Origin: Bacteriovoracaceae bacterium
Lineage (GTDB): Bacteria > Bdellovibrionota > Bacteriovoracia > Bacteriovoracales > Bacteriovoracaceae
DNA: 64,000 bases
NCBI GenBank assembly: GCA_020630335.1
Contig: JAHDBN010000003.1
Location: 1 to 64,000 of the forward strand
Direction of reading: 5' to 3'
The translations under genes were made by a program, and so were the position numbers. The notes beneath the pieces are model-generated. The model had not been told where the DNA came from. It saw only the letters and a program-made list of their open reading frames with translations, and made no database searches. Shown here piece by piece: positions 1-64,000 of the stretch (position 1 is its first letter; every line of letters starts with the position of its first letter).

Positions 1-24
1 CAATATGTGTCAGAGGGCTTTTAA

Positions 25-669
25 GAGAAGTTTCCACCATTAAGCGAGAAGAGCGGATCATCTGGTAAGGCCCCTGATATTTTATCTCAAGAAGAAATAT
101 CTTCGTTTCTTAAGCAAGCAAAAGAACTAAGACATCCTTGGTTTCCTGTCTGGCTAACAGCTTGTCATACAGGTATGCGAAATGGTGAGTTGTTAGCACT
201 AAAATGGGAAGATTTGTTTATTGATTGGGATTCTGAAGATTGCTCAAAGGACTTCATAAGAGTCTCTAGGTCTTACAATAAAAGGAATAGAGAATTTAAA
301 GTGACGAAGTCTGGTTACTGGAGAAACGTACCAATCTCTCATGAATTAAAGTTGTTATTCATTTCCTTAAAAAAAGAAGATGAGTTAGCAGGAGAATACA
401 AAGAGTTTGTACTTCCTAGATTTAGAGATTGGGAGCGAGGATACCAGTCTCAAATTCTTAAGAAATTCCTAGAAGAGATCGGTATTAAACTGATTAATTT
501 TCATGCTTTAAGAGCTTGTTTCACATGTAGCTTGTTGTTAAGCGGGATTCCTTCAGCCGTAGTTATGAAGATTTGTGGTTGGAAGGATTTAAAGACAATG
601 GAGTTTTATGTGCGACTTGCTGGTGTTAATGAAATGGGGGCTACTGCTAATCTGTCTTTTCTTGATTGA
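25..669 (+). pseudogene. tyrosine recombinase (phage-type integrase), catalytic domain remnant
   Basis: The reading frame is open from base 25 to the stop at 667-669, but a TAA at 22-24 closes it upstream and no ATG, GTG or TTG occurs before base 175, which is already inside the catalytic domain. The core residues are present: Arg in TGMRNGEL, Lys in VTKSGYW, HALR, the GW box and the nucleophile Tyr in MEFYVRL. The catalytic half is therefore intact while the N-terminal DNA-binding half is cut off or frameshifted. Tyrosine recombinases integrate and excise mobile elements. Its position beside TA-like genes and a truncated yedE fits a decayed integrative element. An unseen upstream exon-like fragment in another frame is possible because the window starts here. 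Confidence 0.75.
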
Positions 670-706
670 CTTATGTATACTTTTGGTATACGATAGTATA
701 CATATG
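666..706 (+). promoter_or_regulatory. promoter with triple GTATAC operator
   Basis: A good sigma70-type promoter is readable: TTGACT (666-671), 17-bp spacer, TACGAT (689-694). Three palindromic GTATAC hexamers lie at 675-680, 686-691 and 696-701, one helical turn apart (11 and 10 bp), covering spacer, -10 and start point. The outer two extend into a 9-bp inverted repeat, TATGTATAC (672-680) and GTATACATA (696-704). The downstream protein has a winged HTH, so autorepression is likely (inference). The expected transcription start is within a few bases of the ATG at 704, so the mRNA would be leaderless. Confidence 0.6.
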
Positions 707-1285
707 GTAAACAATATTCTTTTTGGATTATTCACTTCAGAGTCACGTGCTAAAATCTTTGAGCTCTTGTTTAACGGGGAAAATCCCGATTACTACCTAA
801 GAGAGCTAGCTCGCTTGAGTGGTATCTCAATTAGGGCAATTCAAAATGAAATCCATCATCTTTGCTTACTTGATTTATTAGTGATGAGAAAAGATGGTAA
901 TAGAAATTATTATCAAGCGAATTCAAATCATCCAATTTATTCTGACTTAGTGTCGTTAGTAAAAAAGACCAGTGGAATTATTTTTGAATTAGAAGAAATC
1001 TTTAAAGATTCTAAGGTTGAAGTAGCCGGTGTTTTTGGATCATTTGGAACTAAAAAAGAAAAGGGAAGTAGCGATATTGATCTTTTAGTAATAGGGGATT
1101 TAAGTTTGAGACGTTTCTCTAAAATGATTCAAGGCCTTGAAGAGAGATTTGGAAGAGAAATAAATCCACATATTTATACCAAGCTTGAGTTTGGTTCTAA
1201 AATTAAAGACCAAAATCATTTTGTATCAAGTATACTTAAGGAGGATTTAAGATTCTTAAAAGGTGACTTAAGTGAGTTTAGATGA
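704..1285 (+). CDS. winged-HTH protein with minimal nucleotidyltransferase (MNT) domain, antitoxin-like
   Basis: The start chosen is the ATG at 704 (MVNNILFGLF), giving 193 aa. An upstream ATG in the same frame lies inside the integrase gene and precedes the promoter. Residues about 10-75 form a winged helix (YYLRELARLSGISIRAIQNEI). Residues about 110-130 carry the MNT signature GVFGSF then SSDIDLLV, the G-S and D-x-D that bind nucleotide and metal. This wHTH-MNT architecture is the antitoxin partner in HEPN/MNT toxin-antitoxin pairs, where the MNT can AMPylate the HEPN toxin (family knowledge). A broken HEPN frame begins 14 bases before its stop. It is probably autoregulated through the GTATAC boxes. 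Confidence 0.75.
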   Translation: MVNNILFGLFTSESRAKIFELLFNGENPDYYLRELARLSGISIRAIQNEIHHLCLLDLLVMRKDGNRNYYQANSNHPIYSDLVSLVKKTSGIIFELEEIFKDSKVEVAGVFGSFGTKKEKGSSDIDLLVIGDLSLRRFSKMIQGLEERFGREINPHIYTKLEFGSKIKDQNHFVSSILKEDLRFLKGDLSEFR

Positions 1286-1394
1286 TTGGTTAGACAAAGG
1301 GTTTCTCGAAAAGCGAGAGTCTTCAGACAAATAGATTTCTGATCTACTAGAAATAGTAGAGAGAGATATAAAGGACTCCAAAGAAGCTAAAGCA
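1272..1394 (+). pseudogene. HEPN-domain toxin remnant
   Basis: A frame opening with GTG at 1272, overlapping the end of the MNT gene, reads VSLDDWLDKGFLEKRESSDK, hits an in-frame TAG at 1332-1334, and continues ISDLLEIVERDIKDSKEA. This resembles the N terminus of HEPN proteins partnered with MNT antitoxins (SL-x-x-WL-x-K-G-x-L then a helix with ERD). After about 1394 the similarity stops and the rest of the HEPN domain, including its R-x4-6-H catalytic motif, is absent. The overlap with the upstream gene is the usual toxin-antitoxin layout. The toxin is therefore dead while its partner is intact. The family match is by eye only. Confidence 0.55.
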
Positions 1395-1452
1395 CGAAGG
1401 AAGCAAACAGTGATTTTTAAGAATATCCATGATAAAGTAAAAAGGGGGAGAA

Positions 1453-1704
1453 ATGCCAACAGTATTTAGAAAGAATGGTTATCGATTTTTCTTTTACTCT
1501 GAAGAGGGTAACGAACCCATCCATATTCATGTTTCATATGGCGGAGCTCTTGCTAAGTTTTGGATTAATCCCGAGGTAGTTTTATCTAGTAATATTGGAT
1601 TAAAAGTACAAGAAATAAAAAAAGCAAAATTATTAATTTTAGAGAATCAAAGTTTAATAGAGGAGAAATGGAATGAGTATCATGAAAAAAGAAGAAAGCT
1701 TTAG
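1453..1704 (+). CDS. DUF4160 family protein
   Basis: The 83-aa protein begins MPTVFRKNGYRFFFYS and has EPIHIHV, the conserved H-x-H stretch of DUF4160. A strong RBS (AGGGGGAG) lies just before the ATG. It overlaps the following DUF2442 gene by 32 bases in a different frame. DUF4160 and DUF2442 genes are often neighbours in bacteria and have been treated as a toxin-antitoxin-like pair; no activity is established that I can cite. It sits inside the decayed accessory patch together with other TA-type genes. Confidence 0.8.
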   Translation: MPTVFRKNGYRFFFYSEEGNEPIHIHVSYGGALAKFWINPEVVLSSNIGLKVQEIKKAKLLILENQSLIEEKWNEYHEKRRKL

Positions 1705-1948
1705 TTTTGTCGCTACTTCAATTACATTCTCAGAAGATCAGTTTAGCTTGTTTCTTGTTGATGGAAGAACGCTAAGTATTCCATACGAGTTAGTCCCTAG
1801 TTTATCTAGAGCTAGTAAAGCTGCTAGAGAGAATTGTGAACTTTTAGGGATGGGAACTAGTTTACATTGGCCTGAGTTGGATGAAGATATTAGCGTGGAG
1901 GGCCTTGTTTTAGGTCGTAAAATTATAGATTGGGAAAAGTCTGCTTAG
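1673..1948 (+). CDS. DUF2442 family protein
   Basis: The 91-aa protein carries the DUF2442 pattern: a beta-rich start with DGRTLSIPYELVPSL, then WPELDEDISVEGLVLG. The start at 1673 is supported by AGGAG at 1661-1665; an in-frame ATG at 1682 is an alternative. It overlaps the DUF4160 gene, so the two are probably translationally coupled. It is the likely partner (possibly antitoxin-like) of that protein; this is inference from gene pairing. The first copy of the 94-bp repeat starts 17 bases after its stop. Confidence 0.8.
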   Translation: MSIMKKEESFSFVATSITFSEDQFSLFLVDGRTLSIPYELVPSLSRASKAARENCELLGMGTSLHWPELDEDISVEGLVLGRKIIDWEKSA

Positions 1949-1964
1949 TGCGTTTTTCTTGATA

Positions 1965-2058
1965 ATTTCTCAATATTTCTTGGGATTAGAATGTTGATCT
2001 TGCTTAATCTCGGGAATACTATAAGTATATAGGATTATAAGCAGCCTGATGGCTCCTC
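1965..2058 (+). repeat. 94-bp dispersed repeat, copy 1
   Basis: Identical at 88 of 94 positions to 8532-8625, in the same orientation. It contains TTGATC (1994-1999), a 17-bp spacer and TACTAT (2017-2022), a plausible promoter; a 10-bp imperfect stem (TTCTTGGGAT with ATCTCGGGAA, G-U pairs allowed); and an AGCC-TGAT-GGCT hairpin near its end. One of the differences (A in copy 2, G here) keeps the stem paired. No gene begins directly after this copy. It could be a mobile promoter, a structured RNA or the footprint of a duplication. Confidence 0.8.
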
Positions 2059-2354
2059 CAAAATTTTATTAATCTGAACTCTTCTACAAAAACACAAAAC
2101 ACTAACTTATTTAAATCATTACAGGATGGAATTAATCATAGTGTAGCTTAGATTTTGAGAAATCTGTCCGTGAATGTCTCCCACTGTCTCTTGTTGGCTT
2201 ATATTTGGCTTTATGTTGGCTTAAGAAGTAAAAATGGATTTTTTTAGATTTTTAAGCCAATTTTTTATTCATTACTAAGAAAAATAGAGTGTCTAGATTA
2301 ATACAGAATTATTGAGTTATAATTACTTTATTCTTGTTTTAAATATCTTAATTA
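2059..2354. other. gene-free stretch between the repeat and the truncated yedE
   Basis: No coding potential is seen. It holds three direct TTGGCTT boxes at 2194, 2205 and 2216 (exactly 11 bp apart), preceded by two GTCTC units, and an inverted copy AAGCCAA at 2254-2260. TTGGCTTAA (2216-2224) can pair with TTAAGCCAA (2252-2260), followed by a run of six T, which resembles a weak rho-independent terminator. Helically phased short repeats beside an integrase remnant could equally be recombinase arm-type sites. Confidence 0.5.
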
Positions 2355-2657
2355 ACTCATCAGTTTTTTCTTTTTGTGATGGGCGGAGCAGTGGGAATAA
2401 ACCTTATCTTTTTTCCGCTTATTTTAAAAAGAAAGCCATTTATGGCTAATAGATTTTCACTATCAGAAAAAACAAAAATTGATCAAAATTTAATTATTGG
2501 TTCAATGATGTTTGGAATTGGTTGGGGAATAAGTGGAATATGTCCAGGACCTGCAATTGTTAATTTAGTTAGTTTTAAGTTTGAAGTAGTGATTTTTGTA
2601 GTTTCGATGTTATTGGGAATGGTACTTTACAATAAGAAAGGAACTGATCTTCCATAA
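2355..2657 (+). pseudogene. YeeE/YedE-type (DUF6691) membrane protein, N-terminally truncated
   Basis: The frame is open from 2352 after a TAA, and family-like sequence begins at FVMGGAV (about 2373), a point that is internal in full-length homologs. It continues through NLIFFPLILKRK and FGIGWGISGICPGPAIV, the conserved Cys-containing CPGP loop, and a last membrane helix. About 40-50 N-terminal residues with the first helices are missing and the residues before FVMGG do not look like the family. The first usable starts are GTG 2376 or ATG 2379, with no RBS. YeeE/YedE proteins move thiosulfate or related sulfur compounds. Loss of the 5' end coincides with the edge of the accessory patch. Confidence 0.65.
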
Positions 2658-2690
2658 TCAATTCCTTTCGCTCGTAGGATTTATGACCTT

Positions 2691-2945
2691 TTATTCCTCT
2701 GAGATTGATGAATAATCATCAGGTAATGTCTTAATATTTTCATATTCTTCATCTAGATCATTATCTTCTATGGTATTATGCCCTTCATAAATTTCACTTT
2801 CAGCGATGTTGCTTTCCGGCGTCATTTCATCTTCATAGAAATTATCTATTGATTCATGTGTTGATGAATAACTGATGATACTTCCTAGTATCCAGATCAA
2901 AAAAACTATCCATGGTATGAATTTGAAAAATTGTTTGTTATTCAT
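2691..2945 (-). CDS. small single-pass membrane protein with acidic tail
   Basis: The start chosen is the ATG at 2945 (MNNKQFFKFIPW) because it forms an ATGA overlap with the stop of the upstream gene; an upstream in-frame Met would add a lysine-rich run. The 84-aa product has one hydrophobic helix (about residues 8-27, IPWIVFLIWILGSIIS) followed by a strongly acidic, Ser-rich domain that would lie outside the membrane. I do not recognise a family. It is coupled to the secreted Cys protein upstream, and the acidic tail and that protein's basic tail could associate (inference). Confidence 0.6.
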   Translation of the reverse strand: MNNKQFFKFIPWIVFLIWILGSIISYSSTHESIDNFYEDEMTPESNIAESEIYEGHNTIEDNDLDEEYENIKTLPDDYSSISEE

Positions 2946-3178
2946 TTCTTCTTCCTTTTTCTTCTTTCTTTTTTGCAAAATTTAGTAATTAAATCCTTAC
3001 TTAGTTTATTTTTTTTAGAGCAAAATTTTTCTCTTTTCGCTCCCTCAATATGCTCACAAGAATAGAGCGTTCTATCTTCTTTGCATTTAAGCTCTTTTGG
3101 CCCTGGTAGGGTCGATTCATTTGCTCTTAAGCTCAATGCTCCGAAAAATATAATGACAATAATAAAGATGATTCTCAT
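2942..3178 (-). CDS. small secreted cysteine-containing protein with basic C terminus
   Basis: The 78-aa product has a signal peptide (MRIIFIIVIIFFGALSLRA), a short mature part with five Cys (KELKC, LYSC, KFC, KFC pattern), and a Lys/Arg-only end (KKERRKRKKK). Translation of the next gene starts inside its stop codon. No family is recognised. It is transcribed away from the LysR gene, and the 98 bases between them must hold both promoters. Confidence 0.6.
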   Translation of the reverse strand: MRIIFIIVIIFFGALSLRANESTLPGPKELKCKEDRTLYSCEHIEGAKREKFCSKKNKLSKDLITKFCKKERRKRKKK

Positions 3179-3240
3179 TTCAGTCTCCTTTTTCTAGATT
3201 TTAAGTGAAAAATGAGCCTAATAATAATCGTTTTTTTTTC

Positions 3241-3276
3241 TTGCTTGCATCGGAAAAACCGAATTATAATATTTGA
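3241..3276 (+). promoter_or_regulatory. LysR-gene promoter with a T-N11-A box in the spacer
   Basis: TTGCTT (3241-3246), an 18-bp spacer and a consensus TATAAT (3265-3270) stand directly before the ATG at 3277, so the transcript should begin at or next to the start codon. The spacer holds TCGG-AAAAA-CCGA (3250-3262), a perfect inverted repeat of the T-N11-A form bound by LysR-type regulators. Binding there would block RNA polymerase, so negative autoregulation is the simplest reading (inference). Confidence 0.7.
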
Positions 3277-4143
3277 ATGGAAAGACTTAATTTTAGCCAT
3301 TTATATTACTTTTACATAGTCGCCAAGGAAGGATCTATTAAAGCAGCGACTGAAAAACTCTTTGTTACTCAATCGACAATATCTGATCAGATAAAGCTAT
3401 TAGAAGATTTTTTTAATACTAAGCTCTTTGATCGAAAAAACAGATCATTGATTCTGAATAGAGATGGCGAGCTAGTATTAGAGTATGCTGAACAGGTTTT
3501 TTCACTAGAAAAAGAACTGACTGATCGTCTGAAGCACAGGCTCGATATCCCAAAGAGGTCCTTAGATGTTGGAGTTACTCATAGAATGAATCATTCATTT
3601 CATTATGAAACTATTGTTGGATTATTTGGTCATGATGATATTGCAGTAAATTTTGTCGAAGGTGAAAGACATAGGCTTATTGCTGATCTCGAAAATGGCG
3701 AACTAGATATAGTCTTTACTATGGAAAAAGAGACAGGGAGCAAAATCCTTGATTCTTATAAATATGGTAAAAATAAAAATCTAATCTTGGGTCATAAAAA
3801 ATTTAAAAAGAAATTAAAGAATTTCCCTGAAGATTTACATGAGCTTGAATTATTTCATTATCCTAAAGATTCAAATCTAAGATATGAGTTAGATATGTAT
3901 TTTTCAAGGGTTGGTGTAGTTCCGATAATTATTGGAGAGGGAGATGATATTTTAATACATGAACTTGTTGCTTCGAAAGGGTTGGGAGTAGTTATTGTTC
4001 CAGAAGGTAGTGCTCATAGGATTTTAAATAATAAAGACCTGGTAGTTTTAGGTGAAATAGATGAATTAGATTTTCAGGTGTGGGGAATAATAAAAAATTC
4101 ATATAAAGGTCTTGGTTATCAACTTTTAAAGGGGAAGATTTGA
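3277..4143 (+). CDS. LysR-family transcriptional regulator, NhaR-like
   Basis: The 288-aa protein begins MERLNFSHLYYFYIVAKEGS, close to NhaR-type regulators, with the HTH KAATEKLFVTQSTISDQIK at about residues 22-40 and a periplasmic-binding-like effector domain from about 90 onward. No Shine-Dalgarno precedes the ATG; the -10 box ends six bases upstream, so the mRNA is probably leaderless. Its stop overlaps the start of the next gene (TGATG), so it is co-transcribed with the ATP-grasp/aspartoacylase operon and probably controls it. No Na+/H+ antiporter gene is nearby, so an NhaR role should not be assumed. Confidence 0.85.
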   Translation: MERLNFSHLYYFYIVAKEGSIKAATEKLFVTQSTISDQIKLLEDFFNTKLFDRKNRSLILNRDGELVLEYAEQVFSLEKELTDRLKHRLDIPKRSLDVGVTHRMNHSFHYETIVGLFGHDDIAVNFVEGERHRLIADLENGELDIVFTMEKETGSKILDSYKYGKNKNLILGHKKFKKKLKNFPEDLHELELFHYPKDSNLRYELDMYFSRVGVVPIIIGEGDDILIHELVASKGLGVVIVPEGSAHRILNNKDLVVLGEIDELDFQVWGIIKNSYKGLGYQLLKGKI

Positions 4144-5576
4144 TGAAAAAAAGTGTTGAAGTTTTTTATCCGGGAGAATTTGAAGATTCTAATCATTTTT
4201 ACCCAAAAGCGCTCAATGCTCATATACATCCAATGGTTAATCATTTTTTCAATCTTGATATAGATAGAATTTGTGAGCGTTATCATTACTTAAATCCGCA
4301 GGTAGACAAAGATTTTTTAAAAAAAATTATGGCAAAGAAAACTAAGAATTTTTTCTGGGGAGGGGCAGATCTTTTTTATGTGACTACTGAAAAAGGTAAT
4401 AGAAAGATGGTAGTCTTAGAGACTAATTCATGCCCTTCTGGGCAAAAGTCGATGCCAAGCCTTATAGATTCTGATGATTACAGAGGTTACAGAGCTTTGA
4501 TCAAAGATTCCTTTTTACCTGCTTTAAAAGGGAAGAGGCTGCCTGTGGGAGAATTAGCTATTATTTATGATAAAAACTATATGGAAGTTTCGGGATATGC
4601 TTCGACACTTGCAGATGAAATCAATAAGAAAGTTTATCTTATTCCATTCTTTGATGATAATTGCCAAGGTAAGTTTGAAAATGGAGTTTTAACAACAATC
4701 GATCCAGAGACCAAAAAGACGGTTAAGATTAAAGCAGCTTTAAGATATGTTACTCAAAAACCTTGGTCTAGAATTCCTATAAGCACGAAAACATTTATTT
4801 ATAATTCAACCTTAGTGTGCTTATCTGGAGGAAGAAATAAGCTTTTGGCAAATAAAGCTTATGAAATATACAACACCAAACTTAAAGAATCTGGTTTAGA
4901 GATTAATATCCCTGAAACCATTATGGACGTCAGCAAAATTGAAATTCCTTTGTGGATACAAAAATTTGGTGGGCATGCAGTAGTAAAAAACCCTTATTCT
5001 AATGCTGGACAAGGAGTTTTTACGATTACAAATAAAAAGGAACTTGAAGATTTTATGAGTATAGATCATGAATACGACCAGTTCATTATTCAAAGTTTAA
5101 TTGGTCATTACAACTGGAGCTCAAGTAGCTCTAAAGGAAAATTTTATCATATTGGAACATTACCTAATAAAAGAAAAGATTCTTTTGTTGCTGATTTGAG
5201 AATCATGATCGTCTCAACAAGTTTAGGATTTAAACCCGTGGCCATATATGCAAGAAGAGCAGCTAAGTCTTTAAAGAATGATTTTTCTAAATCACAGGAC
5301 TCTTGGAGTATGCTAGGGACCAATTTATCCATAAAACTAGACAAGAATAAGTGGTCTTCTGATACCTCTCGATTAGTACTGATGGATAGAAAAGATTTCA
5401 ATACTCTTGGAATTGGAATTGATGATTTAATAGAAGGATATATTCAAACTATTTTATCTGTTAGCGCCATTGATGAAATGACTCTGCAGTTATTAAACAC
5501 CAAGGGACAATTTAGAAAAAAATTATTTAAATCTCTTGATAATGATGAAGCATTATTTAAAGAAATAAAATTTTAG
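4143..5576 (+). CDS. ATP-grasp-like ligase, unknown substrate
   Basis: The ATG at 4143 overlaps the LysR stop; a TTG just before it is less likely. The 477-aa protein has an N-terminal domain with VVLETNSCPSGQKSMP (about 95-110) and a C-terminal half resembling an ATP-grasp fold: GGHAVVKNPYSNAGQGVF (about 276-293, the nucleotide-binding strand and glycine loop), then QFIIQSLIGHYNW and KDSFVADLRIMIV. ATP-grasp enzymes join a carboxylate to an amine through an acylphosphate. The exact subfamily is not recognised. Its place between a regulator, an aspartoacylase-like hydrolase and a second ATP-grasp ligase suggests synthesis or remodelling of a small peptide or amino-acid conjugate (inference). 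Confidence 0.65.
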   Translation: MKKSVEVFYPGEFEDSNHFYPKALNAHIHPMVNHFFNLDIDRICERYHYLNPQVDKDFLKKIMAKKTKNFFWGGADLFYVTTEKGNRKMVVLETNSCPSGQKSMPSLIDSDDYRGYRALIKDSFLPALKGKRLPVGELAIIYDKNYMEVSGYASTLADEINKKVYLIPFFDDNCQGKFENGVLTTIDPETKKTVKIKAALRYVTQKPWSRIPISTKTFIYNSTLVCLSGGRNKLLANKAYEIYNTKLKESGLEINIPETIMDVSKIEIPLWIQKFGGHAVVKNPYSNAGQGVFTITNKKELEDFMSIDHEYDQFIIQSLIGHYNWSSSSSKGKFYHIGTLPNKRKDSFVADLRIMIVSTSLGFKPVAIYARRAAKSLKNDFSKSQDSWSMLGTNLSIKLDKNKWSSDTSRLVLMDRKDFNTLGIGIDDLIEGYIQTILSVSAIDEMTLQLLNTKGQFRKKLFKSLDNDEALFKEIKF

Positions 5577-5583
5577 GAAAAAT

Positions 5584-6546
5584 ATGAAAGATGTATTTAA
5601 TAAATTAGATTTGGATCAGTTTAAGACTTCTTCCATCAATAAGGTTTGGATAGAAATTATTAGAAGTGCACTAAGTGAACCCATTTCTGTTCCTGTAATA
5701 GTTATTAAAGGCTCTAAGCCTGGGCCAATATTTGGAATTACTGCTGCTTTACATGGGAACGAAGTAAATGGAGTAGGGGTGATTCATAAATTTATTGAGA
5801 AGATAAACCCTAAGAGCTTATCAGGAACTTTAGTGTGTGTATTAGTTTCTAATGTTCCAGGATATTTGAAAAAAGTTCGAAGTTTTAGTGATCGTATTGA
5901 TCTAAATCATATCATGCCAGGGAAAAAACATGGAAATACTGCGGAGGTTTATGCTTATAACCTCTTTAACAAGGTAATAAAAAAGTTTGATTATCTCGTT
6001 GATCTACACACTGCTAGTAAAGGAAGATACAACACATTATATATTCGAGCAGATATGAATGATAAGCGGGTTTCTAGAATGGCAATTTTACTTAGACCTG
6101 AAATTATTCTTCATAATCCACCTAACGATAAAACAATGAGGGGAGCAGCTTCCAAAATAGGTATTCCTTCTGTAACGGTAGAAGTCGGTAACCCATTTAA
6201 ATTTCAAGAGAAGTATATTAGAAAAACTGTTGTAGGTCTAAAAGCATTATTAGTTCATGCAAAAATTTTAAAAACAACATTGCCAATTCCAAGTCCTCAA
6301 AAGATGTATAAATGTAAAAGTTCAAAATGGATTTATACAGATAACGGAGGCGTTTTAGATGTTTCAGTTGAGCTGGGTCAGAAAATTAGAAGAGGTGAAA
6401 AAATTGCGTCTATAAAAAATATTTTTGGTGAAGTCGTATCTGAATACTTTTGTCAAAATGATGGAATAGTAATTGGTAAAAGTGTTGATCCTGTAGCTGA
6501 AACAGGATCAAGGATTTTACATTTAGGTTTTAGAGATGGAAAATAA
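5584..6546 (+). CDS. succinylglutamate desuccinylase/aspartoacylase family amidohydrolase
   Basis: The 320-aa protein carries the zinc-site motifs of the AspA/AstE branch of M14-like enzymes: ALHGNEVNG (H-x-x-E, about 59-67), RIDLNHIMPG (Arg and Asn substrate contacts), VDLHTA (third zinc His) and SVTVEVG (catalytic Glu). The last ~80 residues form a barrel-sandwich-like domain (DNGGVLDVSVELGQKIRRGE). Family members cut N-acyl or amide bonds of acidic amino acids. It starts 7 bases after the preceding gene and overlaps the next. It could hydrolyse or proofread the product of the flanking ligases. Confidence 0.85.
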   Translation: MKDVFNKLDLDQFKTSSINKVWIEIIRSALSEPISVPVIVIKGSKPGPIFGITAALHGNEVNGVGVIHKFIEKINPKSLSGTLVCVLVSNVPGYLKKVRSFSDRIDLNHIMPGKKHGNTAEVYAYNLFNKVIKKFDYLVDLHTASKGRYNTLYIRADMNDKRVSRMAILLRPEIILHNPPNDKTMRGAASKIGIPSVTVEVGNPFKFQEKYIRKTVVGLKALLVHAKILKTTLPIPSPQKMYKCKSSKWIYTDNGGVLDVSVELGQKIRRGEKIASIKNIFGEVVSEYFCQNDGIVIGKSVDPVAETGSRILHLGFRDGK

Positions 6547-7489
6547 AAAAGTTGGGTTTTTAGTTAATGACTATAATTTAAAAAATGACCAAGCGACCAC
6601 GTATCTTCTAAAAAAGATATCTTCATTTTTTGATTCAGTTTATATCTTCTCAGTTAAGAGCTTTAATAATGATTTTACGATAGATGCTTTACATTTAGAT
6701 GTGAGTCTAGAAGATTCTTTAGATGTAAAGGGAGACTTGCAAGGCCTTGATGAAGTGAGAATAAGTCTAAGAAAATTGTCACTAGTTTTAATAAGGACTA
6801 ACCCTGCTAGAGATTTTATTAATCACAAATATCATCAAAGATCTTTAGATTATTTAGAAAAGCTAGAAGGCTTTGGAGTTCCTATTATTAATTCTCCTAG
6901 ATCTTTAAAAAATATGCATTCAAAAGAATATTTATTTTCTTTACCTCATGAAACTATTCCTCTCAGTGCAATGATCTATAATAACTTGGATCTTACTGAG
7001 TTTTATTACTATGCCAGTAGAAAAATTGTTTTAAAGCCATTAATAGGAACAAGAGGTGAAGGGATTGAGTTAATTGATAATGAAGATAAGCTTAATAAAA
7101 AATTTAATTTCCCTATGATTGCTCAAGAGTTTGTAGAAGATAATTTACAAGCCGATAAAAGAGTATGTTTATTCGATGGAGAGGTCATGGAGATTGAAGA
7201 TGTTAAGGGTGTGGTCAGAAGAATTCCCAAGAAAGGGGAATTTAGATCAAATGTCTTTCTGGGAGGAAGAGCAGATATTGCAGAGTTAGATCAGGATGAT
7301 TTAAGCACTATAGATAGAGTTAGACCTTGGCTTGTTCAAAATGGATTAAGATATGTCGGATTAGATTTGCTAGGTGGAAAAATTATTGAAATCAACTGCT
7401 TTTCACCTGGAGGGATTCAGGATTATGAAAGATTTTATAAAAAGCCATTTGGTGATTATTTAATTGGATCAATACTAGAAGAATTATGA
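6536..7489 (+). CDS. GshB/RimK-like ATP-grasp ligase
   Basis: The 317-aa protein has the RimK/GshB layout: N-terminal preATP-grasp domain (VGFLVNDYN; LSLVLIRTNPARDF), then KIVLKPLIGTRGEGIEL (ATP loop), MIAQEFVE, RRIPKKGEFRSNVFLGGRA and YVGLDLLGGKIIEINCFSPGGI. The metal-binding E-I-N and the Arg/Asn pattern are those of glutathione synthetases and glutamate ligases. It overlaps its upstream neighbour by 11 bases and its downstream one by 4. It probably adds an amino acid to a peptide or protein acceptor; the substrate cannot be read from sequence. No gshA-like gene is present, so classical glutathione synthesis is not indicated. Confidence 0.8.
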   Translation: MENKKVGFLVNDYNLKNDQATTYLLKKISSFFDSVYIFSVKSFNNDFTIDALHLDVSLEDSLDVKGDLQGLDEVRISLRKLSLVLIRTNPARDFINHKYHQRSLDYLEKLEGFGVPIINSPRSLKNMHSKEYLFSLPHETIPLSAMIYNNLDLTEFYYYASRKIVLKPLIGTRGEGIELIDNEDKLNKKFNFPMIAQEFVEDNLQADKRVCLFDGEVMEIEDVKGVVRRIPKKGEFRSNVFLGGRADIAELDQDDLSTIDRVRPWLVQNGLRYVGLDLLGGKIIEINCFSPGGIQDYERFYKKPFGDYLIGSILEEL

Positions 7490-8229
7490 AAAACAAAAAT
7501 CTTAAATTTCTAACGAGTAAGATTGATAGTTTTTCTTTCAAAGAAGGTAAGTTAATCAATCAACAATACAAGATAATAAGAATGTTAGGCAGTGGTTTAG
7601 AAGGCGAAGTTTATTTAGTTGAGGAGCTTCATACGAAGATCTTAAGAGCGATAAAGTTTTTTAAGCCTCACAGAAATATCAAAAATAAGAATGCAAAATT
7701 ATATTCAAAAAAACTTCATAAACTAAGAAACTGTCAGGCGATCTTGCAATATGTATCTATGGGGGAAATGATTTATTGGGGAAGACAAATCTTTTTTCTA
7801 GTTTCTGAATATTTAGAAGGAGATACTCTTTCTAAATATTTAAGCAAGCAAAAAGGGAAAAGAATTGATTCATTTCAATCCATTTTATTATTACATAGTC
7901 TTGTAAGTGGATTGCAAGAAGTTCATGCTGAAAAGGAATATCATGGAGACCTACATTTAGATAATATAATAATTGAACGTTACGGATTAGGATATAATGT
8001 TAAAGTTTTAGATATGTTTTATCATGGTAAATCTTCTTCTCAGGACTACAAAGATGATTTGTGTGATGTTATTAGGGTTTTTTACGATATTCTTGGTGGA
8101 AAAAATCATTATAACAAACATCAAGATCACGTGAGGTTTATCTGCGCTGGTTTGAAAAAGAATTTAATCATTAAACGTTTCAAAAATATGTCCTTTCTTA
8201 AATATTATTTAGAAAATTTGAAGTGGTAA
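7486..8229 (+). CDS. small eukaryotic-like protein kinase
   Basis: The 247-aa protein has a kinase fold: glycine loop MLGSGLEGEVYLVE (about 34-47), the ATP-anchoring Lys in RAIKFFKP, the hinge region VSEYLEGDTLSKYL, the catalytic loop HGDLHLDNI (H-x-D-x4-N) and VLDMF in place of DFG. The C-lobe is short. There is no membrane helix, PASTA or other sensor domain, so it should act in the cytoplasm. Its ATG overlaps the stop of the ATP-grasp ligase, so it is made with that pathway and could regulate it or phosphorylate its product. A small-molecule (APH-like) kinase is an alternative. Confidence 0.75.
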   Translation: MKNKNLKFLTSKIDSFSFKEGKLINQQYKIIRMLGSGLEGEVYLVEELHTKILRAIKFFKPHRNIKNKNAKLYSKKLHKLRNCQAILQYVSMGEMIYWGRQIFFLVSEYLEGDTLSKYLSKQKGKRIDSFQSILLLHSLVSGLQEVHAEKEYHGDLHLDNIIIERYGLGYNVKVLDMFYHGKSSSQDYKDDLCDVIRVFYDILGGKNHYNKHQDHVRFICAGLKKNLIIKRFKNMSFLKYYLENLKW

Positions 8230-8230
8230 A

Positions 8231-8500
8231 ATGAGGCCAGCTTTTTTTAATGAAGTTTGTCTTGCTTCTAATGGAATAACACAGGAAAAATTTGCTCAAA
8301 AACTTTCCGAGCTAACTCAAGGAAAAATCAAAATAGCTACAATGAGTATTCAGGTTCGTGAAGTTATTTTAGGCAAAAGATCCATGTGCGCTAGATTTGC
8401 ACTACTTATTTCAGAGTTAATTGGAACTGAAGCGAAGATGTGGCTTAGTTTACAATCAAACTTGGATTTATGGAAAGCTCGAAGAAAGCTAGGGTTTTGA
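8231..8500 (+). CDS. HigA-like XRE-family HTH protein without a HigB partner
   Basis: The 89-aa protein follows the kinase stop by one base. The pattern ITQEKFAQKLSEL, then REVILGKRSMCARFALLISELIGTEAKMWLSLQSNLDLW matches HigA antitoxins (HTH, then the A-x-R-L and W-x-x-LQ-x-x-DLW end). HigA normally neutralises a small HigB RNase encoded just upstream; the gene upstream is a kinase and no HigB is seen. It may be an orphan antitoxin or an operon regulator. The HTH contains an insertion (QGKIKIATMSIQ) relative to typical HigA. The second 94-bp repeat begins 32 bases after its stop. Confidence 0.75.
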   Translation: MRPAFFNEVCLASNGITQEKFAQKLSELTQGKIKIATMSIQVREVILGKRSMCARFALLISELIGTEAKMWLSLQSNLDLWKARRKLGF

Positions 8501-8531
8501 GCTTTAAAAGAATAAACGTGAAATATTGGTT

Positions 8532-8625
8532 ATTTCTCAATATTTCTTGAGATGAGAATGTTGATCTTGCTTAATCTCGGGAATACTATAAGTACATAGG
8601 ATGACAGGCAGCCTGATGGCTCCTC
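8532..8625 (+). repeat. 94-bp dispersed repeat, copy 2, with promoter and stem-loop
   Basis: Matches 1965-2058 at 88 of 94 positions. TTGATC (8561-8566), a 17-bp spacer and TACTAT (8584-8589) form a plausible promoter pointing at the LicD-like gene, whose TTG start lies 45 bases beyond the -10. The 10-bp stem TTCTTGAGAT (8544-8553) with ATCTCGGGAA (8574-8583) and the AGCC-TGAT-GGCT hairpin (8609-8620) are conserved. CTCCTC at its 3' end is complementary to a Shine-Dalgarno sequence. Confidence 0.8.
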
Positions 8626-8634
8626 TAAATAAAA

Positions 8635-9696
8635 TTGAAAAAATATCTCTCATTATTTTTTGATAAAATTTTTCACAGTAAACTTGTGTCTTTTATAGTC
8701 GTATTTCTTTGTACTAAATTACTGACTCTCAGCAAGGCTCCCAGAGAAGTATTAGATTCTCTGGATAAGATTTCTTCCAAAGAAGGTTTTCTAAAAGTAT
8801 TTAACTTAACGTTTTGGTATTTTGCCTTAAAGTATAATTTTAAAATTATCCCTAAAGATAGAGTAGATCACGATATTAGAAAATATTCTTTAGAAAACAT
8901 TTACACTGACTTGTGTAAAAAGTACTTAGAGAATCATGACAATGAAAATGTATGGCAATTATATGCTTTGCTCAATATTCATGATGGTAAAGTTTTTGAT
9001 GAATTAAAACAAAGATATAAAACAAGGTTAAATGAATTAAAGAAAGAGAAAAAGAAAAGTTCCAGCAGAGATACTTTGTTTAATAAAACACAGGCCCAAA
9101 TTGCTCTAAGAAAAATTGTAGATTTATTTAAAGCAAATCAAGTAGATCTTTTTATGATCTCAGGTACTTTCCTTGGAGCTGTAAGAGAGAAAGGTTTTAT
9201 AAGTACAGATTACGATATAGATCTTGGTTTTTTTGAAGAGAGTTGTTCTTTTGAAAAAGCTATTAATATCATTAAAACAGATAAAGCATTTGTTCTAAAG
9301 AAGATAGATCCAGATGAATATCTTTTTGTTGTTTCTTATGAAGGAATCGTTATTGATTTATTTAAGCATTATCAAACTGATGGTTGGGTGTGGCACTCAA
9401 CACAAGCTCATCAATGGAGGAATAAACCCTTTGAATTAGTAGAATATGAATTAGAAGGGGAGCTTTACCTTGGGCCTAAAAATTATGAGCTTTATCTTGA
9501 AGAAAATTATGGTAACTGGAGAGACCCTAGTCTATTTTATCACTTTAGCTTTGATACACCTAATAGGGTTTATCATGAGAATGCGGCATCTTTAATCTTT
9601 TTACAAAGAATTGCAGAGAAAGGATTAAAAGGGAAGTTAGGGCGCTTTGAAACCCAAGAAGCCTTAAAACATTTAAAAGATAAGTTTAAAATCTAG
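8635..9696 (+). CDS. LicD/FKRP-like nucleotidyltransferase-fold protein
   Basis: The start is a TTG at 8635 (MKKYLSLFFDK) with no visible RBS, directly after the repeat. The 353-aa product has an N-terminal hydrophobic segment (LVSFIVVFLCTKLL) and from about 155 the LicD signature: ALRKIVDLFKANQVDLFMIS then GTFLGAVREKGFI and TDYDIDLGFF with the metal-binding D-x-D. LicD proteins transfer phosphocholine or related groups to surface glycans; fukutin-type relatives move ribitol phosphate. The natural substrate here is unknown. Its stop overlaps the convergent protease stop by 4 bases (CTAG). Confidence 0.75.
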   Translation: MKKYLSLFFDKIFHSKLVSFIVVFLCTKLLTLSKAPREVLDSLDKISSKEGFLKVFNLTFWYFALKYNFKIIPKDRVDHDIRKYSLENIYTDLCKKYLENHDNENVWQLYALLNIHDGKVFDELKQRYKTRLNELKKEKKKSSSRDTLFNKTQAQIALRKIVDLFKANQVDLFMISGTFLGAVREKGFISTDYDIDLGFFEESCSFEKAINIIKTDKAFVLKKIDPDEYLFVVSYEGIVIDLFKHYQTDGWVWHSTQAHQWRNKPFELVEYELEGELYLGPKNYELYLEENYGNWRDPSLFYHFSFDTPNRVYHENAASLIFLQRIAEKGLKGKLGRFETQEALKHLKDKFKI

Positions 9697-10964
9697 TAAT
9701 CGATCTGATGACACATTAATCTAAGATCAGTAGTTGCTCTATAAACATCTCTTAAAAAAGCTCTATTAAATACACTTCTTTGCTTTTTATACAGCTTTGT
9801 GATTTCTTTATGTTTCTTTTCAGTTGTCTTAATTGCTTTTTTTACCTCTTTTTGTGTGTAAGGTGAGGTCTGGCTATTCAGGCGGTGCTTATTTTTCTTG
9901 AAACATGATTTTACTTCTTTTATTTCATTGTGAATGAATTTTAATTCATACTCTAAAGCAACATCATGAAAATCGTCTTTTCTTAAATGCGCATTGTTAT
10001 TTTGATTAAGAGCTATTTGAACCCAACCTTTATTTTGAGCTATAGTTGCAAATACATCGTGACTGATGGAAAACTCAGGTTTTATATTTTCTCTTAAATC
10101 TTCTATACCTCGTGAAACAACACCTACTAATTTAGTTTTTCCATTGCTAAGAGGACAAATAAGAGGTCCACCTGAGTCACCACCTTGAACCACTTTCTCA
10201 GAAGAAGAGATGACAAAATTTTTGTATCGCTCTACAGGAATAATCATCTCTTTCATATCTCCCATAGGATGACCTTTAATTCTAGGGCCAAAACCATAGG
10301 CTTTGCATTCAATACCTCGGTAGTTGTAATCGCTTACTAAGTTTTTTAAATCATTTTCATTATCTGTATAACTAATTGGTGAAATATGAGATAAATCTTT
10401 CTCACTATGAAGAATGGCCATATCAAATCTTTTTTTACTATAAGTATTAGAGAACATAGGATTCGGCCAACCTTTTTTCTCTTTTAGAGGTGTAATAAAA
10501 AAATCTCCTTTTTTATCAAAACAATGAGCCTGAACATCCTCATAACTTGTTTCATAGATTGCTCGAACTTTCCCAGCCACACATTGTGAGTGTGTATGCC
10601 AATAAGGATTATTCTTGCAAAATTCAATAGGTGCAACAACCTCTTTGCCGTCTATGATTTTCTTAACTTGTCTCATTATTGGAATAATTTTGACTTGTGT
10701 GTTCTGATTAATTGTACCTTGATAACAATGAGCTGCTGTTAAGATAACTTTTGGGCCTATTACTGATCCTGAGCAATAAGAAAAAGGTTTTCCTTTATTT
10801 AGATATTTTATAAATGGTTCTTGGAGTTTCTTTCTCGTTATTGGATGAGTATAGGTTATCTTTACACTACCTTTCCCTGCTACTAACTTACAAACCCCTT
10901 CTTTGAAAGCAGTAGAGCTAAAAGATTGATTTGCCAATAAAGATAATAATAGTATTGATCGCAT
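9693..10964 (-). CDS. secreted trypsin-like serine protease (S1)
   Basis: The 423-aa protein has a short signal peptide (MRSILLLSLLANQSFSS) and a complete chymotrypsin-fold triad: His in VILTAAHC, Asp in FDMAILH and Ser in GGDSGGPLICP. Cys pairs flank the triad as usual. After about residue 310 there is an extra ~100-aa helical, Lys-rich C-terminal region, which ordinary trypsins lack. It is exported, and a role in degrading prey or environmental protein is plausible. A hairpin overlaps its Shine-Dalgarno. Confidence 0.9.
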   Translation of the reverse strand: MRSILLLSLLANQSFSSTAFKEGVCKLVAGKGSVKITYTHPITRKKLQEPFIKYLNKGKPFSYCSGSVIGPKVILTAAHCYQGTINQNTQVKIIPIMRQVKKIIDGKEVVAPIEFCKNNPYWHTHSQCVAGKVRAIYETSYEDVQAHCFDKKGDFFITPLKEKKGWPNPMFSNTYSKKRFDMAILHSEKDLSHISPISYTDNENDLKNLVSDYNYRGIECKAYGFGPRIKGHPMGDMKEMIIPVERYKNFVISSSEKVVQGGDSGGPLICPLSNGKTKLVGVVSRGIEDLRENIKPEFSISHDVFATIAQNKGWVQIALNQNNNAHLRKDDFHDVALEYELKFIHNEIKEVKSCFKKNKHRLNSQTSPYTQKEVKKAIKTTEKKHKEITKLYKKQRSVFNRAFLRDVYRATTDLRLMCHQIDY

Positions 10965-10970
10965 AAGATC

Positions 10971-11006
10971 CTCCGCTCTCTATTTATAACAAAATGAAGA
11001 GCGGAG
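10971..11006 (-). promoter_or_regulatory. hairpin overlapping the protease Shine-Dalgarno
   Basis: A perfect 9-bp inverted repeat, CTCCGCTCT (10971-10979) and AGAGCGGAG (10998-11006), has an 18-base AT-rich loop. On the minus strand the 3' arm merges with the RBS GGAGGATC of the protease, so RNA pairing would bury the RBS. The loop contains TATAAA, so it could instead be a DNA operator around a -10 box. Confidence 0.5.
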
Positions 11007-11061
11007 CGATGGATTAATAGTAACTAAGAAGATTTAGCTATAAATTTGTAAAAATTATAGA

Positions 11062-12450
11062 TTATTGGGCCATTTCTAGTAGTTTTAAAACAATATCAGA
11101 ATGAGGAACTTTTCGATCAGAAATTCCTCTACGCTTAATTCCGTCTTTTTCGTATCCTTTTGCAACTTTCAAATAGATATCTGGTACTAGAGATACTCCA
11201 TCCCAAGAAGCTCCATTTAGCGCTTTATATTCAGGACTCTTAATCGTAGGAACAGACTTGTAAGCTCCACCTATATAATCAGGATGGTTTTTAGAGATCC
11301 ATTCTCCTCCAATAATATTGAAATCTTTATCTAGTTCTAAATCATATTGAAACTTGTCTTTAACGTATTTATCAAATTTCTGACTATCTGTTTTTCTAGA
11401 ATTAGCATATGTTTCTATTGTTGCAATGACTTCTAAGTTTACTTGAACAATCCACTTCGCATCTACAGATCTTAATTCTCTTTTATTGGGATCACTTTCT
11501 TCAATTGGAATCAATGCATCTTCTAAGGTATTCGTAGTACTATTCTTCCTAAAGATCTTACTTAAAAAATTTTTTTTCTTTTGAGAGACGTAATTATATT
11601 TAAAACTCTTAATTGGATGATTCCACACTTCATAATCAAAGTTTCTTTCATATACAAAGCTTTTTCCTAATAACCCAACTTGGTTAAGTACAGCTAAGTG
11701 AAAAGATCCCGGATTTACATCATAGCAATTTTTATATTTTTTTTCTTTTTGAGTTTCGAGGTTTTTCTCAGGGATTTGATTCTTGTATAACTCACACTTC
11801 CTTCCAACTCTCGTAAATGTATGAGAACTTTCACCATGAGACCAAAGAATAGCAAGAAGTCCTTTTATATCAGAGGGATAGAAAGTAATTTTAGTTTCAT
11901 TGTCTTTTGCTAGGACTGTGACTGATTTATTTGGTCTTGGAGAATAAATACTAGAATGACTCCAACCATCACAAAACCCCATCCATTTCCATTTTGTTTT
12001 TTCTTTCTTATAAATATAATAATTTCCTTTCCCGTAATTCCAAAATGCCTTTGTGAGATTTAAATCAGTATCACCAATCAAGAGATCGTATTTTTCAGCA
12101 GGAGAAAGGCTGTTAATATTTCCTGATGATAAATAGTCCATAGTAGTTTTTTCTTGAAACTGAGTATTTAAAACAAACCAAGGCTCTAAAGGAGCTGTTT
12201 TATTTGTTTCTAGCATCAACCTCATAACAGACTCATCATTATGTCTAAATGAAATACCACCATGTTGAAGTGCATGATAATCTCCTGACCAAGGTGAAAT
12301 TTTACTTTCTCCGCTCCTTGTTCGGCTTAATGTTTTGATATTAGTTTCCATGTCACCATGGATGATGATTCTTGGACTTTCACCATCTTCTTTGAAACCT
12401 GATGCAAAAAGTGAGTGGTTAATTACTAACAATAAAAATATAAACTTCAT
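11062..12450 (-). CDS. secreted transglutaminase-elicitor-like protein
   Basis: The 462-aa protein has a signal peptide (MKFIFLLLVINHSLFASG). Three stretches resemble the oomycete GP42/transglutaminase-elicitor family found also in some marine bacteria: LTKAFWNYG, the Cys box WMGFCDGWSHSSIYSPRP, and DVNPGSFHLAVLNQVGL with a candidate catalytic His, followed by VWNHPIKSF. Such enzymes crosslink proteins through Gln and Lys side chains. The catalytic assignment is inferred from motif spacing and I could not run a profile search. It is the upstream neighbour of the trypsin-like protease, both exported. RBS GGAGAG precedes the ATG. Confidence 0.55.
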   Translation of the reverse strand: MKFIFLLLVINHSLFASGFKEDGESPRIIIHGDMETNIKTLSRTRSGESKISPWSGDYHALQHGGISFRHNDESVMRLMLETNKTAPLEPWFVLNTQFQEKTTMDYLSSGNINSLSPAEKYDLLIGDTDLNLTKAFWNYGKGNYYIYKKEKTKWKWMGFCDGWSHSSIYSPRPNKSVTVLAKDNETKITFYPSDIKGLLAILWSHGESSHTFTRVGRKCELYKNQIPEKNLETQKEKKYKNCYDVNPGSFHLAVLNQVGLLGKSFVYERNFDYEVWNHPIKSFKYNYVSQKKKNFLSKIFRKNSTTNTLEDALIPIEESDPNKRELRSVDAKWIVQVNLEVIATIETYANSRKTDSQKFDKYVKDKFQYDLELDKDFNIIGGEWISKNHPDYIGGAYKSVPTIKSPEYKALNGASWDGVSLVPDIYLKVAKGYEKDGIKRRGISDRKVPHSDIVLKLLEMAQ

Positions 12451-12531
12451 AAGCTCTCCTGATGGAAAGCTTATTTCATTTTTTCTGATTAACTGTCAAT
12501 TTGATATTAAGAAAGTAGAAAATATTACTTG

Positions 12532-13386
12532 TTAAAGATTATTTAAAATTTCACTCCACCATTTCGTATGCTTGGAGAAATTTTGATCCTCTACGTTATA
12601 TTCACCTTCAAAGGTAGCTGAAATGGCATTAAATTTATCGTAATAATAGTCTTTAGAAGTTCCTTTAGGCGTGTACCATAAAATTTCTCCAGTAGATCCA
12701 TAAATGTATTTAGAGTTAATTTCTTTTTTCATTAATTCACCCATTGCGTCATGCTTTTTTTGCGCTGCAGGCTTAAGAGGTATTCTAGTAGTATAGGCCC
12801 AAGGAAAAAGTAATGCTCCGTAGCAGCAATGATAATCCATACTTACTTTTAAATCTAGTTCATACTTAGAAATTTCTTTTTCTAAAAACTCTTTCCAAGT
12901 TTTAGTTTCATTGTGAACAAATCTGAATTGTTTTTTACTCTCTAATGAAAAATCTCTATTTAGATCTTGTCTCGCAGAGTTTTCTCTCATTCTTTTATCA
13001 TAACCATCAGGATTAAAAATAGGCACAATATAAATAACACCTTTTTTATCGAAAAAATTCTTTATTTCTTTAGTATTATTAGCAAACCATGCAGGTAATC
13101 GATCTGCGATATTAAGATATTCATTTCCATGAGTTGCTCCAGAAATAATGACCGCAGGAGATTTCTTTTGGGCCTTACCGATCTTCACTACATATAAGGG
13201 AGTTCTTTTAATTGTTTCTCCGTACTTAATAAGCTTAACTGGAGCCTTTGTCTGAGATTCTAATTTTTTTAAATCGTTAATAATTTCTTTATAGGGTTTT
13301 CCTCTTATACCTGAATCACTTTCTGCAGATTCAACACAAGGAAATAAGTTAAGAGAAATAAATAAAAGTAAGAATAAATTTTTCAT
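12532..13386 (-). CDS. secreted M14 zinc carboxypeptidase
   Basis: The 284-aa protein has a signal peptide (MKNLFLLLFISLNLFPCVES) and M14 motifs: GATHGNEYL (H-x-x-E zinc ligands), PIFNPDGYDKR, ARQDLNRDF (Arg and Asn for the substrate carboxylate), MDYHCC (third zinc ligand His) and ATFEGEYN (catalytic Glu). It is compact, with no prodomain, so it may cut peptidoglycan stem peptides or short peptides rather than proteins. It is separated by about 80 bases from the elicitor-like gene on the same strand; both are exported hydrolases. Confidence 0.85.
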   Translation of the reverse strand: MKNLFLLLFISLNLFPCVESAESDSGIRGKPYKEIINDLKKLESQTKAPVKLIKYGETIKRTPLYVVKIGKAQKKSPAVIISGATHGNEYLNIADRLPAWFANNTKEIKNFFDKKGVIYIVPIFNPDGYDKRMRENSARQDLNRDFSLESKKQFRFVHNETKTWKEFLEKEISKYELDLKVSMDYHCCYGALLFPWAYTTRIPLKPAAQKKHDAMGELMKKEINSKYIYGSTGEILWYTPKGTSKDYYYDKFNAISATFEGEYNVEDQNFSKHTKWWSEILNNL

Positions 13387-13440
13387 AGTGACTATGATCA
13401 GAAATTAATCTAAATACAACAATAAGAGATGTCTTACATT

Positions 13441-14061
13441 TTATTTTTTCTCAAACACCAAGCAAGAGTTTAAAGGATAACCAAATAACGAAGATGCAGT
13501 GAACTTTTCAATAAATTCAATATTATCTATTTCTTTTAGATCATCCTCATTAAGTTTAAGGGTAAAGCCCATGAATAACTTGGTCAGTGGATCAAAAATT
13601 TTATCAATTATTTTCATATAAAAAGGGGTGTCATTATTTTGAAAGTGAGCAATGATAAAAACTTTTCCTCCAGGGCTGACTAGTTTTACAAGGTCGTTAA
13701 AAAATTTTTTAGAATCAGGTACTACGCTAATAACAGAGAACGATACAAGACATTCAAAAGAATTAGAATCAAATGGGTATTCATCTGGTTTAGTACTTCT
13801 TAAAGTTTTATTTTTAAGATTAAATTTTTCAACATTTTTTTGTGCAAGATCAATCATTGATTCAGAGATATCTATTCCAGTATAAAATATTTTCTCATCA
13901 TAGAATCTCAAGGTAGCACCAGGGCCAACACCAACCTCTAAAACGTTTTTGGGTGCCAAGCCATTGATCTTTGAGCAAACTCTTTTGAAACTTTTAGCAA
14001 AAATTGGATACCAAAATAATTCATAGAACTTTGAGAATTTCTCATAAAGTGAGTGATTCAT
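13441..14061 (-). CDS. class I SAM-dependent methyltransferase, PmtA-like
   Basis: The 206-aa protein shows motif I (VLEVGVGPGATLRFY), the post-I acidic strand (FYTGIDISESMIDLAQKN), and motif VSFSVISVVPD. Its N-terminal YEKFSKFYELFWYP and the overall length resemble bacterial phospholipid N-methyltransferases, which turn phosphatidylethanolamine into phosphatidylcholine. The substrate assignment is tentative. No membrane helix is seen. Confidence 0.7.
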   Translation of the reverse strand: MNHSLYEKFSKFYELFWYPIFAKSFKRVCSKINGLAPKNVLEVGVGPGATLRFYDEKIFYTGIDISESMIDLAQKNVEKFNLKNKTLRSTKPDEYPFDSNSFECLVSFSVISVVPDSKKFFNDLVKLVSPGGKVFIIAHFQNNDTPFYMKIIDKIFDPLTKLFMGFTLKLNEDDLKEIDNIEFIEKFTASSLFGYPLNSCLVFEKK

Positions 14062-14098
14062 AAGTTATTATAACACAAATACTCACTTTAAAATTTTC

Positions 14099-14130
14099 AA
14101 AAAAAAAAGGCCCTAGATTTGACTAGGGCC
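14099..14130 (-). terminator. rho-independent terminator
   Basis: An 8-bp perfect stem GGCCCTAG (14109-14116) / CTAGGGCC (14123-14130) with a 6-base loop is followed on the minus strand by ten T (plus-strand A run 14099-14108). It ends the transcript of the membrane protein gene at 14157-15341. Confidence 0.9.
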
Positions 14131-14156
14131 CAACGTATAATAATCTAGTTTATAAA

Positions 14157-15341
14157 TTATTTAATAAGTTTGTTTAATACTCTTGAAGCAGCTTCTCTAC
14201 CACCAAGACCAATTGCAATTGCTCCACCAACTCCAAGAGCAACTCCTGCTGCTCCTAAGATGATTAGGAATCCATTATTTGAGATCTGTGGTGCAATTCC
14301 AGCTTTATCTAATGCCATAACTCCAGATAAAATATAGATGGCATACTTAGCAAACTTTGCAACACCTGGGTTAGAAGCAAGAGCTTTTTCAGCAAATCTT
14401 GCAGCAATAGTACCAACTAAAAGAATAATTACCGCACCAAGAATTCTAAAAAAACCACCAGTGAAGTTAGAAAAAATATCAGTTAGAAATGGAAGCTTAA
14501 GAGCTTCGATAGCTGTCGTGAAAAATACAACTGCAATAGAAGCAAAAACTACATATCCTAAAATCTCAGAAAGGCCTTTACCTTTAAAAGAAGCACTAGA
14601 AGCTAAACCTAGTTTTTGTGGCATTTGATCAACTCCACCAACTTTTAAAATATCAACAAGTAAGTTTTGTACGATTTTAGCAATAAAAATTCCAAGTCCC
14701 ATAAGAACAATAGCAATTAAAATATTTGGCAAAGAAGAAGTTACTTTCGTAACAATGTGCTCTATTGGAGCTGATACACTAGGAATATTTAATGCTCTAA
14801 GCGCAACGGGTAAAATCATTAAACCAACAAAAGTTGCAGCGGTTGTTGTGATAACTCTTGATAATGAAGTTGTTGAACCAGTAATTCTACCTAAGTTTAA
14901 TTTTCCATCAAGATCAAAAGCTGTAAAAACACCATCAAGAATAGATTTAACAATAGTAAAACCTAACCAAGTTGCAGCAAGACCAATTCCAAAACCAATA
15001 AGATTAGGAATAAAGTCTGTGATTTTTGTAAGTAAATTTTGAATTGGCTCAACAGCAGCGCTGAATCCTAAAATTTCACAAGCGTTCATAAAAGGGAAAA
15101 GCATAATGATCCAAAATACAATTTTTCTTACGCTATTTTTTAAAACCTTTCCTTGAGCAATACCCAAAGTTTTTGTGAAACTGCTTTTTGGATTTAAGAA
15201 TCCCAGAGCTCCCGCAGCAACTCTACTTAAAACAGTAGCAACAATCCAACCAATCAATAGAGTAGCACCGGCCATAAAAAATGGGCTCGAGACTAATGAT
15301 TGCGGGAAAATACTAGTAACAGTTTGAATTAAATCATTCAT
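14157..15341 (-). CDS. multi-helix membrane protein of the MscS-type conserved TM-helix family
   Basis: The start chosen is the ATG at 15341 (MNDLIQTVTSIFPQ) because GAGGAG lies 6 bases upstream; a longer frame would add 23 unlikely residues. The 394-aa product has about ten hydrophobic segments in a repeated unit where a helix starting IPNLIGFGIGLAATWLG or LPNILIAIVLMGLGIFIAK follows an acidic/Gly turn, as in the small-conductance mechanosensitive channel TM-helix repeat family. It ends in a Gly-rich helix (AAGVALGVGGAIAIGLGG) like the MscS pore helix, but the MscS beta domain is absent. A channel or osmotic role is inference. Confidence 0.7.
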   Translation of the reverse strand: MNDLIQTVTSIFPQSLVSSPFFMAGATLLIGWIVATVLSRVAAGALGFLNPKSSFTKTLGIAQGKVLKNSVRKIVFWIIMLFPFMNACEILGFSAAVEPIQNLLTKITDFIPNLIGFGIGLAATWLGFTIVKSILDGVFTAFDLDGKLNLGRITGSTTSLSRVITTTAATFVGLMILPVALRALNIPSVSAPIEHIVTKVTSSLPNILIAIVLMGLGIFIAKIVQNLLVDILKVGGVDQMPQKLGLASSASFKGKGLSEILGYVVFASIAVVFFTTAIEALKLPFLTDIFSNFTGGFFRILGAVIILLVGTIAARFAEKALASNPGVAKFAKYAIYILSGVMALDKAGIAPQISNNGFLIILGAAGVALGVGGAIAIGLGGREAASRVLNKLIK

Positions 15342-15472
15342 GTTTTTCTCCTCATATTTAAATGAATAAATTTTAAAGTTCTTAATGTAAGAGTAATAAA
15401 GATAAAACAAAAATACTAAGGTTTATGTTAGAGTAAAAACTATTTAGTCATACATGACACAATTTTTTTTAT

Positions 15473-16843
15473 TTAAAAAACTAGAGTTTTAATAACGCTC
15501 ATCTCTTCCATAGCATATTTAATGCCTTCTCTACCTATACCGCTTGATTTAACTCCACCAAATGGAAAATGATCGGCCCTAAATGCTGATCCATCATTAA
15601 TAATGAGAGTCCCAACATCAATTTCTTTAAATAATCTTTTTGCTCTACTTAGAGATTCAGTAAAGATTCCACACTGTAATCCGTAAGCAGTATCATTAAT
15701 TTTTTCAATTAATTTTTTTTCATCTTTAAACTTCATTAATGGAATAATTGGTCCAAAGATTTCTTCTTTAAAGGCCTTGTAAGTTTCATCATTCACTTCA
15801 AAAACAGTAGGTTCTATAATTGCATTATCTCTGCTTCCTCCATGAAGAAGATTCGCGCCTAAATCTTTTGCATTCAATATAGATTTTTCGATGTCTTTTG
15901 CTGAATCTAAGTTAACGACTGGTCCAATAAAGCTTTCTTCATTTAATGGATCTCCAATTTTCAATTTAGAGATTTTATCTAAAAGTTTAACTTTAAAATC
16001 TTCATAAATATCTTCGTGAATAAAAACTCTCTTACTGGCAGTACATCTTTGACCGGCACAACCTAGTCTATGAGTTATAATTTTTTCTAGTGCGAGCTCT
16101 TGATCAGCATCATCAAAGACGACTAAAGCAGCATTTCCGCCTAACTCGTAAAGCTCTTTTTTATAAACTAATTGTTTACTAATAATCTCAGCCGTTTTCA
16201 TTCCACCAGTGAAGCTAACAATCTTAATACTTGGATGATTCATGAGTTCAGAGAAGTCAGGAATAGAAGGACAAATTAATCCTATATCCTTTTTGCTCAT
16301 TCCTGCTTCGTAGCATAGATCAGTGAAAATCTGGGTGGATCTATAGCATTGAGGATGAGGTTTTAGTATAAATGAATTCCCCATAGCATAACTTGGAATG
16401 ATTTTGTGGACAGCTAGATTAATAGGGAAGTTGAAAGGAACTATTCCAAGAATAACTCCATACGGAACTCTCGTTACTAATCCCCACTTAGAATTAGTAT
16501 GATCAGATGAGTAATTCTCTGTTGATAAGAGCTCAGAGTGTTGCGCTCTCATTAAATCAATACCCGCTTCAATTGTTAAAATAGCTCTTTTAATTTCTCC
16601 TCTAGCATCATTAAGAGTTTTACCCATCTCTTTTGTTATTTGAGTTGCGAGCTTTTCTGTGTCTCTAGTGAGAATATTTTTTAATTTTTCTAAAACTTTT
16701 GATCTTTCATAAATAGAAGGTAAGTTATGAAAATCTTTAGAAGCAAGATTTTCGATGATCTGTAGAGATTCTTGCTTACTGGTAAAATCAAAAGAATCGA
16801 TTTTTTCTTGAGAATAAGGATTGATAATATTAAATGTGCTCAT
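15473..16843 (-). CDS. aldehyde dehydrogenase (NAD(P)-dependent)
   Basis: The 456-aa protein carries the family landmarks: LGIVPFNFPINLAVHKIIP, SFTGGMKTAE (nucleotide loop), YELGGNAALVVFDDAD (general base Glu) and CAGQRCTASKR (catalytic Cys), then EIFGPIIPL. It oxidises an aldehyde to the acid. The substrate is not readable; it resembles succinate-semialdehyde and lactaldehyde types. Its ATG is only 14 bases from the divergently transcribed pseudouridine synthase. Confidence 0.85.
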   Translation of the reverse strand: MSTFNIINPYSQEKIDSFDFTSKQESLQIIENLASKDFHNLPSIYERSKVLEKLKNILTRDTEKLATQITKEMGKTLNDARGEIKRAILTIEAGIDLMRAQHSELLSTENYSSDHTNSKWGLVTRVPYGVILGIVPFNFPINLAVHKIIPSYAMGNSFILKPHPQCYRSTQIFTDLCYEAGMSKKDIGLICPSIPDFSELMNHPSIKIVSFTGGMKTAEIISKQLVYKKELYELGGNAALVVFDDADQELALEKIITHRLGCAGQRCTASKRVFIHEDIYEDFKVKLLDKISKLKIGDPLNEESFIGPVVNLDSAKDIEKSILNAKDLGANLLHGGSRDNAIIEPTVFEVNDETYKAFKEEIFGPIIPLMKFKDEKKLIEKINDTAYGLQCGIFTESLSRAKRLFKEIDVGTLIINDGSAFRADHFPFGGVKSSGIGREGIKYAMEEMSVIKTLVF

Positions 16844-16857
16844 AAAAAAAGACTAAC

Positions 16858-17745
16858 ATGAATATAAGAATTTGTTCATTAAATAAGTATGATTCCGTGC
16901 TAGATTTTTGTAAGGATTTAGAACTGAGTCGATCTCAGATTAAAAGATATTTGAGTTTGAAGCAAAGATCTAAATCAATATCTCAAAAAGAAGAAATCGA
17001 GCTCTCAATAAATCTTCTTAATAATTGTAAGATTTATCCTCAGCACAAGGGGAGTGATTGTGTAATCTTAAAGGAGTCTGAGAAATTATTAGCTATTCAT
17101 AAACCTCCCAAGTTAAATAGTCATCCTTTGAAATATACCGATGCTCAAAATACTTTAAGTTTTTTACGAGAAAATAATAAACAAGAATATTTAGAAATAA
17201 ATACATCGTCTTATGATAGAGGCTTGTTATTTCGATTAGACTTTGAAACATCAGGCTTACTTCTTTTAACTAAAGATCAAAACCTTTATCAAGATGTTAG
17301 AAGAAGATTTCATCAAATATTTGAGGGAAAATATTATCTTTGTCTTGTAAAAGGAAAAGTAGATGATCAGGTGATACAAAGAAACTTGGATGTTTCATCA
17401 AAAAAAGTAAAAATAGATCCTCAGGGATTAGAATCTAAGATAGAGGTAAGTAATCTTTATTTTTCAAAAGAGTTAGATCTTAGTTTCTTAAAAGTGAGAC
17501 TTTTCGAGGGGCGAAGACATCAAATCAGAGTTTTATTAAAGTCGATAGGGCATCCAATTTTAGGAGATCCTTTATATGGTGCAGAAAATGCTGAAACGAG
17601 GATGTATCTTCATTGTTATCAAGTAAAAATCAAACTTGATAACAGACAGGGGTTTCTAAGTACCGAAATACATGATTTTTCACAGAGATTAAATCTTTCT
17701 CTAGAGAAGGTCCTTGATCTTTTGAATAGAGACAGTCTCACCTAA
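16858..17745 (+). CDS. RluA-family pseudouridine synthase
   Basis: The 295-aa protein has an S4-like N terminus (CKDLELSRSQIKRYL) and the RluA catalytic block with Asp in FRLDFETSGLLLLTKD, followed by GRRHQIRVLLKSIGHPILGDPLYG. It modifies uridines in rRNA or tRNA; which site cannot be told. The last 45 bases overlap the convergent dsbD gene. The promoter must lie inside the divergent aldehyde dehydrogenase gene. Confidence 0.85.
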   Translation: MNIRICSLNKYDSVLDFCKDLELSRSQIKRYLSLKQRSKSISQKEEIELSINLLNNCKIYPQHKGSDCVILKESEKLLAIHKPPKLNSHPLKYTDAQNTLSFLRENNKQEYLEINTSSYDRGLLFRLDFETSGLLLLTKDQNLYQDVRRRFHQIFEGKYYLCLVKGKVDDQVIQRNLDVSSKKVKIDPQGLESKIEVSNLYFSKELDLSFLKVRLFEGRRHQIRVLLKSIGHPILGDPLYGAENAETRMYLHCYQVKIKLDNRQGFLSTEIHDFSQRLNLSLEKVLDLLNRDSLT

Positions 17746-19821
17746 GAAATGTAATTTTCCATTATTAATAAAAAAGTATGCTGGAATTCCAGCTAAGTTA
17801 TTTTGTTCAAGAAAATCAGTAATAATAGGATCTTTTTTAGTCCAATCAGCTTTTAAGAGTTGAATATTATTTTGTTGAGAAAATTCTTTAAACTCTTCAG
17901 TATTTAAGACTAATTTTTTGTTTACTTGGCAAGTTAAGCACCACTTGGCAGTAAAATCGATAAAAGCTTTTTTATTCTCAGATTGTAATTTTGAACTTAA
18001 CTCAGGAGACCACTTAATCCATGATCCTTTTATTGTTTCTAATTGTGCTGGTTGATAGTCATTATAGAATTTATATCCAAAAAACAAAGATATCAAAACT
18101 ATGAGTGATGAAAGAAAAATACCCTTGTTGATTTTTTTTCTGGCAAAAAAGAAAAAGAAGACGAATGCGAATAAAGGATAAATTGTGGCCATCAAATGAT
18201 GAGTATCTGAAAGAGAGTGTAAAAGATCCATTAACCAAATGAGAGTTAATAAAAGTGTTAAACCTAGAAAGTATTTAAATTTCTCCATCCACATACCAGG
18301 TTTTGGAAGAATGTTTAATATCTGAGGGAAAATACAAGTGAGTAAAAATGGAGCAGAGATGCCTAAGCCTATGGCAAAAAATACAATCAGAATAATACTG
18401 GTTGAAGATGTAAGTGCAAATGCAAGAGCACTACCAAGAAATGGAGCGCTACATGGAGTAGAAAGTATTGTTGTTAAAACCCCAGCAAGAAAATCACCCC
18501 AAGCACTATCTTCAATTTTTACATTTCCTAGTTTTCGGCCACCTGGAGTGAAAAATTCGAAGAGTCCAAAAAAGTTCAATGTCATAATGAATAAAATAAG
18601 ACATAAAGTGGCGACGAAAGTAGGACTCTGTAATTGAAATCCCCAACCAATTTTCTCTCCACTTTGCTTTAAGAAGATAATGGCAAAAGCTAAGAGCATT
18701 AAAGTTGAAATAACGCCTAGAGAGTAAAGCAAATTGTGTTTTATAAGATCAGACCTAGAACCATCTTTTGCTTTAATTAAACCAAAAAGCTTCATTGAGA
18801 TAACAGGCAAAACACAAGGCATAAGATTTAAAATAAGGCCACCTAGAAATGCCATGAATAAAATGGCAAAGAACGAATATTGAGTTGAATTATTACTAGG
18901 GGAGTTAATTATTTCATTTTTTTTTTTACTCTTTGATGCCGAGTTTTTTTGATCTAGAGAAAATATTTCATTGATCTCTCTAGTGACAATATGACTCTTT
19001 TTCCCATCGTTAAGAAGAAATTTAAATTTTAAAGGTTGCTTAAGTTTTCCAACTTTTGGAAAATTAACTTCAGGCTCGGCGTATTTTCCAATCCAGTCTA
19101 ATCGAATATGTCCTTCTAGCCAATTTGCTTTATTTGGTGAGATTTTTTCATGATTAAAACTTACTAGATCGGAAGGAAAAGGAGTGAGAAATATTGTTCC
19201 TTTCTTTCTTCTTTTAAACTTTGTGCTTTTAAAAAATAAATCAAGGGTATCTTCTTTGTTGATGTCTGTGAGCTTGATTGAAAAATCTTTATCACTTAAG
19301 ACTATTTCTTTAGGCAAAGTATCTATATAAGCTTCAAGAGTTTCATTATCAGTTTTTAATAATGCTTCAGACCAATTAATTTGACCTTGCTCAATTGTTG
19401 CCTCAAATTGTTTTTTTCCTGGGATACAAACATCTTTACATACAAGCCATTTAATCTTGAGTAATAATTTTTTAGCATTTTTTAATTCTGATATTTTTAG
19501 CTTATGAAAAAAAAACTGTTCTCCCTCATAACCATTTGCCCATATATCTGCATCTTCTTTGAAAAGCTTTGGAGCTGGCCACTCTAATTCTTCATGTTTG
19601 AACTTTTTTTCATCCACTGTATATTCAAACTCAATCGCTAGTCCTGAATCTCCTGGATTTTTCCAATATGTATGCCAGTGAGGCTCGTTGATAAATTGTA
19701 AGGCCACTTGATGATGAGAATTATCTGACTTGAAGTTTTTTAATTTAACTTGAACAAGTTTGCTACCATCGTTTGAAAAAGAAAATAGAGATAAAAATAA
19801 AAGAAGAAATAATTTTTTCAT
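17701..19821 (-). CDS. dsbD: thiol:disulfide interchange protein DsbD/ScsB-like
   Basis: The 706-aa protein has a signal peptide, an N-terminal periplasmic domain with a C-x3-C pair (LVCKDVCIPGK), a membrane domain of about eight helices with the paired cysteines in LMPCVLPV and TPCSAPFLG, and a C-terminal thioredoxin domain with TAKWCLTCQVNKK. It carries electrons from cytoplasmic thioredoxin to periplasmic thiol proteins. The C-x-x-C sequence CLTC and the hydrophobic membrane core are complete. Its ATG is 20 bases from the divergent 19842 gene. Confidence 0.85.
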   Translation of the reverse strand: MKKLFLLLFLSLFSFSNDGSKLVQVKLKNFKSDNSHHQVALQFINEPHWHTYWKNPGDSGLAIEFEYTVDEKKFKHEELEWPAPKLFKEDADIWANGYEGEQFFFHKLKISELKNAKKLLLKIKWLVCKDVCIPGKKQFEATIEQGQINWSEALLKTDNETLEAYIDTLPKEIVLSDKDFSIKLTDINKEDTLDLFFKSTKFKRRKKGTIFLTPFPSDLVSFNHEKISPNKANWLEGHIRLDWIGKYAEPEVNFPKVGKLKQPLKFKFLLNDGKKSHIVTREINEIFSLDQKNSASKSKKKNEIINSPSNNSTQYSFFAILFMAFLGGLILNLMPCVLPVISMKLFGLIKAKDGSRSDLIKHNLLYSLGVISTLMLLAFAIIFLKQSGEKIGWGFQLQSPTFVATLCLILFIMTLNFFGLFEFFTPGGRKLGNVKIEDSAWGDFLAGVLTTILSTPCSAPFLGSALAFALTSSTSIILIVFFAIGLGISAPFLLTCIFPQILNILPKPGMWMEKFKYFLGLTLLLTLIWLMDLLHSLSDTHHLMATIYPLFAFVFFFFFARKKINKGIFLSSLIVLISLFFGYKFYNDYQPAQLETIKGSWIKWSPELSSKLQSENKKAFIDFTAKWCLTCQVNKKLVLNTEEFKEFSQQNNIQLLKADWTKKDPIITDFLEQNNLAGIPAYFFINNGKLHFLGETVSIQKIKDLL

Positions 19822-19841
19822 GTTAAGATTATAACTAGAAA

Positions 19842-20648
19842 ATGAATGCTTTGAGTAAGAGAAATGTTAATTCTTTGATATGTTTGACTGAGGAAGGAGT
19901 GGAAACGCTTTTTCATTTAGGCAGAGAAAAACTGATTAAAGGAGTCTCTTGTTTTGTAGAAAGACCTCTAGAGGCTAAAAAACTTCCAATCGTTACGAGT
20001 TTTATTAAAGCAGATATTAAGAAAATTCTAAGCTTTAAGCCTGATCTAGTTTTAGGATTCTCTGATATTCAAAAAGATATAGCTAGAGATCTTATAGAAG
20101 CGGGAAGTAATGTTTTAATTTCAAATCAGAGATCAATAGATGAAATTCTTGATTGGATTTATAGATTGAGCTTGTTGGTGGATGCAAAGGAAGAAGGAAT
20201 AAAGTTCATTACCAAATTAGAAGATAAAATTCATGAAATAAAAAAAATTGCTAAAAGTTTTACTTATCGCCCAAGAGTCTATTTTGAAGAATGGGATGAG
20301 CCGATGATTACTGCGATAAAATGGGTGAGTGAATGTTTAGATCTTTGTGGGGCAGAAAATATATTTGAAGATCTTTCAAATGGGGCCATGGCCAGGGATC
20401 GTTTTGTAAAGACAGAACAAGTGATTAAGAGAGACCCTGAGATAATTTTTTTGTGCTGGTGTGGGAAGAAGGCAGACATAAATAGTGTTAAAAAAAGAAA
20501 AGGCTGGGAGGAGATTTCGGCGGTGCAAAATGATCAAATCTTTGAGCTAGATCCCGCTATTTTCTTACAGCCTGGTCCAGCACCAATTCTAGATGGTTTA
20601 AATGTCATTTTATCGTATATTCAAGCATTGAATATTGACAAAAATTAA
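19842..20648 (+). CDS. BtuF-like (cobalamin/Fe-siderophore) binding-fold protein without signal peptide
   Basis: The 268-aa protein follows the class III periplasmic-binding pattern: SLICLTEEGVETLFHLG, KILSFKPDLVLGFSDIQKDI, then WDEPMITAIKWVSECLDLCG and DPEIIFLCWCG, and QPGPAPILDGLNVI at the end. Family members bind vitamin B12 or iron chelates for an ABC importer. No signal peptide and no importer genes are present, so it is probably a cytoplasmic relative. TATAAC (19830-19835) lies six bases before the ATG with no Shine-Dalgarno. Confidence 0.75.
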   Translation: MNALSKRNVNSLICLTEEGVETLFHLGREKLIKGVSCFVERPLEAKKLPIVTSFIKADIKKILSFKPDLVLGFSDIQKDIARDLIEAGSNVLISNQRSIDEILDWIYRLSLLVDAKEEGIKFITKLEDKIHEIKKIAKSFTYRPRVYFEEWDEPMITAIKWVSECLDLCGAENIFEDLSNGAMARDRFVKTEQVIKRDPEIIFLCWCGKKADINSVKKRKGWEEISAVQNDQIFELDPAIFLQPGPAPILDGLNVILSYIQALNIDKN

Positions 20649-20667
20649 AGACGTATTATCTTTTGGT

Positions 20668-21360
20668 ATGAAGAAAATTTTACTTTTATGCATTTTTACT
20701 TTTCCTTCTTTTTCTCAAGATAATGATTCATTTTCCAAAATTTTTGAGCTTATGGAAGCAAGAATGAAAAAAGCTTTTGATTCATTTTTCGCAGATGATG
20801 ATAACTTAGATCAAATGCTGGGTATGGGAAAAGACATATTTGAGAATTCTTCTATAGGAGGAATGCTAAAAAAGGATTTTGAATATACTTGGGAGCAAGG
20901 AGTCAAAGGTAGAACACTTGTAATTAAAGTACCAGAAAATAATCAAGTTAATGTTGATATAAAAAATGAGAGTGTGAAAGTAACTGGCCAAGTGAAAGTC
21001 GAGAAAACAAACAAAACTCAGTATGGAACTTCTAAATCAGTTTCTATTCAATCTATTCAAGAAGCTTTCCCTGTTCCTAAAGATTGTACGTCCAAGGCAA
21101 GTAAGGTCACGGAGATCAAGAAAGATAAAAAGGTAATTACGAGTATTTTCTTTCCTTACAAAAATGGGAAAGCAGGTGATCCCGGTATTTTGCATTCTCA
21201 GCAATCAATAGACTTTCCTGATATAAAAGAATTGAAAAAAAGTTTTCCTAGGCCTCAGTTTTCAAATAAAACTAAAAAGCTACCTCCCAAGGCGAAAAAA
21301 AATAATCAAACAAGTGAAGAAGACATGATTCCTTTATTTGATGATGGAAAAGAGATTTAG
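20668..21360 (+). CDS. exported Hsp20/alpha-crystallin-like protein
   Basis: The start chosen is ATG 20668, which opens a signal peptide (MKKILLLCIFTFPSFSQ); an upstream TTG would bury it. The ~230-aa product has an acidic helical part, then a beta-sandwich-like stretch GRTLVIKVPENNQVNVDIKN followed by VKVTGQVKVE and IQEAFPVPKDC, which resembles the core of small heat-shock proteins. The C terminus is Lys-rich then acidic. A periplasmic holdase is a reasonable guess. Its stop overlaps the convergent rsgA stop by 4 bases. Confidence 0.55.
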   Translation: MKKILLLCIFTFPSFSQDNDSFSKIFELMEARMKKAFDSFFADDDNLDQMLGMGKDIFENSSIGGMLKKDFEYTWEQGVKGRTLVIKVPENNQVNVDIKNESVKVTGQVKVEKTNKTQYGTSKSVSIQSIQEAFPVPKDCTSKASKVTEIKKDKKVITSIFFPYKNGKAGDPGILHSQQSIDFPDIKELKKSFPRPQFSNKTKKLPPKAKKNNQTSEEDMIPLFDDGKEI

Positions 21361-22286
21361 TTTTTTTCCCATTCAGGGATTTCTTTAATCTCAGATTTAA
21401 ATCTCTGGTAACTTTCTAAGCGTGTGATGACTTCTGATGAAACTTCATCTTTAAAAAAAGCACATCCTTTAGTATTACTTTCATGATGACAGTCTTTGAA
21501 TTTACATTGAATAAAATACTCTTCTAAGTCGGGAAATAGAGTTGTTAATTCATCCTTACTGACATCTTGAAGAGACATAGTTCTGATTCCAGGTGAATCA
21601 ATAACATCAAAAGAATCAAGATGAATGAGCTCACTCCATGTGGTGGTATGTGAACCTTTCCCAACTTTAGCTAATTCTTTTGCTTTTAAATCAATTTTAG
21701 AGCCAGAGAGCATCGAAATCAGAGAGCTTTTCCCGACACCAGATTGTCCTAAAAATATAATAGTTTGAGCTTTTAGAAAAGCTTGAAGCTCTTGATTACC
21801 TGGTAAATATTCTCCTTTATAATTCAAATCTTTTGCACTTGTAGCAAAGCATTGGACTTCTAAAGGCAATAAACGTTGACTTTCAAACGATAAATTAAAA
21901 TCAGTATTAGCTTCATCCATTTTATTGAAAATAACGATTGCAGGAATATTCCATTGAACGGCCCTTAGTAAATATCGATCGATTAACCCTCGTTTGTATT
22001 CAGGAAGAGAGCTTGTACAGATAATGGCCATTAAATCAACGTTACTTGCAACAGTTTTGATTTTATTTTCTCTAATGATTCTTCTAAAGATGCTGTTTTT
22101 TCTTTCTAGTAGTTCTAAAATAATATATTCATCTTGTTCTTTTTCTATAAAAACAAAATCTCCAACAACTAATTCTCCCTTCTTTAATAAAGAGCCTTTC
22201 GCTTTAGCTTGTACGGTTTCATTACTTTCTATAAGTAAACATTCGAATTCTCGCCTGGCAGATTTTAGTATTTTAGCTTTTAGCAT
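21357..22286 (-). CDS. rsgA: ribosome small-subunit biogenesis GTPase RsgA
   Basis: The 309-aa protein has an OB-fold N terminus, then circularly permuted GTPase motifs in the order G4 (IVIFNKMDE), G1 (FLGQSGVGKSSLIS), G2/G3 (HTTTW; DSPGI), and a C-terminal zinc knuckle (CKFKDCHHESNTKGC). This order is diagnostic of RsgA (YjeQ), which checks maturation of the 30S subunit. All catalytic elements are present. Confidence 0.95.
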   Translation of the reverse strand: MLKAKILKSARREFECLLIESNETVQAKAKGSLLKKGELVVGDFVFIEKEQDEYIILELLERKNSIFRRIIRENKIKTVASNVDLMAIICTSSLPEYKRGLIDRYLLRAVQWNIPAIVIFNKMDEANTDFNLSFESQRLLPLEVQCFATSAKDLNYKGEYLPGNQELQAFLKAQTIIFLGQSGVGKSSLISMLSGSKIDLKAKELAKVGKGSHTTTWSELIHLDSFDVIDSPGIRTMSLQDVSKDELTTLFPDLEEYFIQCKFKDCHHESNTKGCAFFKDEVSSEVITRLESYQRFKSEIKEIPEWEKN

Positions 22287-22475
22287 ATAGATGATCTTAG
22301 CATATCTTATCCCTTGATAAAAAAACTATGATATCAAGATGAGAAGTTAGTCTTACCTCTTGCTTATTGCTTTAAAAGAGAGGTTTAGTAAATAAGAAGG
22401 CAGCTTTTCCTCGATTGATTCTAGCTATATCTAAGATAAACTTGATGTTCAAATTCATAATCAAAAGGAGTAATT

Positions 22476-22826
22476 ATGTCTAAATTTAATGAAGTGTTTG
22501 AAAAGTGCGCTAAACAAATGGACGAATCGACTGATCATTGGAATAGAGAACTTTTAGAGTCTATTGCTAAAGGCCTTGGGCCATCAATTTATAAACCTGA
22601 TGCTTTATTAGTTGCAGCAGGTGATAAGCAAGAAGTAGATAGAATTAAAATGAATTTTATTTCAAAGAAATTTGGAATAGAAGGAAAAAGAGCTGATGAA
22701 GCGATTGAGTATGCAGTTAGTAAACTTGGAAGCTCAAATAGAAACAAATTAAGACCAAATTTTTATTATTTTATCGTTGAAAATCTAGGACAAGAGTCTT
22801 TTTACGCCTCTAAGAAAGTTGCGTAG
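22476..22826 (+). CDS. DUF2853 family protein
   Basis: The 116-aa cytoplasmic protein matches DUF2853 in length and pattern: LLESIAKGLGPSIYKPDA, then KMNFISKKFGI and KLGSSNRNKLRPNFYYFIVE. A clear AAAGGAG precedes the ATG. The function of the family is unknown. It is a monocistronic unit ending at the terminator at 22835. Confidence 0.85.
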   Translation: MSKFNEVFEKCAKQMDESTDHWNRELLESIAKGLGPSIYKPDALLVAAGDKQEVDRIKMNFISKKFGIEGKRADEAIEYAVSKLGSSNRNKLRPNFYYFIVENLGQESFYASKKVA

Positions 22827-22834
22827 ATCATTTG

Positions 22835-22857
22835 GGGAGCAATAAATTATTGCTCCC
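22835..22857 (+). terminator. bidirectional-type hairpin terminator
   Basis: GGGAGCAAT (22835-22843) pairs with ATTGCTCCC (22849-22857) around a 5-base loop, followed by a T-rich tract. It closes the DUF2853 transcript and could also stop read-through from the tRNA gene on the other strand. Confidence 0.8.
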
Positions 22858-22961
22858 TCTTGTAATTTTTCTTATTCGTTAGAAAGAATATCCCACCAAT
22901 TTTGATTCACTTGAATATCTGAGCGTATTCGGTGAATTAGTAAAAATAGATGATAGATTAA

Positions 22962-23038
<77 letters not shown>

Positions 23039-23059
23039 ACTAATTGATTTGTAAGAATG

Positions 23060-23089
23060 AAAATACTTGATTTTACTGGGGCTTGTCAA
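23060..23089 (-). promoter_or_regulatory. tRNA-Arg promoter
   Basis: On the minus strand TTGACA (23089-23084) and TATTTT (23065-23060) are 18 bp apart, just upstream of the tRNA. The -35 box overlaps the T-run side of the neighbouring omp terminator. Confidence 0.65.
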
Positions 23090-23120
23090 AAAAAAAGAGC
23101 AGGCATTTTCACCCTGCTCT
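23088..23120 (-). terminator. rho-independent terminator of the outer-membrane protein gene
   Basis: AGAGCAGG (23096-23103) and CCTGCTCT (23113-23120) form an 8-bp stem with a 9-base loop, followed on the minus strand by a run of nine T. It lies 26 bases after the stop of the DUF481-like gene. Confidence 0.9.
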
Positions 23121-23146
23121 CGTAATATCTAAATTCTAGTCAGAAA

Positions 23147-24007
23147 TTAGTAATTAGCACTTAAAGAGATGATATATGCACTCGAAAAGTTCTTTAATGC
23201 TTGCATTGTAACAGGATCGATAACTGTATTTAGCTTATCGTTGTAAGAAAGAACATATTCAGCCTTTAAACCGAAAAGCTTTGAAAGTTGAGATTGAATC
23301 CCTACAGCACCTTCAATGATAGATCGTCCGTCACCACCAAGAGTTTTAATCCAATCAGCTTTAGCTACGAATGCAAGATTTCTTGAAAGAAGAGTTCCGT
23401 AACCAAGACCAAGAACAGCGTTGTGTCTAAACTTGTCATAATCAGGATCTGTTGGAAGAATTACATAATCTTCATAAACAGCTTGATATGCACCTTTAAC
23501 ATATAAAAAGTGACCACCATAAGAAAGACCAGTTTTTGCAGCATCAAATCCTGCAGAAGCGTCATCTGCATCTTTGACTCTTGAAGCAGCAGCAGCATCA
23601 GAACCAGCAGCTACACTTGTAGCAGCTCCACCAAAAAAGTTATGGATTACACCAAGTTCGTTGATCCATCTAAAGTCATAGTTTTCATATTCATTACCTT
23701 GAAATTTTTCTTGAAGATAAATTTCAGTTTTAGGGTTAATGAATTTACCAATCTTAAAACCAGCATTCCAGTTATTAAGATTTTTAACACCAGCATCTTC
23801 ACCGTAGTTATAACCACCGAAAAGATCAAAGCTGTAGTCATGGTGCTTACCAAGTCTAGTCGCAGATGTGTGACCAAGACCTAAAGTCATAACTTCAGAG
23901 TTACCTGTGTTAGAAATAAAGTTTGCGTTTGAACTGTGTGACCAATTATGACTTGCCATCACAGATACAGAAAAAATCATTGCCGATACTAATGAAATTA
24001 ATTTCAT
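23147..24007 (-). CDS. DUF481-like outer-membrane beta-barrel protein
   Basis: The 286-aa protein has a signal peptide (MKLISLVSAMIFSVSVMA) and alternating beta strands typical of barrels: NANFISNTGNSEVMTLGLG, HDYSFDLFGGYNYG, GFKIGKFINPKTEIYLQEKF, ending in an aromatic-type strand (SSAYIISLSANY). The NTGNSE start and RWINELG step match the YdiY/DUF481 salt-induced outer-membrane family. A Ser/Ala-rich insertion near the middle (GSDAAAASRVKDADDASAG) looks like a surface loop. It has its own terminator and RBS (AGGAG). Confidence 0.8.
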   Translation of the reverse strand: MKLISLVSAMIFSVSVMASHNWSHSSNANFISNTGNSEVMTLGLGHTSATRLGKHHDYSFDLFGGYNYGEDAGVKNLNNWNAGFKIGKFINPKTEIYLQEKFQGNEYENYDFRWINELGVIHNFFGGAATSVAAGSDAAAASRVKDADDASAGFDAAKTGLSYGGHFLYVKGAYQAVYEDYVILPTDPDYDKFRHNAVLGLGYGTLLSRNLAFVAKADWIKTLGGDGRSIIEGAVGIQSQLSKLFGLKAEYVLSYNDKLNTVIDPVTMQALKNFSSAYIISLSANY

Positions 24008-24208
24008 TCATACTCCTTTTGTCGGTTAACAAATTATTTAGTTATTAAATTGATGGTACTTAAAAAAAGTCAGACTGCAATGGTTTATCTTACAAAAAGT
24101 TAACAATGAATTTAGTCGGACATTAATGGCATTAAACCTTATTTATAGTCCTTGTTTACTTCTATCCTAACTATTCGTTCATTTAACTAAACATGCTAAT
24201 ATCTTTCT

Positions 24209-25387
24209 ATGCTTTCAAAACGTGTAATTAATATGAAGGAATCAGCTACCCTTGCTATGGCAAAAAAAGCGAGAACTCTAAAAGAAGCCGGAGTAGATAT
24301 TATTAGTATGAGTTTAGGAGAACCTGATTTTGGAGCACCTGAGTTTCTAAGAACAGCTGCTAAGCAAGCAATTATTGATGATTATTCTAATTATACTCCA
24401 GTTGTTGGATTAAAAGAGTTAAGAGAAGCGATCTCTATAAAATTTAAAAGGGATAACAATTTAAATTATCCAGCAGATCAAATTATTGTGTCCACTGGAG
24501 CTAAGCAATCGATTGCAAATTTAATTTTAGCTCTTTTAGATCCAGGAGATGAAGTCATTGTACCAGCACCTTTTTGGGTGAGTTATGTTGATGTAATTAA
24601 ATTTGCAGGTGGAAAACCTGTTATTATAGAAACAAGCATTGAAAATGATTTTAAAGTTAGTGCCAAGCAAGTTAAAGATGCAATAAGTGATAAAACGAAA
24701 CTCTTCTTATTTTCAAATCCTTGCAATCCTTCAGGGACTATGTATTTTGAAGAAGAATTAAAAGATATTGCGGAGGTTTTTACAGGCACCGATATTATTA
24801 TCGCAAGTGATGAGATTTATGAATATATTGTTTTTGATGGGAAGCATTTTTCATTAGGAAGTATTGATGAAATCAGAGACCAAGTAGTCACTATCAATGG
24901 ACTTTCTAAAGGGTTCGCCGTTACAGGTTGGAGACTTGGGTACTTAGCAGGGCCTAAGAATATAGTGCAAGCATGTTCTAAGATTCAAAGTCAATTTACA
25001 TCAGGTGCAAACTCTATTGCCCAGCGTGCCGCAATCGCTGCTTTAGAAGCAGGATCTCGAAAAGTCAGTTATATGAGAGACGCTTTTCTAGAAAGAAGAG
25101 ACGCTTTAATTTCTTTAATGAAAGAAAAAGTACCACATGCAGTAGTTAATAAACCACAAGGAGCTTTTTATCTTTTTCCAGATATGAAACATTATATTGA
25201 AAATACTAAGCTAGCTTCAGTTGAAGAATTGAGTGAATATCTTCTCACAGAAGCAAAAGTTGCTTGCACTCCAGGCTCTGCTTTTGGTGGAAAAACAAAT
25301 ATTAGAATGTCTTATGCATTAAGCTTAGAAGATATAAAAAAAGCAGTAGACAGAATAGCAGTAGCATTGGATAAATTATTACAATGA
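24209..25387 (+). CDS. aspC: class I aminotransferase (aspartate aminotransferase type)
   Basis: The 392-aa protein matches the Ib subgroup of aspartate aminotransferases: ISMSLGEPDFGAPEF, the cofactor contacts FSNPCNPSGT and SDEIYEYIVFDG, the Schiff-base Lys in NGLSKGFAVTGWRLGY, and the substrate Arg in TNIRMSYALS. It interconverts aspartate and glutamate with their keto acids. A TAATAT box (24197-24202) lies six bases before the ATG and no Shine-Dalgarno is visible, so the mRNA is probably leaderless. It overlaps trpS by 4 bases. Confidence 0.9.
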   Translation: MLSKRVINMKESATLAMAKKARTLKEAGVDIISMSLGEPDFGAPEFLRTAAKQAIIDDYSNYTPVVGLKELREAISIKFKRDNNLNYPADQIIVSTGAKQSIANLILALLDPGDEVIVPAPFWVSYVDVIKFAGGKPVIIETSIENDFKVSAKQVKDAISDKTKLFLFSNPCNPSGTMYFEEELKDIAEVFTGTDIIIASDEIYEYIVFDGKHFSLGSIDEIRDQVVTINGLSKGFAVTGWRLGYLAGPKNIVQACSKIQSQFTSGANSIAQRAAIAALEAGSRKVSYMRDAFLERRDALISLMKEKVPHAVVNKPQGAFYLFPDMKHYIENTKLASVEELSEYLLTEAKVACTPGSAFGGKTNIRMSYALSLEDIKKAVDRIAVALDKLLQ

Positions 25388-26382
25388 AAACATACTTAAC
25401 AGGAATTCAATCAACTGGGATGCCTCATCTTGGTAACTATTTAGGTGCTATAAAGCCAGCGATTGATTTCTCTAGAGAGCATGAAGGAAATTTCTTGTAC
25501 TTCATTGCTGATTATCATTCTTTAAATAGTATTAAAGATCCCAAAGTTATTAGTGAGCAAACATATGAAGTTGCCGCAACTTGGTTAGCTCTTAGTCTAG
25601 ATACTTCCAAGGCATGTTTTTATAAACAAAGTGATATTCCAGAAATCTTTGAGCTGACCTGGATTTTACAATGTCATATACCTAAAGGTGATTTGAATAG
25701 AGCACATTCTTATAAAGCAAAACTGCAGGCGAATGAAGAAGCAGGTAAAAAAGACTTAGATCATGGGATTAATGGTGGGCTTTTTTCTTATCCTGTATTG
25801 ATGGCCGCTGATATTCTGTTGTTCAACACTGATATCGTTCCAGTAGGAAAAGATCAGATTCAACATGTTGAGATGGCCAGAAGTATTGCTCAAAGAATTA
25901 ATGGGCATTATGGAGATTTACTTGTTGAACCCCAAGAGAGTTTAAGTGCTGGTAAATATATTCCAGGACTTGATGGACGGAAGATGAGTAAGTCTTATGG
26001 GAATTCAATTCCACTTTTTTGTACAGAGAAGCGATTAAAGAAATTAATTAATAAAATCACCACAGACTCAACTGGGCCAGATGAGCCCAAAAATACTGAG
26101 GATTCTTTGATTTTTGATTTATATAAGTTTTTTTCTACCAAAGAAGAAGTTCAGGTACTTGCTAAGAAATTTTCAGATGGGATTTCTTGGGGGCATGCAA
26201 AGTTAGAGTTATTTGAAAAAGTTAATGAAGATCTTAGTAAGGCCAGAGAAAAGTATAATCATCTAATGGATAATAGAGAACTTATTGATCGTGAGCTAGA
26301 GAATGGGGCTAAAAAAGCTAGAGTTATTGCTCGTGAGACTTTAAGCAAAGTTAGACAAAATATTATGGGACTTCAGAGCTAG
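25384..26382 (+). CDS. trpS: tryptophanyl-tRNA synthetase
   Basis: The 332-aa class I synthetase has the HIGH-equivalent GMPHLGNYLGA at residues 12-22, GVFSYPVLMAADIL-type core (GLFSYPVLMAADILLF), the Trp-pocket PVGKDQIQHVEMAR, and KMSKS in DGRKMSKSYGN. Length is normal. It is translated from an ATGA-type overlap with the aminotransferase. Its 3' end overlaps the convergent tsaC by 20 bases. Confidence 0.95.
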   Translation: MKTYLTGIQSTGMPHLGNYLGAIKPAIDFSREHEGNFLYFIADYHSLNSIKDPKVISEQTYEVAATWLALSLDTSKACFYKQSDIPEIFELTWILQCHIPKGDLNRAHSYKAKLQANEEAGKKDLDHGINGGLFSYPVLMAADILLFNTDIVPVGKDQIQHVEMARSIAQRINGHYGDLLVEPQESLSAGKYIPGLDGRKMSKSYGNSIPLFCTEKRLKKLINKITTDSTGPDEPKNTEDSLIFDLYKFFSTKEEVQVLAKKFSDGISWGHAKLELFEKVNEDLSKAREKYNHLMDNRELIDRELENGAKKARVIARETLSKVRQNIMGLQS

Positions 26383-27256
26383 CTTTCTCAAGTCGTTCAT
26401 AGATGGCATCCCAGAATTCATTTTTAGGATATTTATTTTTTATGAAATACATAAAATCAATAGGCCCTTGTGAGAGTTCAATTAAATTTCTATATAACAT
26501 TCTTGCACTTAAACCAGCATCTTGAGTGAGATTTAATTCTATTCCTTTAGAACTAAAATTATTTTTTTCTTCGTAAGTATTAAAAAGGTATAAAGGTTTT
26601 TTAGGTTGATAATGATCCTTCATATGGCCTGGACTAGCCAAAGATTTCTCTTCAGTTATTTTGATATGAGGAAGTACTTTTTGAATCTCTTCTTTGGTTA
26701 TTTTCCCTTTTCTATAAAGCTTAATTTCTTCATCTAAAACTTCAATGACTGTTGATTCGATACCAATCTGACAATCGCCCCCATTAAATACAGGGATCTT
26801 ATTGTTAAAATTTTCTAGAACATGTTGAGCTGAAGTAGGACTTGTTTTTTTAAACATATTTGCACTTGGAGCTGCGAGTGGCCCAACTGCTTTAATAATT
26901 TTTAGAGTTTTTTCATGATTTGGCATTCTAACCGCAACTGTTTCTAACTCAGCTGAGATTAATGAAGAGATATTACTGCTTTTTTTAGAGACAATTGTTA
27001 AAGGGCCAGGCCAAAAGCTCTTCATAAGAATAAGCATGTTTTCATTAATATCTAAAAATATATTTTCTACTTGCTCTTGGTTTGAGACATGTATAATAAG
27101 TGGATCGAAAGAAGGCCTCTTTTTCGTTTGAAAAATTTTTTTAAGAGTGTCTTCTTTAGTAATTATTCCAGCAAGCCCATAAACAGTTTCAGTAGGGATT
27201 CCTACGATCTCTCCCTTGGTGAGAGCATTTATAGTTTGTTGTAAATTTAATAACAT
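26363..27256 (-). CDS. tsaC: threonylcarbamoyl-AMP synthase (TsaC/Sua5/YrdC family)
   Basis: The 297-aa protein has GEIVGIPTETVYGLAG at the N terminus, KKRPSFDPLIIHV (the K-x-R signature), PGPLTIVSKK and APSANMFKKTSPTSAQHV. It makes the threonylcarbamoyl-AMP used for t6A in ANN-decoding tRNAs. The extra ~90 residues after the YrdC domain are shorter than a full Sua5 domain, so it is intermediate between TsaC and Sua5 in length. Confidence 0.9.
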   Translation of the reverse strand: MLLNLQQTINALTKGEIVGIPTETVYGLAGIITKEDTLKKIFQTKKRPSFDPLIIHVSNQEQVENIFLDINENMLILMKSFWPGPLTIVSKKSSNISSLISAELETVAVRMPNHEKTLKIIKAVGPLAAPSANMFKKTSPTSAQHVLENFNNKIPVFNGGDCQIGIESTVIEVLDEEIKLYRKGKITKEEIQKVLPHIKITEEKSLASPGHMKDHYQPKKPLYLFNTYEEKNNFSSKGIELNLTQDAGLSARMLYRNLIELSQGPIDFMYFIKNKYPKNEFWDAIYERLEKASSEVP

Positions 27257-27258
27257 TC

Positions 27259-29154
27259 TTAGTCCCTAAGAACTTCTAAGCGATTAGGAGAAATACTATT
27301 TTCTTCGAACCCAAGAGAAGTTTCTAGATCATAATCAGATATTCTAGATTGTAAAGACCCTCTTATTTCTATTTCTTGCTCATCAAAAAAAGATTTAAAA
27401 TGATGGATACTTTTTCTGTATTTGAGTAGCTTCTTTACAAATTTCATAATCTGTTTATGAGTATGCTTGTTTTTAGAATACTCTGATTTTAATTTATTAT
27501 ATTTCTTATTAACTTTTTCAAAACATTTCTTAATTGATTTACAATAAATTTGAATTCTTCTCGTCATTTCAATCGGGGAGTCTAATAATAATTTTTCAAC
27601 TTCAAAAGAAGATATTGTAATATCTTGATTTATTAAGACATGATTATTTAAATGTTGATTCAAAGTGAGTAAAGGAAGAGTCTCTCCTAGTTTGGTTTCT
27701 TGATTAATCATCTCTATCACTCGTCTTGTATCTTTTTTACTTTTTGCTCTTTTGTACTGTGATAGATTTATAGAAACTTCATAGTATTGATTATCTTCTG
27801 AATCAAATAAGACTTTAACTTTTTCCTGGGAATAACTTTTGTAATATTTAAACAAGCGAAGCAGGGGAATATTACTGGCTAAAGAAGAGCTAATGGCTCC
27901 TAAAAAAGTTCTTTTATATTTACTTTTTTGGTATGCTTGAGAGCCAAATAGATGTTTTTGATTTTTATTTTTGATTTCAGTAAAACTCGTTTCTGAATCA
28001 TAACTACCGTCCCAACCCAGAAATTGATAATGAAATCCATTAGATTTTTGAGAATACTTAACACTAGTGTCCAGAAAGGGAGAAAACTTATTTTCAGATA
28101 ATGAGTCAAAGTTGAAGTTAGCAATTAAATGAACGAGTCCAATATGATCTTTTAGATCATTGAAAGAAAATTTATATACTTTTTCTTGGGCGAGTTTACT
28201 GGATGCATTATAACCTATATCTAAAAAGGTTAATTTAATAACTTCAAATAATTGAACTCTAGCAGATAAAGAAAAATCAAATAAAAGGTTTCTTGTTTTT
28301 CTTTTTTTATAAACAAGTTTATTGTCTTTTTGATAGAGCAAAGAACTTCTTAAGGTTTCAAGACTTCCTGAAACTTTGGCGGCTAGAGCAAAATAAGGGT
28401 TCCAAACTAAAGAAGCTCCAGCTTTTGCTTGCAAGACAAAGTGATCTTTAATAGAAAATTCATAATCATTTAAATTCTCTAAAAAGTAAGTACTTAAAAA
28501 AGGAATGAGGAATTCTTCAATTTTTGAATTGAGTGCTTCTTCATGAGTTTGATGATAATGAGTAAAGCTTAATTTACGATGAAACTTTAATCCAGCAAAG
28601 GCATCAAAATCAGCATCCATGACTTTTAGAAGTTTAGCTTTTGAAAGTCTTTTTAAATATGTCTCAGCGTCGATCTCTATGATGTAATGATCATCTGTCC
28701 GCCATGGCTTTTTAAAATATCTAAATGTTTCTTTAATATCTCGCTTTGCATAAAGATTGATAAGCCCTAGTGGCTTTTGCCATTCAAAGCCATTCCTGTT
28801 TGTCACTCCGAGATCAAATGGAATTTTCCTATCACGGATAATCTTTTTTATTTTATCAATCTCTTTGAAAAGATCTTTAGAAAGCTTATTTTTAATATCT
28901 GAATATAAGTTTTGAGAATTTGTAACACTTGGATCTTGAATCTCTAAACCAGCATTAGGCCCATATAGAGCATTGTTAATTTTTTTATTAATTGCTATTA
29001 AATCTGTTCTATCTTGAATCTCTTGAGCACTATTTTGATTTGATTCTTCATAAAGGTTTTTAAGTAAAAGTTTTTTTTCTTTTAGTATTTTTGAAAGTTC
29101 AATTTTTTGAGAGAAACTAGGAAAGGCAAATAAAGCTAAGATTATGTATTTCAT
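27259..29154 (-). CDS. large secreted protein of unknown function
   Basis: The start chosen is ATG 29154 because it opens a signal peptide (MKYIILALFAFPSFS); the longer frame adds nine residues with no purpose. The mature ~615-aa protein has a helical, Lys-rich N-terminal part, then a beta-rich middle (for example HFVLQAKAGASLVWNPYFAL and LLFDFSLSARVQLFEVIKL), and a Lys-rich helical end. The alternating hydrophobic strands might form a barrel or a lipid-binding sheet. I do not recognise a family. It sits 2 bases after tsaC's start on the same strand. Confidence 0.7.
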   Translation of the reverse strand: MKYIILALFAFPSFSQKIELSKILKEKKLLLKNLYEESNQNSAQEIQDRTDLIAINKKINNALYGPNAGLEIQDPSVTNSQNLYSDIKNKLSKDLFKEIDKIKKIIRDRKIPFDLGVTNRNGFEWQKPLGLINLYAKRDIKETFRYFKKPWRTDDHYIIEIDAETYLKRLSKAKLLKVMDADFDAFAGLKFHRKLSFTHYHQTHEEALNSKIEEFLIPFLSTYFLENLNDYEFSIKDHFVLQAKAGASLVWNPYFALAAKVSGSLETLRSSLLYQKDNKLVYKKRKTRNLLFDFSLSARVQLFEVIKLTFLDIGYNASSKLAQEKVYKFSFNDLKDHIGLVHLIANFNFDSLSENKFSPFLDTSVKYSQKSNGFHYQFLGWDGSYDSETSFTEIKNKNQKHLFGSQAYQKSKYKRTFLGAISSSLASNIPLLRLFKYYKSYSQEKVKVLFDSEDNQYYEVSINLSQYKRAKSKKDTRRVIEMINQETKLGETLPLLTLNQHLNNHVLINQDITISSFEVEKLLLDSPIEMTRRIQIYCKSIKKCFEKVNKKYNKLKSEYSKNKHTHKQIMKFVKKLLKYRKSIHHFKSFFDEQEIEIRGSLQSRISDYDLETSLGFEENSISPNRLEVLRD

Positions 29155-29224
29155 ATAGTATTTATCGGAAGAATCGATCAAAAAGTTTATAAAAGAAGAG
29201 AATAGTGCTACATTTAAGGCTCAT

Positions 29225-29482
29225 ATGACAGATACAAAGAAATATATAGATTTATTAAATGAAACTCATGAATTTCCAACTACTTATCTCTTTAAATTCA
29301 TCATCAGGTCAGAGCAGATCACTCAACTAAAAGAGTTTCTTCCTAATGAATATATTACTCAAAACCTTTCAAAAACAGGGAAATATGTCTCATGTAATTT
29401 AAGAAAAAAGGTGGAGAGTGCCGAAGAGATTTTAGAGATGTATAAAAACATACAAAAAATTGAAGGAGTTATTTCTTTGTGA
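29225..29482 (+). CDS. DUF493 (YbeD-like) family protein
   Basis: The 85-aa protein fits the DUF493/YbeD ACT-like fold: FPTTYLFKFIIR near the start, then SKTGKYVSCNLRKKVESAEEI and YKNIQKIEGVI at the end. AAGG precedes the ATG at good spacing. YbeD-type proteins are small regulators whose role is not settled. It overlaps gpsA by 4 bases and is probably translated with it. Confidence 0.8.
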   Translation: MTDTKKYIDLLNETHEFPTTYLFKFIIRSEQITQLKEFLPNEYITQNLSKTGKYVSCNLRKKVESAEEILEMYKNIQKIEGVISL

Positions 29483-30483
29483 GTGCAGCTTTAGTCATTG
29501 GAGGAGGAGCTTTTGGTTCTTCTATTGCTTCAGTCCTATCAGAAAACTTTGATACAGTATTTTTAAAAGTTAGATCTAAAAAACTTTATAATGATTTATT
29601 AGATCATGTAAATCATCAGTACTTACCAGAGATGACTTTACCCAAAAATATTATTCCTTGCTTGATGTGGGAAGAAATCGATCAAGACATCTCTTTAGTG
29701 ATTTCTGGATTGCCAGCAAAAGCTATTGATAATTTTTATCGTGAGCACCGACTTAAAATTCTTAAATATTTAGATAAAAATGTTCCTTTAGTGTCGTTGT
29801 CAAAAGGAATTGATCCAGAAACTCTTGAATTACCTGATGATGTGTTTTTTGAAATATTTCCTCACCATAAAGAACAGTTTGCATTTTTATCTGGGCCGAG
29901 TTTTGCCAAAGAGATAGTTGCAAAACAAATTACGATGGTATCTCTTGCTTCTAGATCTAGAGATACTCTAGAAAATATAGCTAGTCTTATGGAGACAAAT
30001 TATTTTAAAATCATGCCAAGCTTTGATATTAAAGGGGTACTTTTAGGTGGTGCTTTAAAAAATATTGTGGCCATTGCTGGCGGAATAGTTGAAGGATTGG
30101 GATATAACCATAATACGAGAGCGGCCTTGATTACGAGAGGAATTGAAGAGATGCTCAGGTTTGGAAAAATCTTTAACGCAAGGCCAGAAACCTTTTATGG
30201 ATTGAGTGGAATGGGTGATTTAATTCTGACCACCACTGGAGGACTTAGTCGTAATAAAGCATTTGGCTTAGAGGTAGCAAAAGGATTTGATCCTTCAACA
30301 ATGATAGAGAAAACTGCACATGTGGTAGAAGGTTATAAAACAACGAAAGCAGCTTATTTATTATCTAAAAAATATAAATTGAAGACGAGACTTTTTGATG
30401 GGATGTATGAAATTCTTTATGAGAAGGTTTCTCCAACTGAAGTTATTCAACAATTAATGAATACTCCTATTGTATTTGATTAG
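29479..30483 (+). CDS. gpsA: glycerol-3-phosphate dehydrogenase (NAD(P)+)
   Basis: The 334-aa protein starts with GTG and shows the Rossmann glycines (VIGGGAFGSSIASVL), FLSGPSFAKEI, the catalytic Lys in GGALKNIVAIAGG, and GMGDLILTTTGGLSRN. It reduces dihydroxyacetone phosphate to sn-glycerol-3-phosphate for phospholipid synthesis. The 3' end overlaps the convergent small secreted protein by 17 bases. Confidence 0.95.
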   Translation: MSAALVIGGGAFGSSIASVLSENFDTVFLKVRSKKLYNDLLDHVNHQYLPEMTLPKNIIPCLMWEEIDQDISLVISGLPAKAIDNFYREHRLKILKYLDKNVPLVSLSKGIDPETLELPDDVFFEIFPHHKEQFAFLSGPSFAKEIVAKQITMVSLASRSRDTLENIASLMETNYFKIMPSFDIKGVLLGGALKNIVAIAGGIVEGLGYNHNTRAALITRGIEEMLRFGKIFNARPETFYGLSGMGDLILTTTGGLSRNKAFGLEVAKGFDPSTMIEKTAHVVEGYKTTKAAYLLSKKYKLKTRLFDGMYEILYEKVSPTEVIQQLMNTPIVFD

Positions 30484-30865
30484 TTTTTTGACAGAAATCT
30501 TTTTCTTTATTCATTTTCTTAGTCGCCTTAATGATTGTTTTTATAAAATCATTCACAGAGCAATTCATCATTATACATTTTTTTCTCACTTTTAATTCTT
30601 TGAGTAATTTTTGATCTTTATAAACAGAAACGATTACTTGCGCTGACTTTAAGAAACGTCCTCTTAATTGTTCATGGGACACATAAAAATCAACATCTCT
30701 TTTATCATAAATAGGACTAAATTTTTTCTTAGATAGTTTGTACTCGAAGATTTTTTCTACAGAAACAGGATATCCCCAAACATTAATTTCATTCGTTTGC
30801 AGTTCATAATTACAAGAAAATGAATTGAGAGATAAGACAAATAATAAAGATAAGTATTTTTTCAT
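30467..30865 (-). CDS. small exported protein of unknown function
   Basis: The 132-aa protein has a signal peptide (MKKYLSLLFVLSLNSFSC); the Cys at position 18 could be a lipidation site, although LNSFSC is a poor lipobox. The mature part is a mixed alpha/beta domain with three further Cys, including KKCIMMNC. No family is recognised. Its ATG overlaps the mutS stop (TAATG), so it is translationally coupled to mutS. Confidence 0.65.
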   Translation of the reverse strand: MKKYLSLLFVLSLNSFSCNYELQTNEINVWGYPVSVEKIFEYKLSKKKFSPIYDKRDVDFYVSHEQLRGRFLKSAQVIVSVYKDQKLLKELKVRKKCIMMNCSVNDFIKTIIKATKKMNKEKDFCQKTNQIQ

Positions 30866-33489
30866 TATTGAATCCTTTGATGAATATTATTCAGTGTATT
30901 CAAGGCATCGATCGGTGTCATTGAGTTAATGTTAAGATCTTTTATTTCGTCAATAATAGGATCTACCTCATCCTCAGCTATTGGTGCTGAGAAAAGATCA
31001 AGTTGATCAGTGGGGATTTTATTATCTTCACTTTCTAGTTTCTTTAATAAATAAGTAGATCTAGAGAGAACTTCTTTTGGAAGCCCTGCTAGCTTAGCAA
31101 CATGAATTCCAAAACTTTGAGTAGCTCCACCTTCTATAAGCTCATAAAGAAATTGCACCTTTCCTTTGATGTTTGAAGTTTTAACAGTGAAGTTTTTTGC
31201 ACCCTTTAGATCATTTACGACATCAATAAGTTCATGATAATGAGTAGAAAACATTGTTAATGCCTTAACTTCTTTTACAAAATATTCAACTAAGGCCCAT
31301 GCAATACTAAGTCCATCATATGTAGAGGTCCCTCTTCCAATTTCATCTAAGATGACTAAAGACTTATCACTTGCATGTCTTAAAATCTCAGAGGTTTCAC
31401 TCATTTCAAGCATAAATGTAGATTGGCCTTGAGCGATATCATCACTAGCACCAATTCTTGAAAATATATAATCACAAATTGGAAGATCAGCACTAATAGC
31501 AGGAACAAAAGATCCAATCTGAGCAAGATATTGTGTGATTGCAACTTCTCTCATGACAGTTGTTTTCCCTGCCATATTAGGGCCTGTAATAAGAGCAAAG
31601 AAATTTTCAGGATCTAGGTGAACATGATGAGAGATGAAATCAGCCTGTAAAACTTTTTTAACTAAAGGATGCCACAACTCTTTAATTTTTATCTCTTTTT
31701 TCTTGTGAAACTTAGGCCTTGAAAACCCTTCTTGTATAACTAACCAACTAAGGCCTTGGAAAGCATCAACAAAGCCTAGGAAATCACTTAAATCAATAAA
31801 GCTTGAGAGTTGTTTATGCAAAGTCTTTGAGAAGCTATCAAAAATTTCTCTATCTTTTTTTAAAAGTTCTATCTCAGCATTGAAAACTTTTTCTTGAATC
31901 TTATTTAATTCTGGACTTGAGAATCTTTGAGAATTTACCAGTGTTTGTCTTCTTGTTAACTCTTCTCCAATTAATTCAGCTTTTGCTTTAGGAACTTCGA
32001 CATAATATCCATTAATGTTATTAGATTTAATTCTTAGAGTATTAATTCCGAATTTCTTTCGATACTTCTCTTGGAGCTTTTCTATTTTTTTTCCTACAGA
32101 AATTTCAATGTTTTTTAACTCATCTCGACTTTTATCATAGCCTTCAAGAATAAGGTTTCCTTTAGATAGAGTAGCACCGACTTCATCATTAATTGCTGAG
32201 CGTATTTTCTTAGAAAACTTTTTAAGACTAGTTTCTTTTAGAGAATCAGTTTTTAGATGCTTAGAGATTTGTGGAAAAAGACTTAGCGTTTCCGAGTAGA
32301 TTTCAATAGCATTTGCTAGGTTTAAAAGATCAAATCCTTGTAGCTTGTTTGTCGAAAGCTTAGCGAAAATTCTCTCTAAATCTCTTAAGTTTTTTAAAGA
32401 ATTACGAAGAGTTTTTAAATCATCAGGCTTAGATAAAAAATATTCGATTAACTCATGCCTGTTTTCTATTTCTTTTTGATCCATCAGAGGGTTTTTGCAT
32501 AAACTATTAAGTTTTCTTCTGCCCAGCGAAGAGATTGTTTTATCTATAAACTGAACTAAAGATAGTTTTTGAGAACTTTTGTTTGTGAATATCTCTAAGG
32601 AATTAAGAGTTTGAAAACTAATTTTCATTTTCCCTGATTCGTTTAAGTATTTAAACTGCTTGATATGATTAATCGAATCTTCTGTTTGTGTTGAAATAAT
32701 ATAATAAGAAAGAGCAGACAAAGCAGGTAGAAAGTATGGCTCTGTCATAAGAGTCTGATCTTTATCATAAAAAGGAAGAATCTTTTTTAGATAATGCTTT
32801 ACGTTTTTTTCTTGATAGAAATCTAAGCTAATATAAGTAGATAAAATTTCTTCATGTTCAAAAAAGTTTCTTAACTCTGGAAAGTCTTCTAATTGATCAA
32901 AATATAATAAAAATTCTTTTGGATTGTAGAGCTTAATTTTATCAGCTAAGTCTTTTTGATCTTTAGCTTTTAAGCCAATAAAGTCTCCAGTCGTAAAATC
33001 AACGAGACTTAAATAGAATTCATCATTTTCATAGTGAAAAGATCCTAGAAAGTGATGAATAGCATTTTTACTTTTTTCGAGATCATAGGGAAGAGAAGGT
33101 GAAACAATTTGAGTAACGGCTCTTTTGACTATTCCTTTGGCAAGCTTGGGGTCTTCAGTTTGTTCACAAATGGCAACTCTGTAACCAGCTTGGGTTACTC
33201 TATCAATATAATTTGCAGCACTATGGTGAGGAATCCCGGCCATAGGAACTGGTTCTCCCGCTATTTTTCCTCTTTTAGTAAGAGCTATATTTAATACTTT
33301 AGACGTAAGTTCTGCGTCTTCAAAGAAGACCTCATAGAAGTCACCCATTCTAAAAAATAAAATAAGGTCTCTATGCTTGATTTTGATATCGTGAAATTGC
33401 TCCATCATAGGAGTAAGCTTGCCAACCCTACGTTTTAATTCTTCAATTTTTAACTCTTGATTCTTTAATGTTGAAGTAGTTTTTTTCAC
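30865..33489 (-). CDS. mutS: DNA mismatch repair protein MutS
   Basis: The 874-aa protein has the mismatch-reading Phe-x-Glu in MGDFYEVFFEDA, the connector and lever domains, and the ATPase with Walker A GPNMAGKTTVMREV, the DDIAQGQSTFMLEM signature and Walker B LVILDEIGRGTSTYDG. The helix-turn-helix THYHELIDV region follows. Length and motif order are those of MutS1. It is the first gene of a two-gene unit; a divergent lptC-like gene begins 89 bases upstream. Confidence 0.97.
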   Translation of the reverse strand: MKKTTSTLKNQELKIEELKRRVGKLTPMMEQFHDIKIKHRDLILFFRMGDFYEVFFEDAELTSKVLNIALTKRGKIAGEPVPMAGIPHHSAANYIDRVTQAGYRVAICEQTEDPKLAKGIVKRAVTQIVSPSLPYDLEKSKNAIHHFLGSFHYENDEFYLSLVDFTTGDFIGLKAKDQKDLADKIKLYNPKEFLLYFDQLEDFPELRNFFEHEEILSTYISLDFYQEKNVKHYLKKILPFYDKDQTLMTEPYFLPALSALSYYIISTQTEDSINHIKQFKYLNESGKMKISFQTLNSLEIFTNKSSQKLSLVQFIDKTISSLGRRKLNSLCKNPLMDQKEIENRHELIEYFLSKPDDLKTLRNSLKNLRDLERIFAKLSTNKLQGFDLLNLANAIEIYSETLSLFPQISKHLKTDSLKETSLKKFSKKIRSAINDEVGATLSKGNLILEGYDKSRDELKNIEISVGKKIEKLQEKYRKKFGINTLRIKSNNINGYYVEVPKAKAELIGEELTRRQTLVNSQRFSSPELNKIQEKVFNAEIELLKKDREIFDSFSKTLHKQLSSFIDLSDFLGFVDAFQGLSWLVIQEGFSRPKFHKKKEIKIKELWHPLVKKVLQADFISHHVHLDPENFFALITGPNMAGKTTVMREVAITQYLAQIGSFVPAISADLPICDYIFSRIGASDDIAQGQSTFMLEMSETSEILRHASDKSLVILDEIGRGTSTYDGLSIAWALVEYFVKEVKALTMFSTHYHELIDVVNDLKGAKNFTVKTSNIKGKVQFLYELIEGGATQSFGIHVAKLAGLPKEVLSRSTYLLKKLESEDNKIPTDQLDLFSAPIAEDEVDPIIDEIKDLNINSMTPIDALNTLNNIHQRIQ

Positions 33490-33577
33490 TAAAATCCTTG
33501 ATTAAGAAGCTCCGGTACTTAAGAATATTAGGGTACATAATTAAAAAACGAGCGTCAAAGTAGTAGAATCATTAAGA

Positions 33578-34642
33578 ATGAATTTTTTTATCGCAATATG
33601 TCTGATTTTAGGGATTGTGGGGCACAGCACCTATATATCGTTTTTGAGTGACAAAAAACCAACACTCGCTGAAACAAAAAAAGAAGTAGAAATTCAGAGT
33701 ATAGAGAGATTTCAGGGGATAGATTTCTATCAGACCAAAAAAAATGAACCAGAGTTTAATTTAAAATCTAGCGTTATTAATCACAAAGATCTGAAAAAAG
33801 GCGAGTTGCTAAACCCAGAGTTAGTTTTTTTTAAAGATGGCAAAGAAGTAAAACTTAGGGCCAAGAGTGGAAACTTTGAATTTGATAAAAATAAGACAGT
33901 TGATCTAAAAGATGATGTCGAAATGTATTCAGATGATTATCGTTTAAAAAGTGATAGTGGCTCTTATGATGCTAATACACAATCAGTTCTAGTAAAAGGA
34001 GATGTTCGCTCTAACTATAAAGATTATTTTTTAGATTGTGATGAAGGAACTTATAACCTGGGAACGAAAAAGTTTACAGGGAAAGGAAATGTTCGCTCTA
34101 GAGGAAAACATCAATTAAGTGGAGACAAAATTAATATTTCTAGTGATTTTGTGGAAGCTTATCCAGAGCAGAAGAAAACTTTAGTTAAGGGGAACGTAAA
34201 AGGAGAGATTCTTCGTAAAAGACGTTATGAAGGGAAAGTTAAGTTTAAGGCTGAAGAAATCACTGCTAATTTGAAAGAAGAAAAACTGGAAATGAACGGT
34301 AAGGTTCAGATAAAAAGGAATAATGTCACAGTCAATGCTAATCAAAGTAAAATTTTTGTTCAAAACTTTAATAAGAGACTTAAGTATTACGAACTCAATG
34401 GAAATGTTGTGATTAATCAAAAACTTTTAGATCCTAAAACGATGAGTAAATATCAAAGAACTGCCTATGCTGAAAAGCTCGAGGGATTTGCTCGAGAGAA
34501 AAAAATTATTTTAACAGGTTCTCCTCGAGTAGAGAGTAAAAATAATTTGATTAAAGGATCCAAGATTTTAATAAAAGAAAATGCTAATCTTGTTGAAGTG
34601 TTAGACACCTCTGCTAAGATAGATACCAAGGATGGTCTATGA
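33578..34642 (+). CDS. LptC-like membrane-anchored protein with extended OstA/LptA-type repeats
   Basis: The 354-aa protein has one N-terminal anchor helix ([20 protein letters not shown]), a LptC-like domain ([23 protein letters not shown]), then a series of OstA-type strands: [81 protein letters not shown]. It is about twice the usual LptC length and lies directly before lptB where lptA normally lies, so it may combine the LptC and LptA jellyrolls of the lipopolysaccharide bridge. It overlaps lptB by 4 bases. Confidence 0.8.
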
Positions 34643-35373
34643 GTACTGAAAAGTTAGTTTTTAGAGGTGAGAATTTACAAAAATCTTATAATTCAAGAAA
34701 GGTTGTAAAAGGTGTTAGTCTAGATATCACCCAAGGAGAAATCGTTGGATTACTAGGGCCTAATGGTGCAGGAAAAACGACAACTTTTTATATGATGGTT
34801 GGGTTAGTGAAATCTGATGAAGGTAGCATTCATTTAGGAGATTCTAATCTTACAACTTTTCCTCTTCATAAAAGAGCTAAAGATGGAATAGGATATTTAC
34901 CCCAAGAAGCATCTGTTTTTAGAGAACTTAGTGTGGAAGATAATATTTTATCAATTTTAGAAATAAGAAATGTTCGTAGAAAAAAAAGACAAAGTTTATT
35001 GGAGCAATTAATTGTAGATTTTAGTTTGCAAAAAGTGAGAAAATCTAAAGGCCGAGAACTCTCAGGTGGAGAGAGAAGAAGAGTCGAAATCGCTAGATGT
35101 TTAGCGCTTGAGCCCAAATTTGTTTTACTAGATGAGCCTTTTGCTGGGGTTGATCCAATTGCAGTTGCTGAGATACAAAATGTTGTAACAAGCTTAGTGA
35201 AAAAGAATATAGGTGTTTTAATTACAGATCATAGTGTGAGAGAAACATTAGGAATAGTAGATAGAGCTTATATTATGAATGAAGGTGAATTATTAATATC
35301 TGGAACGCCTCAGGAGATTGCTAATAACGAGTTAGCCAAAAAACATTATCTAGGTGAAGATTTTACTATTTAA
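34639..35373 (+). CDS. lptB: LPS export ABC transporter ATP-binding protein LptB
   Basis: The 244-aa ATPase has Walker [18 protein letters not shown], the Q-loop [11 protein letters not shown], signature [15 protein letters not shown], Walker [17 protein letters not shown] and the switch His in [11 protein letters not shown]. The [18 protein letters not shown] pattern and the end HYLGEDF are typical of LptB, which powers lipopolysaccharide extraction through LptFG. It stands in the conserved lptC-lptB-rpoN-hpf order. Confidence 0.95.
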
Positions 35374-35445
35374 TTATCAGTAAGAATAAGTGGAGATCTT
35401 AATGTAAATCCTTAAAATTACGATATGTAATTTAAGGAGAGAAAT

Positions 35446-36894
35446 TTGTCTGTAAAATTAAAACAATCATTAAAACAAACTCAGCAACTGGCGATGACGC
35501 CACAGCTACAACAAGCAATTAAGCTTTTGACTCTAACACATTTAGAGATGACAAATTTAATTTCAGCGGAAATGGTTGAGAATCCTATGCTAGAAGAATT
35601 TGGTAACGATAGAGATAACGCTGAACTTGAGCAAGGAGATAAAGAGTTAAAAGATATAGAGAGTAAAGCTTCTGATTTTGATGCGCCTGATCTTGTTTCT
35701 AAGGATGATTTTGATTGGGAAAAATATCTTGCTAATACGAGTGAGAACTCCGGAGCTAAGTCAATGGTGGGGCCAGCTAGTTCTGAAGATGCTCCCAACT
35801 ATGAAAATATGGTTTCAAGCGATCAGAACCTTTATGATCATTTAGAGTGGCAAGCACGTATGAGAGAGTGGCCAGAAGAAGAACTCGTAGTGGCCATAGT
35901 TTTAATAAATTGTATTGATGAGGATGGTTTTTTAACTCAAGAGTTAGATGAAATTATTCAAGAGAATAAAATTTCACTAAAAAAAGAATTAGTTCAAGAT
36001 ATCTTGCAAACTATTCAAAAGTTTGATCCGGTTGGTTGTGGAAGTAAAGATACAAAAGATGCTTTAATTATTCAGGCAAGAGATCTTTTTGGTGAATCTG
36101 CTATTGTTGAAAAAGTGATTGAAGATCATTTAGAAGATATTTACAAGAAAAGATATACAAAAATTGCTGAAACCTTAAATTCAACTGAAGAAATTATAAA
36201 ACAAGCTGAATTATCTATAATGACTTTTCATCCTAGGCCTGGAAGGCTGATCTCATCAGAGCAAACTCATTATGTTGTGCCAGATATTTATATAAAAGAG
36301 GTTAGTGGGAAGTTTGTTGTTAAGCTTAATAACGAAGGTGTTCCTCGTTTAAGAATTTCAGGCTTATATAAATCATTATTAAAAAATAAAGATGATCCTC
36401 AAACGAAAGATTATGTGGAAGAGAAGCTTCGAAATGCCTTATGGCTTTTAAAATCAATTGGAAATAGACAGAAAACAATAGTTAAAGTTGCTGAAGCAAT
36501 CATTGAGCATCAACCAGATTTTTTTGCTAAAGGAGCAGAATATCTAAGGCCTATGATTTTAAAAGATATCGCTGGTGTTATTGGAATGCATGAATCGACT
36601 GTATCAAGAGTAACTACCAATAAATTTGTACACACACCCCTTGGGACTTTTGAGTTGAAATATTTCTTTAGCTCTGGAGTAGGTGGAAAAGATGGTGGGC
36701 TTGATATCGCAGCTGAGAGTTTAAAGTTAAAAATTAAAGGACTGATCTCGAAAGAAGATCAAGCTAGGCCTTTATCGGATCAAAAAATTGCCACTTTGCT
36801 CGGAAATTCAGGAATTAAGGTTGCTAGAAGAACAGTAGCTAAGTATCGAGAATCATTGGGAATACTATCTTCTTCTCAAAGAAAAGTTAAATAG
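35446..36894 (+). CDS. rpoN: RNA polymerase sigma-54 factor RpoN
   Basis: The start is a TTG at 35446 preceded by AAGGAGAG. The 482-aa protein has the Gln-rich activator region (LKQTQQLAMTPQLQQAIKLL), an acidic linker, the core-binding domain (FDPVGCGSKD), HTH region IAGVIGMHESTVSRVTTNKF, and the RpoN box ARRTVAKYRESLGI at the C terminus. It directs transcription from -24/-12 promoters with enhancer-binding activators. It follows lptB by 72 bases with its own RBS. Confidence 0.95.
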   Translation: MSVKLKQSLKQTQQLAMTPQLQQAIKLLTLTHLEMTNLISAEMVENPMLEEFGNDRDNAELEQGDKELKDIESKASDFDAPDLVSKDDFDWEKYLANTSENSGAKSMVGPASSEDAPNYENMVSSDQNLYDHLEWQARMREWPEEELVVAIVLINCIDEDGFLTQELDEIIQENKISLKKELVQDILQTIQKFDPVGCGSKDTKDALIIQARDLFGESAIVEKVIEDHLEDIYKKRYTKIAETLNSTEEIIKQAELSIMTFHPRPGRLISSEQTHYVVPDIYIKEVSGKFVVKLNNEGVPRLRISGLYKSLLKNKDDPQTKDYVEEKLRNALWLLKSIGNRQKTIVKVAEAIIEHQPDFFAKGAEYLRPMILKDIAGVIGMHESTVSRVTTNKFVHTPLGTFELKYFFSSGVGGKDGGLDIAAESLKLKIKGLISKEDQARPLSDQKIATLLGNSGIKVARRTVAKYRESLGILSSSQRKVK

Positions 36895-36952
36895 TCAGTT
36901 AAAATGTAACTTGGAATGAATTCCACATTGTTCATCAAGGGAGAGAAGCAAT

Positions 36953-37351
36953 ATGAGAGTCAAAACTTGTTACAAGAACCTTAAAACTTCTAAGTTTTTG
37001 GATGGAAGAGTTAAGGAAGAAGCTGAAAAAATTTCACAAATTTATGGTCAGAAGCTAAATGTTAATGTCATTTTTAAAAAGAAAAGTTCAGGCAAATACG
37101 AAACTTTTCTAAGTCTTAAAGATAAAAAAAATCAGTACCACGCAACCAATATACATGAAAATCTCTTAATTGCCTTAAATGAGTCCTTTGGGAAAGTAAA
37201 AAATCAAATCACCAAGAAAAGAGCAAAGTTTAAGAACAAGATTAATAAGAGAAATTTAAATAATGCTAAACACACAGGAATCTTTCGTTTGATTAAGAAT
37301 GAAGAACAAGCGCAGGATTCTTTTTATCAAGAGTTAGATCTAGCATCTTAA
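36953..37351 (+). CDS. hpf: short ribosome hibernation promoting factor (HPF/RaiA family)
   Basis: The 132-aa protein occupies the classic slot after rpoN. Its N-terminal ~100 residues fit the HPF/YfiA fold (LKTSKFLDGRVKEEAEKI, LNVNVIFKKKSSGKYETFLS, NLLIALNESFGKVKNQITKK) and the end is a basic tail. It lacks the long-form dimerisation domain. HPF binds the decoding centre of idle 30S subunits in stationary phase. RBS GGGAGAG precedes the ATG; a terminator follows. Confidence 0.85.
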   Translation: MRVKTCYKNLKTSKFLDGRVKEEAEKISQIYGQKLNVNVIFKKKSSGKYETFLSLKDKKNQYHATNIHENLLIALNESFGKVKNQITKKRAKFKNKINKRNLNNAKHTGIFRLIKNEEQAQDSFYQELDLAS

Positions 37352-37405
37352 CGCTTGAAACGTTTCAAGACTCGTCTAAACATTTTGAGTCACATCAAAA
37401 AAGTT

Positions 37406-37434
37406 AAAGGGGCATGGATCCGCCCCTTTCTTTT
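37406..37434 (+). terminator. rho-independent terminator after hpf
   Basis: AAAGGGGC (37406-37413) and GCCCCTTT (37422-37429) form an 8-bp stem with an 8-base loop, followed by CTTTT. It closes the lptC-lptB-rpoN-hpf unit. Confidence 0.85.
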
Positions 37435-37583
37435 CAATGAATCTCACGAACTGCCAACTATATTTGTAATCTAATTTTTCTTTCTGACTTGAAAATACCT
37501 AGAATTACGTAAAGAAACCTCACCTTACTAAACTACATGTTTTAATTAACTAATTTTAAATATTTGATCTTGGGAAGGTGAAA

Positions 37584-38552
37584 ATGAAAAGACTGCTAAA
37601 ACTATTGACTATAAGTTCTATACTAATATCTTGTTCAAAAAAAGAAGACTCACATGTTCTAGCTGATAATGTTTATCATATAGAGACAGAACAAGAAGAT
37701 GTTATTCAATATTTAAGTTTTGATAAAAAAGTAAAAACTTTTAATGTCCATATGCTTGTGAATGAAAGATCTGAGTATAATGATATTTTAGAAACTAAAG
37801 TTTATGTAAAAGCCATCTATAATATTGAAAGTATATCTCAAGATATTTTTCATTTGATCTTTTCTCACTATCATGGACAAGAAGATTGTGATGTCAATGA
37901 TAGAGTTTCTGGGAATCACACAGAATCAATGAAAGTCGAGTTAAAAGAAGTTCAAGAGACTGGTGATTTAGCATTGCTTACCAAAAGCATTAATGGAGAG
38001 TCGGTAGAGGGGACTTGGAGTATCTTAAAAAAGTCATCAAAGACGCAAGCGAACCTGGAGTCAGAGATCTTTACTGATTCATTAAACAATACATCAGGGA
38101 GATTATGTATTTCAGATGAGGATGATGATGGTGATGGAGTCATAAATAAAGATGATGAATGTAAGGATATTCAAGGAGTAGCCTCGTTAGAAGGATGCCC
38201 ATTTACAGAAGATAACCTCGTCAATAATTGCAATGGACAATTGGAGGGAAGTGAGATTGTAGATGCGAAGTTATATAAAAGAGAGCTATTAACTGAACTT
38301 ATGGGAAGTTGTGATGATGAAGAAAATATGATTATTGCTACTTTGACTTGTGCTCGAACAGACTTTGACGTTGAAGATGATGGCGAGATTGATCACTCAC
38401 AATTGGACTGGGTAAATGAAGTAGGAGAAAAAGTGTTCTCTGAAGAAGTTGGTCTAAAAGGTTTCTGTTCTCATACAGAGTCTAGAACTAGTTTTATAAG
38501 AACACTTTTAGATCCTAAAGTTTCTATATTTGACTTGTCATGGATTTATTAA
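37584..38552 (+). CDS. lipoprotein with a thrombospondin-3-type calcium motif
   Basis: The ATG at 37584 is used because GGAAGG lies 5 bases upstream; a GTG two codons earlier is less likely. The lipobox is ISSILISC. The ~320-aa protein has a beta-rich first half, then DEDDDGDGVINKDDECKD near residue 182, a TSP3-like Asp repeat that would bind calcium, and a Cys-containing C-terminal part. The family is not recognised. It is likely an outer-membrane surface lipoprotein. Its stop overlaps the convergent gene by 4 bases. Confidence 0.7.
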   Translation: MKRLLKLLTISSILISCSKKEDSHVLADNVYHIETEQEDVIQYLSFDKKVKTFNVHMLVNERSEYNDILETKVYVKAIYNIESISQDIFHLIFSHYHGQEDCDVNDRVSGNHTESMKVELKEVQETGDLALLTKSINGESVEGTWSILKKSSKTQANLESEIFTDSLNNTSGRLCISDEDDDGDGVINKDDECKDIQGVASLEGCPFTEDNLVNNCNGQLEGSEIVDAKLYKRELLTELMGSCDDEENMIIATLTCARTDFDVEDDGEIDHSQLDWVNEVGEKVFSEEVGLKGFCSHTESRTSFIRTLLDPKVSIFDLSWIY

Positions 38553-38836
38553 CAATCAGGAGCAAAGATAAAGCCTCGGAAAGCTTTTTTTAATTCATCA
38601 TGACATTCTATTAAGTTTTTTGTATCTCTATGACAAAGATCATGGTTCAGGCATTCTTGAGTATAAGGACGATTAGTACCAAAGCAGTCTTTTCCACAAG
38701 CACCAAGACAAGAGTCTCCGCCAACTTGAACCTCTTTGCGAATAGTTATTTCTTTAAAAGTATATTCAGCAAATCTCGCTTTACCTTTGAATTCACATAT
38801 ATCCTGAAAACCTAAAAAAAAGAGTAGTCCTATCAT
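38549..38836 (-). CDS. small secreted Cys-rich phospholipase-A2-like protein
   Basis: The 95-aa protein has a short hydrophobic leader (MIGLLFFLGF) and a compact Cys-rich domain: GDSCLGACGKDCFG, then YTQECLNHDLCHRD and a further ECHDELKKAF. The C-x-x-HD-x-C pattern is the active-site helix of phospholipases A2, where His and Asp act together, and the upstream CG-x-x-C resembles their calcium loop. The similarity is short and by eye; a structural Cys-rich protein is an alternative. Confidence 0.45.
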   Translation of the reverse strand: MIGLLFFLGFQDICEFKGKARFAEYTFKEITIRKEVQVGGDSCLGACGKDCFGTNRPYTQECLNHDLCHRDTKNLIECHDELKKAFRGFIFAPDC

Positions 38837-38885
38837 GAAAAAGAAATAGCAAGGGGAGTAATTCTTGTCAAAATATTAAGAGTTA

Positions 38886-39152
38886 TTAATCATGACAACA
38901 AGAATCATCATGATCATGAATCTCTTGATCGAGGCTTGCAGCATATTCCTCTTTTTGATCATCAGATATTTGAAGTTCATTAATGAGAGTTTCAGGGACT
39001 CCTGGTTTAATAAAATCAAATTCGACGCCCATACTTTCTAGATCTTTGGCGAAATCATAAGCTTTATCTGCTTGATCTACAGGACATGAGAAGAGCACTT
39101 CGCCAGAATTCTTTTCAATTAATTGAATTTTAGAGTTCATAAACTTGATCAT
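38886..39152 (-). CDS. small protein with a His/Cys/Asp-rich C-terminal metal-binding tail
   Basis: The 88-aa cytoplasmic protein has a small alpha/beta domain (IQLIEKNSGEVLFSCPVDQ; DFAKDLESMGVEFDFIKPG) and ends HDHDDSCCHD, a likely metal ligand cluster. An internal ATG four codons later is a possible start. No family is recognised. It is divergent from the 39184 gene, 31 bases away. A metal chaperone or sensor role would be a guess. Confidence 0.6.
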   Translation of the reverse strand: MIKFMNSKIQLIEKNSGEVLFSCPVDQADKAYDFAKDLESMGVEFDFIKPGVPETLINELQISDDQKEEYAASLDQEIHDHDDSCCHD

Positions 39153-39183
39153 AATTTAAAAAATCGCTATAAGAAAGAAGGAA

Positions 39184-39513
39184 ATGAAAAAGTTAGAAAA
39201 TATTCTTTATATTAATTCAAATGGAATAGAGACGTCTTTGTTTAAAGCTTTGGTTGGAAAAAAGTTTAAAATTTATGATTATTCTAGTACTCAAGATCTT
39301 TCAAATTTTATTATTGATGATTTGAATGCGGATATTATTCTTCTAAGTGATGACCTTTTAGATGAGAAAAATTTCGTAGAAATTTTAAAAGATAAAAAGA
39401 ATCTTTATGTTATGAGTTCTAAGGAAAGTAGTGGGTATTCTATATTTAAGATGCCAGTTGAAGCTACTCAGCTGTGTGATAAGTTAGAAGAGCTTTATAG
39501 AAAAGATCGATAA
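39184..39513 (+). CDS. small response-regulator-like protein, degenerate
   Basis: The 109-aa protein has the alternating strand-helix order of a receiver domain (ILYINSNGIETSLFKALVGKKF; LNADIILLSDD; LYVMSSKESSG; IFKMPVEATQLCDKLEEL). The acidic cluster for phosphorylation is missing and the position of the phospho-Asp is occupied by S/D in ILLSDD, so it probably cannot work as a normal receiver. AAGGAA precedes the ATG. It overlaps the convergent gene by 19 bases. The fold assignment is tentative. Confidence 0.5.
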   Translation: MKKLENILYINSNGIETSLFKALVGKKFKIYDYSSTQDLSNFIIDDLNADIILLSDDLLDEKNFVEILKDKKNLYVMSSKESSGYSIFKMPVEATQLCDKLEELYRKDR

Positions 39514-39983
39514 AGATATTTTTCTCCATCCCAATAGGTTTCACTAATTATTCTTCCATCGATTTTAGGGGTTTTTGCTTGGACAACAAATATGCGCCCA
39601 TCTTTTTCAATGTGACTATCTACTAATTTGTATTTAAACCATGGAGTGGAACTCAAAAGAGAAAGGTCAAGACTCTGATAATTTTCATTCAACTTTGTTT
39701 CTTCAGGTAAATGAATAATGCCATTTTCTTGAGAAATATTTAAATCTTTAGCAGAACAAAGCATTCCAAAAGATTTCATTCCCCTTAGTTCTCCAATCTC
39801 GATTCTTTTACCAGAAGGTAGAGTTGCGCCAACTTGAGCTATAATAGAAATCATTCCTTCTGCTACATTGCTAGCACCACAGATGACTTGAAGTTCTTCA
39901 CTGCCAGTCGAAACAGTACATACATTTAATTTGGAAGCATCAGGATGTTTAGAAACAGAAACAATTTTACAAGTCGAAATCAT
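39495..39983 (-). CDS. stand-alone tRNA-binding OB-fold domain protein (YtpR/PheT-N type)
   Basis: The 162-aa protein is almost entirely an EMAP/PheT-type tRNA-binding domain: SKHPDASKLNVCTVSTG, LQVICGASNVAEGM, LPSGKRIEIGELRGMKSFGM and LCSAKDLNI. The same motif heads the beta chain of phenylalanyl-tRNA synthetase, but no synthetase follows. Stand-alone forms such as YtpR and Trbp111 bind tRNA non-specifically. It precedes nothing on its strand but follows hflX's start by 26 bases in the same direction. Confidence 0.8.
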   Translation of the reverse strand: MISTCKIVSVSKHPDASKLNVCTVSTGSEELQVICGASNVAEGMISIIAQVGATLPSGKRIEIGELRGMKSFGMLCSAKDLNISQENGIIHLPEETKLNENYQSLDLSLLSSTPWFKYKLVDSHIEKDGRIFVVQAKTPKIDGRIISETYWDGEKYLYRSFL

Positions 39984-40008
39984 AATTATTTTTATAAGAA
40001 ATAAGGCC

Positions 40009-41322
40009 TTACGTAAAGAGTTTCTCTTTGTCTTCAGGACTTAAAGCAAAATCTTTAATTCCTATCTTTTGAAATAAATGATCTGGAGTTCTTATTCTAT
40101 AATAAATCCCATTCTCGTGATTTGTTCTTTTTTCGATATTAGTAAATTTTTCAATTTTAGAATGAACATTTCCCTTGGCATAAGGGACAAAAAGATCTTG
40201 ATGGATTTGTTTATCTAGAAAGTAATCGATAATTTCTTTTCTGAGATTTAATACATCTGAGTCATCCATCGCAGAAATAATATGAGAGTTAGGATATTTT
40301 CTAATCTTCACTTTAGCTTTCAATAAGTTTTCAGCCTGATCTTTCTTATTAAAAATATAAATTCTTTCTTTTTTTCCCAAGTCCAATTCATCTAAAACTT
40401 GATTAGTAGTTTCTATATGCTTTTCTAAGTGCGGATCTGAGATATCAACAACGATTAAAAGTAAATCTGCTTCATCTATAGATTCTAAAGTTGTTTTAAA
40501 ACCTTCAATCAAAGTGTTGGGTAGATTGGAAAGAAATCCAACTGTATCAATTAAGATTAAAGGTGGTTTTGTATCTGGAGTCAGAGTTCTAAAAGTAGAG
40601 TCAACCGTAGCAAAGAGTTTATTCTCAGAAATCGTATCAACTTTGCAAAGTCTATTGAGGATTGAAGATTTCCCAGCGTTTGTATATCCAACAAGAGCAG
40701 CTGTTAAGGTAGAATTTTCTCTTTTCTTTCTTCGCTCCTTTCTTGAAACCTTAAGCCCTTTTAATTGTTTTTCATAAGCAAGAATTTTTTTTCTTACTAT
40801 TCTTCTATCTAACTCTAATTGTTGCTCTCCTTCTCCTTTCAAACCAATTCCACCTTTTTGCTTGGAAAAGTGGGTCCAAAGAGAAGTTAGTCTTGGAAGA
40901 AGATACTTTAGTTTAGAAATTTCAATTTGAATTCTGGCTTCATTACTCCTGGCATGAAGAGAAAAAATCTGAAGAATAACTTGGCATCGATCAAAAACTT
41001 TAAAACCTGTAATTTTAGAAATATTCCTCATTTGACTTGCAGTAAGTTCAAAATCGAAAACGAGAAAGTCTGCATTCTCTGATTTTGCTTCATTTGCAAT
41101 CTCTTCAAGTTTTCCTCGACCTAAGATAGTAGCAGATTCAATTTTCTTTTTATTTTGTGTCGCATCGCCTATGCAATCAACTTCTAAAGTTCTGAGTAAT
41201 TCTTTTAATTCTAAAAGAGATCTTTGAGATTCTTGAATTGTTTCATGGCCATCAAACTTTTCAGATACAACTGTAACCGCAAAAGCTCGTTCATGTTTTT
41301 TTACATCATAGACTAATTCCAT
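40009..41322 (-). CDS. hflX: GTPase HflX
   Basis: The 437-aa protein has the HflX N-terminal domain (RTLEVDCIGDATQNKKKIES; GRGKLEEIANEAK; FELTASQMRNI), the coiled segment with GGIGLKGEGEQQLELDRR, and G1 ALVGYTNAGKSSILNRL, G3 DTVGFLSNLP and G4 FNKKDQAE. HflX splits stalled ribosomes and rescues them under heat stress. The sequence is complete. Confidence 0.95.
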   Translation of the reverse strand: MELVYDVKKHERAFAVTVVSEKFDGHETIQESQRSLLELKELLRTLEVDCIGDATQNKKKIESATILGRGKLEEIANEAKSENADFLVFDFELTASQMRNISKITGFKVFDRCQVILQIFSLHARSNEARIQIEISKLKYLLPRLTSLWTHFSKQKGGIGLKGEGEQQLELDRRIVRKKILAYEKQLKGLKVSRKERRKKRENSTLTAALVGYTNAGKSSILNRLCKVDTISENKLFATVDSTFRTLTPDTKPPLILIDTVGFLSNLPNTLIEGFKTTLESIDEADLLLIVVDISDPHLEKHIETTNQVLDELDLGKKERIYIFNKKDQAENLLKAKVKIRKYPNSHIISAMDDSDVLNLRKEIIDYFLDKQIHQDLFVPYAKGNVHSKIEKFTNIEKRTNHENGIYYRIRTPDHLFQKIGIKDFALSPEDKEKLFT

Positions 41323-41385
41323 TGTTTTTTATTTAATCATGCTTTCTAGTTATACTCAATGCCTTTTTCGGACTATGATGAGTTC

Positions 41386-42165
41386 ATGTTTATATTCAAT
41401 GGGCATTTTTCCAACTCTGTTCCGAGTATTCCTTACAATCGAGGAATGAAGTTTGGTGAAACGGTGTTTACTAGTTTTTTACTGAGAAACGGAAAAGTCA
41501 TTGGGCTTGAAAGTCATAAGAATCGATTAAAGAAATCACTAAAACTTCTTTACCCAGAATTAGAAATTCCTTCTAATACTTTTGAGTTTTTAAAAAAATT
41601 ACCTCAAATAGGAGTTTATAAAGTTCGAGTGAATTTTTTTGCAGATTTATATAAAAATTTGGTTCTATCATTAGTGGAGTTAGCAGAACTCGAGAATCAT
41701 TTTTTTAATAAAAATGAAAATTTAAAAGTTATTACTAAAATTCATCATTTAGAAACAAATCTCAATTTATCAAAATTAAAGTATACAAATTATGCTCTTA
41801 CAAATCTTATGAGTGAAAACAATAATGACGTTTTAAAAATGAATGAAAAGAAGGAAGTATTTGAACTAAGCACTAGTAATATTTTATTTTTAAAGAATGA
41901 GAAATTCATCTTGCCTAAAGGGAATTATCTAAAAGGAATAGGCCTTGATTATTTTATAGAGTTTGTTGGTTCAGATCATGTTCACGAAAGAAGAGTTCAA
42001 TATTCAGAGATAAAAGAAATGAATGGGGCTTTAAGTTTAAACGCTGTACGCTTTCTTAGAGAGATTTTGTCTATTGATAATATTGATATGAAGAACAACA
42101 ATCTTTTTTCTTTAAGAGAAAAGTTTAAAGATTTTTTGATAAAAAAAGAGAAGAATATATGTTAG
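41386..42165 (+). CDS. class IV aminotransferase (PabC/BCAT-like)
   Basis: The start at 41386 (MFIFNGHFSNS) fits the family N terminus; an in-frame ATG at 41359 adds nine residues and lies only 2 bases after a TATACT box, so it may precede the transcription start. Key parts are PYNRGMKFGETVFTSF, the PLP Lys in LSKLKYTNYAL and ELSTSNILFL with Glu. It may be aminodeoxychorismate lyase or a D-amino-acid/branched-chain aminotransferase; the sequence does not decide. It overlaps the next gene by 7 bases. Confidence 0.75.
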   Translation: MFIFNGHFSNSVPSIPYNRGMKFGETVFTSFLLRNGKVIGLESHKNRLKKSLKLLYPELEIPSNTFEFLKKLPQIGVYKVRVNFFADLYKNLVLSLVELAELENHFFNKNENLKVITKIHHLETNLNLSKLKYTNYALTNLMSENNNDVLKMNEKKEVFELSTSNILFLKNEKFILPKGNYLKGIGLDYFIEFVGSDHVHERRVQYSEIKEMNGALSLNAVRFLREILSIDNIDMKNNNLFSLREKFKDFLIKKEKNIC

Positions 42166-42953
42166 AGAAAATTGAATCCGTACTATTAGAAGCTTCAGAT
42201 CTTATTTTAAGATACCAAAAAGAAATTAGTAGTTTAGATGTTCAAGAAAAAAAGGGAGAAGGTGTTTTATCAGAAGCGGATCTCGCAAGTGAGAAAATTT
42301 TAAAAGAAGGTGTTCTGAAAATTTTTCCCACGCACGATATTTTAAGTGAAGAAGATTTTTTCTTTTCAAAAAAAAATATGGAAGATATTAACAAAGAGAA
42401 TCTTTGGTTAATTGATCCAATTGATGGAACTAATAATTATCTTGCAGGTTTTCATCACTATTCTATTTCAGTAGCTTATATGAAGAATGGAGAAGTGGAG
42501 TTTGGCGCAGTTATGAAGCCTTCAACACAAAGAATTTATTATGCTCATAAAGCAAAGGGAGCTTTTATAAAGGATCCTAACCAAGTTCCTAAAAAAATAA
42601 CCGGCCCAGATATTTCTAAGAAAGAAAATTCTTTGAGTTTAATTACTTGTCTTTCTCGCTTGAGTAAATACCCATCTAAAATGGATCAATTTGTTAAGGC
42701 AAATAAAAGGTGTCGATCGGTAAGAAGGTTAGGAAGTGCTGCTCTTGATTTATGTCTAGTTGCTGAGGGGATATTTGATGGTTTTTGGGAGAGTGAGTTA
42801 AAGCCTTGGGATATTGCAGCAGGAGGGTTAATTTGTCAGGAAGCTGGATTAAATGTGCATAATTTTAATCAAAGAGGCTTTGATGTCTTCTCTTATGGAA
42901 TTATTGCTAGAAGAGAACAAGATTTTGATTTGTTTCAGTCAATTATAAACTAA
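42159..42953 (+). CDS. inositol monophosphatase family phosphatase
   Basis: The 264-aa protein has both metal-site motifs: LSEEDFFF and LIDPIDGTNNYLAGFHHYS (D-P-I-D-G-T), and the C-terminal ELKPWDIAAGGLICQEAG. Members include SuhB (inositol phosphates) and CysQ (3'-phosphoadenosine phosphates). Ordinary length and intact residues indicate an active Mg-dependent phosphatase, substrate unassigned. It is coupled to the aminotransferase by overlap. Confidence 0.85.
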   Translation: MLEKIESVLLEASDLILRYQKEISSLDVQEKKGEGVLSEADLASEKILKEGVLKIFPTHDILSEEDFFFSKKNMEDINKENLWLIDPIDGTNNYLAGFHHYSISVAYMKNGEVEFGAVMKPSTQRIYYAHKAKGAFIKDPNQVPKKITGPDISKKENSLSLITCLSRLSKYPSKMDQFVKANKRCRSVRRLGSAALDLCLVAEGIFDGFWESELKPWDIAAGGLICQEAGLNVHNFNQRGFDVFSYGIIARREQDFDLFQSIIN

Positions 42954-43046
42954 AAATTTGCCCCTATAAAAAAGTTTCCTCCTCCTTGCTTGCGCACTGC
43001 AGAATATTTAGAATAATAGGACTAATGATTATCTCAGGAGGAGTTT

Positions 43047-44036
43047 ATCAAAGATCTAATTCAATTCATTTCAACACATAATATTGATCTGCTAATTATA
43101 TTTGGAAGTGTTTCTATACTTATGTTTATGACATTTTTACTTACAAGGTCTTTTTTAGATAAAAAGATGAGTAGTTTAAAAAATTATAATCAAAAGGTTG
43201 GAGATCACATTAATTCTATTATTAATAAGTCTAGTGAGTTCAAGGCCTTAGTCGATGTAGATATAGAGAAATATGCTAAAATGGGACAGGCAAATGAAGA
43301 AACCATCTCTAAGCTTCAAGAGAGTGTAGGGAGAAAAGATGAAAAGTTAGTATATCTTGAAAAATCTAATAAAGTTTTAAAAGAAGAAACAGAAGCTTTA
43401 GAAAAAAAGTTATCAAGCTCTAAGCTTGACGAAAAAACTCTGGCGCAAGTAGAGGAGCTAACGAAAAAAAATGAAAAGCTTTCTAAGCAAATGAAAGATT
43501 TAGAGCTTAGTCATAAAAAAGAAATGCAAGCCTTGAAAAAAGCACCTGTAATGGATCAGTCTGATAAGCAAGTTCTTAAACTTAAAGAAGATTTGAAAAT
43601 AGCAAAACAAGAAAGTAATACACTCAAGCAAAAAATGGAAAATTCTCTTAAAAATGCAGATAAAAGCTTAGTTAAAGAAAACAAAAGCTTGAGAAGTGAA
43701 ATTGAAAAACTTCAAATGGAAAATAAAAGTTTAATCCAAATTCAAGAACAACAAGAACTTGAAACAGTAGCAATGATGAAACAAGAATCAATGATTGCTG
43801 AAGTAAAGCAATTACATCCAGAAAAAGAAGAAAAAACTTCTAAAGGGTTTGGTTTTTTCAAATTTTTAGATTCAAAAGTATTGGATTCAAAGTTAGCAAA
43901 AAATCTGGAGCAAATTGATCAGGTTGCTCAAAAAGAAACTCTGACTGAAGATAATATTGTCAAGCTAGAGAAAGTAGATGAAGATATAAACAAGGATGAA
44001 CTTGTTGATGTTTTCAAAAAGACGATGGCTTCTTAG
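43047..44036 (+). CDS. membrane-anchored coiled-coil protein with apparent AUC start
   Basis: A near-perfect AGGAGG (43036-43041) stands 5 bases before an ATC at 43047 in a frame that has stops at 43023 and 43026. The first ATG in frame (43122) falls in the middle of the only membrane helix (LLIIFGSVSILMFMTFLLT), so it would destroy the anchor. I therefore place the start at the ATC, or an ATT shortly after. The ~329-aa product is one N-terminal helix plus a long Lys/Glu coiled coil and a short acidic end. No family is recognised. It overlaps the HEAT-repeat gene. Confidence 0.65.
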   Translation: MKDLIQFISTHNIDLLIIFGSVSILMFMTFLLTRSFLDKKMSSLKNYNQKVGDHINSIINKSSEFKALVDVDIEKYAKMGQANEETISKLQESVGRKDEKLVYLEKSNKVLKEETEALEKKLSSSKLDEKTLAQVEELTKKNEKLSKQMKDLELSHKKEMQALKKAPVMDQSDKQVLKLKEDLKIAKQESNTLKQKMENSLKNADKSLVKENKSLRSEIEKLQMENKSLIQIQEQQELETVAMMKQESMIAEVKQLHPEKEEKTSKGFGFFKFLDSKVLDSKLAKNLEQIDQVAQKETLTEDNIVKLEKVDEDINKDELVDVFKKTMAS

Positions 44037-44685
44037 TAGCTTATTATTTTTATCGTTTTCTGTTTTTGCTGAAAGTAAAGTAGAAAAAAACTATTCTAAA
44101 TTAAAAAATATCTTATTAAAAGAATCATTATCTGGAGAGCAGAGAGAAAAAATTCAGAATGCTTTGTTCAAGTTAGATAATAAGTCTGTTCCTATGCTCA
44201 TTGAAGTAATGAAATCAGCGAAATTCCCTGATCAAAGTAGATGGATGGCCACGATGAGCTTAGCTCGTATTATGGGAAAAAAGTCTCTTCCTTTTATTTC
44301 AAAATTTTTACGTCATCCTAGCTGGATGATGAGACTTAGTTCTTTAAAAATTATTAGAATGTTTAAAGATAAAAATTATATTTCTTCAGTAGAGAAACTT
44401 CTTTTTGATAAATCGCTTCTAGTCAGGGCTGAAGCATTAGAAATAGTGCATTCGCTTGGAGCAAAGGCTTCAGCTAAAAGTGTTTGGAAAATGCTTTATG
44501 ACAAGAAAAACTATATAAAGTTTTCTAAATCAGAAGTGCAGCATACAGATATTGTTGAAAAAATTTTAAAAACGGTAGTAGATCTAGATTATAAAAAAGT
44601 AAAACCTCTTTTAAATAAGATGGCTTCAGAGAAGAAGTTTGCTAAAATGAAAAAACAGCTAGAATTAACTATTGATAATTTATAA
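43996..44685 (+). CDS. exported HEAT-repeat protein
   Basis: The 229-aa protein opens with MNLLMFSKRRWLLSS; an ATG at 44008 gives a cleaner signal peptide (MFSKRRWLLSSLLFLSFSVFA). The rest is a set of HEAT-like helices (DNKSVPMLIEVMKSAKFPD; WMATMSLARIMGKKSLPFI; PSWMMRLSSLKIIRMFKDK; LLVRAEALEIVHSLGAKAS). Such repeats are protein-binding scaffolds. It overlaps the upstream coiled-coil gene by 41 bases, so the two probably act together at the envelope. Confidence 0.7.
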   Translation: MNLLMFSKRRWLLSSLLFLSFSVFAESKVEKNYSKLKNILLKESLSGEQREKIQNALFKLDNKSVPMLIEVMKSAKFPDQSRWMATMSLARIMGKKSLPFISKFLRHPSWMMRLSSLKIIRMFKDKNYISSVEKLLFDKSLLVRAEALEIVHSLGAKASAKSVWKMLYDKKNYIKFSKSEVQHTDIVEKILKTVVDLDYKKVKPLLNKMASEKKFAKMKKQLELTIDNL

Positions 44686-45195
44686 AGCCTGTTCTAATTG
44701 TTCTTTCTCTCTTTTTTCTTGAATTTTTTGCAAGTAATTATCAATTTTAATGAGTCGTGAGATTCTATAAAGAAGAATTTTCTCAACAGATCGATTTCTT
44801 TTAACTTCTTTCCAGCCATGAAGAAAATCTTGTTCAACTAGTTGTCTTTTGTAAATGCTTACTTTCGTATATTGTTTGCTTCCTCGTTCAGATTCATTAA
44901 CATTTACAAGTATTTTATATCTGGCAGCTTTAATCTTATCTGCACTTCCAAAAGAATCAGAAAAATTCATTTCACTTGTATTATCCATCCAGCGCGTTTT
45001 AATAACTCCAGTTTCTTGATTTTGAAGTTCGATGTCGTACTTTTTCATCACGCCAACAACTGCTGACCACGTTTGATTAAAGTTGGTAGGATAAATCTGA
45101 GAAGGAATTTCTAAATCTTCGCTAAGATGAACGTACTTGTCATACGATGTACAAGAGCCAAAAAACATGAGATAAATAAACAATAATACTTTCAC
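44680..45195 (-). CDS. BamC-like outer-membrane lipoprotein
   Basis: The 171-aa lipoprotein has the lipobox LMFFGSC and a helix-grip domain like BamC/NlpB: FNQTWSAVVGVMKKYDIEL then ETGVIKTRWMDN and YKILVNVNES. BamC is an accessory of the outer-membrane protein assembly machine. Only one helix-grip domain is present, whereas enterobacterial BamC has two, so assignment is to the family, not to orthology. It is convergent with the HEAT gene (6-base overlap). Confidence 0.65.
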   Translation of the reverse strand: MKVLLFIYLMFFGSCTSYDKYVHLSEDLEIPSQIYPTNFNQTWSAVVGVMKKYDIELQNQETGVIKTRWMDNTSEMNFSDSFGSADKIKAARYKILVNVNESERGSKQYTKVSIYKRQLVEQDFLHGWKEVKRNRSVEKILLYRISRLIKIDNYLQKIQEKREKEQLEQAL

Positions 45196-45223
45196 TTTTT
45201 AAAGGGTAACAATTTTATAATAA

Positions 45224-46228
45224 ATGGAAAAGAAAAGTTCATTAGATCTATTACAGTCTGTTTTAAAGCAAGAAGCGAAGGCCTTAGAAAGAACTGCTGA
45301 AACTTTTTCTAAGATCAATATAGAAAAACTTGAGAACTTATTTAATGCTTTAGTTTTAAGAAAAGGTAGTCTTTTTGTTAGCGGAGTAGGTAAGTCTGGA
45401 ATAATCGCTAGAAAGATCTCTTCAACCTTTTCTTCTTTAGGACTTAAGTCGTTCTTTTTACATCCTGTAGAAGCATTACATGGTGACCTCGGAGGAATAG
45501 AACCTCATGACGCTTTAATTTTAATTAGTAAATCAGGTACAACTGAAGAGTTGGTAAAACTCATGCCCTTTATACCTTTTGGAGAAGATCAAATAATCTC
45601 TTTGCTTGGTAATATTGCTTCACCTTTGGCAGAAGTCGCATCTATTGTATTTGATTGTTCGGTTGAAAAAGAAGCATGCTTGAATAACTTAGCTCCTACA
45701 ACGAGCACAACGGTTGCTTTGTCTGTAGGTGATGCTTTAGCTGTTTTTTATGAAAATCTTGTTTCATTAACAAAAGAAAAGTTTGCTACAAATCATCCGG
45801 CAGGTCTTTTAGGTAAATCTTTATCTATGAAAATATCTTCTGTTATGATGAAAGAGAGTTTGGTTGCCCAATGTGATCAGGCGACAACTTTAAAAGAAGT
45901 CTTATTATTAATGACTCAGAAGCCAACAGGGATTTGTTGTGTTCTAAATGATAATAAGGAAATAAAAGGTATCTTAGTTGAAGGCGATATTAGGCGAGCA
46001 CTTAATAGTGATGGAAGAGCATTAGAGAAAGGTATTAAAGACTTTATGAATTCTGATCCAATCGTAATGGATGAAAATTCTCTTGCTAGTGAAGCTCTTG
46101 GGTTAATGGAGAACCCTGATAAGCCCTTATCAGTTCTACCTATTATAAACTCTTCTAAAAAGTTTGTTGGAGTTTTAAGAATTCATGATCTTTTAAATGT
46201 TGGGTTTACTTTAAGATCAAGTAAGTAA
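45224..46228 (+). CDS. kdsD: arabinose-5-phosphate isomerase (KdsD/KpsF type)
   Basis: The 334-aa protein has an SIS domain (FVSGVGKSGIIARKISSTF; FLHPVEALHGDLGG; ILISKSGTTEELV) and two C-terminal CBS domains (SVMMKESLV; LVEGDIRRAL; VLRIHDLL). This architecture is the sugar isomerase that makes arabinose-5-phosphate, first step of Kdo and lipopolysaccharide core synthesis. The catalytic His in HPVEALHGD is present. Its last 46 bases overlap the convergent lnt. Confidence 0.9.
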   Translation: MEKKSSLDLLQSVLKQEAKALERTAETFSKINIEKLENLFNALVLRKGSLFVSGVGKSGIIARKISSTFSSLGLKSFFLHPVEALHGDLGGIEPHDALILISKSGTTEELVKLMPFIPFGEDQIISLLGNIASPLAEVASIVFDCSVEKEACLNNLAPTTSTTVALSVGDALAVFYENLVSLTKEKFATNHPAGLLGKSLSMKISSVMMKESLVAQCDQATTLKEVLLLMTQKPTGICCVLNDNKEIKGILVEGDIRRALNSDGRALEKGIKDFMNSDPIVMDENSLASEALGLMENPDKPLSVLPIINSSKKFVGVLRIHDLLNVGFTLRSSK

Positions 46229-47796
46229 TTTAGAATAATTAGAAATATCGATAATAATAAAAAACTTAAGATTCCAATTTTTTGATAAATCGTAGCATCT
46301 CTTTTAGGAAGATTAAGAGTAATATTTAAACTTTTTTCCTCTCCAGGAAGAAGCCTCATTGATTCTTTTCCATCAATATCAATGACAGATGTTATACCAC
46401 TATTAGTAGATCTGATAATAGGCCTTTGAAACTCTACGGCTCTCCATTTTGCTAAAAATAAGTGCTGGTAGGGTTCTGCAGTTAAACCATACCAAGAGTC
46501 ATTAGTTAAATTAATAATAAAATCGATATGGCCTTTAGTTAAGCTTGAATGATTTAACATCTTTCTAATTAGTGATGGATCTAGAATTTCATAACAAATG
46601 GGAGTGATAAATCTATGTTTAGCATTCGTTTCAAAGGTAGTATTACGAGTTCCTTCAGAGAAAAATGATACACCTGGAACATAGTCTTTAATATAAGGAG
46701 TAAGAGGCCCTAAGGGTAATGTTTCTCCAAAGGGAATGAGTTTTTTCTTGTGGTAAATATCAATAAATCCCTTCTTACTATCTAGGAGCATTGCAGAGTT
46801 ATATACAGATTGAAACGCATTTCCAGACTCTTCTAAAGCACCATGATCATAGGCCCCCAAAAGTAATTGAGAGTTCGATCTATTTAAGACATCACTAATA
46901 AGCGCTGGTAGTGAATTAGGAGCTTCTTTTAAGACATCAGAATTAAAAGGGTAAGGGTAAGCTGTCTCTGGCCAAATAATTAAATCAGCAGGGTCTGATT
47001 CTAAACTTAAATTTAAATATCTTTTAAACACTTCCTGAATAGAAGAGAATTGACCAATTTCAGAGTTTACTTTCATGAAATTTCCAATATTAGCTTGTAC
47101 TACTTTTATATTTAAAGGATGTGACAGATTTTTAGTACTTAAACTTCTCTCTTTGATAGTGAAGGGAGTAATTAGAATTGCTATTATTAAAATAATGAGG
47201 GCTTGAGAAAGAGGAAGAATTCTCTTTTTATCTTTTCTCTCTCTTAAGAAATAATTTAAAGACAAAGCAAGGAAGTAGTTAATGAAACTATATCCGGCTA
47301 ATCCTAGTATAGGAGCAAGGCCTAAAGTCCAGGACCAACTAAGCCATGGATGCCCAGCATGAACAGGAAATTGAGAAGGTGTATAGTACTCAATAAGAGT
47401 TATAATAACTGCTAAAAAAAGAACTCTTAAAAAAGGGCCTATTTTAGAAATAAATTTTTTCTTAGAAAGAAAATTTAAAGAAAAATAAACCAACCAAGTT
47501 TGTGGTAAAACTAAAAAAGTAAACATAAAAAACATGGGTAAACTAACTAGAAATGAAAGTCCTCCAAATGTTTGAATGGTTTGAGGAATCCAGTAAAATC
47601 CCACTAGATTAATAGTTAGACAAAAGACGGTTAATATAAGTAAGTCTTTTTTTACACTCTTAAAATGGATGTTTCTAAATAAGAAAAAAATCCCCAAAGG
47701 AGCGAAAAGAGGAATGGGAGTTAAAGTCATGATGCTAGGATGACCTAAGGCATATAATAAAGCGCCTAGAATGACTTCAGTGATTTTTTTTAACAT
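46183..47796 (-). CDS. lnt: apolipoprotein N-acyltransferase Lnt
   Basis: The start at 47796 (MLKKITEVILGALLY) removes 12 unlikely residues that would begin at a TTG inside the subtilase gene. The ~537-aa protein has about six N-terminal membrane helices, a nitrilase-type catalytic domain with Glu in IWPETAYPYPF, Lys in YHKKKLIPFGE and Cys in FITPICYEIL, and a last membrane helix. It adds the third acyl chain to lipoproteins, in keeping with the many lipoproteins here. Confidence 0.9.
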   Translation of the reverse strand: MLKKITEVILGALLYALGHPSIMTLTPIPLFAPLGIFFLFRNIHFKSVKKDLLILTVFCLTINLVGFYWIPQTIQTFGGLSFLVSLPMFFMFTFLVLPQTWLVYFSLNFLSKKKFISKIGPFLRVLFLAVIITLIEYYTPSQFPVHAGHPWLSWSWTLGLAPILGLAGYSFINYFLALSLNYFLRERKDKKRILPLSQALIILIIAILITPFTIKERSLSTKNLSHPLNIKVVQANIGNFMKVNSEIGQFSSIQEVFKRYLNLSLESDPADLIIWPETAYPYPFNSDVLKEAPNSLPALISDVLNRSNSQLLLGAYDHGALEESGNAFQSVYNSAMLLDSKKGFIDIYHKKKLIPFGETLPLGPLTPYIKDYVPGVSFFSEGTRNTTFETNAKHRFITPICYEILDPSLIRKMLNHSSLTKGHIDFIINLTNDSWYGLTAEPYQHLFLAKWRAVEFQRPIIRSTNSGITSVIDIDGKESMRLLPGEEKSLNITLNLPKRDATIYQKIGILSFLLLSIFLIILNYLLDLKVNPTFKRS

Positions 47797-47815
47797 AGCT
47801 TTAACGGTAATAAAG

Positions 47816-48952
47816 CTATTTGGTTCTTGCAACCTTTCTTTGCTTTGGAATTAAACCTTCCATGATATCTTTAGCTTTCTTTAAAGCTTGTGCCGCATCA
47901 ACTTGACCTCCTAAAATTTTCCCCTGAAAGTTCTTGAGGTTTTTAGATGTTGATATAATGATTTCTTTAATTTGGCGCGATGTAAGTTTAGGGTAAGCTG
48001 ACTTTAATAAAGCAGCAACTCCACTTACAAAAGCAGTCGCCTGACTAGTTCCAGACATTTTAGCTGCCTTTTTAACAACAGCAGAATTAATTCTATATCC
48101 GGGAGCAGCAACATGAACTGTTCTCACCCCATAGTTTGAAGAACTAATAAGTTTTAAGTTTTGATTATAAGATCCAACAGCAATAATATTTTGTAGATTA
48201 TAACCTGAAGGGTAAGCATAACTTGCTGGGAAATACATATTATTTTTCATATCTATATTAGTTCCATTATTTCCAGCTGCAGCGACTACTAAAATTCCTT
48301 TTTCTTGAGCTTTTTTCATAATTCGTAATTCTTTAGCTTTGTTAGAAGGATCAGCTTCTGGCCCGCCACCTGAATAATTAATTATATCAACGTTTAAGTT
48401 CACAGCATGTTCTAGTGCTCTTATCGAATTTTCAAGATTTTGTTCTCCTGTTGCATTTGCATTGTAATATTTAATAGGAATGATTTTTACATTAGGATAA
48501 ATTCCTTTAATAATTCCTGACACATGAGTACCATGGCCATGAGTATCTTGAGGAGTTTTGGTAACGTATTTTTTCCCTTTATGACTAGAGCTAAAGTCAA
48601 AACCAAAATTTTTGTTTGTGGCCATTCGTATACTGTATTTTTTCAAGTGCTTTTTAGAAGCAGTTTTTCTTTCTGAGAATCGTGAGACAATATTTTTTCT
48701 AAAATATTCATGTTTGTAATCAATTCCTGTATCAACAACAGCGACTGTAACTGTAGATTTTTCTTTAAAGTTTTTTAGAGCATTCACAAGGTTGATAGAA
48801 GGATCGAGGTTTTGAAGATTTTTTTTCGGAATAATTCCCCAATTACTATAAACTGATCCTAAGTGTAGTTGAATTTGCTTACTGCTATAAGTTCGAGCTT
48901 GAGTTTGTAGATTTAGAGACAACAGCATAAACATCAAAATGAAATTCATCAT
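47816..48952 (-). CDS. secreted subtilisin-like serine protease (S8)
   Basis: The 378-aa protein has a signal peptide (MMNFILMFMLLSLNLQTQA), a short N-terminal region, and the S8 triad: Asp in VAVVDTGIDYKHE, His in GHGTHVSGI, Ser in SGTSQATAFVSGVAALL; the oxyanion Asn lies in VVAAAGNNGTN. The prodomain is reduced or missing, so it may be secreted active or processed elsewhere. It lies 19 bases upstream of lnt on the same strand. Confidence 0.9.
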   Translation of the reverse strand: MMNFILMFMLLSLNLQTQARTYSSKQIQLHLGSVYSNWGIIPKKNLQNLDPSINLVNALKNFKEKSTVTVAVVDTGIDYKHEYFRKNIVSRFSERKTASKKHLKKYSIRMATNKNFGFDFSSSHKGKKYVTKTPQDTHGHGTHVSGIIKGIYPNVKIIPIKYYNANATGEQNLENSIRALEHAVNLNVDIINYSGGGPEADPSNKAKELRIMKKAQEKGILVVAAAGNNGTNIDMKNNMYFPASYAYPSGYNLQNIIAVGSYNQNLKLISSSNYGVRTVHVAAPGYRINSAVVKKAAKMSGTSQATAFVSGVAALLKSAYPKLTSRQIKEIIISTSKNLKNFQGKILGGQVDAAQALKKAKDIMEGLIPKQRKVARTK

Positions 48953-49272
48953 AAAAAATTACCCTTTAACCAATCCAGGCTTAAGCCATAGATAAACTTG
49001 TGTTTTCAAGCCTCTATAAAGCAAATCTGTTGCCAACTCTTTAAAGTTAGTGATTTTAGGTATTTAGGTAAGAAATAAAGGATAAATACGTTGAAGAATT
49101 GTTTAAATCTTTTGCACCCTTAAAAGAGTTTAAACAGTTTCATTGTATAAAAATTTTTCATATATAAATATGACATCTCAAACATAAGTTATTGAAATTA
49201 TTTAGTTTTACTCCGAATATCCTTTAGTTTTGATTTTTGATTATTTAAAATAAGAGTTGTAGAGGTAAATTG
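48953..49272. other. gene-free divergent region
   Basis: These 320 bases separate the subtilase from the lipoprotein gene at 49273. No open frame or RNA fold is evident. Several AT-rich promoter-like stretches occur, for example TTGTAT (49143-49148) with TAAATA 16 bases later (49165-49170), but none stands out. Confidence 0.4.
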
Positions 49273-50655
49273 ATGTTAAAACTGTTTAAAATATTCATTG
49301 GTATTCTACTTGTTATATCCTGTGGAAAAAAAGGAGATTTAGGTTCTACTAAGAATTCTCAATCTAGTTTGAATCCAAAGCCAGAGACAAGCTCTGATTT
49401 TTTAGCGTTTAAAAAGAAATTTGATAAGAAGAACATTACTTGCTCGCGATCAGGATCTTGTCCTGAAAACTTCGTAGTCCTAGGAGTTTATAATTCAATA
49501 TCAGGCGAGGGTGATTACTGTAATGGTTTAGTAATAGAAGATGAAGTCGTCTTAACTTCTAGTCGGTGTGTAAAGTTTAGAAACATTAAAGATGGAGATG
49601 ATTGCGCAGAACTTATTCTTGTTAAAGGCTTAGATCTACCTAAATCAAAGATCTGTGGTTATATTAAAAGAGTAAGCCTTGGTAATCGATTAAAAGAAAA
49701 TAAAAATATTGGCTCTACTTGGAATCGAGACTATGTGGCCTTAAAGATTCCTGGCTTGAAAAGAAAAGGTAGAGGGAGTCTTGCTATAGAGAAAGGAATA
49801 GTAGCGGGAAGAGATTTTGATTTATGGTCTCATGAGTTAGATACTAAGAAAAATGAGTTCTCTGTTAGATCTTGGAATTGTCTAGTAAAGAATAGAACTT
49901 ACTTAAATCCTACTTCATATAGTTCTTATTCACCTAATAGGGTTGTTTTCTGTGAAGATAAAAAAGCAGAAACGACAATAAGTTCTCCATTTTTATTTCA
50001 TAAAAGAACAAAAGAATCTCATGGACTTTATTATCACGCAGTAGAGCAGTCATTAATAAAAGAGCTAAGAAGCTCTAAGGATCTTAGTTTTACTGAATCT
50101 AATCATTTCACTGGTTATGTGATGAATTTCTCATGTTGGGATTATATCAATTCAAGCTTGCCAGGTGAGTGCTATGAAGATTTAAGTGTTTCAGCTTTAG
50201 ATCAAAGCAGAGCAATTTTATTAGATTTAGAACTTAGTGATGAGTTAAATTTAAAAAAAATAATAGATAAGATAAAGGCAGAATATAAAGAGATTGATTT
50301 ATTTTTAAAATGGTCTGAAAAAGTAGATAATGTTGGTTTTACTTATGAAGTATTCCCAGAACTTCAATGTTTTCACAAAGTGAATGAATGGCCTGAAAAA
50401 TTAAAACGAAAGTTTGAATATCAAATTGAGTTAAATAAATATTTAATTAAACCTTTGGTGAGTGCTTACTATGAGGTCTCTTCGAATTTAAAAATTGAAA
50501 AGAAGTTGCTGTTTATTTTAAAGTTTAATCAAAAATCAGTTGTAAAAAAAGGATACTCTAATATAGAAGTTCGCTTGGCTGAGCGTGATCGAGATGGAGA
50601 GATCCGTTATATTTATACTAAGAAAATTAAAGACCTCAACATATGTGCTGAGTAA
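49273..50655 (+). CDS. lipoprotein with a degenerate trypsin-like domain (pseudoprotease)
   Basis: ATG 49273 is used, 6 bases after AGAGGT. The lipobox is LLVISC. Residues about 55-260 follow the trypsin layout, DYCNGLVIEDEVVLTSSRCV, where the catalytic His of TAAHC is Arg, then WNRDYVALKIPGL in the place of the Asp block. The GDSGGP block is replaced by TTISSPFLF, so the nucleophile is also lost. The C-terminal ~170 residues are helical and unrelated. It should bind, not cut, perhaps as an inhibitor or scaffold. Seen directly: motif loss; function is inference. Confidence 0.6.
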   Translation: MLKLFKIFIGILLVISCGKKGDLGSTKNSQSSLNPKPETSSDFLAFKKKFDKKNITCSRSGSCPENFVVLGVYNSISGEGDYCNGLVIEDEVVLTSSRCVKFRNIKDGDDCAELILVKGLDLPKSKICGYIKRVSLGNRLKENKNIGSTWNRDYVALKIPGLKRKGRGSLAIEKGIVAGRDFDLWSHELDTKKNEFSVRSWNCLVKNRTYLNPTSYSSYSPNRVVFCEDKKAETTISSPFLFHKRTKESHGLYYHAVEQSLIKELRSSKDLSFTESNHFTGYVMNFSCWDYINSSLPGECYEDLSVSALDQSRAILLDLELSDELNLKKIIDKIKAEYKEIDLFLKWSEKVDNVGFTYEVFPELQCFHKVNEWPEKLKRKFEYQIELNKYLIKPLVSAYYEVSSNLKIEKKLLFILKFNQKSVVKKGYSNIEVRLAERDRDGEIRYIYTKKIKDLNICAE

Positions 50656-50774
50656 TCCCTCAAAAACTGAATACCTTCCCGTGTAATGTTTTCAATTTCT
50701 TTCTTTGTCATTAGAAGTATAGCTTTAGTTTTGCTAGCGTAATGATGCTTTATTGACCTTGGGAGTATATAGGT

Positions 50775-51341
50775 ATGAAAATAGTCTTTGTTTTGCTTTT
50801 TATTTCTTTTCTTGCAACATCGAATGAGTTTCCTCGGGTAACAGAGGTACTAATAAGTTCTATAGAGTACTTAAGAAATAACACCCCCGCAGATTTAGAT
50901 CGAAAAAAAGCAGATGCTTTAATCTTTCACCTTGATAAAATGCTAGTGAATCATCAAAAATATCCCGCGAAGGCTTCTAAAGACTTTAAAGAGCGATGGA
51001 AGATTGAAAAAACTACTATCGCTTTTGTAGATCTCTACGCTCCTCCTGTTTATGTCACTCCAAGGTTTGAAAAACTAGACAACAAATTTCAACTAGCAAT
51101 TTATTTACATGAGCTGGCACATACGATTGGTTTTGATGAATGTGGAGCCGATACTTTGAGTTATTATGCGACACGCTTCTCGGACAAGAGTGATGGGATC
51201 GTACTTCTCAGTTATTATTCTATGTGTCAGTTTGGAAATCCTTCTATTTATAAACGTGTAGATCAAAATACTTTCGATAAAATTATAGTAAATGGAGAGT
51301 TCTTAGATTTTGCAAAAGTTAAAAATTGGGTAAAGAAGTAA
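50775..51341 (+). CDS. exported zincin-like putative metalloprotease
   Basis: The 188-aa protein has a signal peptide (MKIVFVLLFISFLATSNE) and IYLHELAHTIGFDECGAD, an H-E-x-x-H motif with a downstream Glu/Asp that can complete a zinc site. The domain is small for a metalloprotease and has few other landmarks. A structural zinc protein is the alternative. RBS GGGAG precedes the start. Two bases separate its stop from the convergent mltG. Confidence 0.6.
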   Translation: MKIVFVLLFISFLATSNEFPRVTEVLISSIEYLRNNTPADLDRKKADALIFHLDKMLVNHQKYPAKASKDFKERWKIEKTTIAFVDLYAPPVYVTPRFEKLDNKFQLAIYLHELAHTIGFDECGADTLSYYATRFSDKSDGIVLLSYYSMCQFGNPSIYKRVDQNTFDKIIVNGEFLDFAKVKNWVKK

Positions 51342-51343
51342 TC

Positions 51344-52369
51344 TTATTGCTTTAGATCACGCCAACTTCTTCCTTCTTTATTCTTCTTAGTTAACTGCCA
51401 TTTCCTAACGGCATTATTATGCTCTCTTAAAGTTTTTGAAAATTTATGGGTGCCATTATTTTTACTTACAAAGAAAATATAGTCATGCTCTTCTGGAGAA
51501 AGTACGGCCTTTATAGCATCGAGACCTGGGTTTGCAATAGGCCCTATTGGTAATCGAGGAATAGTATAAGTATTGTATTCTGAAGGAGTGAGTATATCTT
51601 TTTTTCTAATATTTCCATCATAGCGCTCCCACATACCATAAATAATTGTAGGATCAGATTGGAGCTTCATTTTCTTTTTTAAACGATTAAAAAAGACTCC
51701 TGCTATTGTCTTTCTTTCAAATTTAGCACCAGTTTCTTTTTCAACAACTGAAGCAAGTATCATTACTTCTTGTTTGTTAAGTCCTCTTGATTCTAACTTC
51801 AAATTTTTGGTTTGGTCTTTGAAATTTTGAACCATTTTTTCTAGAACTGATGTTGGAGTTTCTGAACTCGTAAAGTTGTAGGTGTCAGGGAAGAGATACC
51901 CTTCCAGGTTAAGAGAATCAATGCCCAAAGATTTAGCATATTTAGCTGACTTAGCAAGCTTTATGAAATCCTTTGTACTTGAAAGGATTTTCTTTTGAAC
52001 TAAAATTTGAGCGTACTCATATAAATTTTTTCCTTCGGGAAAAGTGACGAAGTTTTTAAGTGAGTCTCCATCAGAGAATTTCTGAATGATATCATCAAGT
52101 CCCATTCCTTTAGATATTTCGTAATTTCCACTTTTAAAGCTTTCAAGCATACCTTTATATTGTGTGTATTTGTGAAAAACTCTTCTGTCTTGAATAATAC
52201 CTTCTTTGAAAAGATTTTGATTAATAGTAGGGAAGCTTTGTCCTGACTTAATTTCAAAATTTTTTTTCTCGCCTTGATAAGTATAGGCTAGATCATTTTT
52301 TATTTTCAATGCTCCACCAATAAAAATTACTAAAACAAGTGCTAAAGTTCCTAAGAATATTTTTTTCAT
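51344..52369 (-). CDS. mltG: endolytic murein transglycosylase MltG
   Basis: The 341-aa protein has an N-terminal membrane anchor, a LysM-like stretch (SGQSFPTINQNLFKEGII) and the YceG domain: NLEGYLFPDTYNF, the catalytic Glu in ASVVEKETGAKFE, VFFNRLKKKMKLQSDPTIIY and GPIANPGLDAIKA. It cuts nascent glycan strands to set their length. It follows ruvX by 19 bases on the same strand, a common pairing. Confidence 0.95.
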   Translation of the reverse strand: MKKIFLGTLALVLVIFIGGALKIKNDLAYTYQGEKKNFEIKSGQSFPTINQNLFKEGIIQDRRVFHKYTQYKGMLESFKSGNYEISKGMGLDDIIQKFSDGDSLKNFVTFPEGKNLYEYAQILVQKKILSSTKDFIKLAKSAKYAKSLGIDSLNLEGYLFPDTYNFTSSETPTSVLEKMVQNFKDQTKNLKLESRGLNKQEVMILASVVEKETGAKFERKTIAGVFFNRLKKKMKLQSDPTIIYGMWERYDGNIRKKDILTPSEYNTYTIPRLPIGPIANPGLDAIKAVLSPEEHDYIFFVSKNNGTHKFSKTLREHNNAVRKWQLTKKNKEGRSWRDLKQ

Positions 52370-52388
52370 AAAAAAAGGTTAAGAGAAC

Positions 52389-52874
52389 TTATCTTTTCTG
52401 GCCAAGAAAATCTTCTAAGATAATCCTAGCAGAAAGAGAATCGATTTTTCTTAAATCCACTTTAAAGTTATATAAAGCCGAGTTTTTCATTTCTTCTTGA
52501 GCTTGAAAGGTTGTGAGTGTTTCGTCTTGTTGATGAAGAGTAACGTTTAAATTATTTTTTTCTAACTCTTTAGATAACTCATGATAAACCTTGATCATTT
52601 TCTCGGTCGTAGAGGTTGATTGACCATCTAGGAGATAAGGGATGCCAAATACAATATCTGTAAAAAAGTCATCTTCACAAAGCTTGGAAATCTTGTTTAA
52701 AGAGCTATTTTTCCCCTTATTTTGCATTCTTTCTAGCATGATGGGAAAAGGGTCATGAGATTCATGAAATTGAGCTAAACCTATGAATTTTTCGCCATAA
52801 TCTATGGCAAGGATCTTTCTTGGCATAGAGCTTTTTACCTCAATTATGCCTTCTTTTTCAACAATTCTTGACAT
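52389..52874 (-). CDS. ruvX: Holliday junction resolvase-like / pre-16S rRNA nuclease (RuvX/YqgF)
   Basis: The 161-aa protein has the RNase H-fold start ILAIDYGEKFIGLA, IVFGIPYLLDGQSTSTTEKM, HQQDETLTTFQAQEEM and a final KIDSLSARIILEDFL with the acidic residue. YqgF matures the 5' end of 16S rRNA in E. coli. An internal ATG (MPRKILAIDYG) is an equally good start, because the 17 residues before it are not part of the fold. Confidence 0.85.
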   Translation of the reverse strand: MSRIVEKEGIIEVKSSMPRKILAIDYGEKFIGLAQFHESHDPFPIMLERMQNKGKNSSLNKISKLCEDDFFTDIVFGIPYLLDGQSTSTTEKMIKVYHELSKELEKNNLNVTLHQQDETLTTFQAQEEMKNSALYNFKVDLRKIDSLSARIILEDFLGQKR

Positions 52875-52976
52875 TTCTGAAGCTTGAGGGAAATATAACT
52901 GCAGATCTAAAATTTAAGGATTTTTTTCCTAAGAAATTCTAAAAATAATAACTTATATTGGAGATTTTAAATAGGC

Positions 52977-53019
52977 CCTCAAAATATATCTTTTCTTAAT
53001 TAATCTAAAATTTTTGAGG
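52977..53019 (+). promoter_or_regulatory. hairpin in the rho leader
   Basis: CCTCAAAA (52977-52984) pairs with TTTTGAGG (53012-53019) around a 27-base loop, 25 bases upstream of the rho ATG. rho leaders often carry control signals for Rho autoregulation; whether this hairpin is one is a guess. Confidence 0.35.
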
Positions 53020-53044
53020 CAGTATTTATTCGGGAGACACATTT

Positions 53045-54292
53045 ATGCATTTAAACGATCTGAGAGAAATGGAAGTAAAGAAACTCAGCAAGTTAGCAAC
53101 TAAAGCTAAAATTGAAAATCATGCGAGTATGAAGAAGCATGAGGTTATTTTTGCTCTTTTAAAAGCTGAAGCTAAAAATGATCAAGAGATCTTTGGTGAA
53201 GGTGTTTTAGAAATTCTTCCTGATGGTTTTGGATTTCTTAGATCTCCTGGTTATAACTACTTACCTGGTGCTGATGATATTTATGTTAGTCCAAGTCAAA
53301 TTAGAAAATTTGGGTTAAGAAAAGGAGATACAATCTCTGGATCGATCAGGCCTCCAAAAGATGCAGAAAGATATTTTGCTCTTCTAAAATTAAAGACAAT
53401 TAATGAAAACACTCCAGAAGATCATAAGAAGACGGTTCTTTTTGATAACCTGACACCTTTATATCCGGAAGAAAGAATTAACTTAGAAGCCAAGCCTACG
53501 AATTATTCGACAAGGATCATTGATCTTTTTGTTCCTCAAGGTTTTGGACAAAGATGTTTGATCGTTGCACCTCCTAAAGCAGGTAAGACAGTTCTACTTC
53601 AAGACATTGCAAACTCAATTACTGAAAATCACCCAGATGCGAAACTTATTGTTCTTTTAATTGATGAGAGACCAGAAGAAGTTACGGATATGAGAAGAAA
53701 CGTTAATGCTGAAGTTGTTTCTTCTACATTTGATGAGCCTGCGAACAGACACGTTCAAGTTGCTGAAATGATTCTAGCGAAAGCCAAGAGACAAGTAGAA
53801 GCAGGGAAAGACGTTATTGTTCTTTTAGATTCAATTACAAGATTAGCTAGAGCTTATAACACTGTTGTTCCACCATCAGGGAAAATTTTATCAGGTGGTG
53901 TTGATTCGAATGCTCTTCATAAACCAAAAAGATTTTTCGGTGCTGCTAGAAATATTGAAGGTGGTGGGTCTTTAACTATTATTGCAACATCACTTATTGA
54001 TACAGGGTCTAGAATGGATGAGGTTATCTTTGAAGAATTCAAAGGAACAGGAAACTCTGAGATTCAATTAGATAGAAAGTTAATGGAGAAAAGAATTTTC
54101 CCTTGTCTTGATATTAATAAGTCTTCAACAAGAAAAGAAGATCTTCTAATGGAAGATCCAGTGCTTCAAAGATTACATGTTTTAAGAAGAGTTCTTCACC
54201 CGATGAATACAATTGATTCAATGGAGTTTGTACTTAGTAGAATTAAGAAGTCTAAAACCAATGGTGAGTTCTTAGACTCAATGAGCTCATAA
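53045..54292 (+). CDS. rho: transcription termination factor Rho
   Basis: The 415-aa protein has the N-terminal helix bundle ([20 protein letters not shown]), the RNA-binding cold-shock domain ([19 protein letters not shown]), Walker [14 protein letters not shown], Walker [15 protein letters not shown] and the Q/R loops [20 protein letters not shown]. It is a standard-length hexameric helicase with no insertion. RBS GGGAGA. It heads rho-prfA-prmC-fxsA. Confidence 0.97.
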
Positions 54293-54302
54293 GGATTTAG
54301 AT

Positions 54303-55373
54303 ATGTTTGATAAACTCGAAGCTGTTGTTCTTAGATATGATGAGTTAACTGAAAAGTTAGCTGATCCTACTATCTATGACAGACAAGCAGAGTTTAAAAA
54401 AATATCGAGTGAAAGATCAGGCCTTGATCCAATAGTTAAAGCTTTTCAAGAATATAAACAAACAAAAGAGAATGTTCTAGAAGCTAAGGATATGCTGGTT
54501 AACGAGAGCGATCCAGAAATGAAAGAAATGGCTAGAGAAGAACTTTCTACAGGTGAAGCCAGACTAACAGAACTAGAAGAAGAGTTAAAAATTTTATTAC
54601 TTCCTAAAGATCCTCTTGATGATAAAGATGTTATGATTGAAATTAGAGCAGGGGCTGGAGGTAATGAAGCATCGATTTTTGTGGCTGATGTTCTTCGTAT
54701 GTATCAAAACTATTTTAGAGAAATTGGATTTAAATCAGAGATGATTTCTGTCAGCGAGAGTGATGAAGGAATTAAAGAAGTCATTATTACTGTAAAAGGT
54801 GAGCAGGTTTATTCTCGTATGAAATATGAGTCAGGTGTTCATAGAGTACAAAGAGTTCCTAAAACTGAATCACAAGGCCGTGTTCATACATCTACTATTA
54901 CAGTTGCTGTCCTGCCAGAAGCTGATGCTGTAGAGTTTGAGTTAAATATGAACGATGTTCGAGTTGATGTATATAGAGCAGGTGGTAATGGAGGACAATC
55001 GGTTAATACTACTGACTCCGCAGTTAGAGTAACTCATCTTCCAACTAATACGGTTGTTGCTATTCAAGATGAAAAATCTCAAATTAAAAATAAAGCAAAG
55101 GCCTTAAAGATTTTAGCAGCTAGAATTTATGATAAAATGGTTAGAGAAGCTCAAGAAAAAGAAGCTGCTGAAAGAAAAGGTATGGTTGGAACTGGAGATC
55201 GATCAGAAAGAATCAGAACTTATAACTTTCCACAAGGGCGTCTAACTGATCATAGAATAGGACTAACTCTTTACTCGCTAGATAAAATTATAGAAGGTGA
55301 TATGGGAGGAGTTGTAGAAGCTCTCATTACTCATAATCAAGCTTTACTTCTCCAAGGTGAATCAGAAGCTTAA
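54303..55373 (+). CDS. prfA: peptide chain release factor 1
   Basis: The 356-aa protein has the GGQ loop in YRAGGNGGQSVNTTDSAVR and the RF1 domain order with IEIRAGAGGNEA and RVQRVPKTESQGRVHTS. It reads UAG and UAA. It starts 10 bases after rho and overlaps prmC, the enzyme that methylates its GGQ glutamine, by 17 bases. Confidence 0.97.
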   Translation: MFDKLEAVVLRYDELTEKLADPTIYDRQAEFKKISSERSGLDPIVKAFQEYKQTKENVLEAKDMLVNESDPEMKEMAREELSTGEARLTELEEELKILLLPKDPLDDKDVMIEIRAGAGGNEASIFVADVLRMYQNYFREIGFKSEMISVSESDEGIKEVIITVKGEQVYSRMKYESGVHRVQRVPKTESQGRVHTSTITVAVLPEADAVEFELNMNDVRVDVYRAGGNGGQSVNTTDSAVRVTHLPTNTVVAIQDEKSQIKNKAKALKILAARIYDKMVREAQEKEAAERKGMVGTGDRSERIRTYNFPQGRLTDHRIGLTLYSLDKIIEGDMGGVVEALITHNQALLLQGESEA

Positions 55374-56199
55374 AGCTCTTCTTCCTACTTTGGAAGAAGA
55401 CTATCCTGGTATTTCAGAAAAAAGACTAAAAGAAGAATTTGATTTTTTTAAGCTAAGATTTTTAAGATCAGGAAAAAGCTTTACCCCAAATCAAATATTA
55501 ACCTTGTTTTCTAAAGAATTAAAAACAGGTAGGCCTTTAGGTTATATTAACAATAGAACTTATTTTTATAACACTTATCTTTATGTTGATGAAAGAGTTC
55601 TCATACCACGTTTTGAATCAGAAATTTTAGTGGAGAAGGCGAGAGAGATTCTTTTAGAATTTAATTATCAAGACATTCTTGAAGTTGGTTGCGGAAGTGG
55701 AGCATTAAGCTTTTCTTTAGCAAGAGAAGTTTCTAGAGAAAATACTAAGAGTATAAGATTTTCTTTAAGTGATATTTCACTTGGAGCTATTAGTGTTGCA
55801 GAAATGAATTATCATAATCTTCAGCATCATTTTGATTGGATGAAATTTGATTTTATTCAAAGTGACTTATTTATTAATATTCAAAAAGATTTTGATTTTA
55901 TAATTTCAAACCCTCCTTATATAAAGAGATCGCAAATAAAAGGTGTCCATAAGAATGTTGTCACTTATGAGCCCGATATTGCCCTTTTTTTAGAAGATGA
56001 AAATCATGATTCATGGTTTGAAAAATTCTTCACTGGAGCATATGAATGCTTAAAGAAAAAAGGACATCTTTTAATTGAGGGGCATGAAGACAATTTAAAT
56101 AAACTGATTACTATTGCAGAGCAATGTTCATTTAAAGAAATACAATGTATTAATGATCTAACTAATAGAAAGCGATTTCTTTTAATGAGGAAAATTTAA
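55357..56199 (+). CDS. prmC: release factor glutamine methyltransferase PrmC
   Basis: The start is a GTG at 55357 within the prfA end. The 280-aa protein has the N-terminal helical domain, LIPRFESEILVEKARE, the SAM loop ILEVGCGSGALSFSLA and the catalytic FIISNPPYIKR (NPPY). It methylates the GGQ Gln of release factors, consistent with its coupling to prfA. Confidence 0.93.
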   Translation: MNQKLKALLPTLEEDYPGISEKRLKEEFDFFKLRFLRSGKSFTPNQILTLFSKELKTGRPLGYINNRTYFYNTYLYVDERVLIPRFESEILVEKAREILLEFNYQDILEVGCGSGALSFSLAREVSRENTKSIRFSLSDISLGAISVAEMNYHNLQHHFDWMKFDFIQSDLFINIQKDFDFIISNPPYIKRSQIKGVHKNVVTYEPDIALFLEDENHDSWFEKFFTGAYECLKKKGHLLIEGHEDNLNKLITIAEQCSFKEIQCINDLTNRKRFLLMRKI

Positions 56200-56666
56200 T
56201 GTTTTTAATTTTACTTTTGTTATTTACAGTTATTCCTGCTTTAGAATTATTTTTATTGTTTAAGGTTGGTAGTGAAATAGGAGGCTTAAACACTATCTTG
56301 ATTATTATACTTACAGGAGTAGTAGGGTCTGTAATAACAAAATCACAAGGTAAATCCTTACTTTTTGAGATACAAGGAAAACTTGGAACAGGGGAAATTC
56401 CAACTTTGGAGATTATTCAAGGAGCACTCGTATTTGCTGCTGGTTTGATGCTAATCACACCTGGCTTTTTCACTGATTGTTTAGGTTTCTTAATGGTGAT
56501 TCCTCCAACTCGCTTTCTTATCGCTCAAGGACTTCAGGTATGGTTTGCAAAAGCTGTCAAAAACGGAACTATTAAAGTTATGAAAACTCGAGGATTTACT
56601 AAAGGCTCTCAAACTAAGCAAGAAGATGAAAATATTATCGATGCTGAGTTTGAGGTTAAAGAATAA
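56199..56666 (+). CDS. fxsA: FxsA-family membrane protein
   Basis: The 155-aa protein has the FxsA layout: FTVIPALELFLLFKVGSEIG, LIIILTGVVGSVITKSQG, ALVFAAGLMLITPGFFTD with three helices, and a cytoplasmic tail. FxsA gives tolerance to phage exclusion by F plasmids when overproduced in E. coli; its normal role is unclear. It shares one base with prmC. Its stop is 1 base from a convergent gene. Confidence 0.85.
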   Translation: MFLILLLLFTVIPALELFLLFKVGSEIGGLNTILIIILTGVVGSVITKSQGKSLLFEIQGKLGTGEIPTLEIIQGALVFAAGLMLITPGFFTDCLGFLMVIPPTRFLIAQGLQVWFAKAVKNGTIKVMKTRGFTKGSQTKQEDENIIDAEFEVKE

Positions 56667-56667
56667 G

Positions 56668-57255
56668 TTATTTCTTTTTTTCTAAAAGCTGAATTCTTTT
56701 CATTTCAGCTTCTTGCAATTTATTTGTTTCAGCCTTAATCATTTGAGTGATCTCTTCTTTTGTAAACTTCGAGGCGTTTAATTGTTTCAAGGCTAATTTT
56801 TCTTGTTTTCCAAGAAGCTCAATTTCTTCCTTAAGTTTGGCTTGATTTTTTTTAATGTATTGCTCTTTTAGATCTTGAGCAGTTTTTATAATTCGATCTC
56901 TTCTTTCAACTGCATCAATGAGAAATTTAACGTTTTTAGACTTTAAAGCGTATTCCTTATCTTTTTCATAACTTAGCTCCGCATTTTTCTTTTTATCTTG
57001 AAAGATTTTTTCTTCTTTTGTCTTGCTGGCTTCAAGATCACTGAAAGCTTTCTCTCTTTTCTGGCTAGTTTTTTCTTCAATGTCTTTGATGAATTTTTCT
57101 TGTTTCTCTAAAAGCTCTTTTCTTTTTTCCGCATTTTTTTTATCAACTTCAGCTTGCATCTTTTCAAACTCTGCAAGTTTTAATTTTTGATTTAGATCTC
57201 TTCCATCTCTAGCGAAAGTAGAAAATGATAATAAAAGTAATAAACATAATTTCAT
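56668..57255 (-). CDS. secreted coiled-coil protein
   Basis: The 195-aa protein has a signal peptide (MKLCLLLLLSFSTFA) and an almost continuous Lys/Glu/Ala helix (for example KNAEKRKELLEKQEKFIKDI), predicted coiled coil, with no other domain. It resembles Skp-type or OmpH-like periplasmic chaperones only in composition. It follows htpX by 9 bases on the same strand, so a role in envelope stress is possible (inference). Confidence 0.65.
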   Translation of the reverse strand: MKLCLLLLLSFSTFARDGRDLNQKLKLAEFEKMQAEVDKKNAEKRKELLEKQEKFIKDIEEKTSQKREKAFSDLEASKTKEEKIFQDKKKNAELSYEKDKEYALKSKNVKFLIDAVERRDRIIKTAQDLKEQYIKKNQAKLKEEIELLGKQEKLALKQLNASKFTKEEITQMIKAETNKLQEAEMKRIQLLEKKK

Positions 57256-57264
57256 AAATAATCC

Positions 57265-58167
57265 TTAATAGTTATTCTCTAAAGTTTGAATTCTTGTTTC
57301 AAGAGGAGGGTGAGTAGATAGAAGGGCCATGATTCCATTTTTTGAACTAATTTTCATTGTTTGAAAGTTATCTGATTTTTCAGGTTGGATCATAGCATAT
57401 TCTCGTTGTAGTGCTCTTAGAGCATTAATCATATTATGAGATCCGGCTAGATTTGCTGCTCCTGCATCGGCCCTAAACTCTCTTCTTCTGGAAAAGTAAG
57501 AAACAAAAAACATGGCAAAAAAACCAAGAACTGATTGTACGGCCATATAAATCATATAACTACCAAATCCACCTCTAGATCTTCTCTCACTATTACCTCT
57601 CATGGCATTCATAATTAATTGAGTGATAATTTGAGCAAAAAACATAACAAATGCATTCATGACACCTTGGACTAGGGTCATTGTCACCATATCTCCATTA
57701 ACGATATGAGCAACTTCATGAGCAAGAACTCCATCAGCTTCACCTTTATTCATCTTTTGTAAGAGTCCTGTAGAGACTGCAACTAAAGAATTATTTTTAC
57801 TAGGACCTGTTGCAAAAGCATTCATCTGTTCACTTTCATAAACTCCAACTTCTGGCATTTTTTCAAGTCCGGCACTACTCGCAAATTGGTGAACTCGTGC
57901 TACTAAATTATCAAAACGAGTATCAGTAGGGTCAAGTATCTCTAGTTTATAAGCTCTTTTTGCTGACCACTTACTCATCCATAAACTAATAAAAGAAAAT
58001 ACCATCCCGTATATTAAGCACATCCCAAACAAACCAGCGTATCCACCACCTAGGGTTGCAGCTAAAACTTGGTCTAGGCCTGTAAGTTTTAAGATCACAG
58101 AAAGTGTGATCATAATTAAAAAATTTGTAATTAAGAAAAATGAAATTCTTTTCATCCAAGTAAACAT
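57265..58167 (-). CDS. htpX: membrane zinc metalloprotease HtpX
   Basis: The 300-aa protein has two N-terminal membrane helices, VAVSTGLLQKMNKGEADGVL, the zinc motif LAHEVAHIVNGDMV, two more helices around residues 155-215, and FRADAGAANLAG with the third zinc ligand. HtpX degrades misfolded membrane proteins and is heat-induced in E. coli. The end STHPPLETRIQTLE is typical. Confidence 0.95.
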   Translation of the reverse strand: MFTWMKRISFFLITNFLIMITLSVILKLTGLDQVLAATLGGGYAGLFGMCLIYGMVFSFISLWMSKWSAKRAYKLEILDPTDTRFDNLVARVHQFASSAGLEKMPEVGVYESEQMNAFATGPSKNNSLVAVSTGLLQKMNKGEADGVLAHEVAHIVNGDMVTMTLVQGVMNAFVMFFAQIITQLIMNAMRGNSERRSRGGFGSYMIYMAVQSVLGFFAMFFVSYFSRRREFRADAGAANLAGSHNMINALRALQREYAMIQPEKSDNFQTMKISSKNGIMALLSTHPPLETRIQTLENNY

Positions 58168-58236
58168 TAGTGCCTCCTCAAAGTATCACTTATATAATAA
58201 GATAATACCGGAATCTGAAGAATCAAGGGAGACTAA

Positions 58237-58899
58237 ATGAAAAAAATTGCTGTAATATTAAGTGGTTGTGGCTATTTGGATGGAGCTGAGATCAGAGAAG
58301 CGGTATTAACGTATTTTAATTTAGATAAATATTTAAATAAAATAACTTATACAAGCTTTGCTCCTAATAAAAATCAGCATCACGTTGTAAATCATTTACT
58401 TGGTACTGAAGCTATAGATAAAAGAAATATTTTAGAAGAATCAGCTAGAATCACAAGAGGTAAAGTTCAAGATTTAGAAGATTTAAAAGTTGAAGAGTTT
58501 GATGGGCTTCTTATGCCTGGAGGTTTTGGTGTTGCAAAAAATTTATCAGAATTTGCTTTTAAAGGGGGAGCGGGAGAAATTGATTCTAAGCTCACTCAAA
58601 TTATTACAAATTTTCACGAAGCTAATAAGCCGATTGGTCTCATTTGTATTTCACCTGCCATTGCTGGCACAATTTTAAAGGAGCATAACCCCAAGGTTAC
58701 TATTGGTAATGATTTAGAGACAATAAATGTATTAGAAGGCTTAGGGGTGAAACATCAAGAGTGTAAAGCGTCGGAAGTATGTTTTGATGAAAGAAATAAC
58801 TTATTTTCAACGCCTGCTTATATGTATGATGACGAAAACTTAGTGAATATAAATGAAGGGATTTCAAAATTAATTGAAAATCTCATTCAAAAACTTTAA
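58237..58899 (+). CDS. elbB: ElbB-like glyoxalase/isoprenoid biosynthesis protein
   Basis: The 220-aa DJ-1/PfpI-type protein starts KKIAVILSGCGYLDGAEIRE and has HHVVNHLLG, FDGLLMPGGFGVAKNLSEFA and PIGLICISPAIA with the nucleophilic Cys. These are the landmarks of ElbB (enhancing lycopene biosynthesis protein 2), which has glyoxalase activity in E. coli. RBS AGGGAGA. Confidence 0.9.
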   Translation: MKKIAVILSGCGYLDGAEIREAVLTYFNLDKYLNKITYTSFAPNKNQHHVVNHLLGTEAIDKRNILEESARITRGKVQDLEDLKVEEFDGLLMPGGFGVAKNLSEFAFKGGAGEIDSKLTQIITNFHEANKPIGLICISPAIAGTILKEHNPKVTIGNDLETINVLEGLGVKHQECKASEVCFDERNNLFSTPAYMYDDENLVNINEGISKLIENLIQKL

Positions 58900-58908
58900 G
58901 GAGATCAA

Positions 58909-59268
58909 ATGAAAACATTAATTATAGGAGCGTTATTTTTTTCTTGGAATGCTTTTTCTATTGAGTGTAAAGGAATGAGCAATAGAAGTTGTGAGAGCAG
59001 TGATAGTTGTTATTGGGTTAGTTCCTATACAAGAAAAGATGGAGCGAATGTCAAAGGACATTGCCGTAAGAAACCAGGCAATTCAAATAAGAGTACGGGG
59101 TTTTTTGAGAAAAAGAAAACAAAGAGTGAAAAAGTAAAAAAAGAGACTAAGAAAGAGTCTAAAAAAGCTAAGAAGAAAAAGAAAACTAAAAAAGATAAGA
59201 AGTCGAAAAAAGACAAGAAATCCAAAAAAGACAAAAAATCAAAAAAGAAATCTAAGAAAAAGAAATAA
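58909..59268 (+). CDS. secreted Cys-motif protein with poly-lysine tail
   Basis: The 119-aa protein follows elbB by 9 bases with its own AGGAG. After a signal peptide (MKTLIIGALFFSWNAFS) comes a ~35-residue module with four Cys (ECKGMSNRSCESSDSCYWV, then DGANVKGHCRKK). The remainder is a low-complexity tail built on repeats of KKDKKS. The mature protein is very basic and might bind DNA or anionic surfaces. The Cys module recurs in small secreted proteins of related bacteria as far as I remember, but I cannot verify that here. Confidence 0.65.
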   Translation: MKTLIIGALFFSWNAFSIECKGMSNRSCESSDSCYWVSSYTRKDGANVKGHCRKKPGNSNKSTGFFEKKKTKSEKVKKETKKESKKAKKKKKTKKDKKSKKDKKSKKDKKSKKKSKKKK

Positions 59269-59271
59269 ATC

Positions 59272-60699
59272 TTAGTATCTACAATACCTGGAGTCTTTAT
59301 CAAGGCATCGTTCTTGAATTAAGACTCCATGAAACATTCCTCTCTTCGCTTCGGCTTCAAATTCTAGTTCATGAGTCGTGAGATCATCATTCATATTAAA
59401 ATGTAATATATAGGGAAGATCAGATTTTAGTGTTATATAGTCCATAATCCAGCGAGAAATACGTCCGTTTCCATCGATGAAAGGATGTAATGCAACGATT
59501 TGTTTTTGCATATGTATGGCAAATTTAAATATTTCTGTATCTGTCACTTCTTGAGATAGCTTGAGATTTATTTTTTTTATCATTTCTTCTAAATATTGCT
59601 TAACAAGATAAGGGGCAACATAAACTAAGTTCCCACATTCCTTCCCAGGCATTTCAAAATCATTACAAGGCCTTTTTTCCCACTTTATTAGTTTGGCTGA
59701 TCGATGTCCTTCAACAACAAAATTCTCGAGTCTCTGAATTTGTTCTTTGCTTAAGGCAGAATATTGAGTCTTAAATTCTGCTTGAACCCAATCTTTTTTT
59801 ACGAATTGTCTTAGATAAGAATTAACTTCTTCAGGGTATACTAAAGTACCGTCTGGGTTTAAAAGTTGTTCCCTCTCTAAAGAATCTAGATTCCACTTTA
59901 TGACTTCAGCAAGGCTAAGCTCTTTATTAAGTGTTGAGTAAGATAAAACATCTTTAAAAGCAACATCTTGCCAATTTTTCCAAGTACTTGGAGCTGGTTT
60001 ATAAACTTGTTCTAATTGAGTTCTTACTCTAAGAGCAAATGCCCAATCTTTTCTATCAATAAACCTTCTGGCTTTAAAATCTTGAATATAATCTGGATCT
60101 AATCCTTTTTCTGTATATTTTTTTTGAATCAAATCAGATCGTTTCTTTATAGAGGTAATGCTTTTATAAAAATAATCAACTAAGAATAGTTCATCAGCGG
60201 ATCTAAATTGACATCTGTAAGGATTTTCAGTCGTTCGAGTATTCTTTTTTAACTCTAATTGTTTAATTAAGTGAAACTTAACAGAGCTTGTGATGTTCAA
60301 ACAGTTATTTTTATTATTAAGAGATGTTTGCTCTTTATCGTTAATTACAATAAAAACAATCTTTAGACTTCTAAGATAGTTTAAGAAGAAATCTCTACAT
60401 GTTTCTGAAGTATATATACTTTCTAAAGAATCGAGGTTGGGGCAATTATAGATCTTTGATTCCTCGAGTAAAGCAACATTTTTAATGGGAAGAGTGAAAT
60501 CAAAGAAATTACTTTTCAAAGGTATGTTAAAGTATTTCCCTGCTTTTGTATGAGATATGAATGTACCTTCAGGTTGGGGCGATAACCTCAACCCCATTTG
60601 CGATTCTAGTACTCTCGCTTCAATAGGAAGATCTTCAAGGGAAAAAGACAAAGCTTGCAGAGCAAAAGATAAAAGAAAAAAAAGTTTGGTTATCGCCAT
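59272..60699 (-). CDS. exported Fic-domain protein (Fic 1)
   Basis: The start is the ATG at 60699, with AGGA six bases upstream; the ATG at 60705 abuts the RBS. The ~475-aa protein has a signal peptide (MAITKLFFLLSFALQALS), a ~300-residue N-terminal part, and the full Fic motif HPFIDGNGRISR near residue 405, with the flap region LPYILHFNMNDD. VVEGH further upstream resembles a degenerate inhibitory helix motif. Fic enzymes transfer AMP or related groups from nucleotides to hydroxyls. The ending has a Cys pair (ERCLDKDSRYC). It is a close paralog of the next gene. Confidence 0.85.
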   Translation of the reverse strand: MAITKLFFLLSFALQALSFSLEDLPIEARVLESQMGLRLSPQPEGTFISHTKAGKYFNIPLKSNFFDFTLPIKNVALLEESKIYNCPNLDSLESIYTSETCRDFFLNYLRSLKIVFIVINDKEQTSLNNKNNCLNITSSVKFHLIKQLELKKNTRTTENPYRCQFRSADELFLVDYFYKSITSIKKRSDLIQKKYTEKGLDPDYIQDFKARRFIDRKDWAFALRVRTQLEQVYKPAPSTWKNWQDVAFKDVLSYSTLNKELSLAEVIKWNLDSLEREQLLNPDGTLVYPEEVNSYLRQFVKKDWVQAEFKTQYSALSKEQIQRLENFVVEGHRSAKLIKWEKRPCNDFEMPGKECGNLVYVAPYLVKQYLEEMIKKINLKLSQEVTDTEIFKFAIHMQKQIVALHPFIDGNGRISRWIMDYITLKSDLPYILHFNMNDDLTTHELEFEAEAKRGMFHGVLIQERCLDKDSRYCRY

Positions 60700-60714
60700 T
60701 GTCATTTCCTGTGA

Positions 60715-62148
60715 TTAGTATCTGCAAATTTTGAGTTTTGAGTTCAAGCAATATTCTTTGATCAAAACACCATGGAACATTCCTCGCTTAGCTTCAAGTT
60801 GAAATTTCTTAGGATCTTCTGTTAAATCATTATTCATATTGTAATAAATGATATATGGAAGTTTTGTTTTTAAAGTAATGTAATCCATGACAAAGCGAGA
60901 TACTCTTCCATTACCATCAACAAAAGGGTGCAGAGCAACAATTTGTTTTTGCATATGAATAGCAAATTCAAAATACTCTTGATCTGTTAAATCTTTTTCA
61001 AGTTTTTTGTTAATTGTTTTAATCATTCTTCTCAGATAACGCGATAAATCTTTAGGTGGTGCATAGACAATTTTTCCACACTCTTTATTTTCAACCTTGC
61101 CATCAACACAAGGAGTTTTTGCCCACCCTAATGGGTTATATAATTCATGATTATCAACTTTAAAGTTAATGACACGTTTGATTTCTTTTTTAGTTAAAGC
61201 TTGAGCTTTGTATTTAAGAGTACCAACGACCCAGCCTTTTGAATTATTTTTTCTTAAATAAGAGTACACTTCTTCATCTTCTGGGTAAACAAGATTACCA
61301 TTACTGTCGAGTAAAGTTTCTCTTTTTATAGAGTTTAAATTCCATTTGATAACTTGATCAATATTTAACTCTTGAGATGATAGTGAAAAAGGTAAGACTT
61401 CTGTGTATGCTATTTTTTCCCAATCTTCCCATGTGTGAGGAGCAGGATCATAAACTTTCTCAAGAGGCTTTTTTATACTAACAGCTTCTTCCCAATCTTT
61501 TCTATCTATAAATCTTCTAGCCTTGAAATCTTGGATGAAATTTGCATTAAGATTTTTTTCTACGTAGAGATCAAAAATTTCTTGAGACCTTTTTTTGATA
61601 GAGGTGATGCTTAAGTCGATATAATCAACGAGAAAGAGTTCATTGGCATACCTAAAGTCACACCTGAATGGGTTTTCTTTCTCTAACTCAAATTTTCTAA
61701 AACTGAGTTCTTGAACTTGATGAAACAAAAGAGAGTTAGTGATGTTTAAGCAGTTTGTCTTGTTTTTTAAAGATACTTGGTTTGCATCTAGAGATGCTAT
61801 GAATAAAATATTTTTTTCTTTTAAGAAATTATTAAAAAAAGTTAAGCACTTCTTATTTCTTGAAACTTCATATAATGAATCCAGTGAAGTGCAGTCATTT
61901 TTTTTAGCTTTTCTTAAAAGAGATTTGTTTTTAATAGGAAGTGTGAAGTCAAAAATCTTAGAGTCTTTAGGTATAGTGAAATATTGAGAGCTATTATGAT
62001 GAGATACAAAAACATTTTCTTCTAATTTAGCCAATTTTAGTGTTAGCGAGGTTTTGAGAATCCTTGTTTCTATAGGGACTTCTTTTAATTCTATAGAGTA
62101 AGAAAATGATGAGAGAAGTAAAAAGCAAACAAGATTACTTAGAGACAC
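60715..62148 (-). CDS. exported Fic-domain protein (Fic 2)
   Basis: The start is a GTG at 62148 with AAGGAG 8 bases upstream, overlapping the previous gene by 14 bases. The 477-aa protein shares length, signal peptide placement, N-terminal domain (RRFIDRKDW, ARRFIDRKDWEEAV), and the motif HPFVDGNGRVSR at residue 407 with Fic 1, so the two arose by tandem duplication. The catalytic His and phosphate-binding loop are intact. The putative inhibitory position reads VDN where Fic 1 has VEG, so control may differ. Confidence 0.85.
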   Translation of the reverse strand: MSLSNLVCFLLLSSFSYSIELKEVPIETRILKTSLTLKLAKLEENVFVSHHNSSQYFTIPKDSKIFDFTLPIKNKSLLRKAKKNDCTSLDSLYEVSRNKKCLTFFNNFLKEKNILFIASLDANQVSLKNKTNCLNITNSLLFHQVQELSFRKFELEKENPFRCDFRYANELFLVDYIDLSITSIKKRSQEIFDLYVEKNLNANFIQDFKARRFIDRKDWEEAVSIKKPLEKVYDPAPHTWEDWEKIAYTEVLPFSLSSQELNIDQVIKWNLNSIKRETLLDSNGNLVYPEDEEVYSYLRKNNSKGWVVGTLKYKAQALTKKEIKRVINFKVDNHELYNPLGWAKTPCVDGKVENKECGKIVYAPPKDLSRYLRRMIKTINKKLEKDLTDQEYFEFAIHMQKQIVALHPFVDGNGRVSRFVMDYITLKTKLPYIIYYNMNNDLTEDPKKFQLEAKRGMFHGVLIKEYCLNSKLKICRY

Positions 62149-62968
62149 AATATTTCTCCTTGAGATTCGTAATAATAGGGTTTTGATCTTTAACTCTTTT
62201 TAGAATTCTGCATCTTCGATGTATATCAACACTGTTTAGATACTCATCGGTAAATTTAGAAAAGTTCTCAGAAGTGTAAGTTAGTACTTCTTCTTCTCTT
62301 GTATATTGTCTTTCATGAAAGGAATTAATTTCAAGAGAATTAATAATATTAGTATCTAAGATAATAAACCATCCCGTTTTGTATGGAGTGTACATTGCGA
62401 TTTTGAAGTCATTGTCTAAAACTATGGTATAGGTTAGGAGTTTTCTTAAAAAAGGAATTAACATACAAGATGAAAACTTCGAATCTCGCTCCTTGAGAGT
62501 ATTAAAAACATTACTGATTTCTTTTTGTTTGTTTGCATCGAAAATTTTATATTTTTGATTAAGCTTTATACTATAAAGTTGATTCCCGAAATTTATACTA
62601 GAGAAAGGATCTTTAGCTATATAAAGACCTGGACCAAACTCTAAAAGTTTATTCTCGTCTTCTATGTAATAAACGAGTGCTCGTTTATGAAGATAGTTTC
62701 CATGAACAGATCCACCTGAATAATTATAATGAAATGCTGTATTTTCTTTTATGAGTTCTTGCTTTTTTTCTTTACTCATTTCTAAAGTACTAGCATCCTT
62801 AATTTTAGTGGAGTTGTTTAATATTGCTTCAAGACATGCTTTCTTATTTTCTTCTTGAGGGTAAGTTTCAAGAATATGAGATATTCCAATTCTTAATTTA
62901 TCACTCTGATCATTAGATAGAGCTTTGGTAATAATAAAAATGCATAAGAGCAGTATAAGAGTTTTCAT
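62135..62968 (-). CDS. exported ADP-ribosyltransferase-like protein
   Basis: The 277-aa protein has a signal peptide (MKTLILLLCIFIITKALS). Its features suggest a PARP-like ART of the H-Y-E type: His 80 in TAFHYNYSGGS, Tyr 116 in FGPGLYIAKDPFSSINFG, and an acidic cluster REEEVLTYT near residue 225. The G-x-G-x-Y-x-A block with the following S-x-x-FG is the strongest evidence. It heads the Fic operon, and the GTG of Fic 2 lies inside its end. The match needs a structure-based check; the assignment is tentative. Confidence 0.5.
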   Translation of the reverse strand: MKTLILLLCIFIITKALSNDQSDKLRIGISHILETYPQEENKKACLEAILNNSTKIKDASTLEMSKEKKQELIKENTAFHYNYSGGSVHGNYLHKRALVYYIEDENKLLEFGPGLYIAKDPFSSINFGNQLYSIKLNQKYKIFDANKQKEISNVFNTLKERDSKFSSCMLIPFLRKLLTYTIVLDNDFKIAMYTPYKTGWFIILDTNIINSLEINSFHERQYTREEEVLTYTSENFSKFTDEYLNSVDIHRRCRILKRVKDQNPIITNLKEKYCVSK

Positions 62969-63247
62969 GATGATTTCTTATCTCAATTAGACTCAAGATT
63001 AATTTTGCGATGCGTTTTTTTGTAATTTTTACTTCTATTATGGAGTTAGGAGTCTTTTGAATCATTTGAGATATTAGAAGTTTGATATTGATTCACTTAA
63101 AAGGAGCTGTGCGTTAAGTATGTCTATTTATTTTTATATTCTTTCATTTATCAATTAAAAACAGATAAAAAATTGACGAATTTCTGTGTTTTGCAAAAAG
63201 TCTCATTTTTTGATTAGACTAAAGTAGTACATAACAAAGGAGTGTTT

Positions 63248-63535
63248 ATGGAAATTTTAAGTATGTTAATCCCACTTATTACAGGTGGAGGTGGTGGTAT
63301 CGCTGCTGGAAAAATGATGCCTAAGTTTAGCCTTGGAACTATTGGAAATATTATCTGTGGTATCTTAGGTGGTGGAATTGGATCTCAAGTTCTTGGATCT
63401 GTTCTTGGTGTTGCTGCTGGTGGAGAGACTGGTCTTGATATTGGTGGGTTACTTGGAAATGTTGCTGCAGGTGGTGTTGGCGGTGGTGGTCTTATGGCCG
63501 TTGTTGGTATGATTAGAGGTATGATTTCTAAGTAA
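63248..63535 (+). CDS. small glycine-rich membrane protein
   Basis: ATG 63248 follows AAGGAG with a 5-base gap; a GTG two codons earlier is less likely. The 95-aa protein is hydrophobic with Gly-rich helices (LITGGGGGIAAGKMMPKFSL; GNIICGILGGGIGSQVLG; GNVAAGGVGGGGLMAVVGMI), giving two or three membrane spans. No family is assigned. It has its own terminator and may be strongly expressed. TTGCAA (63192-63197) and TAGACT (63216-63221), 18 bp apart, are a possible promoter. Confidence 0.6.
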   Translation: MEILSMLIPLITGGGGGIAAGKMMPKFSLGTIGNIICGILGGGIGSQVLGSVLGVAAGGETGLDIGGLLGNVAAGGVGGGGLMAVVGMIRGMISK

Positions 63536-63560
63536 AAATTTATTTTTTTAAATTTTATGA

Positions 63561-63584
63561 GGCCCATATTTATGGGCCTTTTTT
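63561..63584 (+). terminator. rho-independent terminator
   Basis: GGCCCATA (63561-63568) and TATGGGCC (63571-63578) form an 8-bp stem followed by six T. It ends the small Gly-rich gene and lies 4 bases before the stop of the convergent gene. Confidence 0.9.
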
Positions 63585-63588
63585 ATTC

Positions 63589-64000
63589 TCAAATAATATC
63601 TTCTCTTGATACTTCTAAGTATTTTCCTAATTGAAGCTTAATCTTATCGAGAGAAATTTTCCCAACTCCAGAGCGAATAAGTCTTAATGTTGGAAAGCCT
63701 ATGGCAGCAGTCATTCTTCGAACTTGTCTATTTTTTCCTTCAGTTAAAATCATTTCGAGCCAAGCTGTGGGAATATTTTTTCTTTCTCTGATTGGTGGAT
63801 TTCTCTCCCATATTTCAGGAGGAGTAATCATTCTTACTTTGCAAGGAAGAGTCTTGCCTGTTTTAATTTTGATGCCAGATCGTAATTGATCAAGAGCGGT
63901 TTCAGAAGGAATTTTTTCGACTTGTACCCAGTAAGTTCTTTGGTGAGAATCTAAGAAATTTTTAATAAAAGGCCCATCATTGGAGAGCAAAAGCAGTCCT
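63589..64000 (-). CDS. RsuA/RluB/RluE-type pseudouridine synthase, 3' part only
   Basis: The frame is open through the right edge of the window; its end is seen here and its start lies outside. The visible part reads GLLLLSNDG (family motif after the catalytic Asp), QRTYWVQVE, LEMILTEGKNRQVRRMTAAI and FPTLRLIRSGVGKISL, which are conserved in the RsuA family. The short C terminus resembles RluE (23S rRNA). The catalytic Asp of the G-R-L-D block is beyond the window. Confidence 0.85.
   Translation of the reverse strand, partial: GLLLLSNDGPFIKNFLDSHQRTYWVQVEKIPSETALDQLRSGIKIKTGKTLPCKVRMITPPEIWERNPPIRERKNIPTAWLEMILTEGKNRQVRRMTAAIGFPTLRLIRSGVGKISLDKIKLQLGKYLEVSREDII

Follow-up and report, generated by a model that had tools for sequence, protein, structure and literature searches.

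A putative AUC start codon at a membrane coiled-coil gene of a Bacteriovoracaceae bacterium

Where does translation of a long gene begin when its reading frame offers no ordinary start codon near its Shine-Dalgarno site? The question arises at a coiled-coil gene of a Bacteriovoracaceae bacterium (GCA_020630335.1, a MAG; contig JAHDBN010000003.1), of which positions 1 to 64,000 of the forward strand were analysed and are referred to here as the window. The open reading frame (43029-44036) is preceded by the stop TGA at 43026-43028 and closed by TAG at 44034-44036; its first in-frame ATG lies 31 codons past the upstream stop, with ATG, GTG and TTG absent in between. The original prediction that this interval holds no normal start codon was thus borne out by reading the frame, and the coordinates that it gave for an AGGAGG, a gap of five bases and an in-frame ATC proved exact (Table 1). 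Sequence comparison leaves hardly any doubt that the gene is started by AUC, a very weak codon, and not by AUG.

Table 1. Features at and around the coiled-coil gene (window coordinates)
Feature	Position	Strand	Remarks
Upstream neighbour, inositol-monophosphatase family	42159-42953	+	PF00459, E 1.4e-51
Promoter-like pair TTGCTT (42986-42991), 17 nt, TAGAAT (43009-43014)	42986-43014	+	Predicted 5' leader ~26 nt
Shine-Dalgarno AGGAGG	43036-43041	+	5 bases (AGTTT) before the start; present in four of four congeners
Putative start codon ATC (AUC)	43047-43049	+	ATC in three of four congeners, GTG in the fourth
Coiled-coil gene, 329 codons	43047-44036	+	Predicted N-terminal membrane helix, cytoplasmic coiled coil, conserved C-terminal tail
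Membrane helix, most hydrophobic 19 residues	43089-43145	+	Kyte-Doolittle 2.39 from ATC, 0.51 from ATG 43122
First in-frame ATG	43122-43124	+	Rejected as main start
Downstream HEAT-repeat gene	43996-44685	+	PF13646; overlaps the coiled-coil gene end by 41 or 29 nt

The start region within the genus

Of 59 genomes, a protein search matched four: that of the window and three more of its genus (G001, G002 and G003). The aligned start regions read AGGAGG-AGTTT-ATC in the window, AGGAGG-GAGTT-ATC in G002, AGGAGG-ACCAT-ATC in G003 and AGGAGG-CTTC-GTG in G001; in the three ATC genomes the spacer letters differ, and the Shine-Dalgarno sequence, the spacing and the ATC are constant. This ortholog comparison, which the original prediction of an AUC start preceded by a near-perfect Shine-Dalgarno had called for, agrees with it: none of the four congeners carries ATG at this codon and ATC is kept across species of the genus, G002 and G003 being closely related to each other, apparently from one study and therefore not fully independent. 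Outside the genus ATC is not kept. The position fixed by the Shine-Dalgarno and the orthologs thus holds no ATG, GTG or TTG in the three ATC genomes. In a tree of the phosphatase, G000 groups with G001 and G002 with G003 (support 89/73), and the coiled-coil tree places G000 outside the other three with support 87/47; the trees fit a single origin of ATC followed by reversion to GTG in G001 as well as two separate origins.

The pairing energy of the Shine-Dalgarno at 43036-43041 is -10.3 kcal/mol; at the first ordinary starts of the 63 ORFs of the window, a single gene pairs more strongly (-12.2); in the three ATC genomes the values are -10.3, -10.7 and -11.8 kcal/mol, a strong compensating Shine-Dalgarno in each. 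The motif itself is no rarity: AGGAGGN4-7ATC occurs three times in the window versus 1.48 expected, a count reached by 17 of 100 shuffles, and AGGAGGN4-6ATC occurs at 35 genome sites versus 31 for the reversed pattern. Motif significance by itself was accordingly rejected as support. Since the string alone is at chance level, the argument relies on the orthologs and on a combined frame test: a locus was available for 30 of the 35 AGGAGGN4-6ATC sites, and of these the one at 43047 alone opens a long frame, of 329 codons, that lacks ordinary starts both before it and over the following 24 codons. The gap of 31 codons from the stop to the first ordinary start is exceeded by one other of the 63 window ORFs, a 214-codon frame at 25-666 of the + strand in which 50 codons precede any ordinary start; this frame may use an unusual start too, or may not be a real gene.

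By its substitution pattern, the stretch between the ATC and position 43122 is evolving as coding sequence. Between G002 and G003 it differs by 2, 1 and 8 changes at codon positions 1, 2 and 3 (dN 0.063, dS 0.897); in wider pairs the changes are mostly at third positions, dS being large or saturated there and the ratio not useful. The stretch encodes most of the membrane helix, which is followed by positive residues (RSFLDKK). According to the positive-inside rule, this suggests that the N-terminus is short and lies outside, with the coiled coil in the cytoplasm. We read the product as a single-helix membrane protein, for which an inner-membrane scaffold or tether would be the likeliest role. 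Searches of Pfam with seven orthologs and of NCBIfam with four returned no model above the curated cut-off, and only coiled-coil-type or chance matches below it. The protein is widespread in Bdellovibrionota-type relatives.

Start codons across the family and competing readings

A profile built from eight proteins found the coiled-coil gene in 119 of 129 family genomes (an order-level search returned the same 129 genomes). Start regions were read at all 119 loci, where starts were called by the best Shine-Dalgarno pairing and then corrected by hand. The automatic table gave GTG 88, TTG 19 and ATG 11 for the 118 loci with an ordinary candidate, the window being the one without; corrections changed G002 and G003 to ATC, G145 to ATG, G075 to GTC/ATA and G025 to ambiguous, while G138, truncated by its contig end, and G140, whose start could not be recovered, were left out. 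The 117 scorable starts, which are not phylogenetically independent, are GTG in 88 cases, TTG in 16, ATG in 8, ATC in 3, GTC/ATA in 1 and ambiguous in 1; by genus, 38 of 45 are neither ATG nor ambiguous, six are ATG and one is ambiguous. As controls, the neighbouring genes at 31 long loci were scored in the same way: ATG 25, TTG 2 and GTG 1 for the downstream HEAT gene (n=28), and ATG 24 and TTG 7 for the upstream phosphatase (n=31), for which the simple first start gave ATG in 18 of 31.

Across the phylum, 219 of 290 genomes matched the profile, the family included. At 20 loci of other families, picked among the better matches and read from candidate lists (a phosphatase frame was flagged nearby in 13 of them), the start was ATG in 15 (one ambiguous with GTG), GTG in four and TTG in one. 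A phylum-wide avoidance of AUG was rejected on these readings; since other families mostly use ATG, the avoidance is confined to part of the phylum. Together with the ATC of the congeners, the avoidance of AUG in the family suggests selection for low output of the coiled-coil protein, and the series of starts points to a dosage of this uncharacterised envelope protein that matters.

The ordinary start may have been lost a second time. In G075, which belongs to another genus, AAGGAAGGAGTAG is followed by GTC ATA GAC, with no ordinary start near the Shine-Dalgarno; the frame is intact (312 codons) and the HEAT gene lies behind it. GTC or ATA is the probable start of this ortholog. The protein tree places G075 among other genera, apart from the window's genus and on a long branch, so that the loss looks independent. 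On the reverse strand of its locus (L193), at about base 1491, no ordinary start is seen behind AAGGAAGGAG.

The AUC could be a real start whose weakness is neutral drift, tolerated by the strong Shine-Dalgarno and regulating nothing. Such drift would account for the variation of the codon among relatives (GTG, TTG, ATG, ATC and GTC/ATA) and for the GTG of G001. However, AUG would then be expected often, yet it is found in just 8 of the 117 starts, and prokaryotic selection is reported to favour AUG in general (abstract of PMC5622118). We regard drift as possible but doubtful, and the retention of a weak AUC for low output as the better account.

The remaining alternatives place the start elsewhere or deny the codon. 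An AUU at 43059, which had been offered as a second choice besides the AUC, has one point left in its favour: in G002 and G003 this codon, codon 5, is an in-frame ATG, and for this reason the ATC might not be the sole start in those two genomes. The AUU itself lies 17 bases from the Shine-Dalgarno, though, and G001 has GTA there and its GTG at the ATC position; a start at 43059 thus seems quite improbable. It is very unlikely that translation begins at ATG 43122 (or 43128), which would turn the upstream stretch into an untranslated leader and the product into a soluble protein. This ATG is the first ordinary start, and Met is retained at both places in four of four congeners; however, coding constraint acts on the stretch ahead of it, the AGGAGG is 80 bases away, orthologs of other genera start at GTG or TTG behind a Shine-Dalgarno, and the helix would be lost, in line with the predicted damage to the membrane anchor (Table 1).

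The suggestion that 43049 carries a G-to-C change or sequencing error, the real codon being ATG, draws on the MAG assembly and on the single base that separates ATC from ATG; it did not hold up, since the same C occurs in two other, separately assembled species and ATG in none of the congeners, which makes a sequencing error or recent damage extremely unlikely. Just as remote is a frameshift joining an 18-codon ORF, which begins out of frame at ATG 43025 just upstream and overlaps the start region, to the main frame: in the other three congeners, the 60 bases that precede the start contain no ATG.

Proposed initiation at the AUC codon and known weak starts

An AUC start at 43047 could function in the following manner: The perfect, well-spaced Shine-Dalgarno, by virtue of which the codon would be usable, recruits the small ribosomal subunit, and the initiator tRNA may pair with the first two bases of the AUC. 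IF3 would disfavour the mismatch at the third base, so that initiation is allowed and inefficient. The weak codon may be kept to hold the membrane coiled-coil protein low, and its synthesis would respond to IF3 as that of infC does. As a whole, a true AUC start that is enabled by its Shine-Dalgarno, inefficient, kept for low output and responsive to IF3 is the likely explanation, with the limit that the congeners are few (four) and that G001 has GTG.

The classic gene under IF3 control is infC, with an AUU, AUC or AUA start and autoregulation by IF3. It is present in four of four congeners (locus L034 in the window's own genome), apparently with an ATT start behind GGAGG; the lineage evidently uses an AUN start at this gene. 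Thirty infC loci were fetched (L018-L047), of which 23, the four congeners among them, were parsed by motif and seven were not read; in most of the 23 the gene apparently starts with ATT or ATC. The coiled-coil gene likewise has an AUN start behind a strong Shine-Dalgarno, whereas it does not encode a translation factor and its control by IF3 is conjectural. To our knowledge, few conserved non-canonical start codons are known outside infC.

Published work on weak starts leads us to infer inefficient, IF3-sensitive initiation at AUC 43047: low output of the protein is deduced from measurements on other genes, and IF3 sensitivity is probable. In an in-vitro survey, weak third-base pairs were excluded by IF3 (excerpt of PMC10158994). 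As far as the excerpted source goes, non-canonical starts are repressed by IF3, and the infC gene of Streptomyces has an ATC start of its own (PMC5472188). In the same source, Streptomyces sigR resembles the present case in its conserved weak start, its AGGAGG-type site and its place as the first of two closely linked genes; it differs in that the codon is GTC and not ATC, the product is a regulator protein and repression by IF3 was experimentally demonstrated. The conserved non-canonical starts of cvfC1 (AUU) and ccpN (AUA) in S. aureus lie behind extended, strong Shine-Dalgarno sites as well, but codons and genes are different and, in poor medium, these starts were measured to yield roughly 10% of the AUG output (PMC13009471, in part). 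Listeria has a fixed ATT on infC and a fixed ATC on rnhC (PMC13068326, in part); in the latter, the same codon is kept on a conserved gene, but the gene is another one and its start was experimentally confirmed. While conserved non-canonical starts are thus already known (infC, sigR, ccpN and rnhC), the AUC start at the coiled-coil gene appears to be new, and no report of it was found in the open-licence PMC literature.

A broader proposal, which we consider rather unlikely, is that the coiled-coil gene and infC form a small IF3-controlled set in the genus, that the AUC sets the output of a two-protein envelope unit and that the ordinary start was lost at least twice in the family (AUC here, GUC/AUA in G075), the far end of a long-lasting selection against AUG. 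The AUC would set the output of both proteins because the HEAT gene overlaps the coiled-coil end by 29-41 nt in four of four congeners. If the set were real, a fall in IF3 activity would raise the products of both the coiled-coil gene and infC.

Non-canonical starts escape gene finders that accept ATG, GTG and TTG alone, and at this locus most of the membrane anchor would be lost under that rule. Selection on start strength could be studied at this single gene, for which the family provides a natural series of codons (ATG, GTG, TTG, ATC and GTC/ATA).

Neighbouring genes and the leader

Of 33 long loci, 32 have the phosphatase upstream of the coiled-coil gene, and in four loci fully read outside the genus the gene is found between the inositol-phosphatase and HEAT-repeat genes. 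In four of four congeners the HEAT frame overlaps the coiled-coil gene end (43996-44036) out of frame; its ATGs lie 41 and 29 nt inside this end in three genomes of the genus, and in G001, where the contig ends soon after, the 41-nt ATG was seen by eye. Such an overlap was not seen in the other genera examined: the HEAT ATG, where found, lies 2 to 40 nt after the stop, with extra upstream ATGs in G072 and G073. The genus-specific overlap makes translational coupling from the coiled-coil gene to the HEAT gene possible in the window's genus.

By consensus count, a promoter-like pair spaced by 17 nt (8-9 of 12 matches) ranks best or joint-best in every one of the four congeners, and its position corresponds among them; a short leader is therefore probable. 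A stricter promoter scan did not list the pair at 42986-43014 on the + strand. Sequestration of the Shine-Dalgarno in a read-through transcript by an upstream TCCTCC (about 42979-42986) was rejected, folding energies being ordinary: the z values are 0.58, 1.35, 0.49 and 1.49 for long pieces and 0.24, 1.01, -0.31 and 0.62 for short ones, and only the window and G003 show the two elements paired in their minimum-energy folds. The start region thus has no unusual fold. An Rfam search gave one chance match (E 0.69). Just upstream of the -35-like box, at 42963-42981 of the window, lies CCTATAAAAA-N2-TTTCCTC, which is conserved in the congeners and occurs without mismatch once in the genome.
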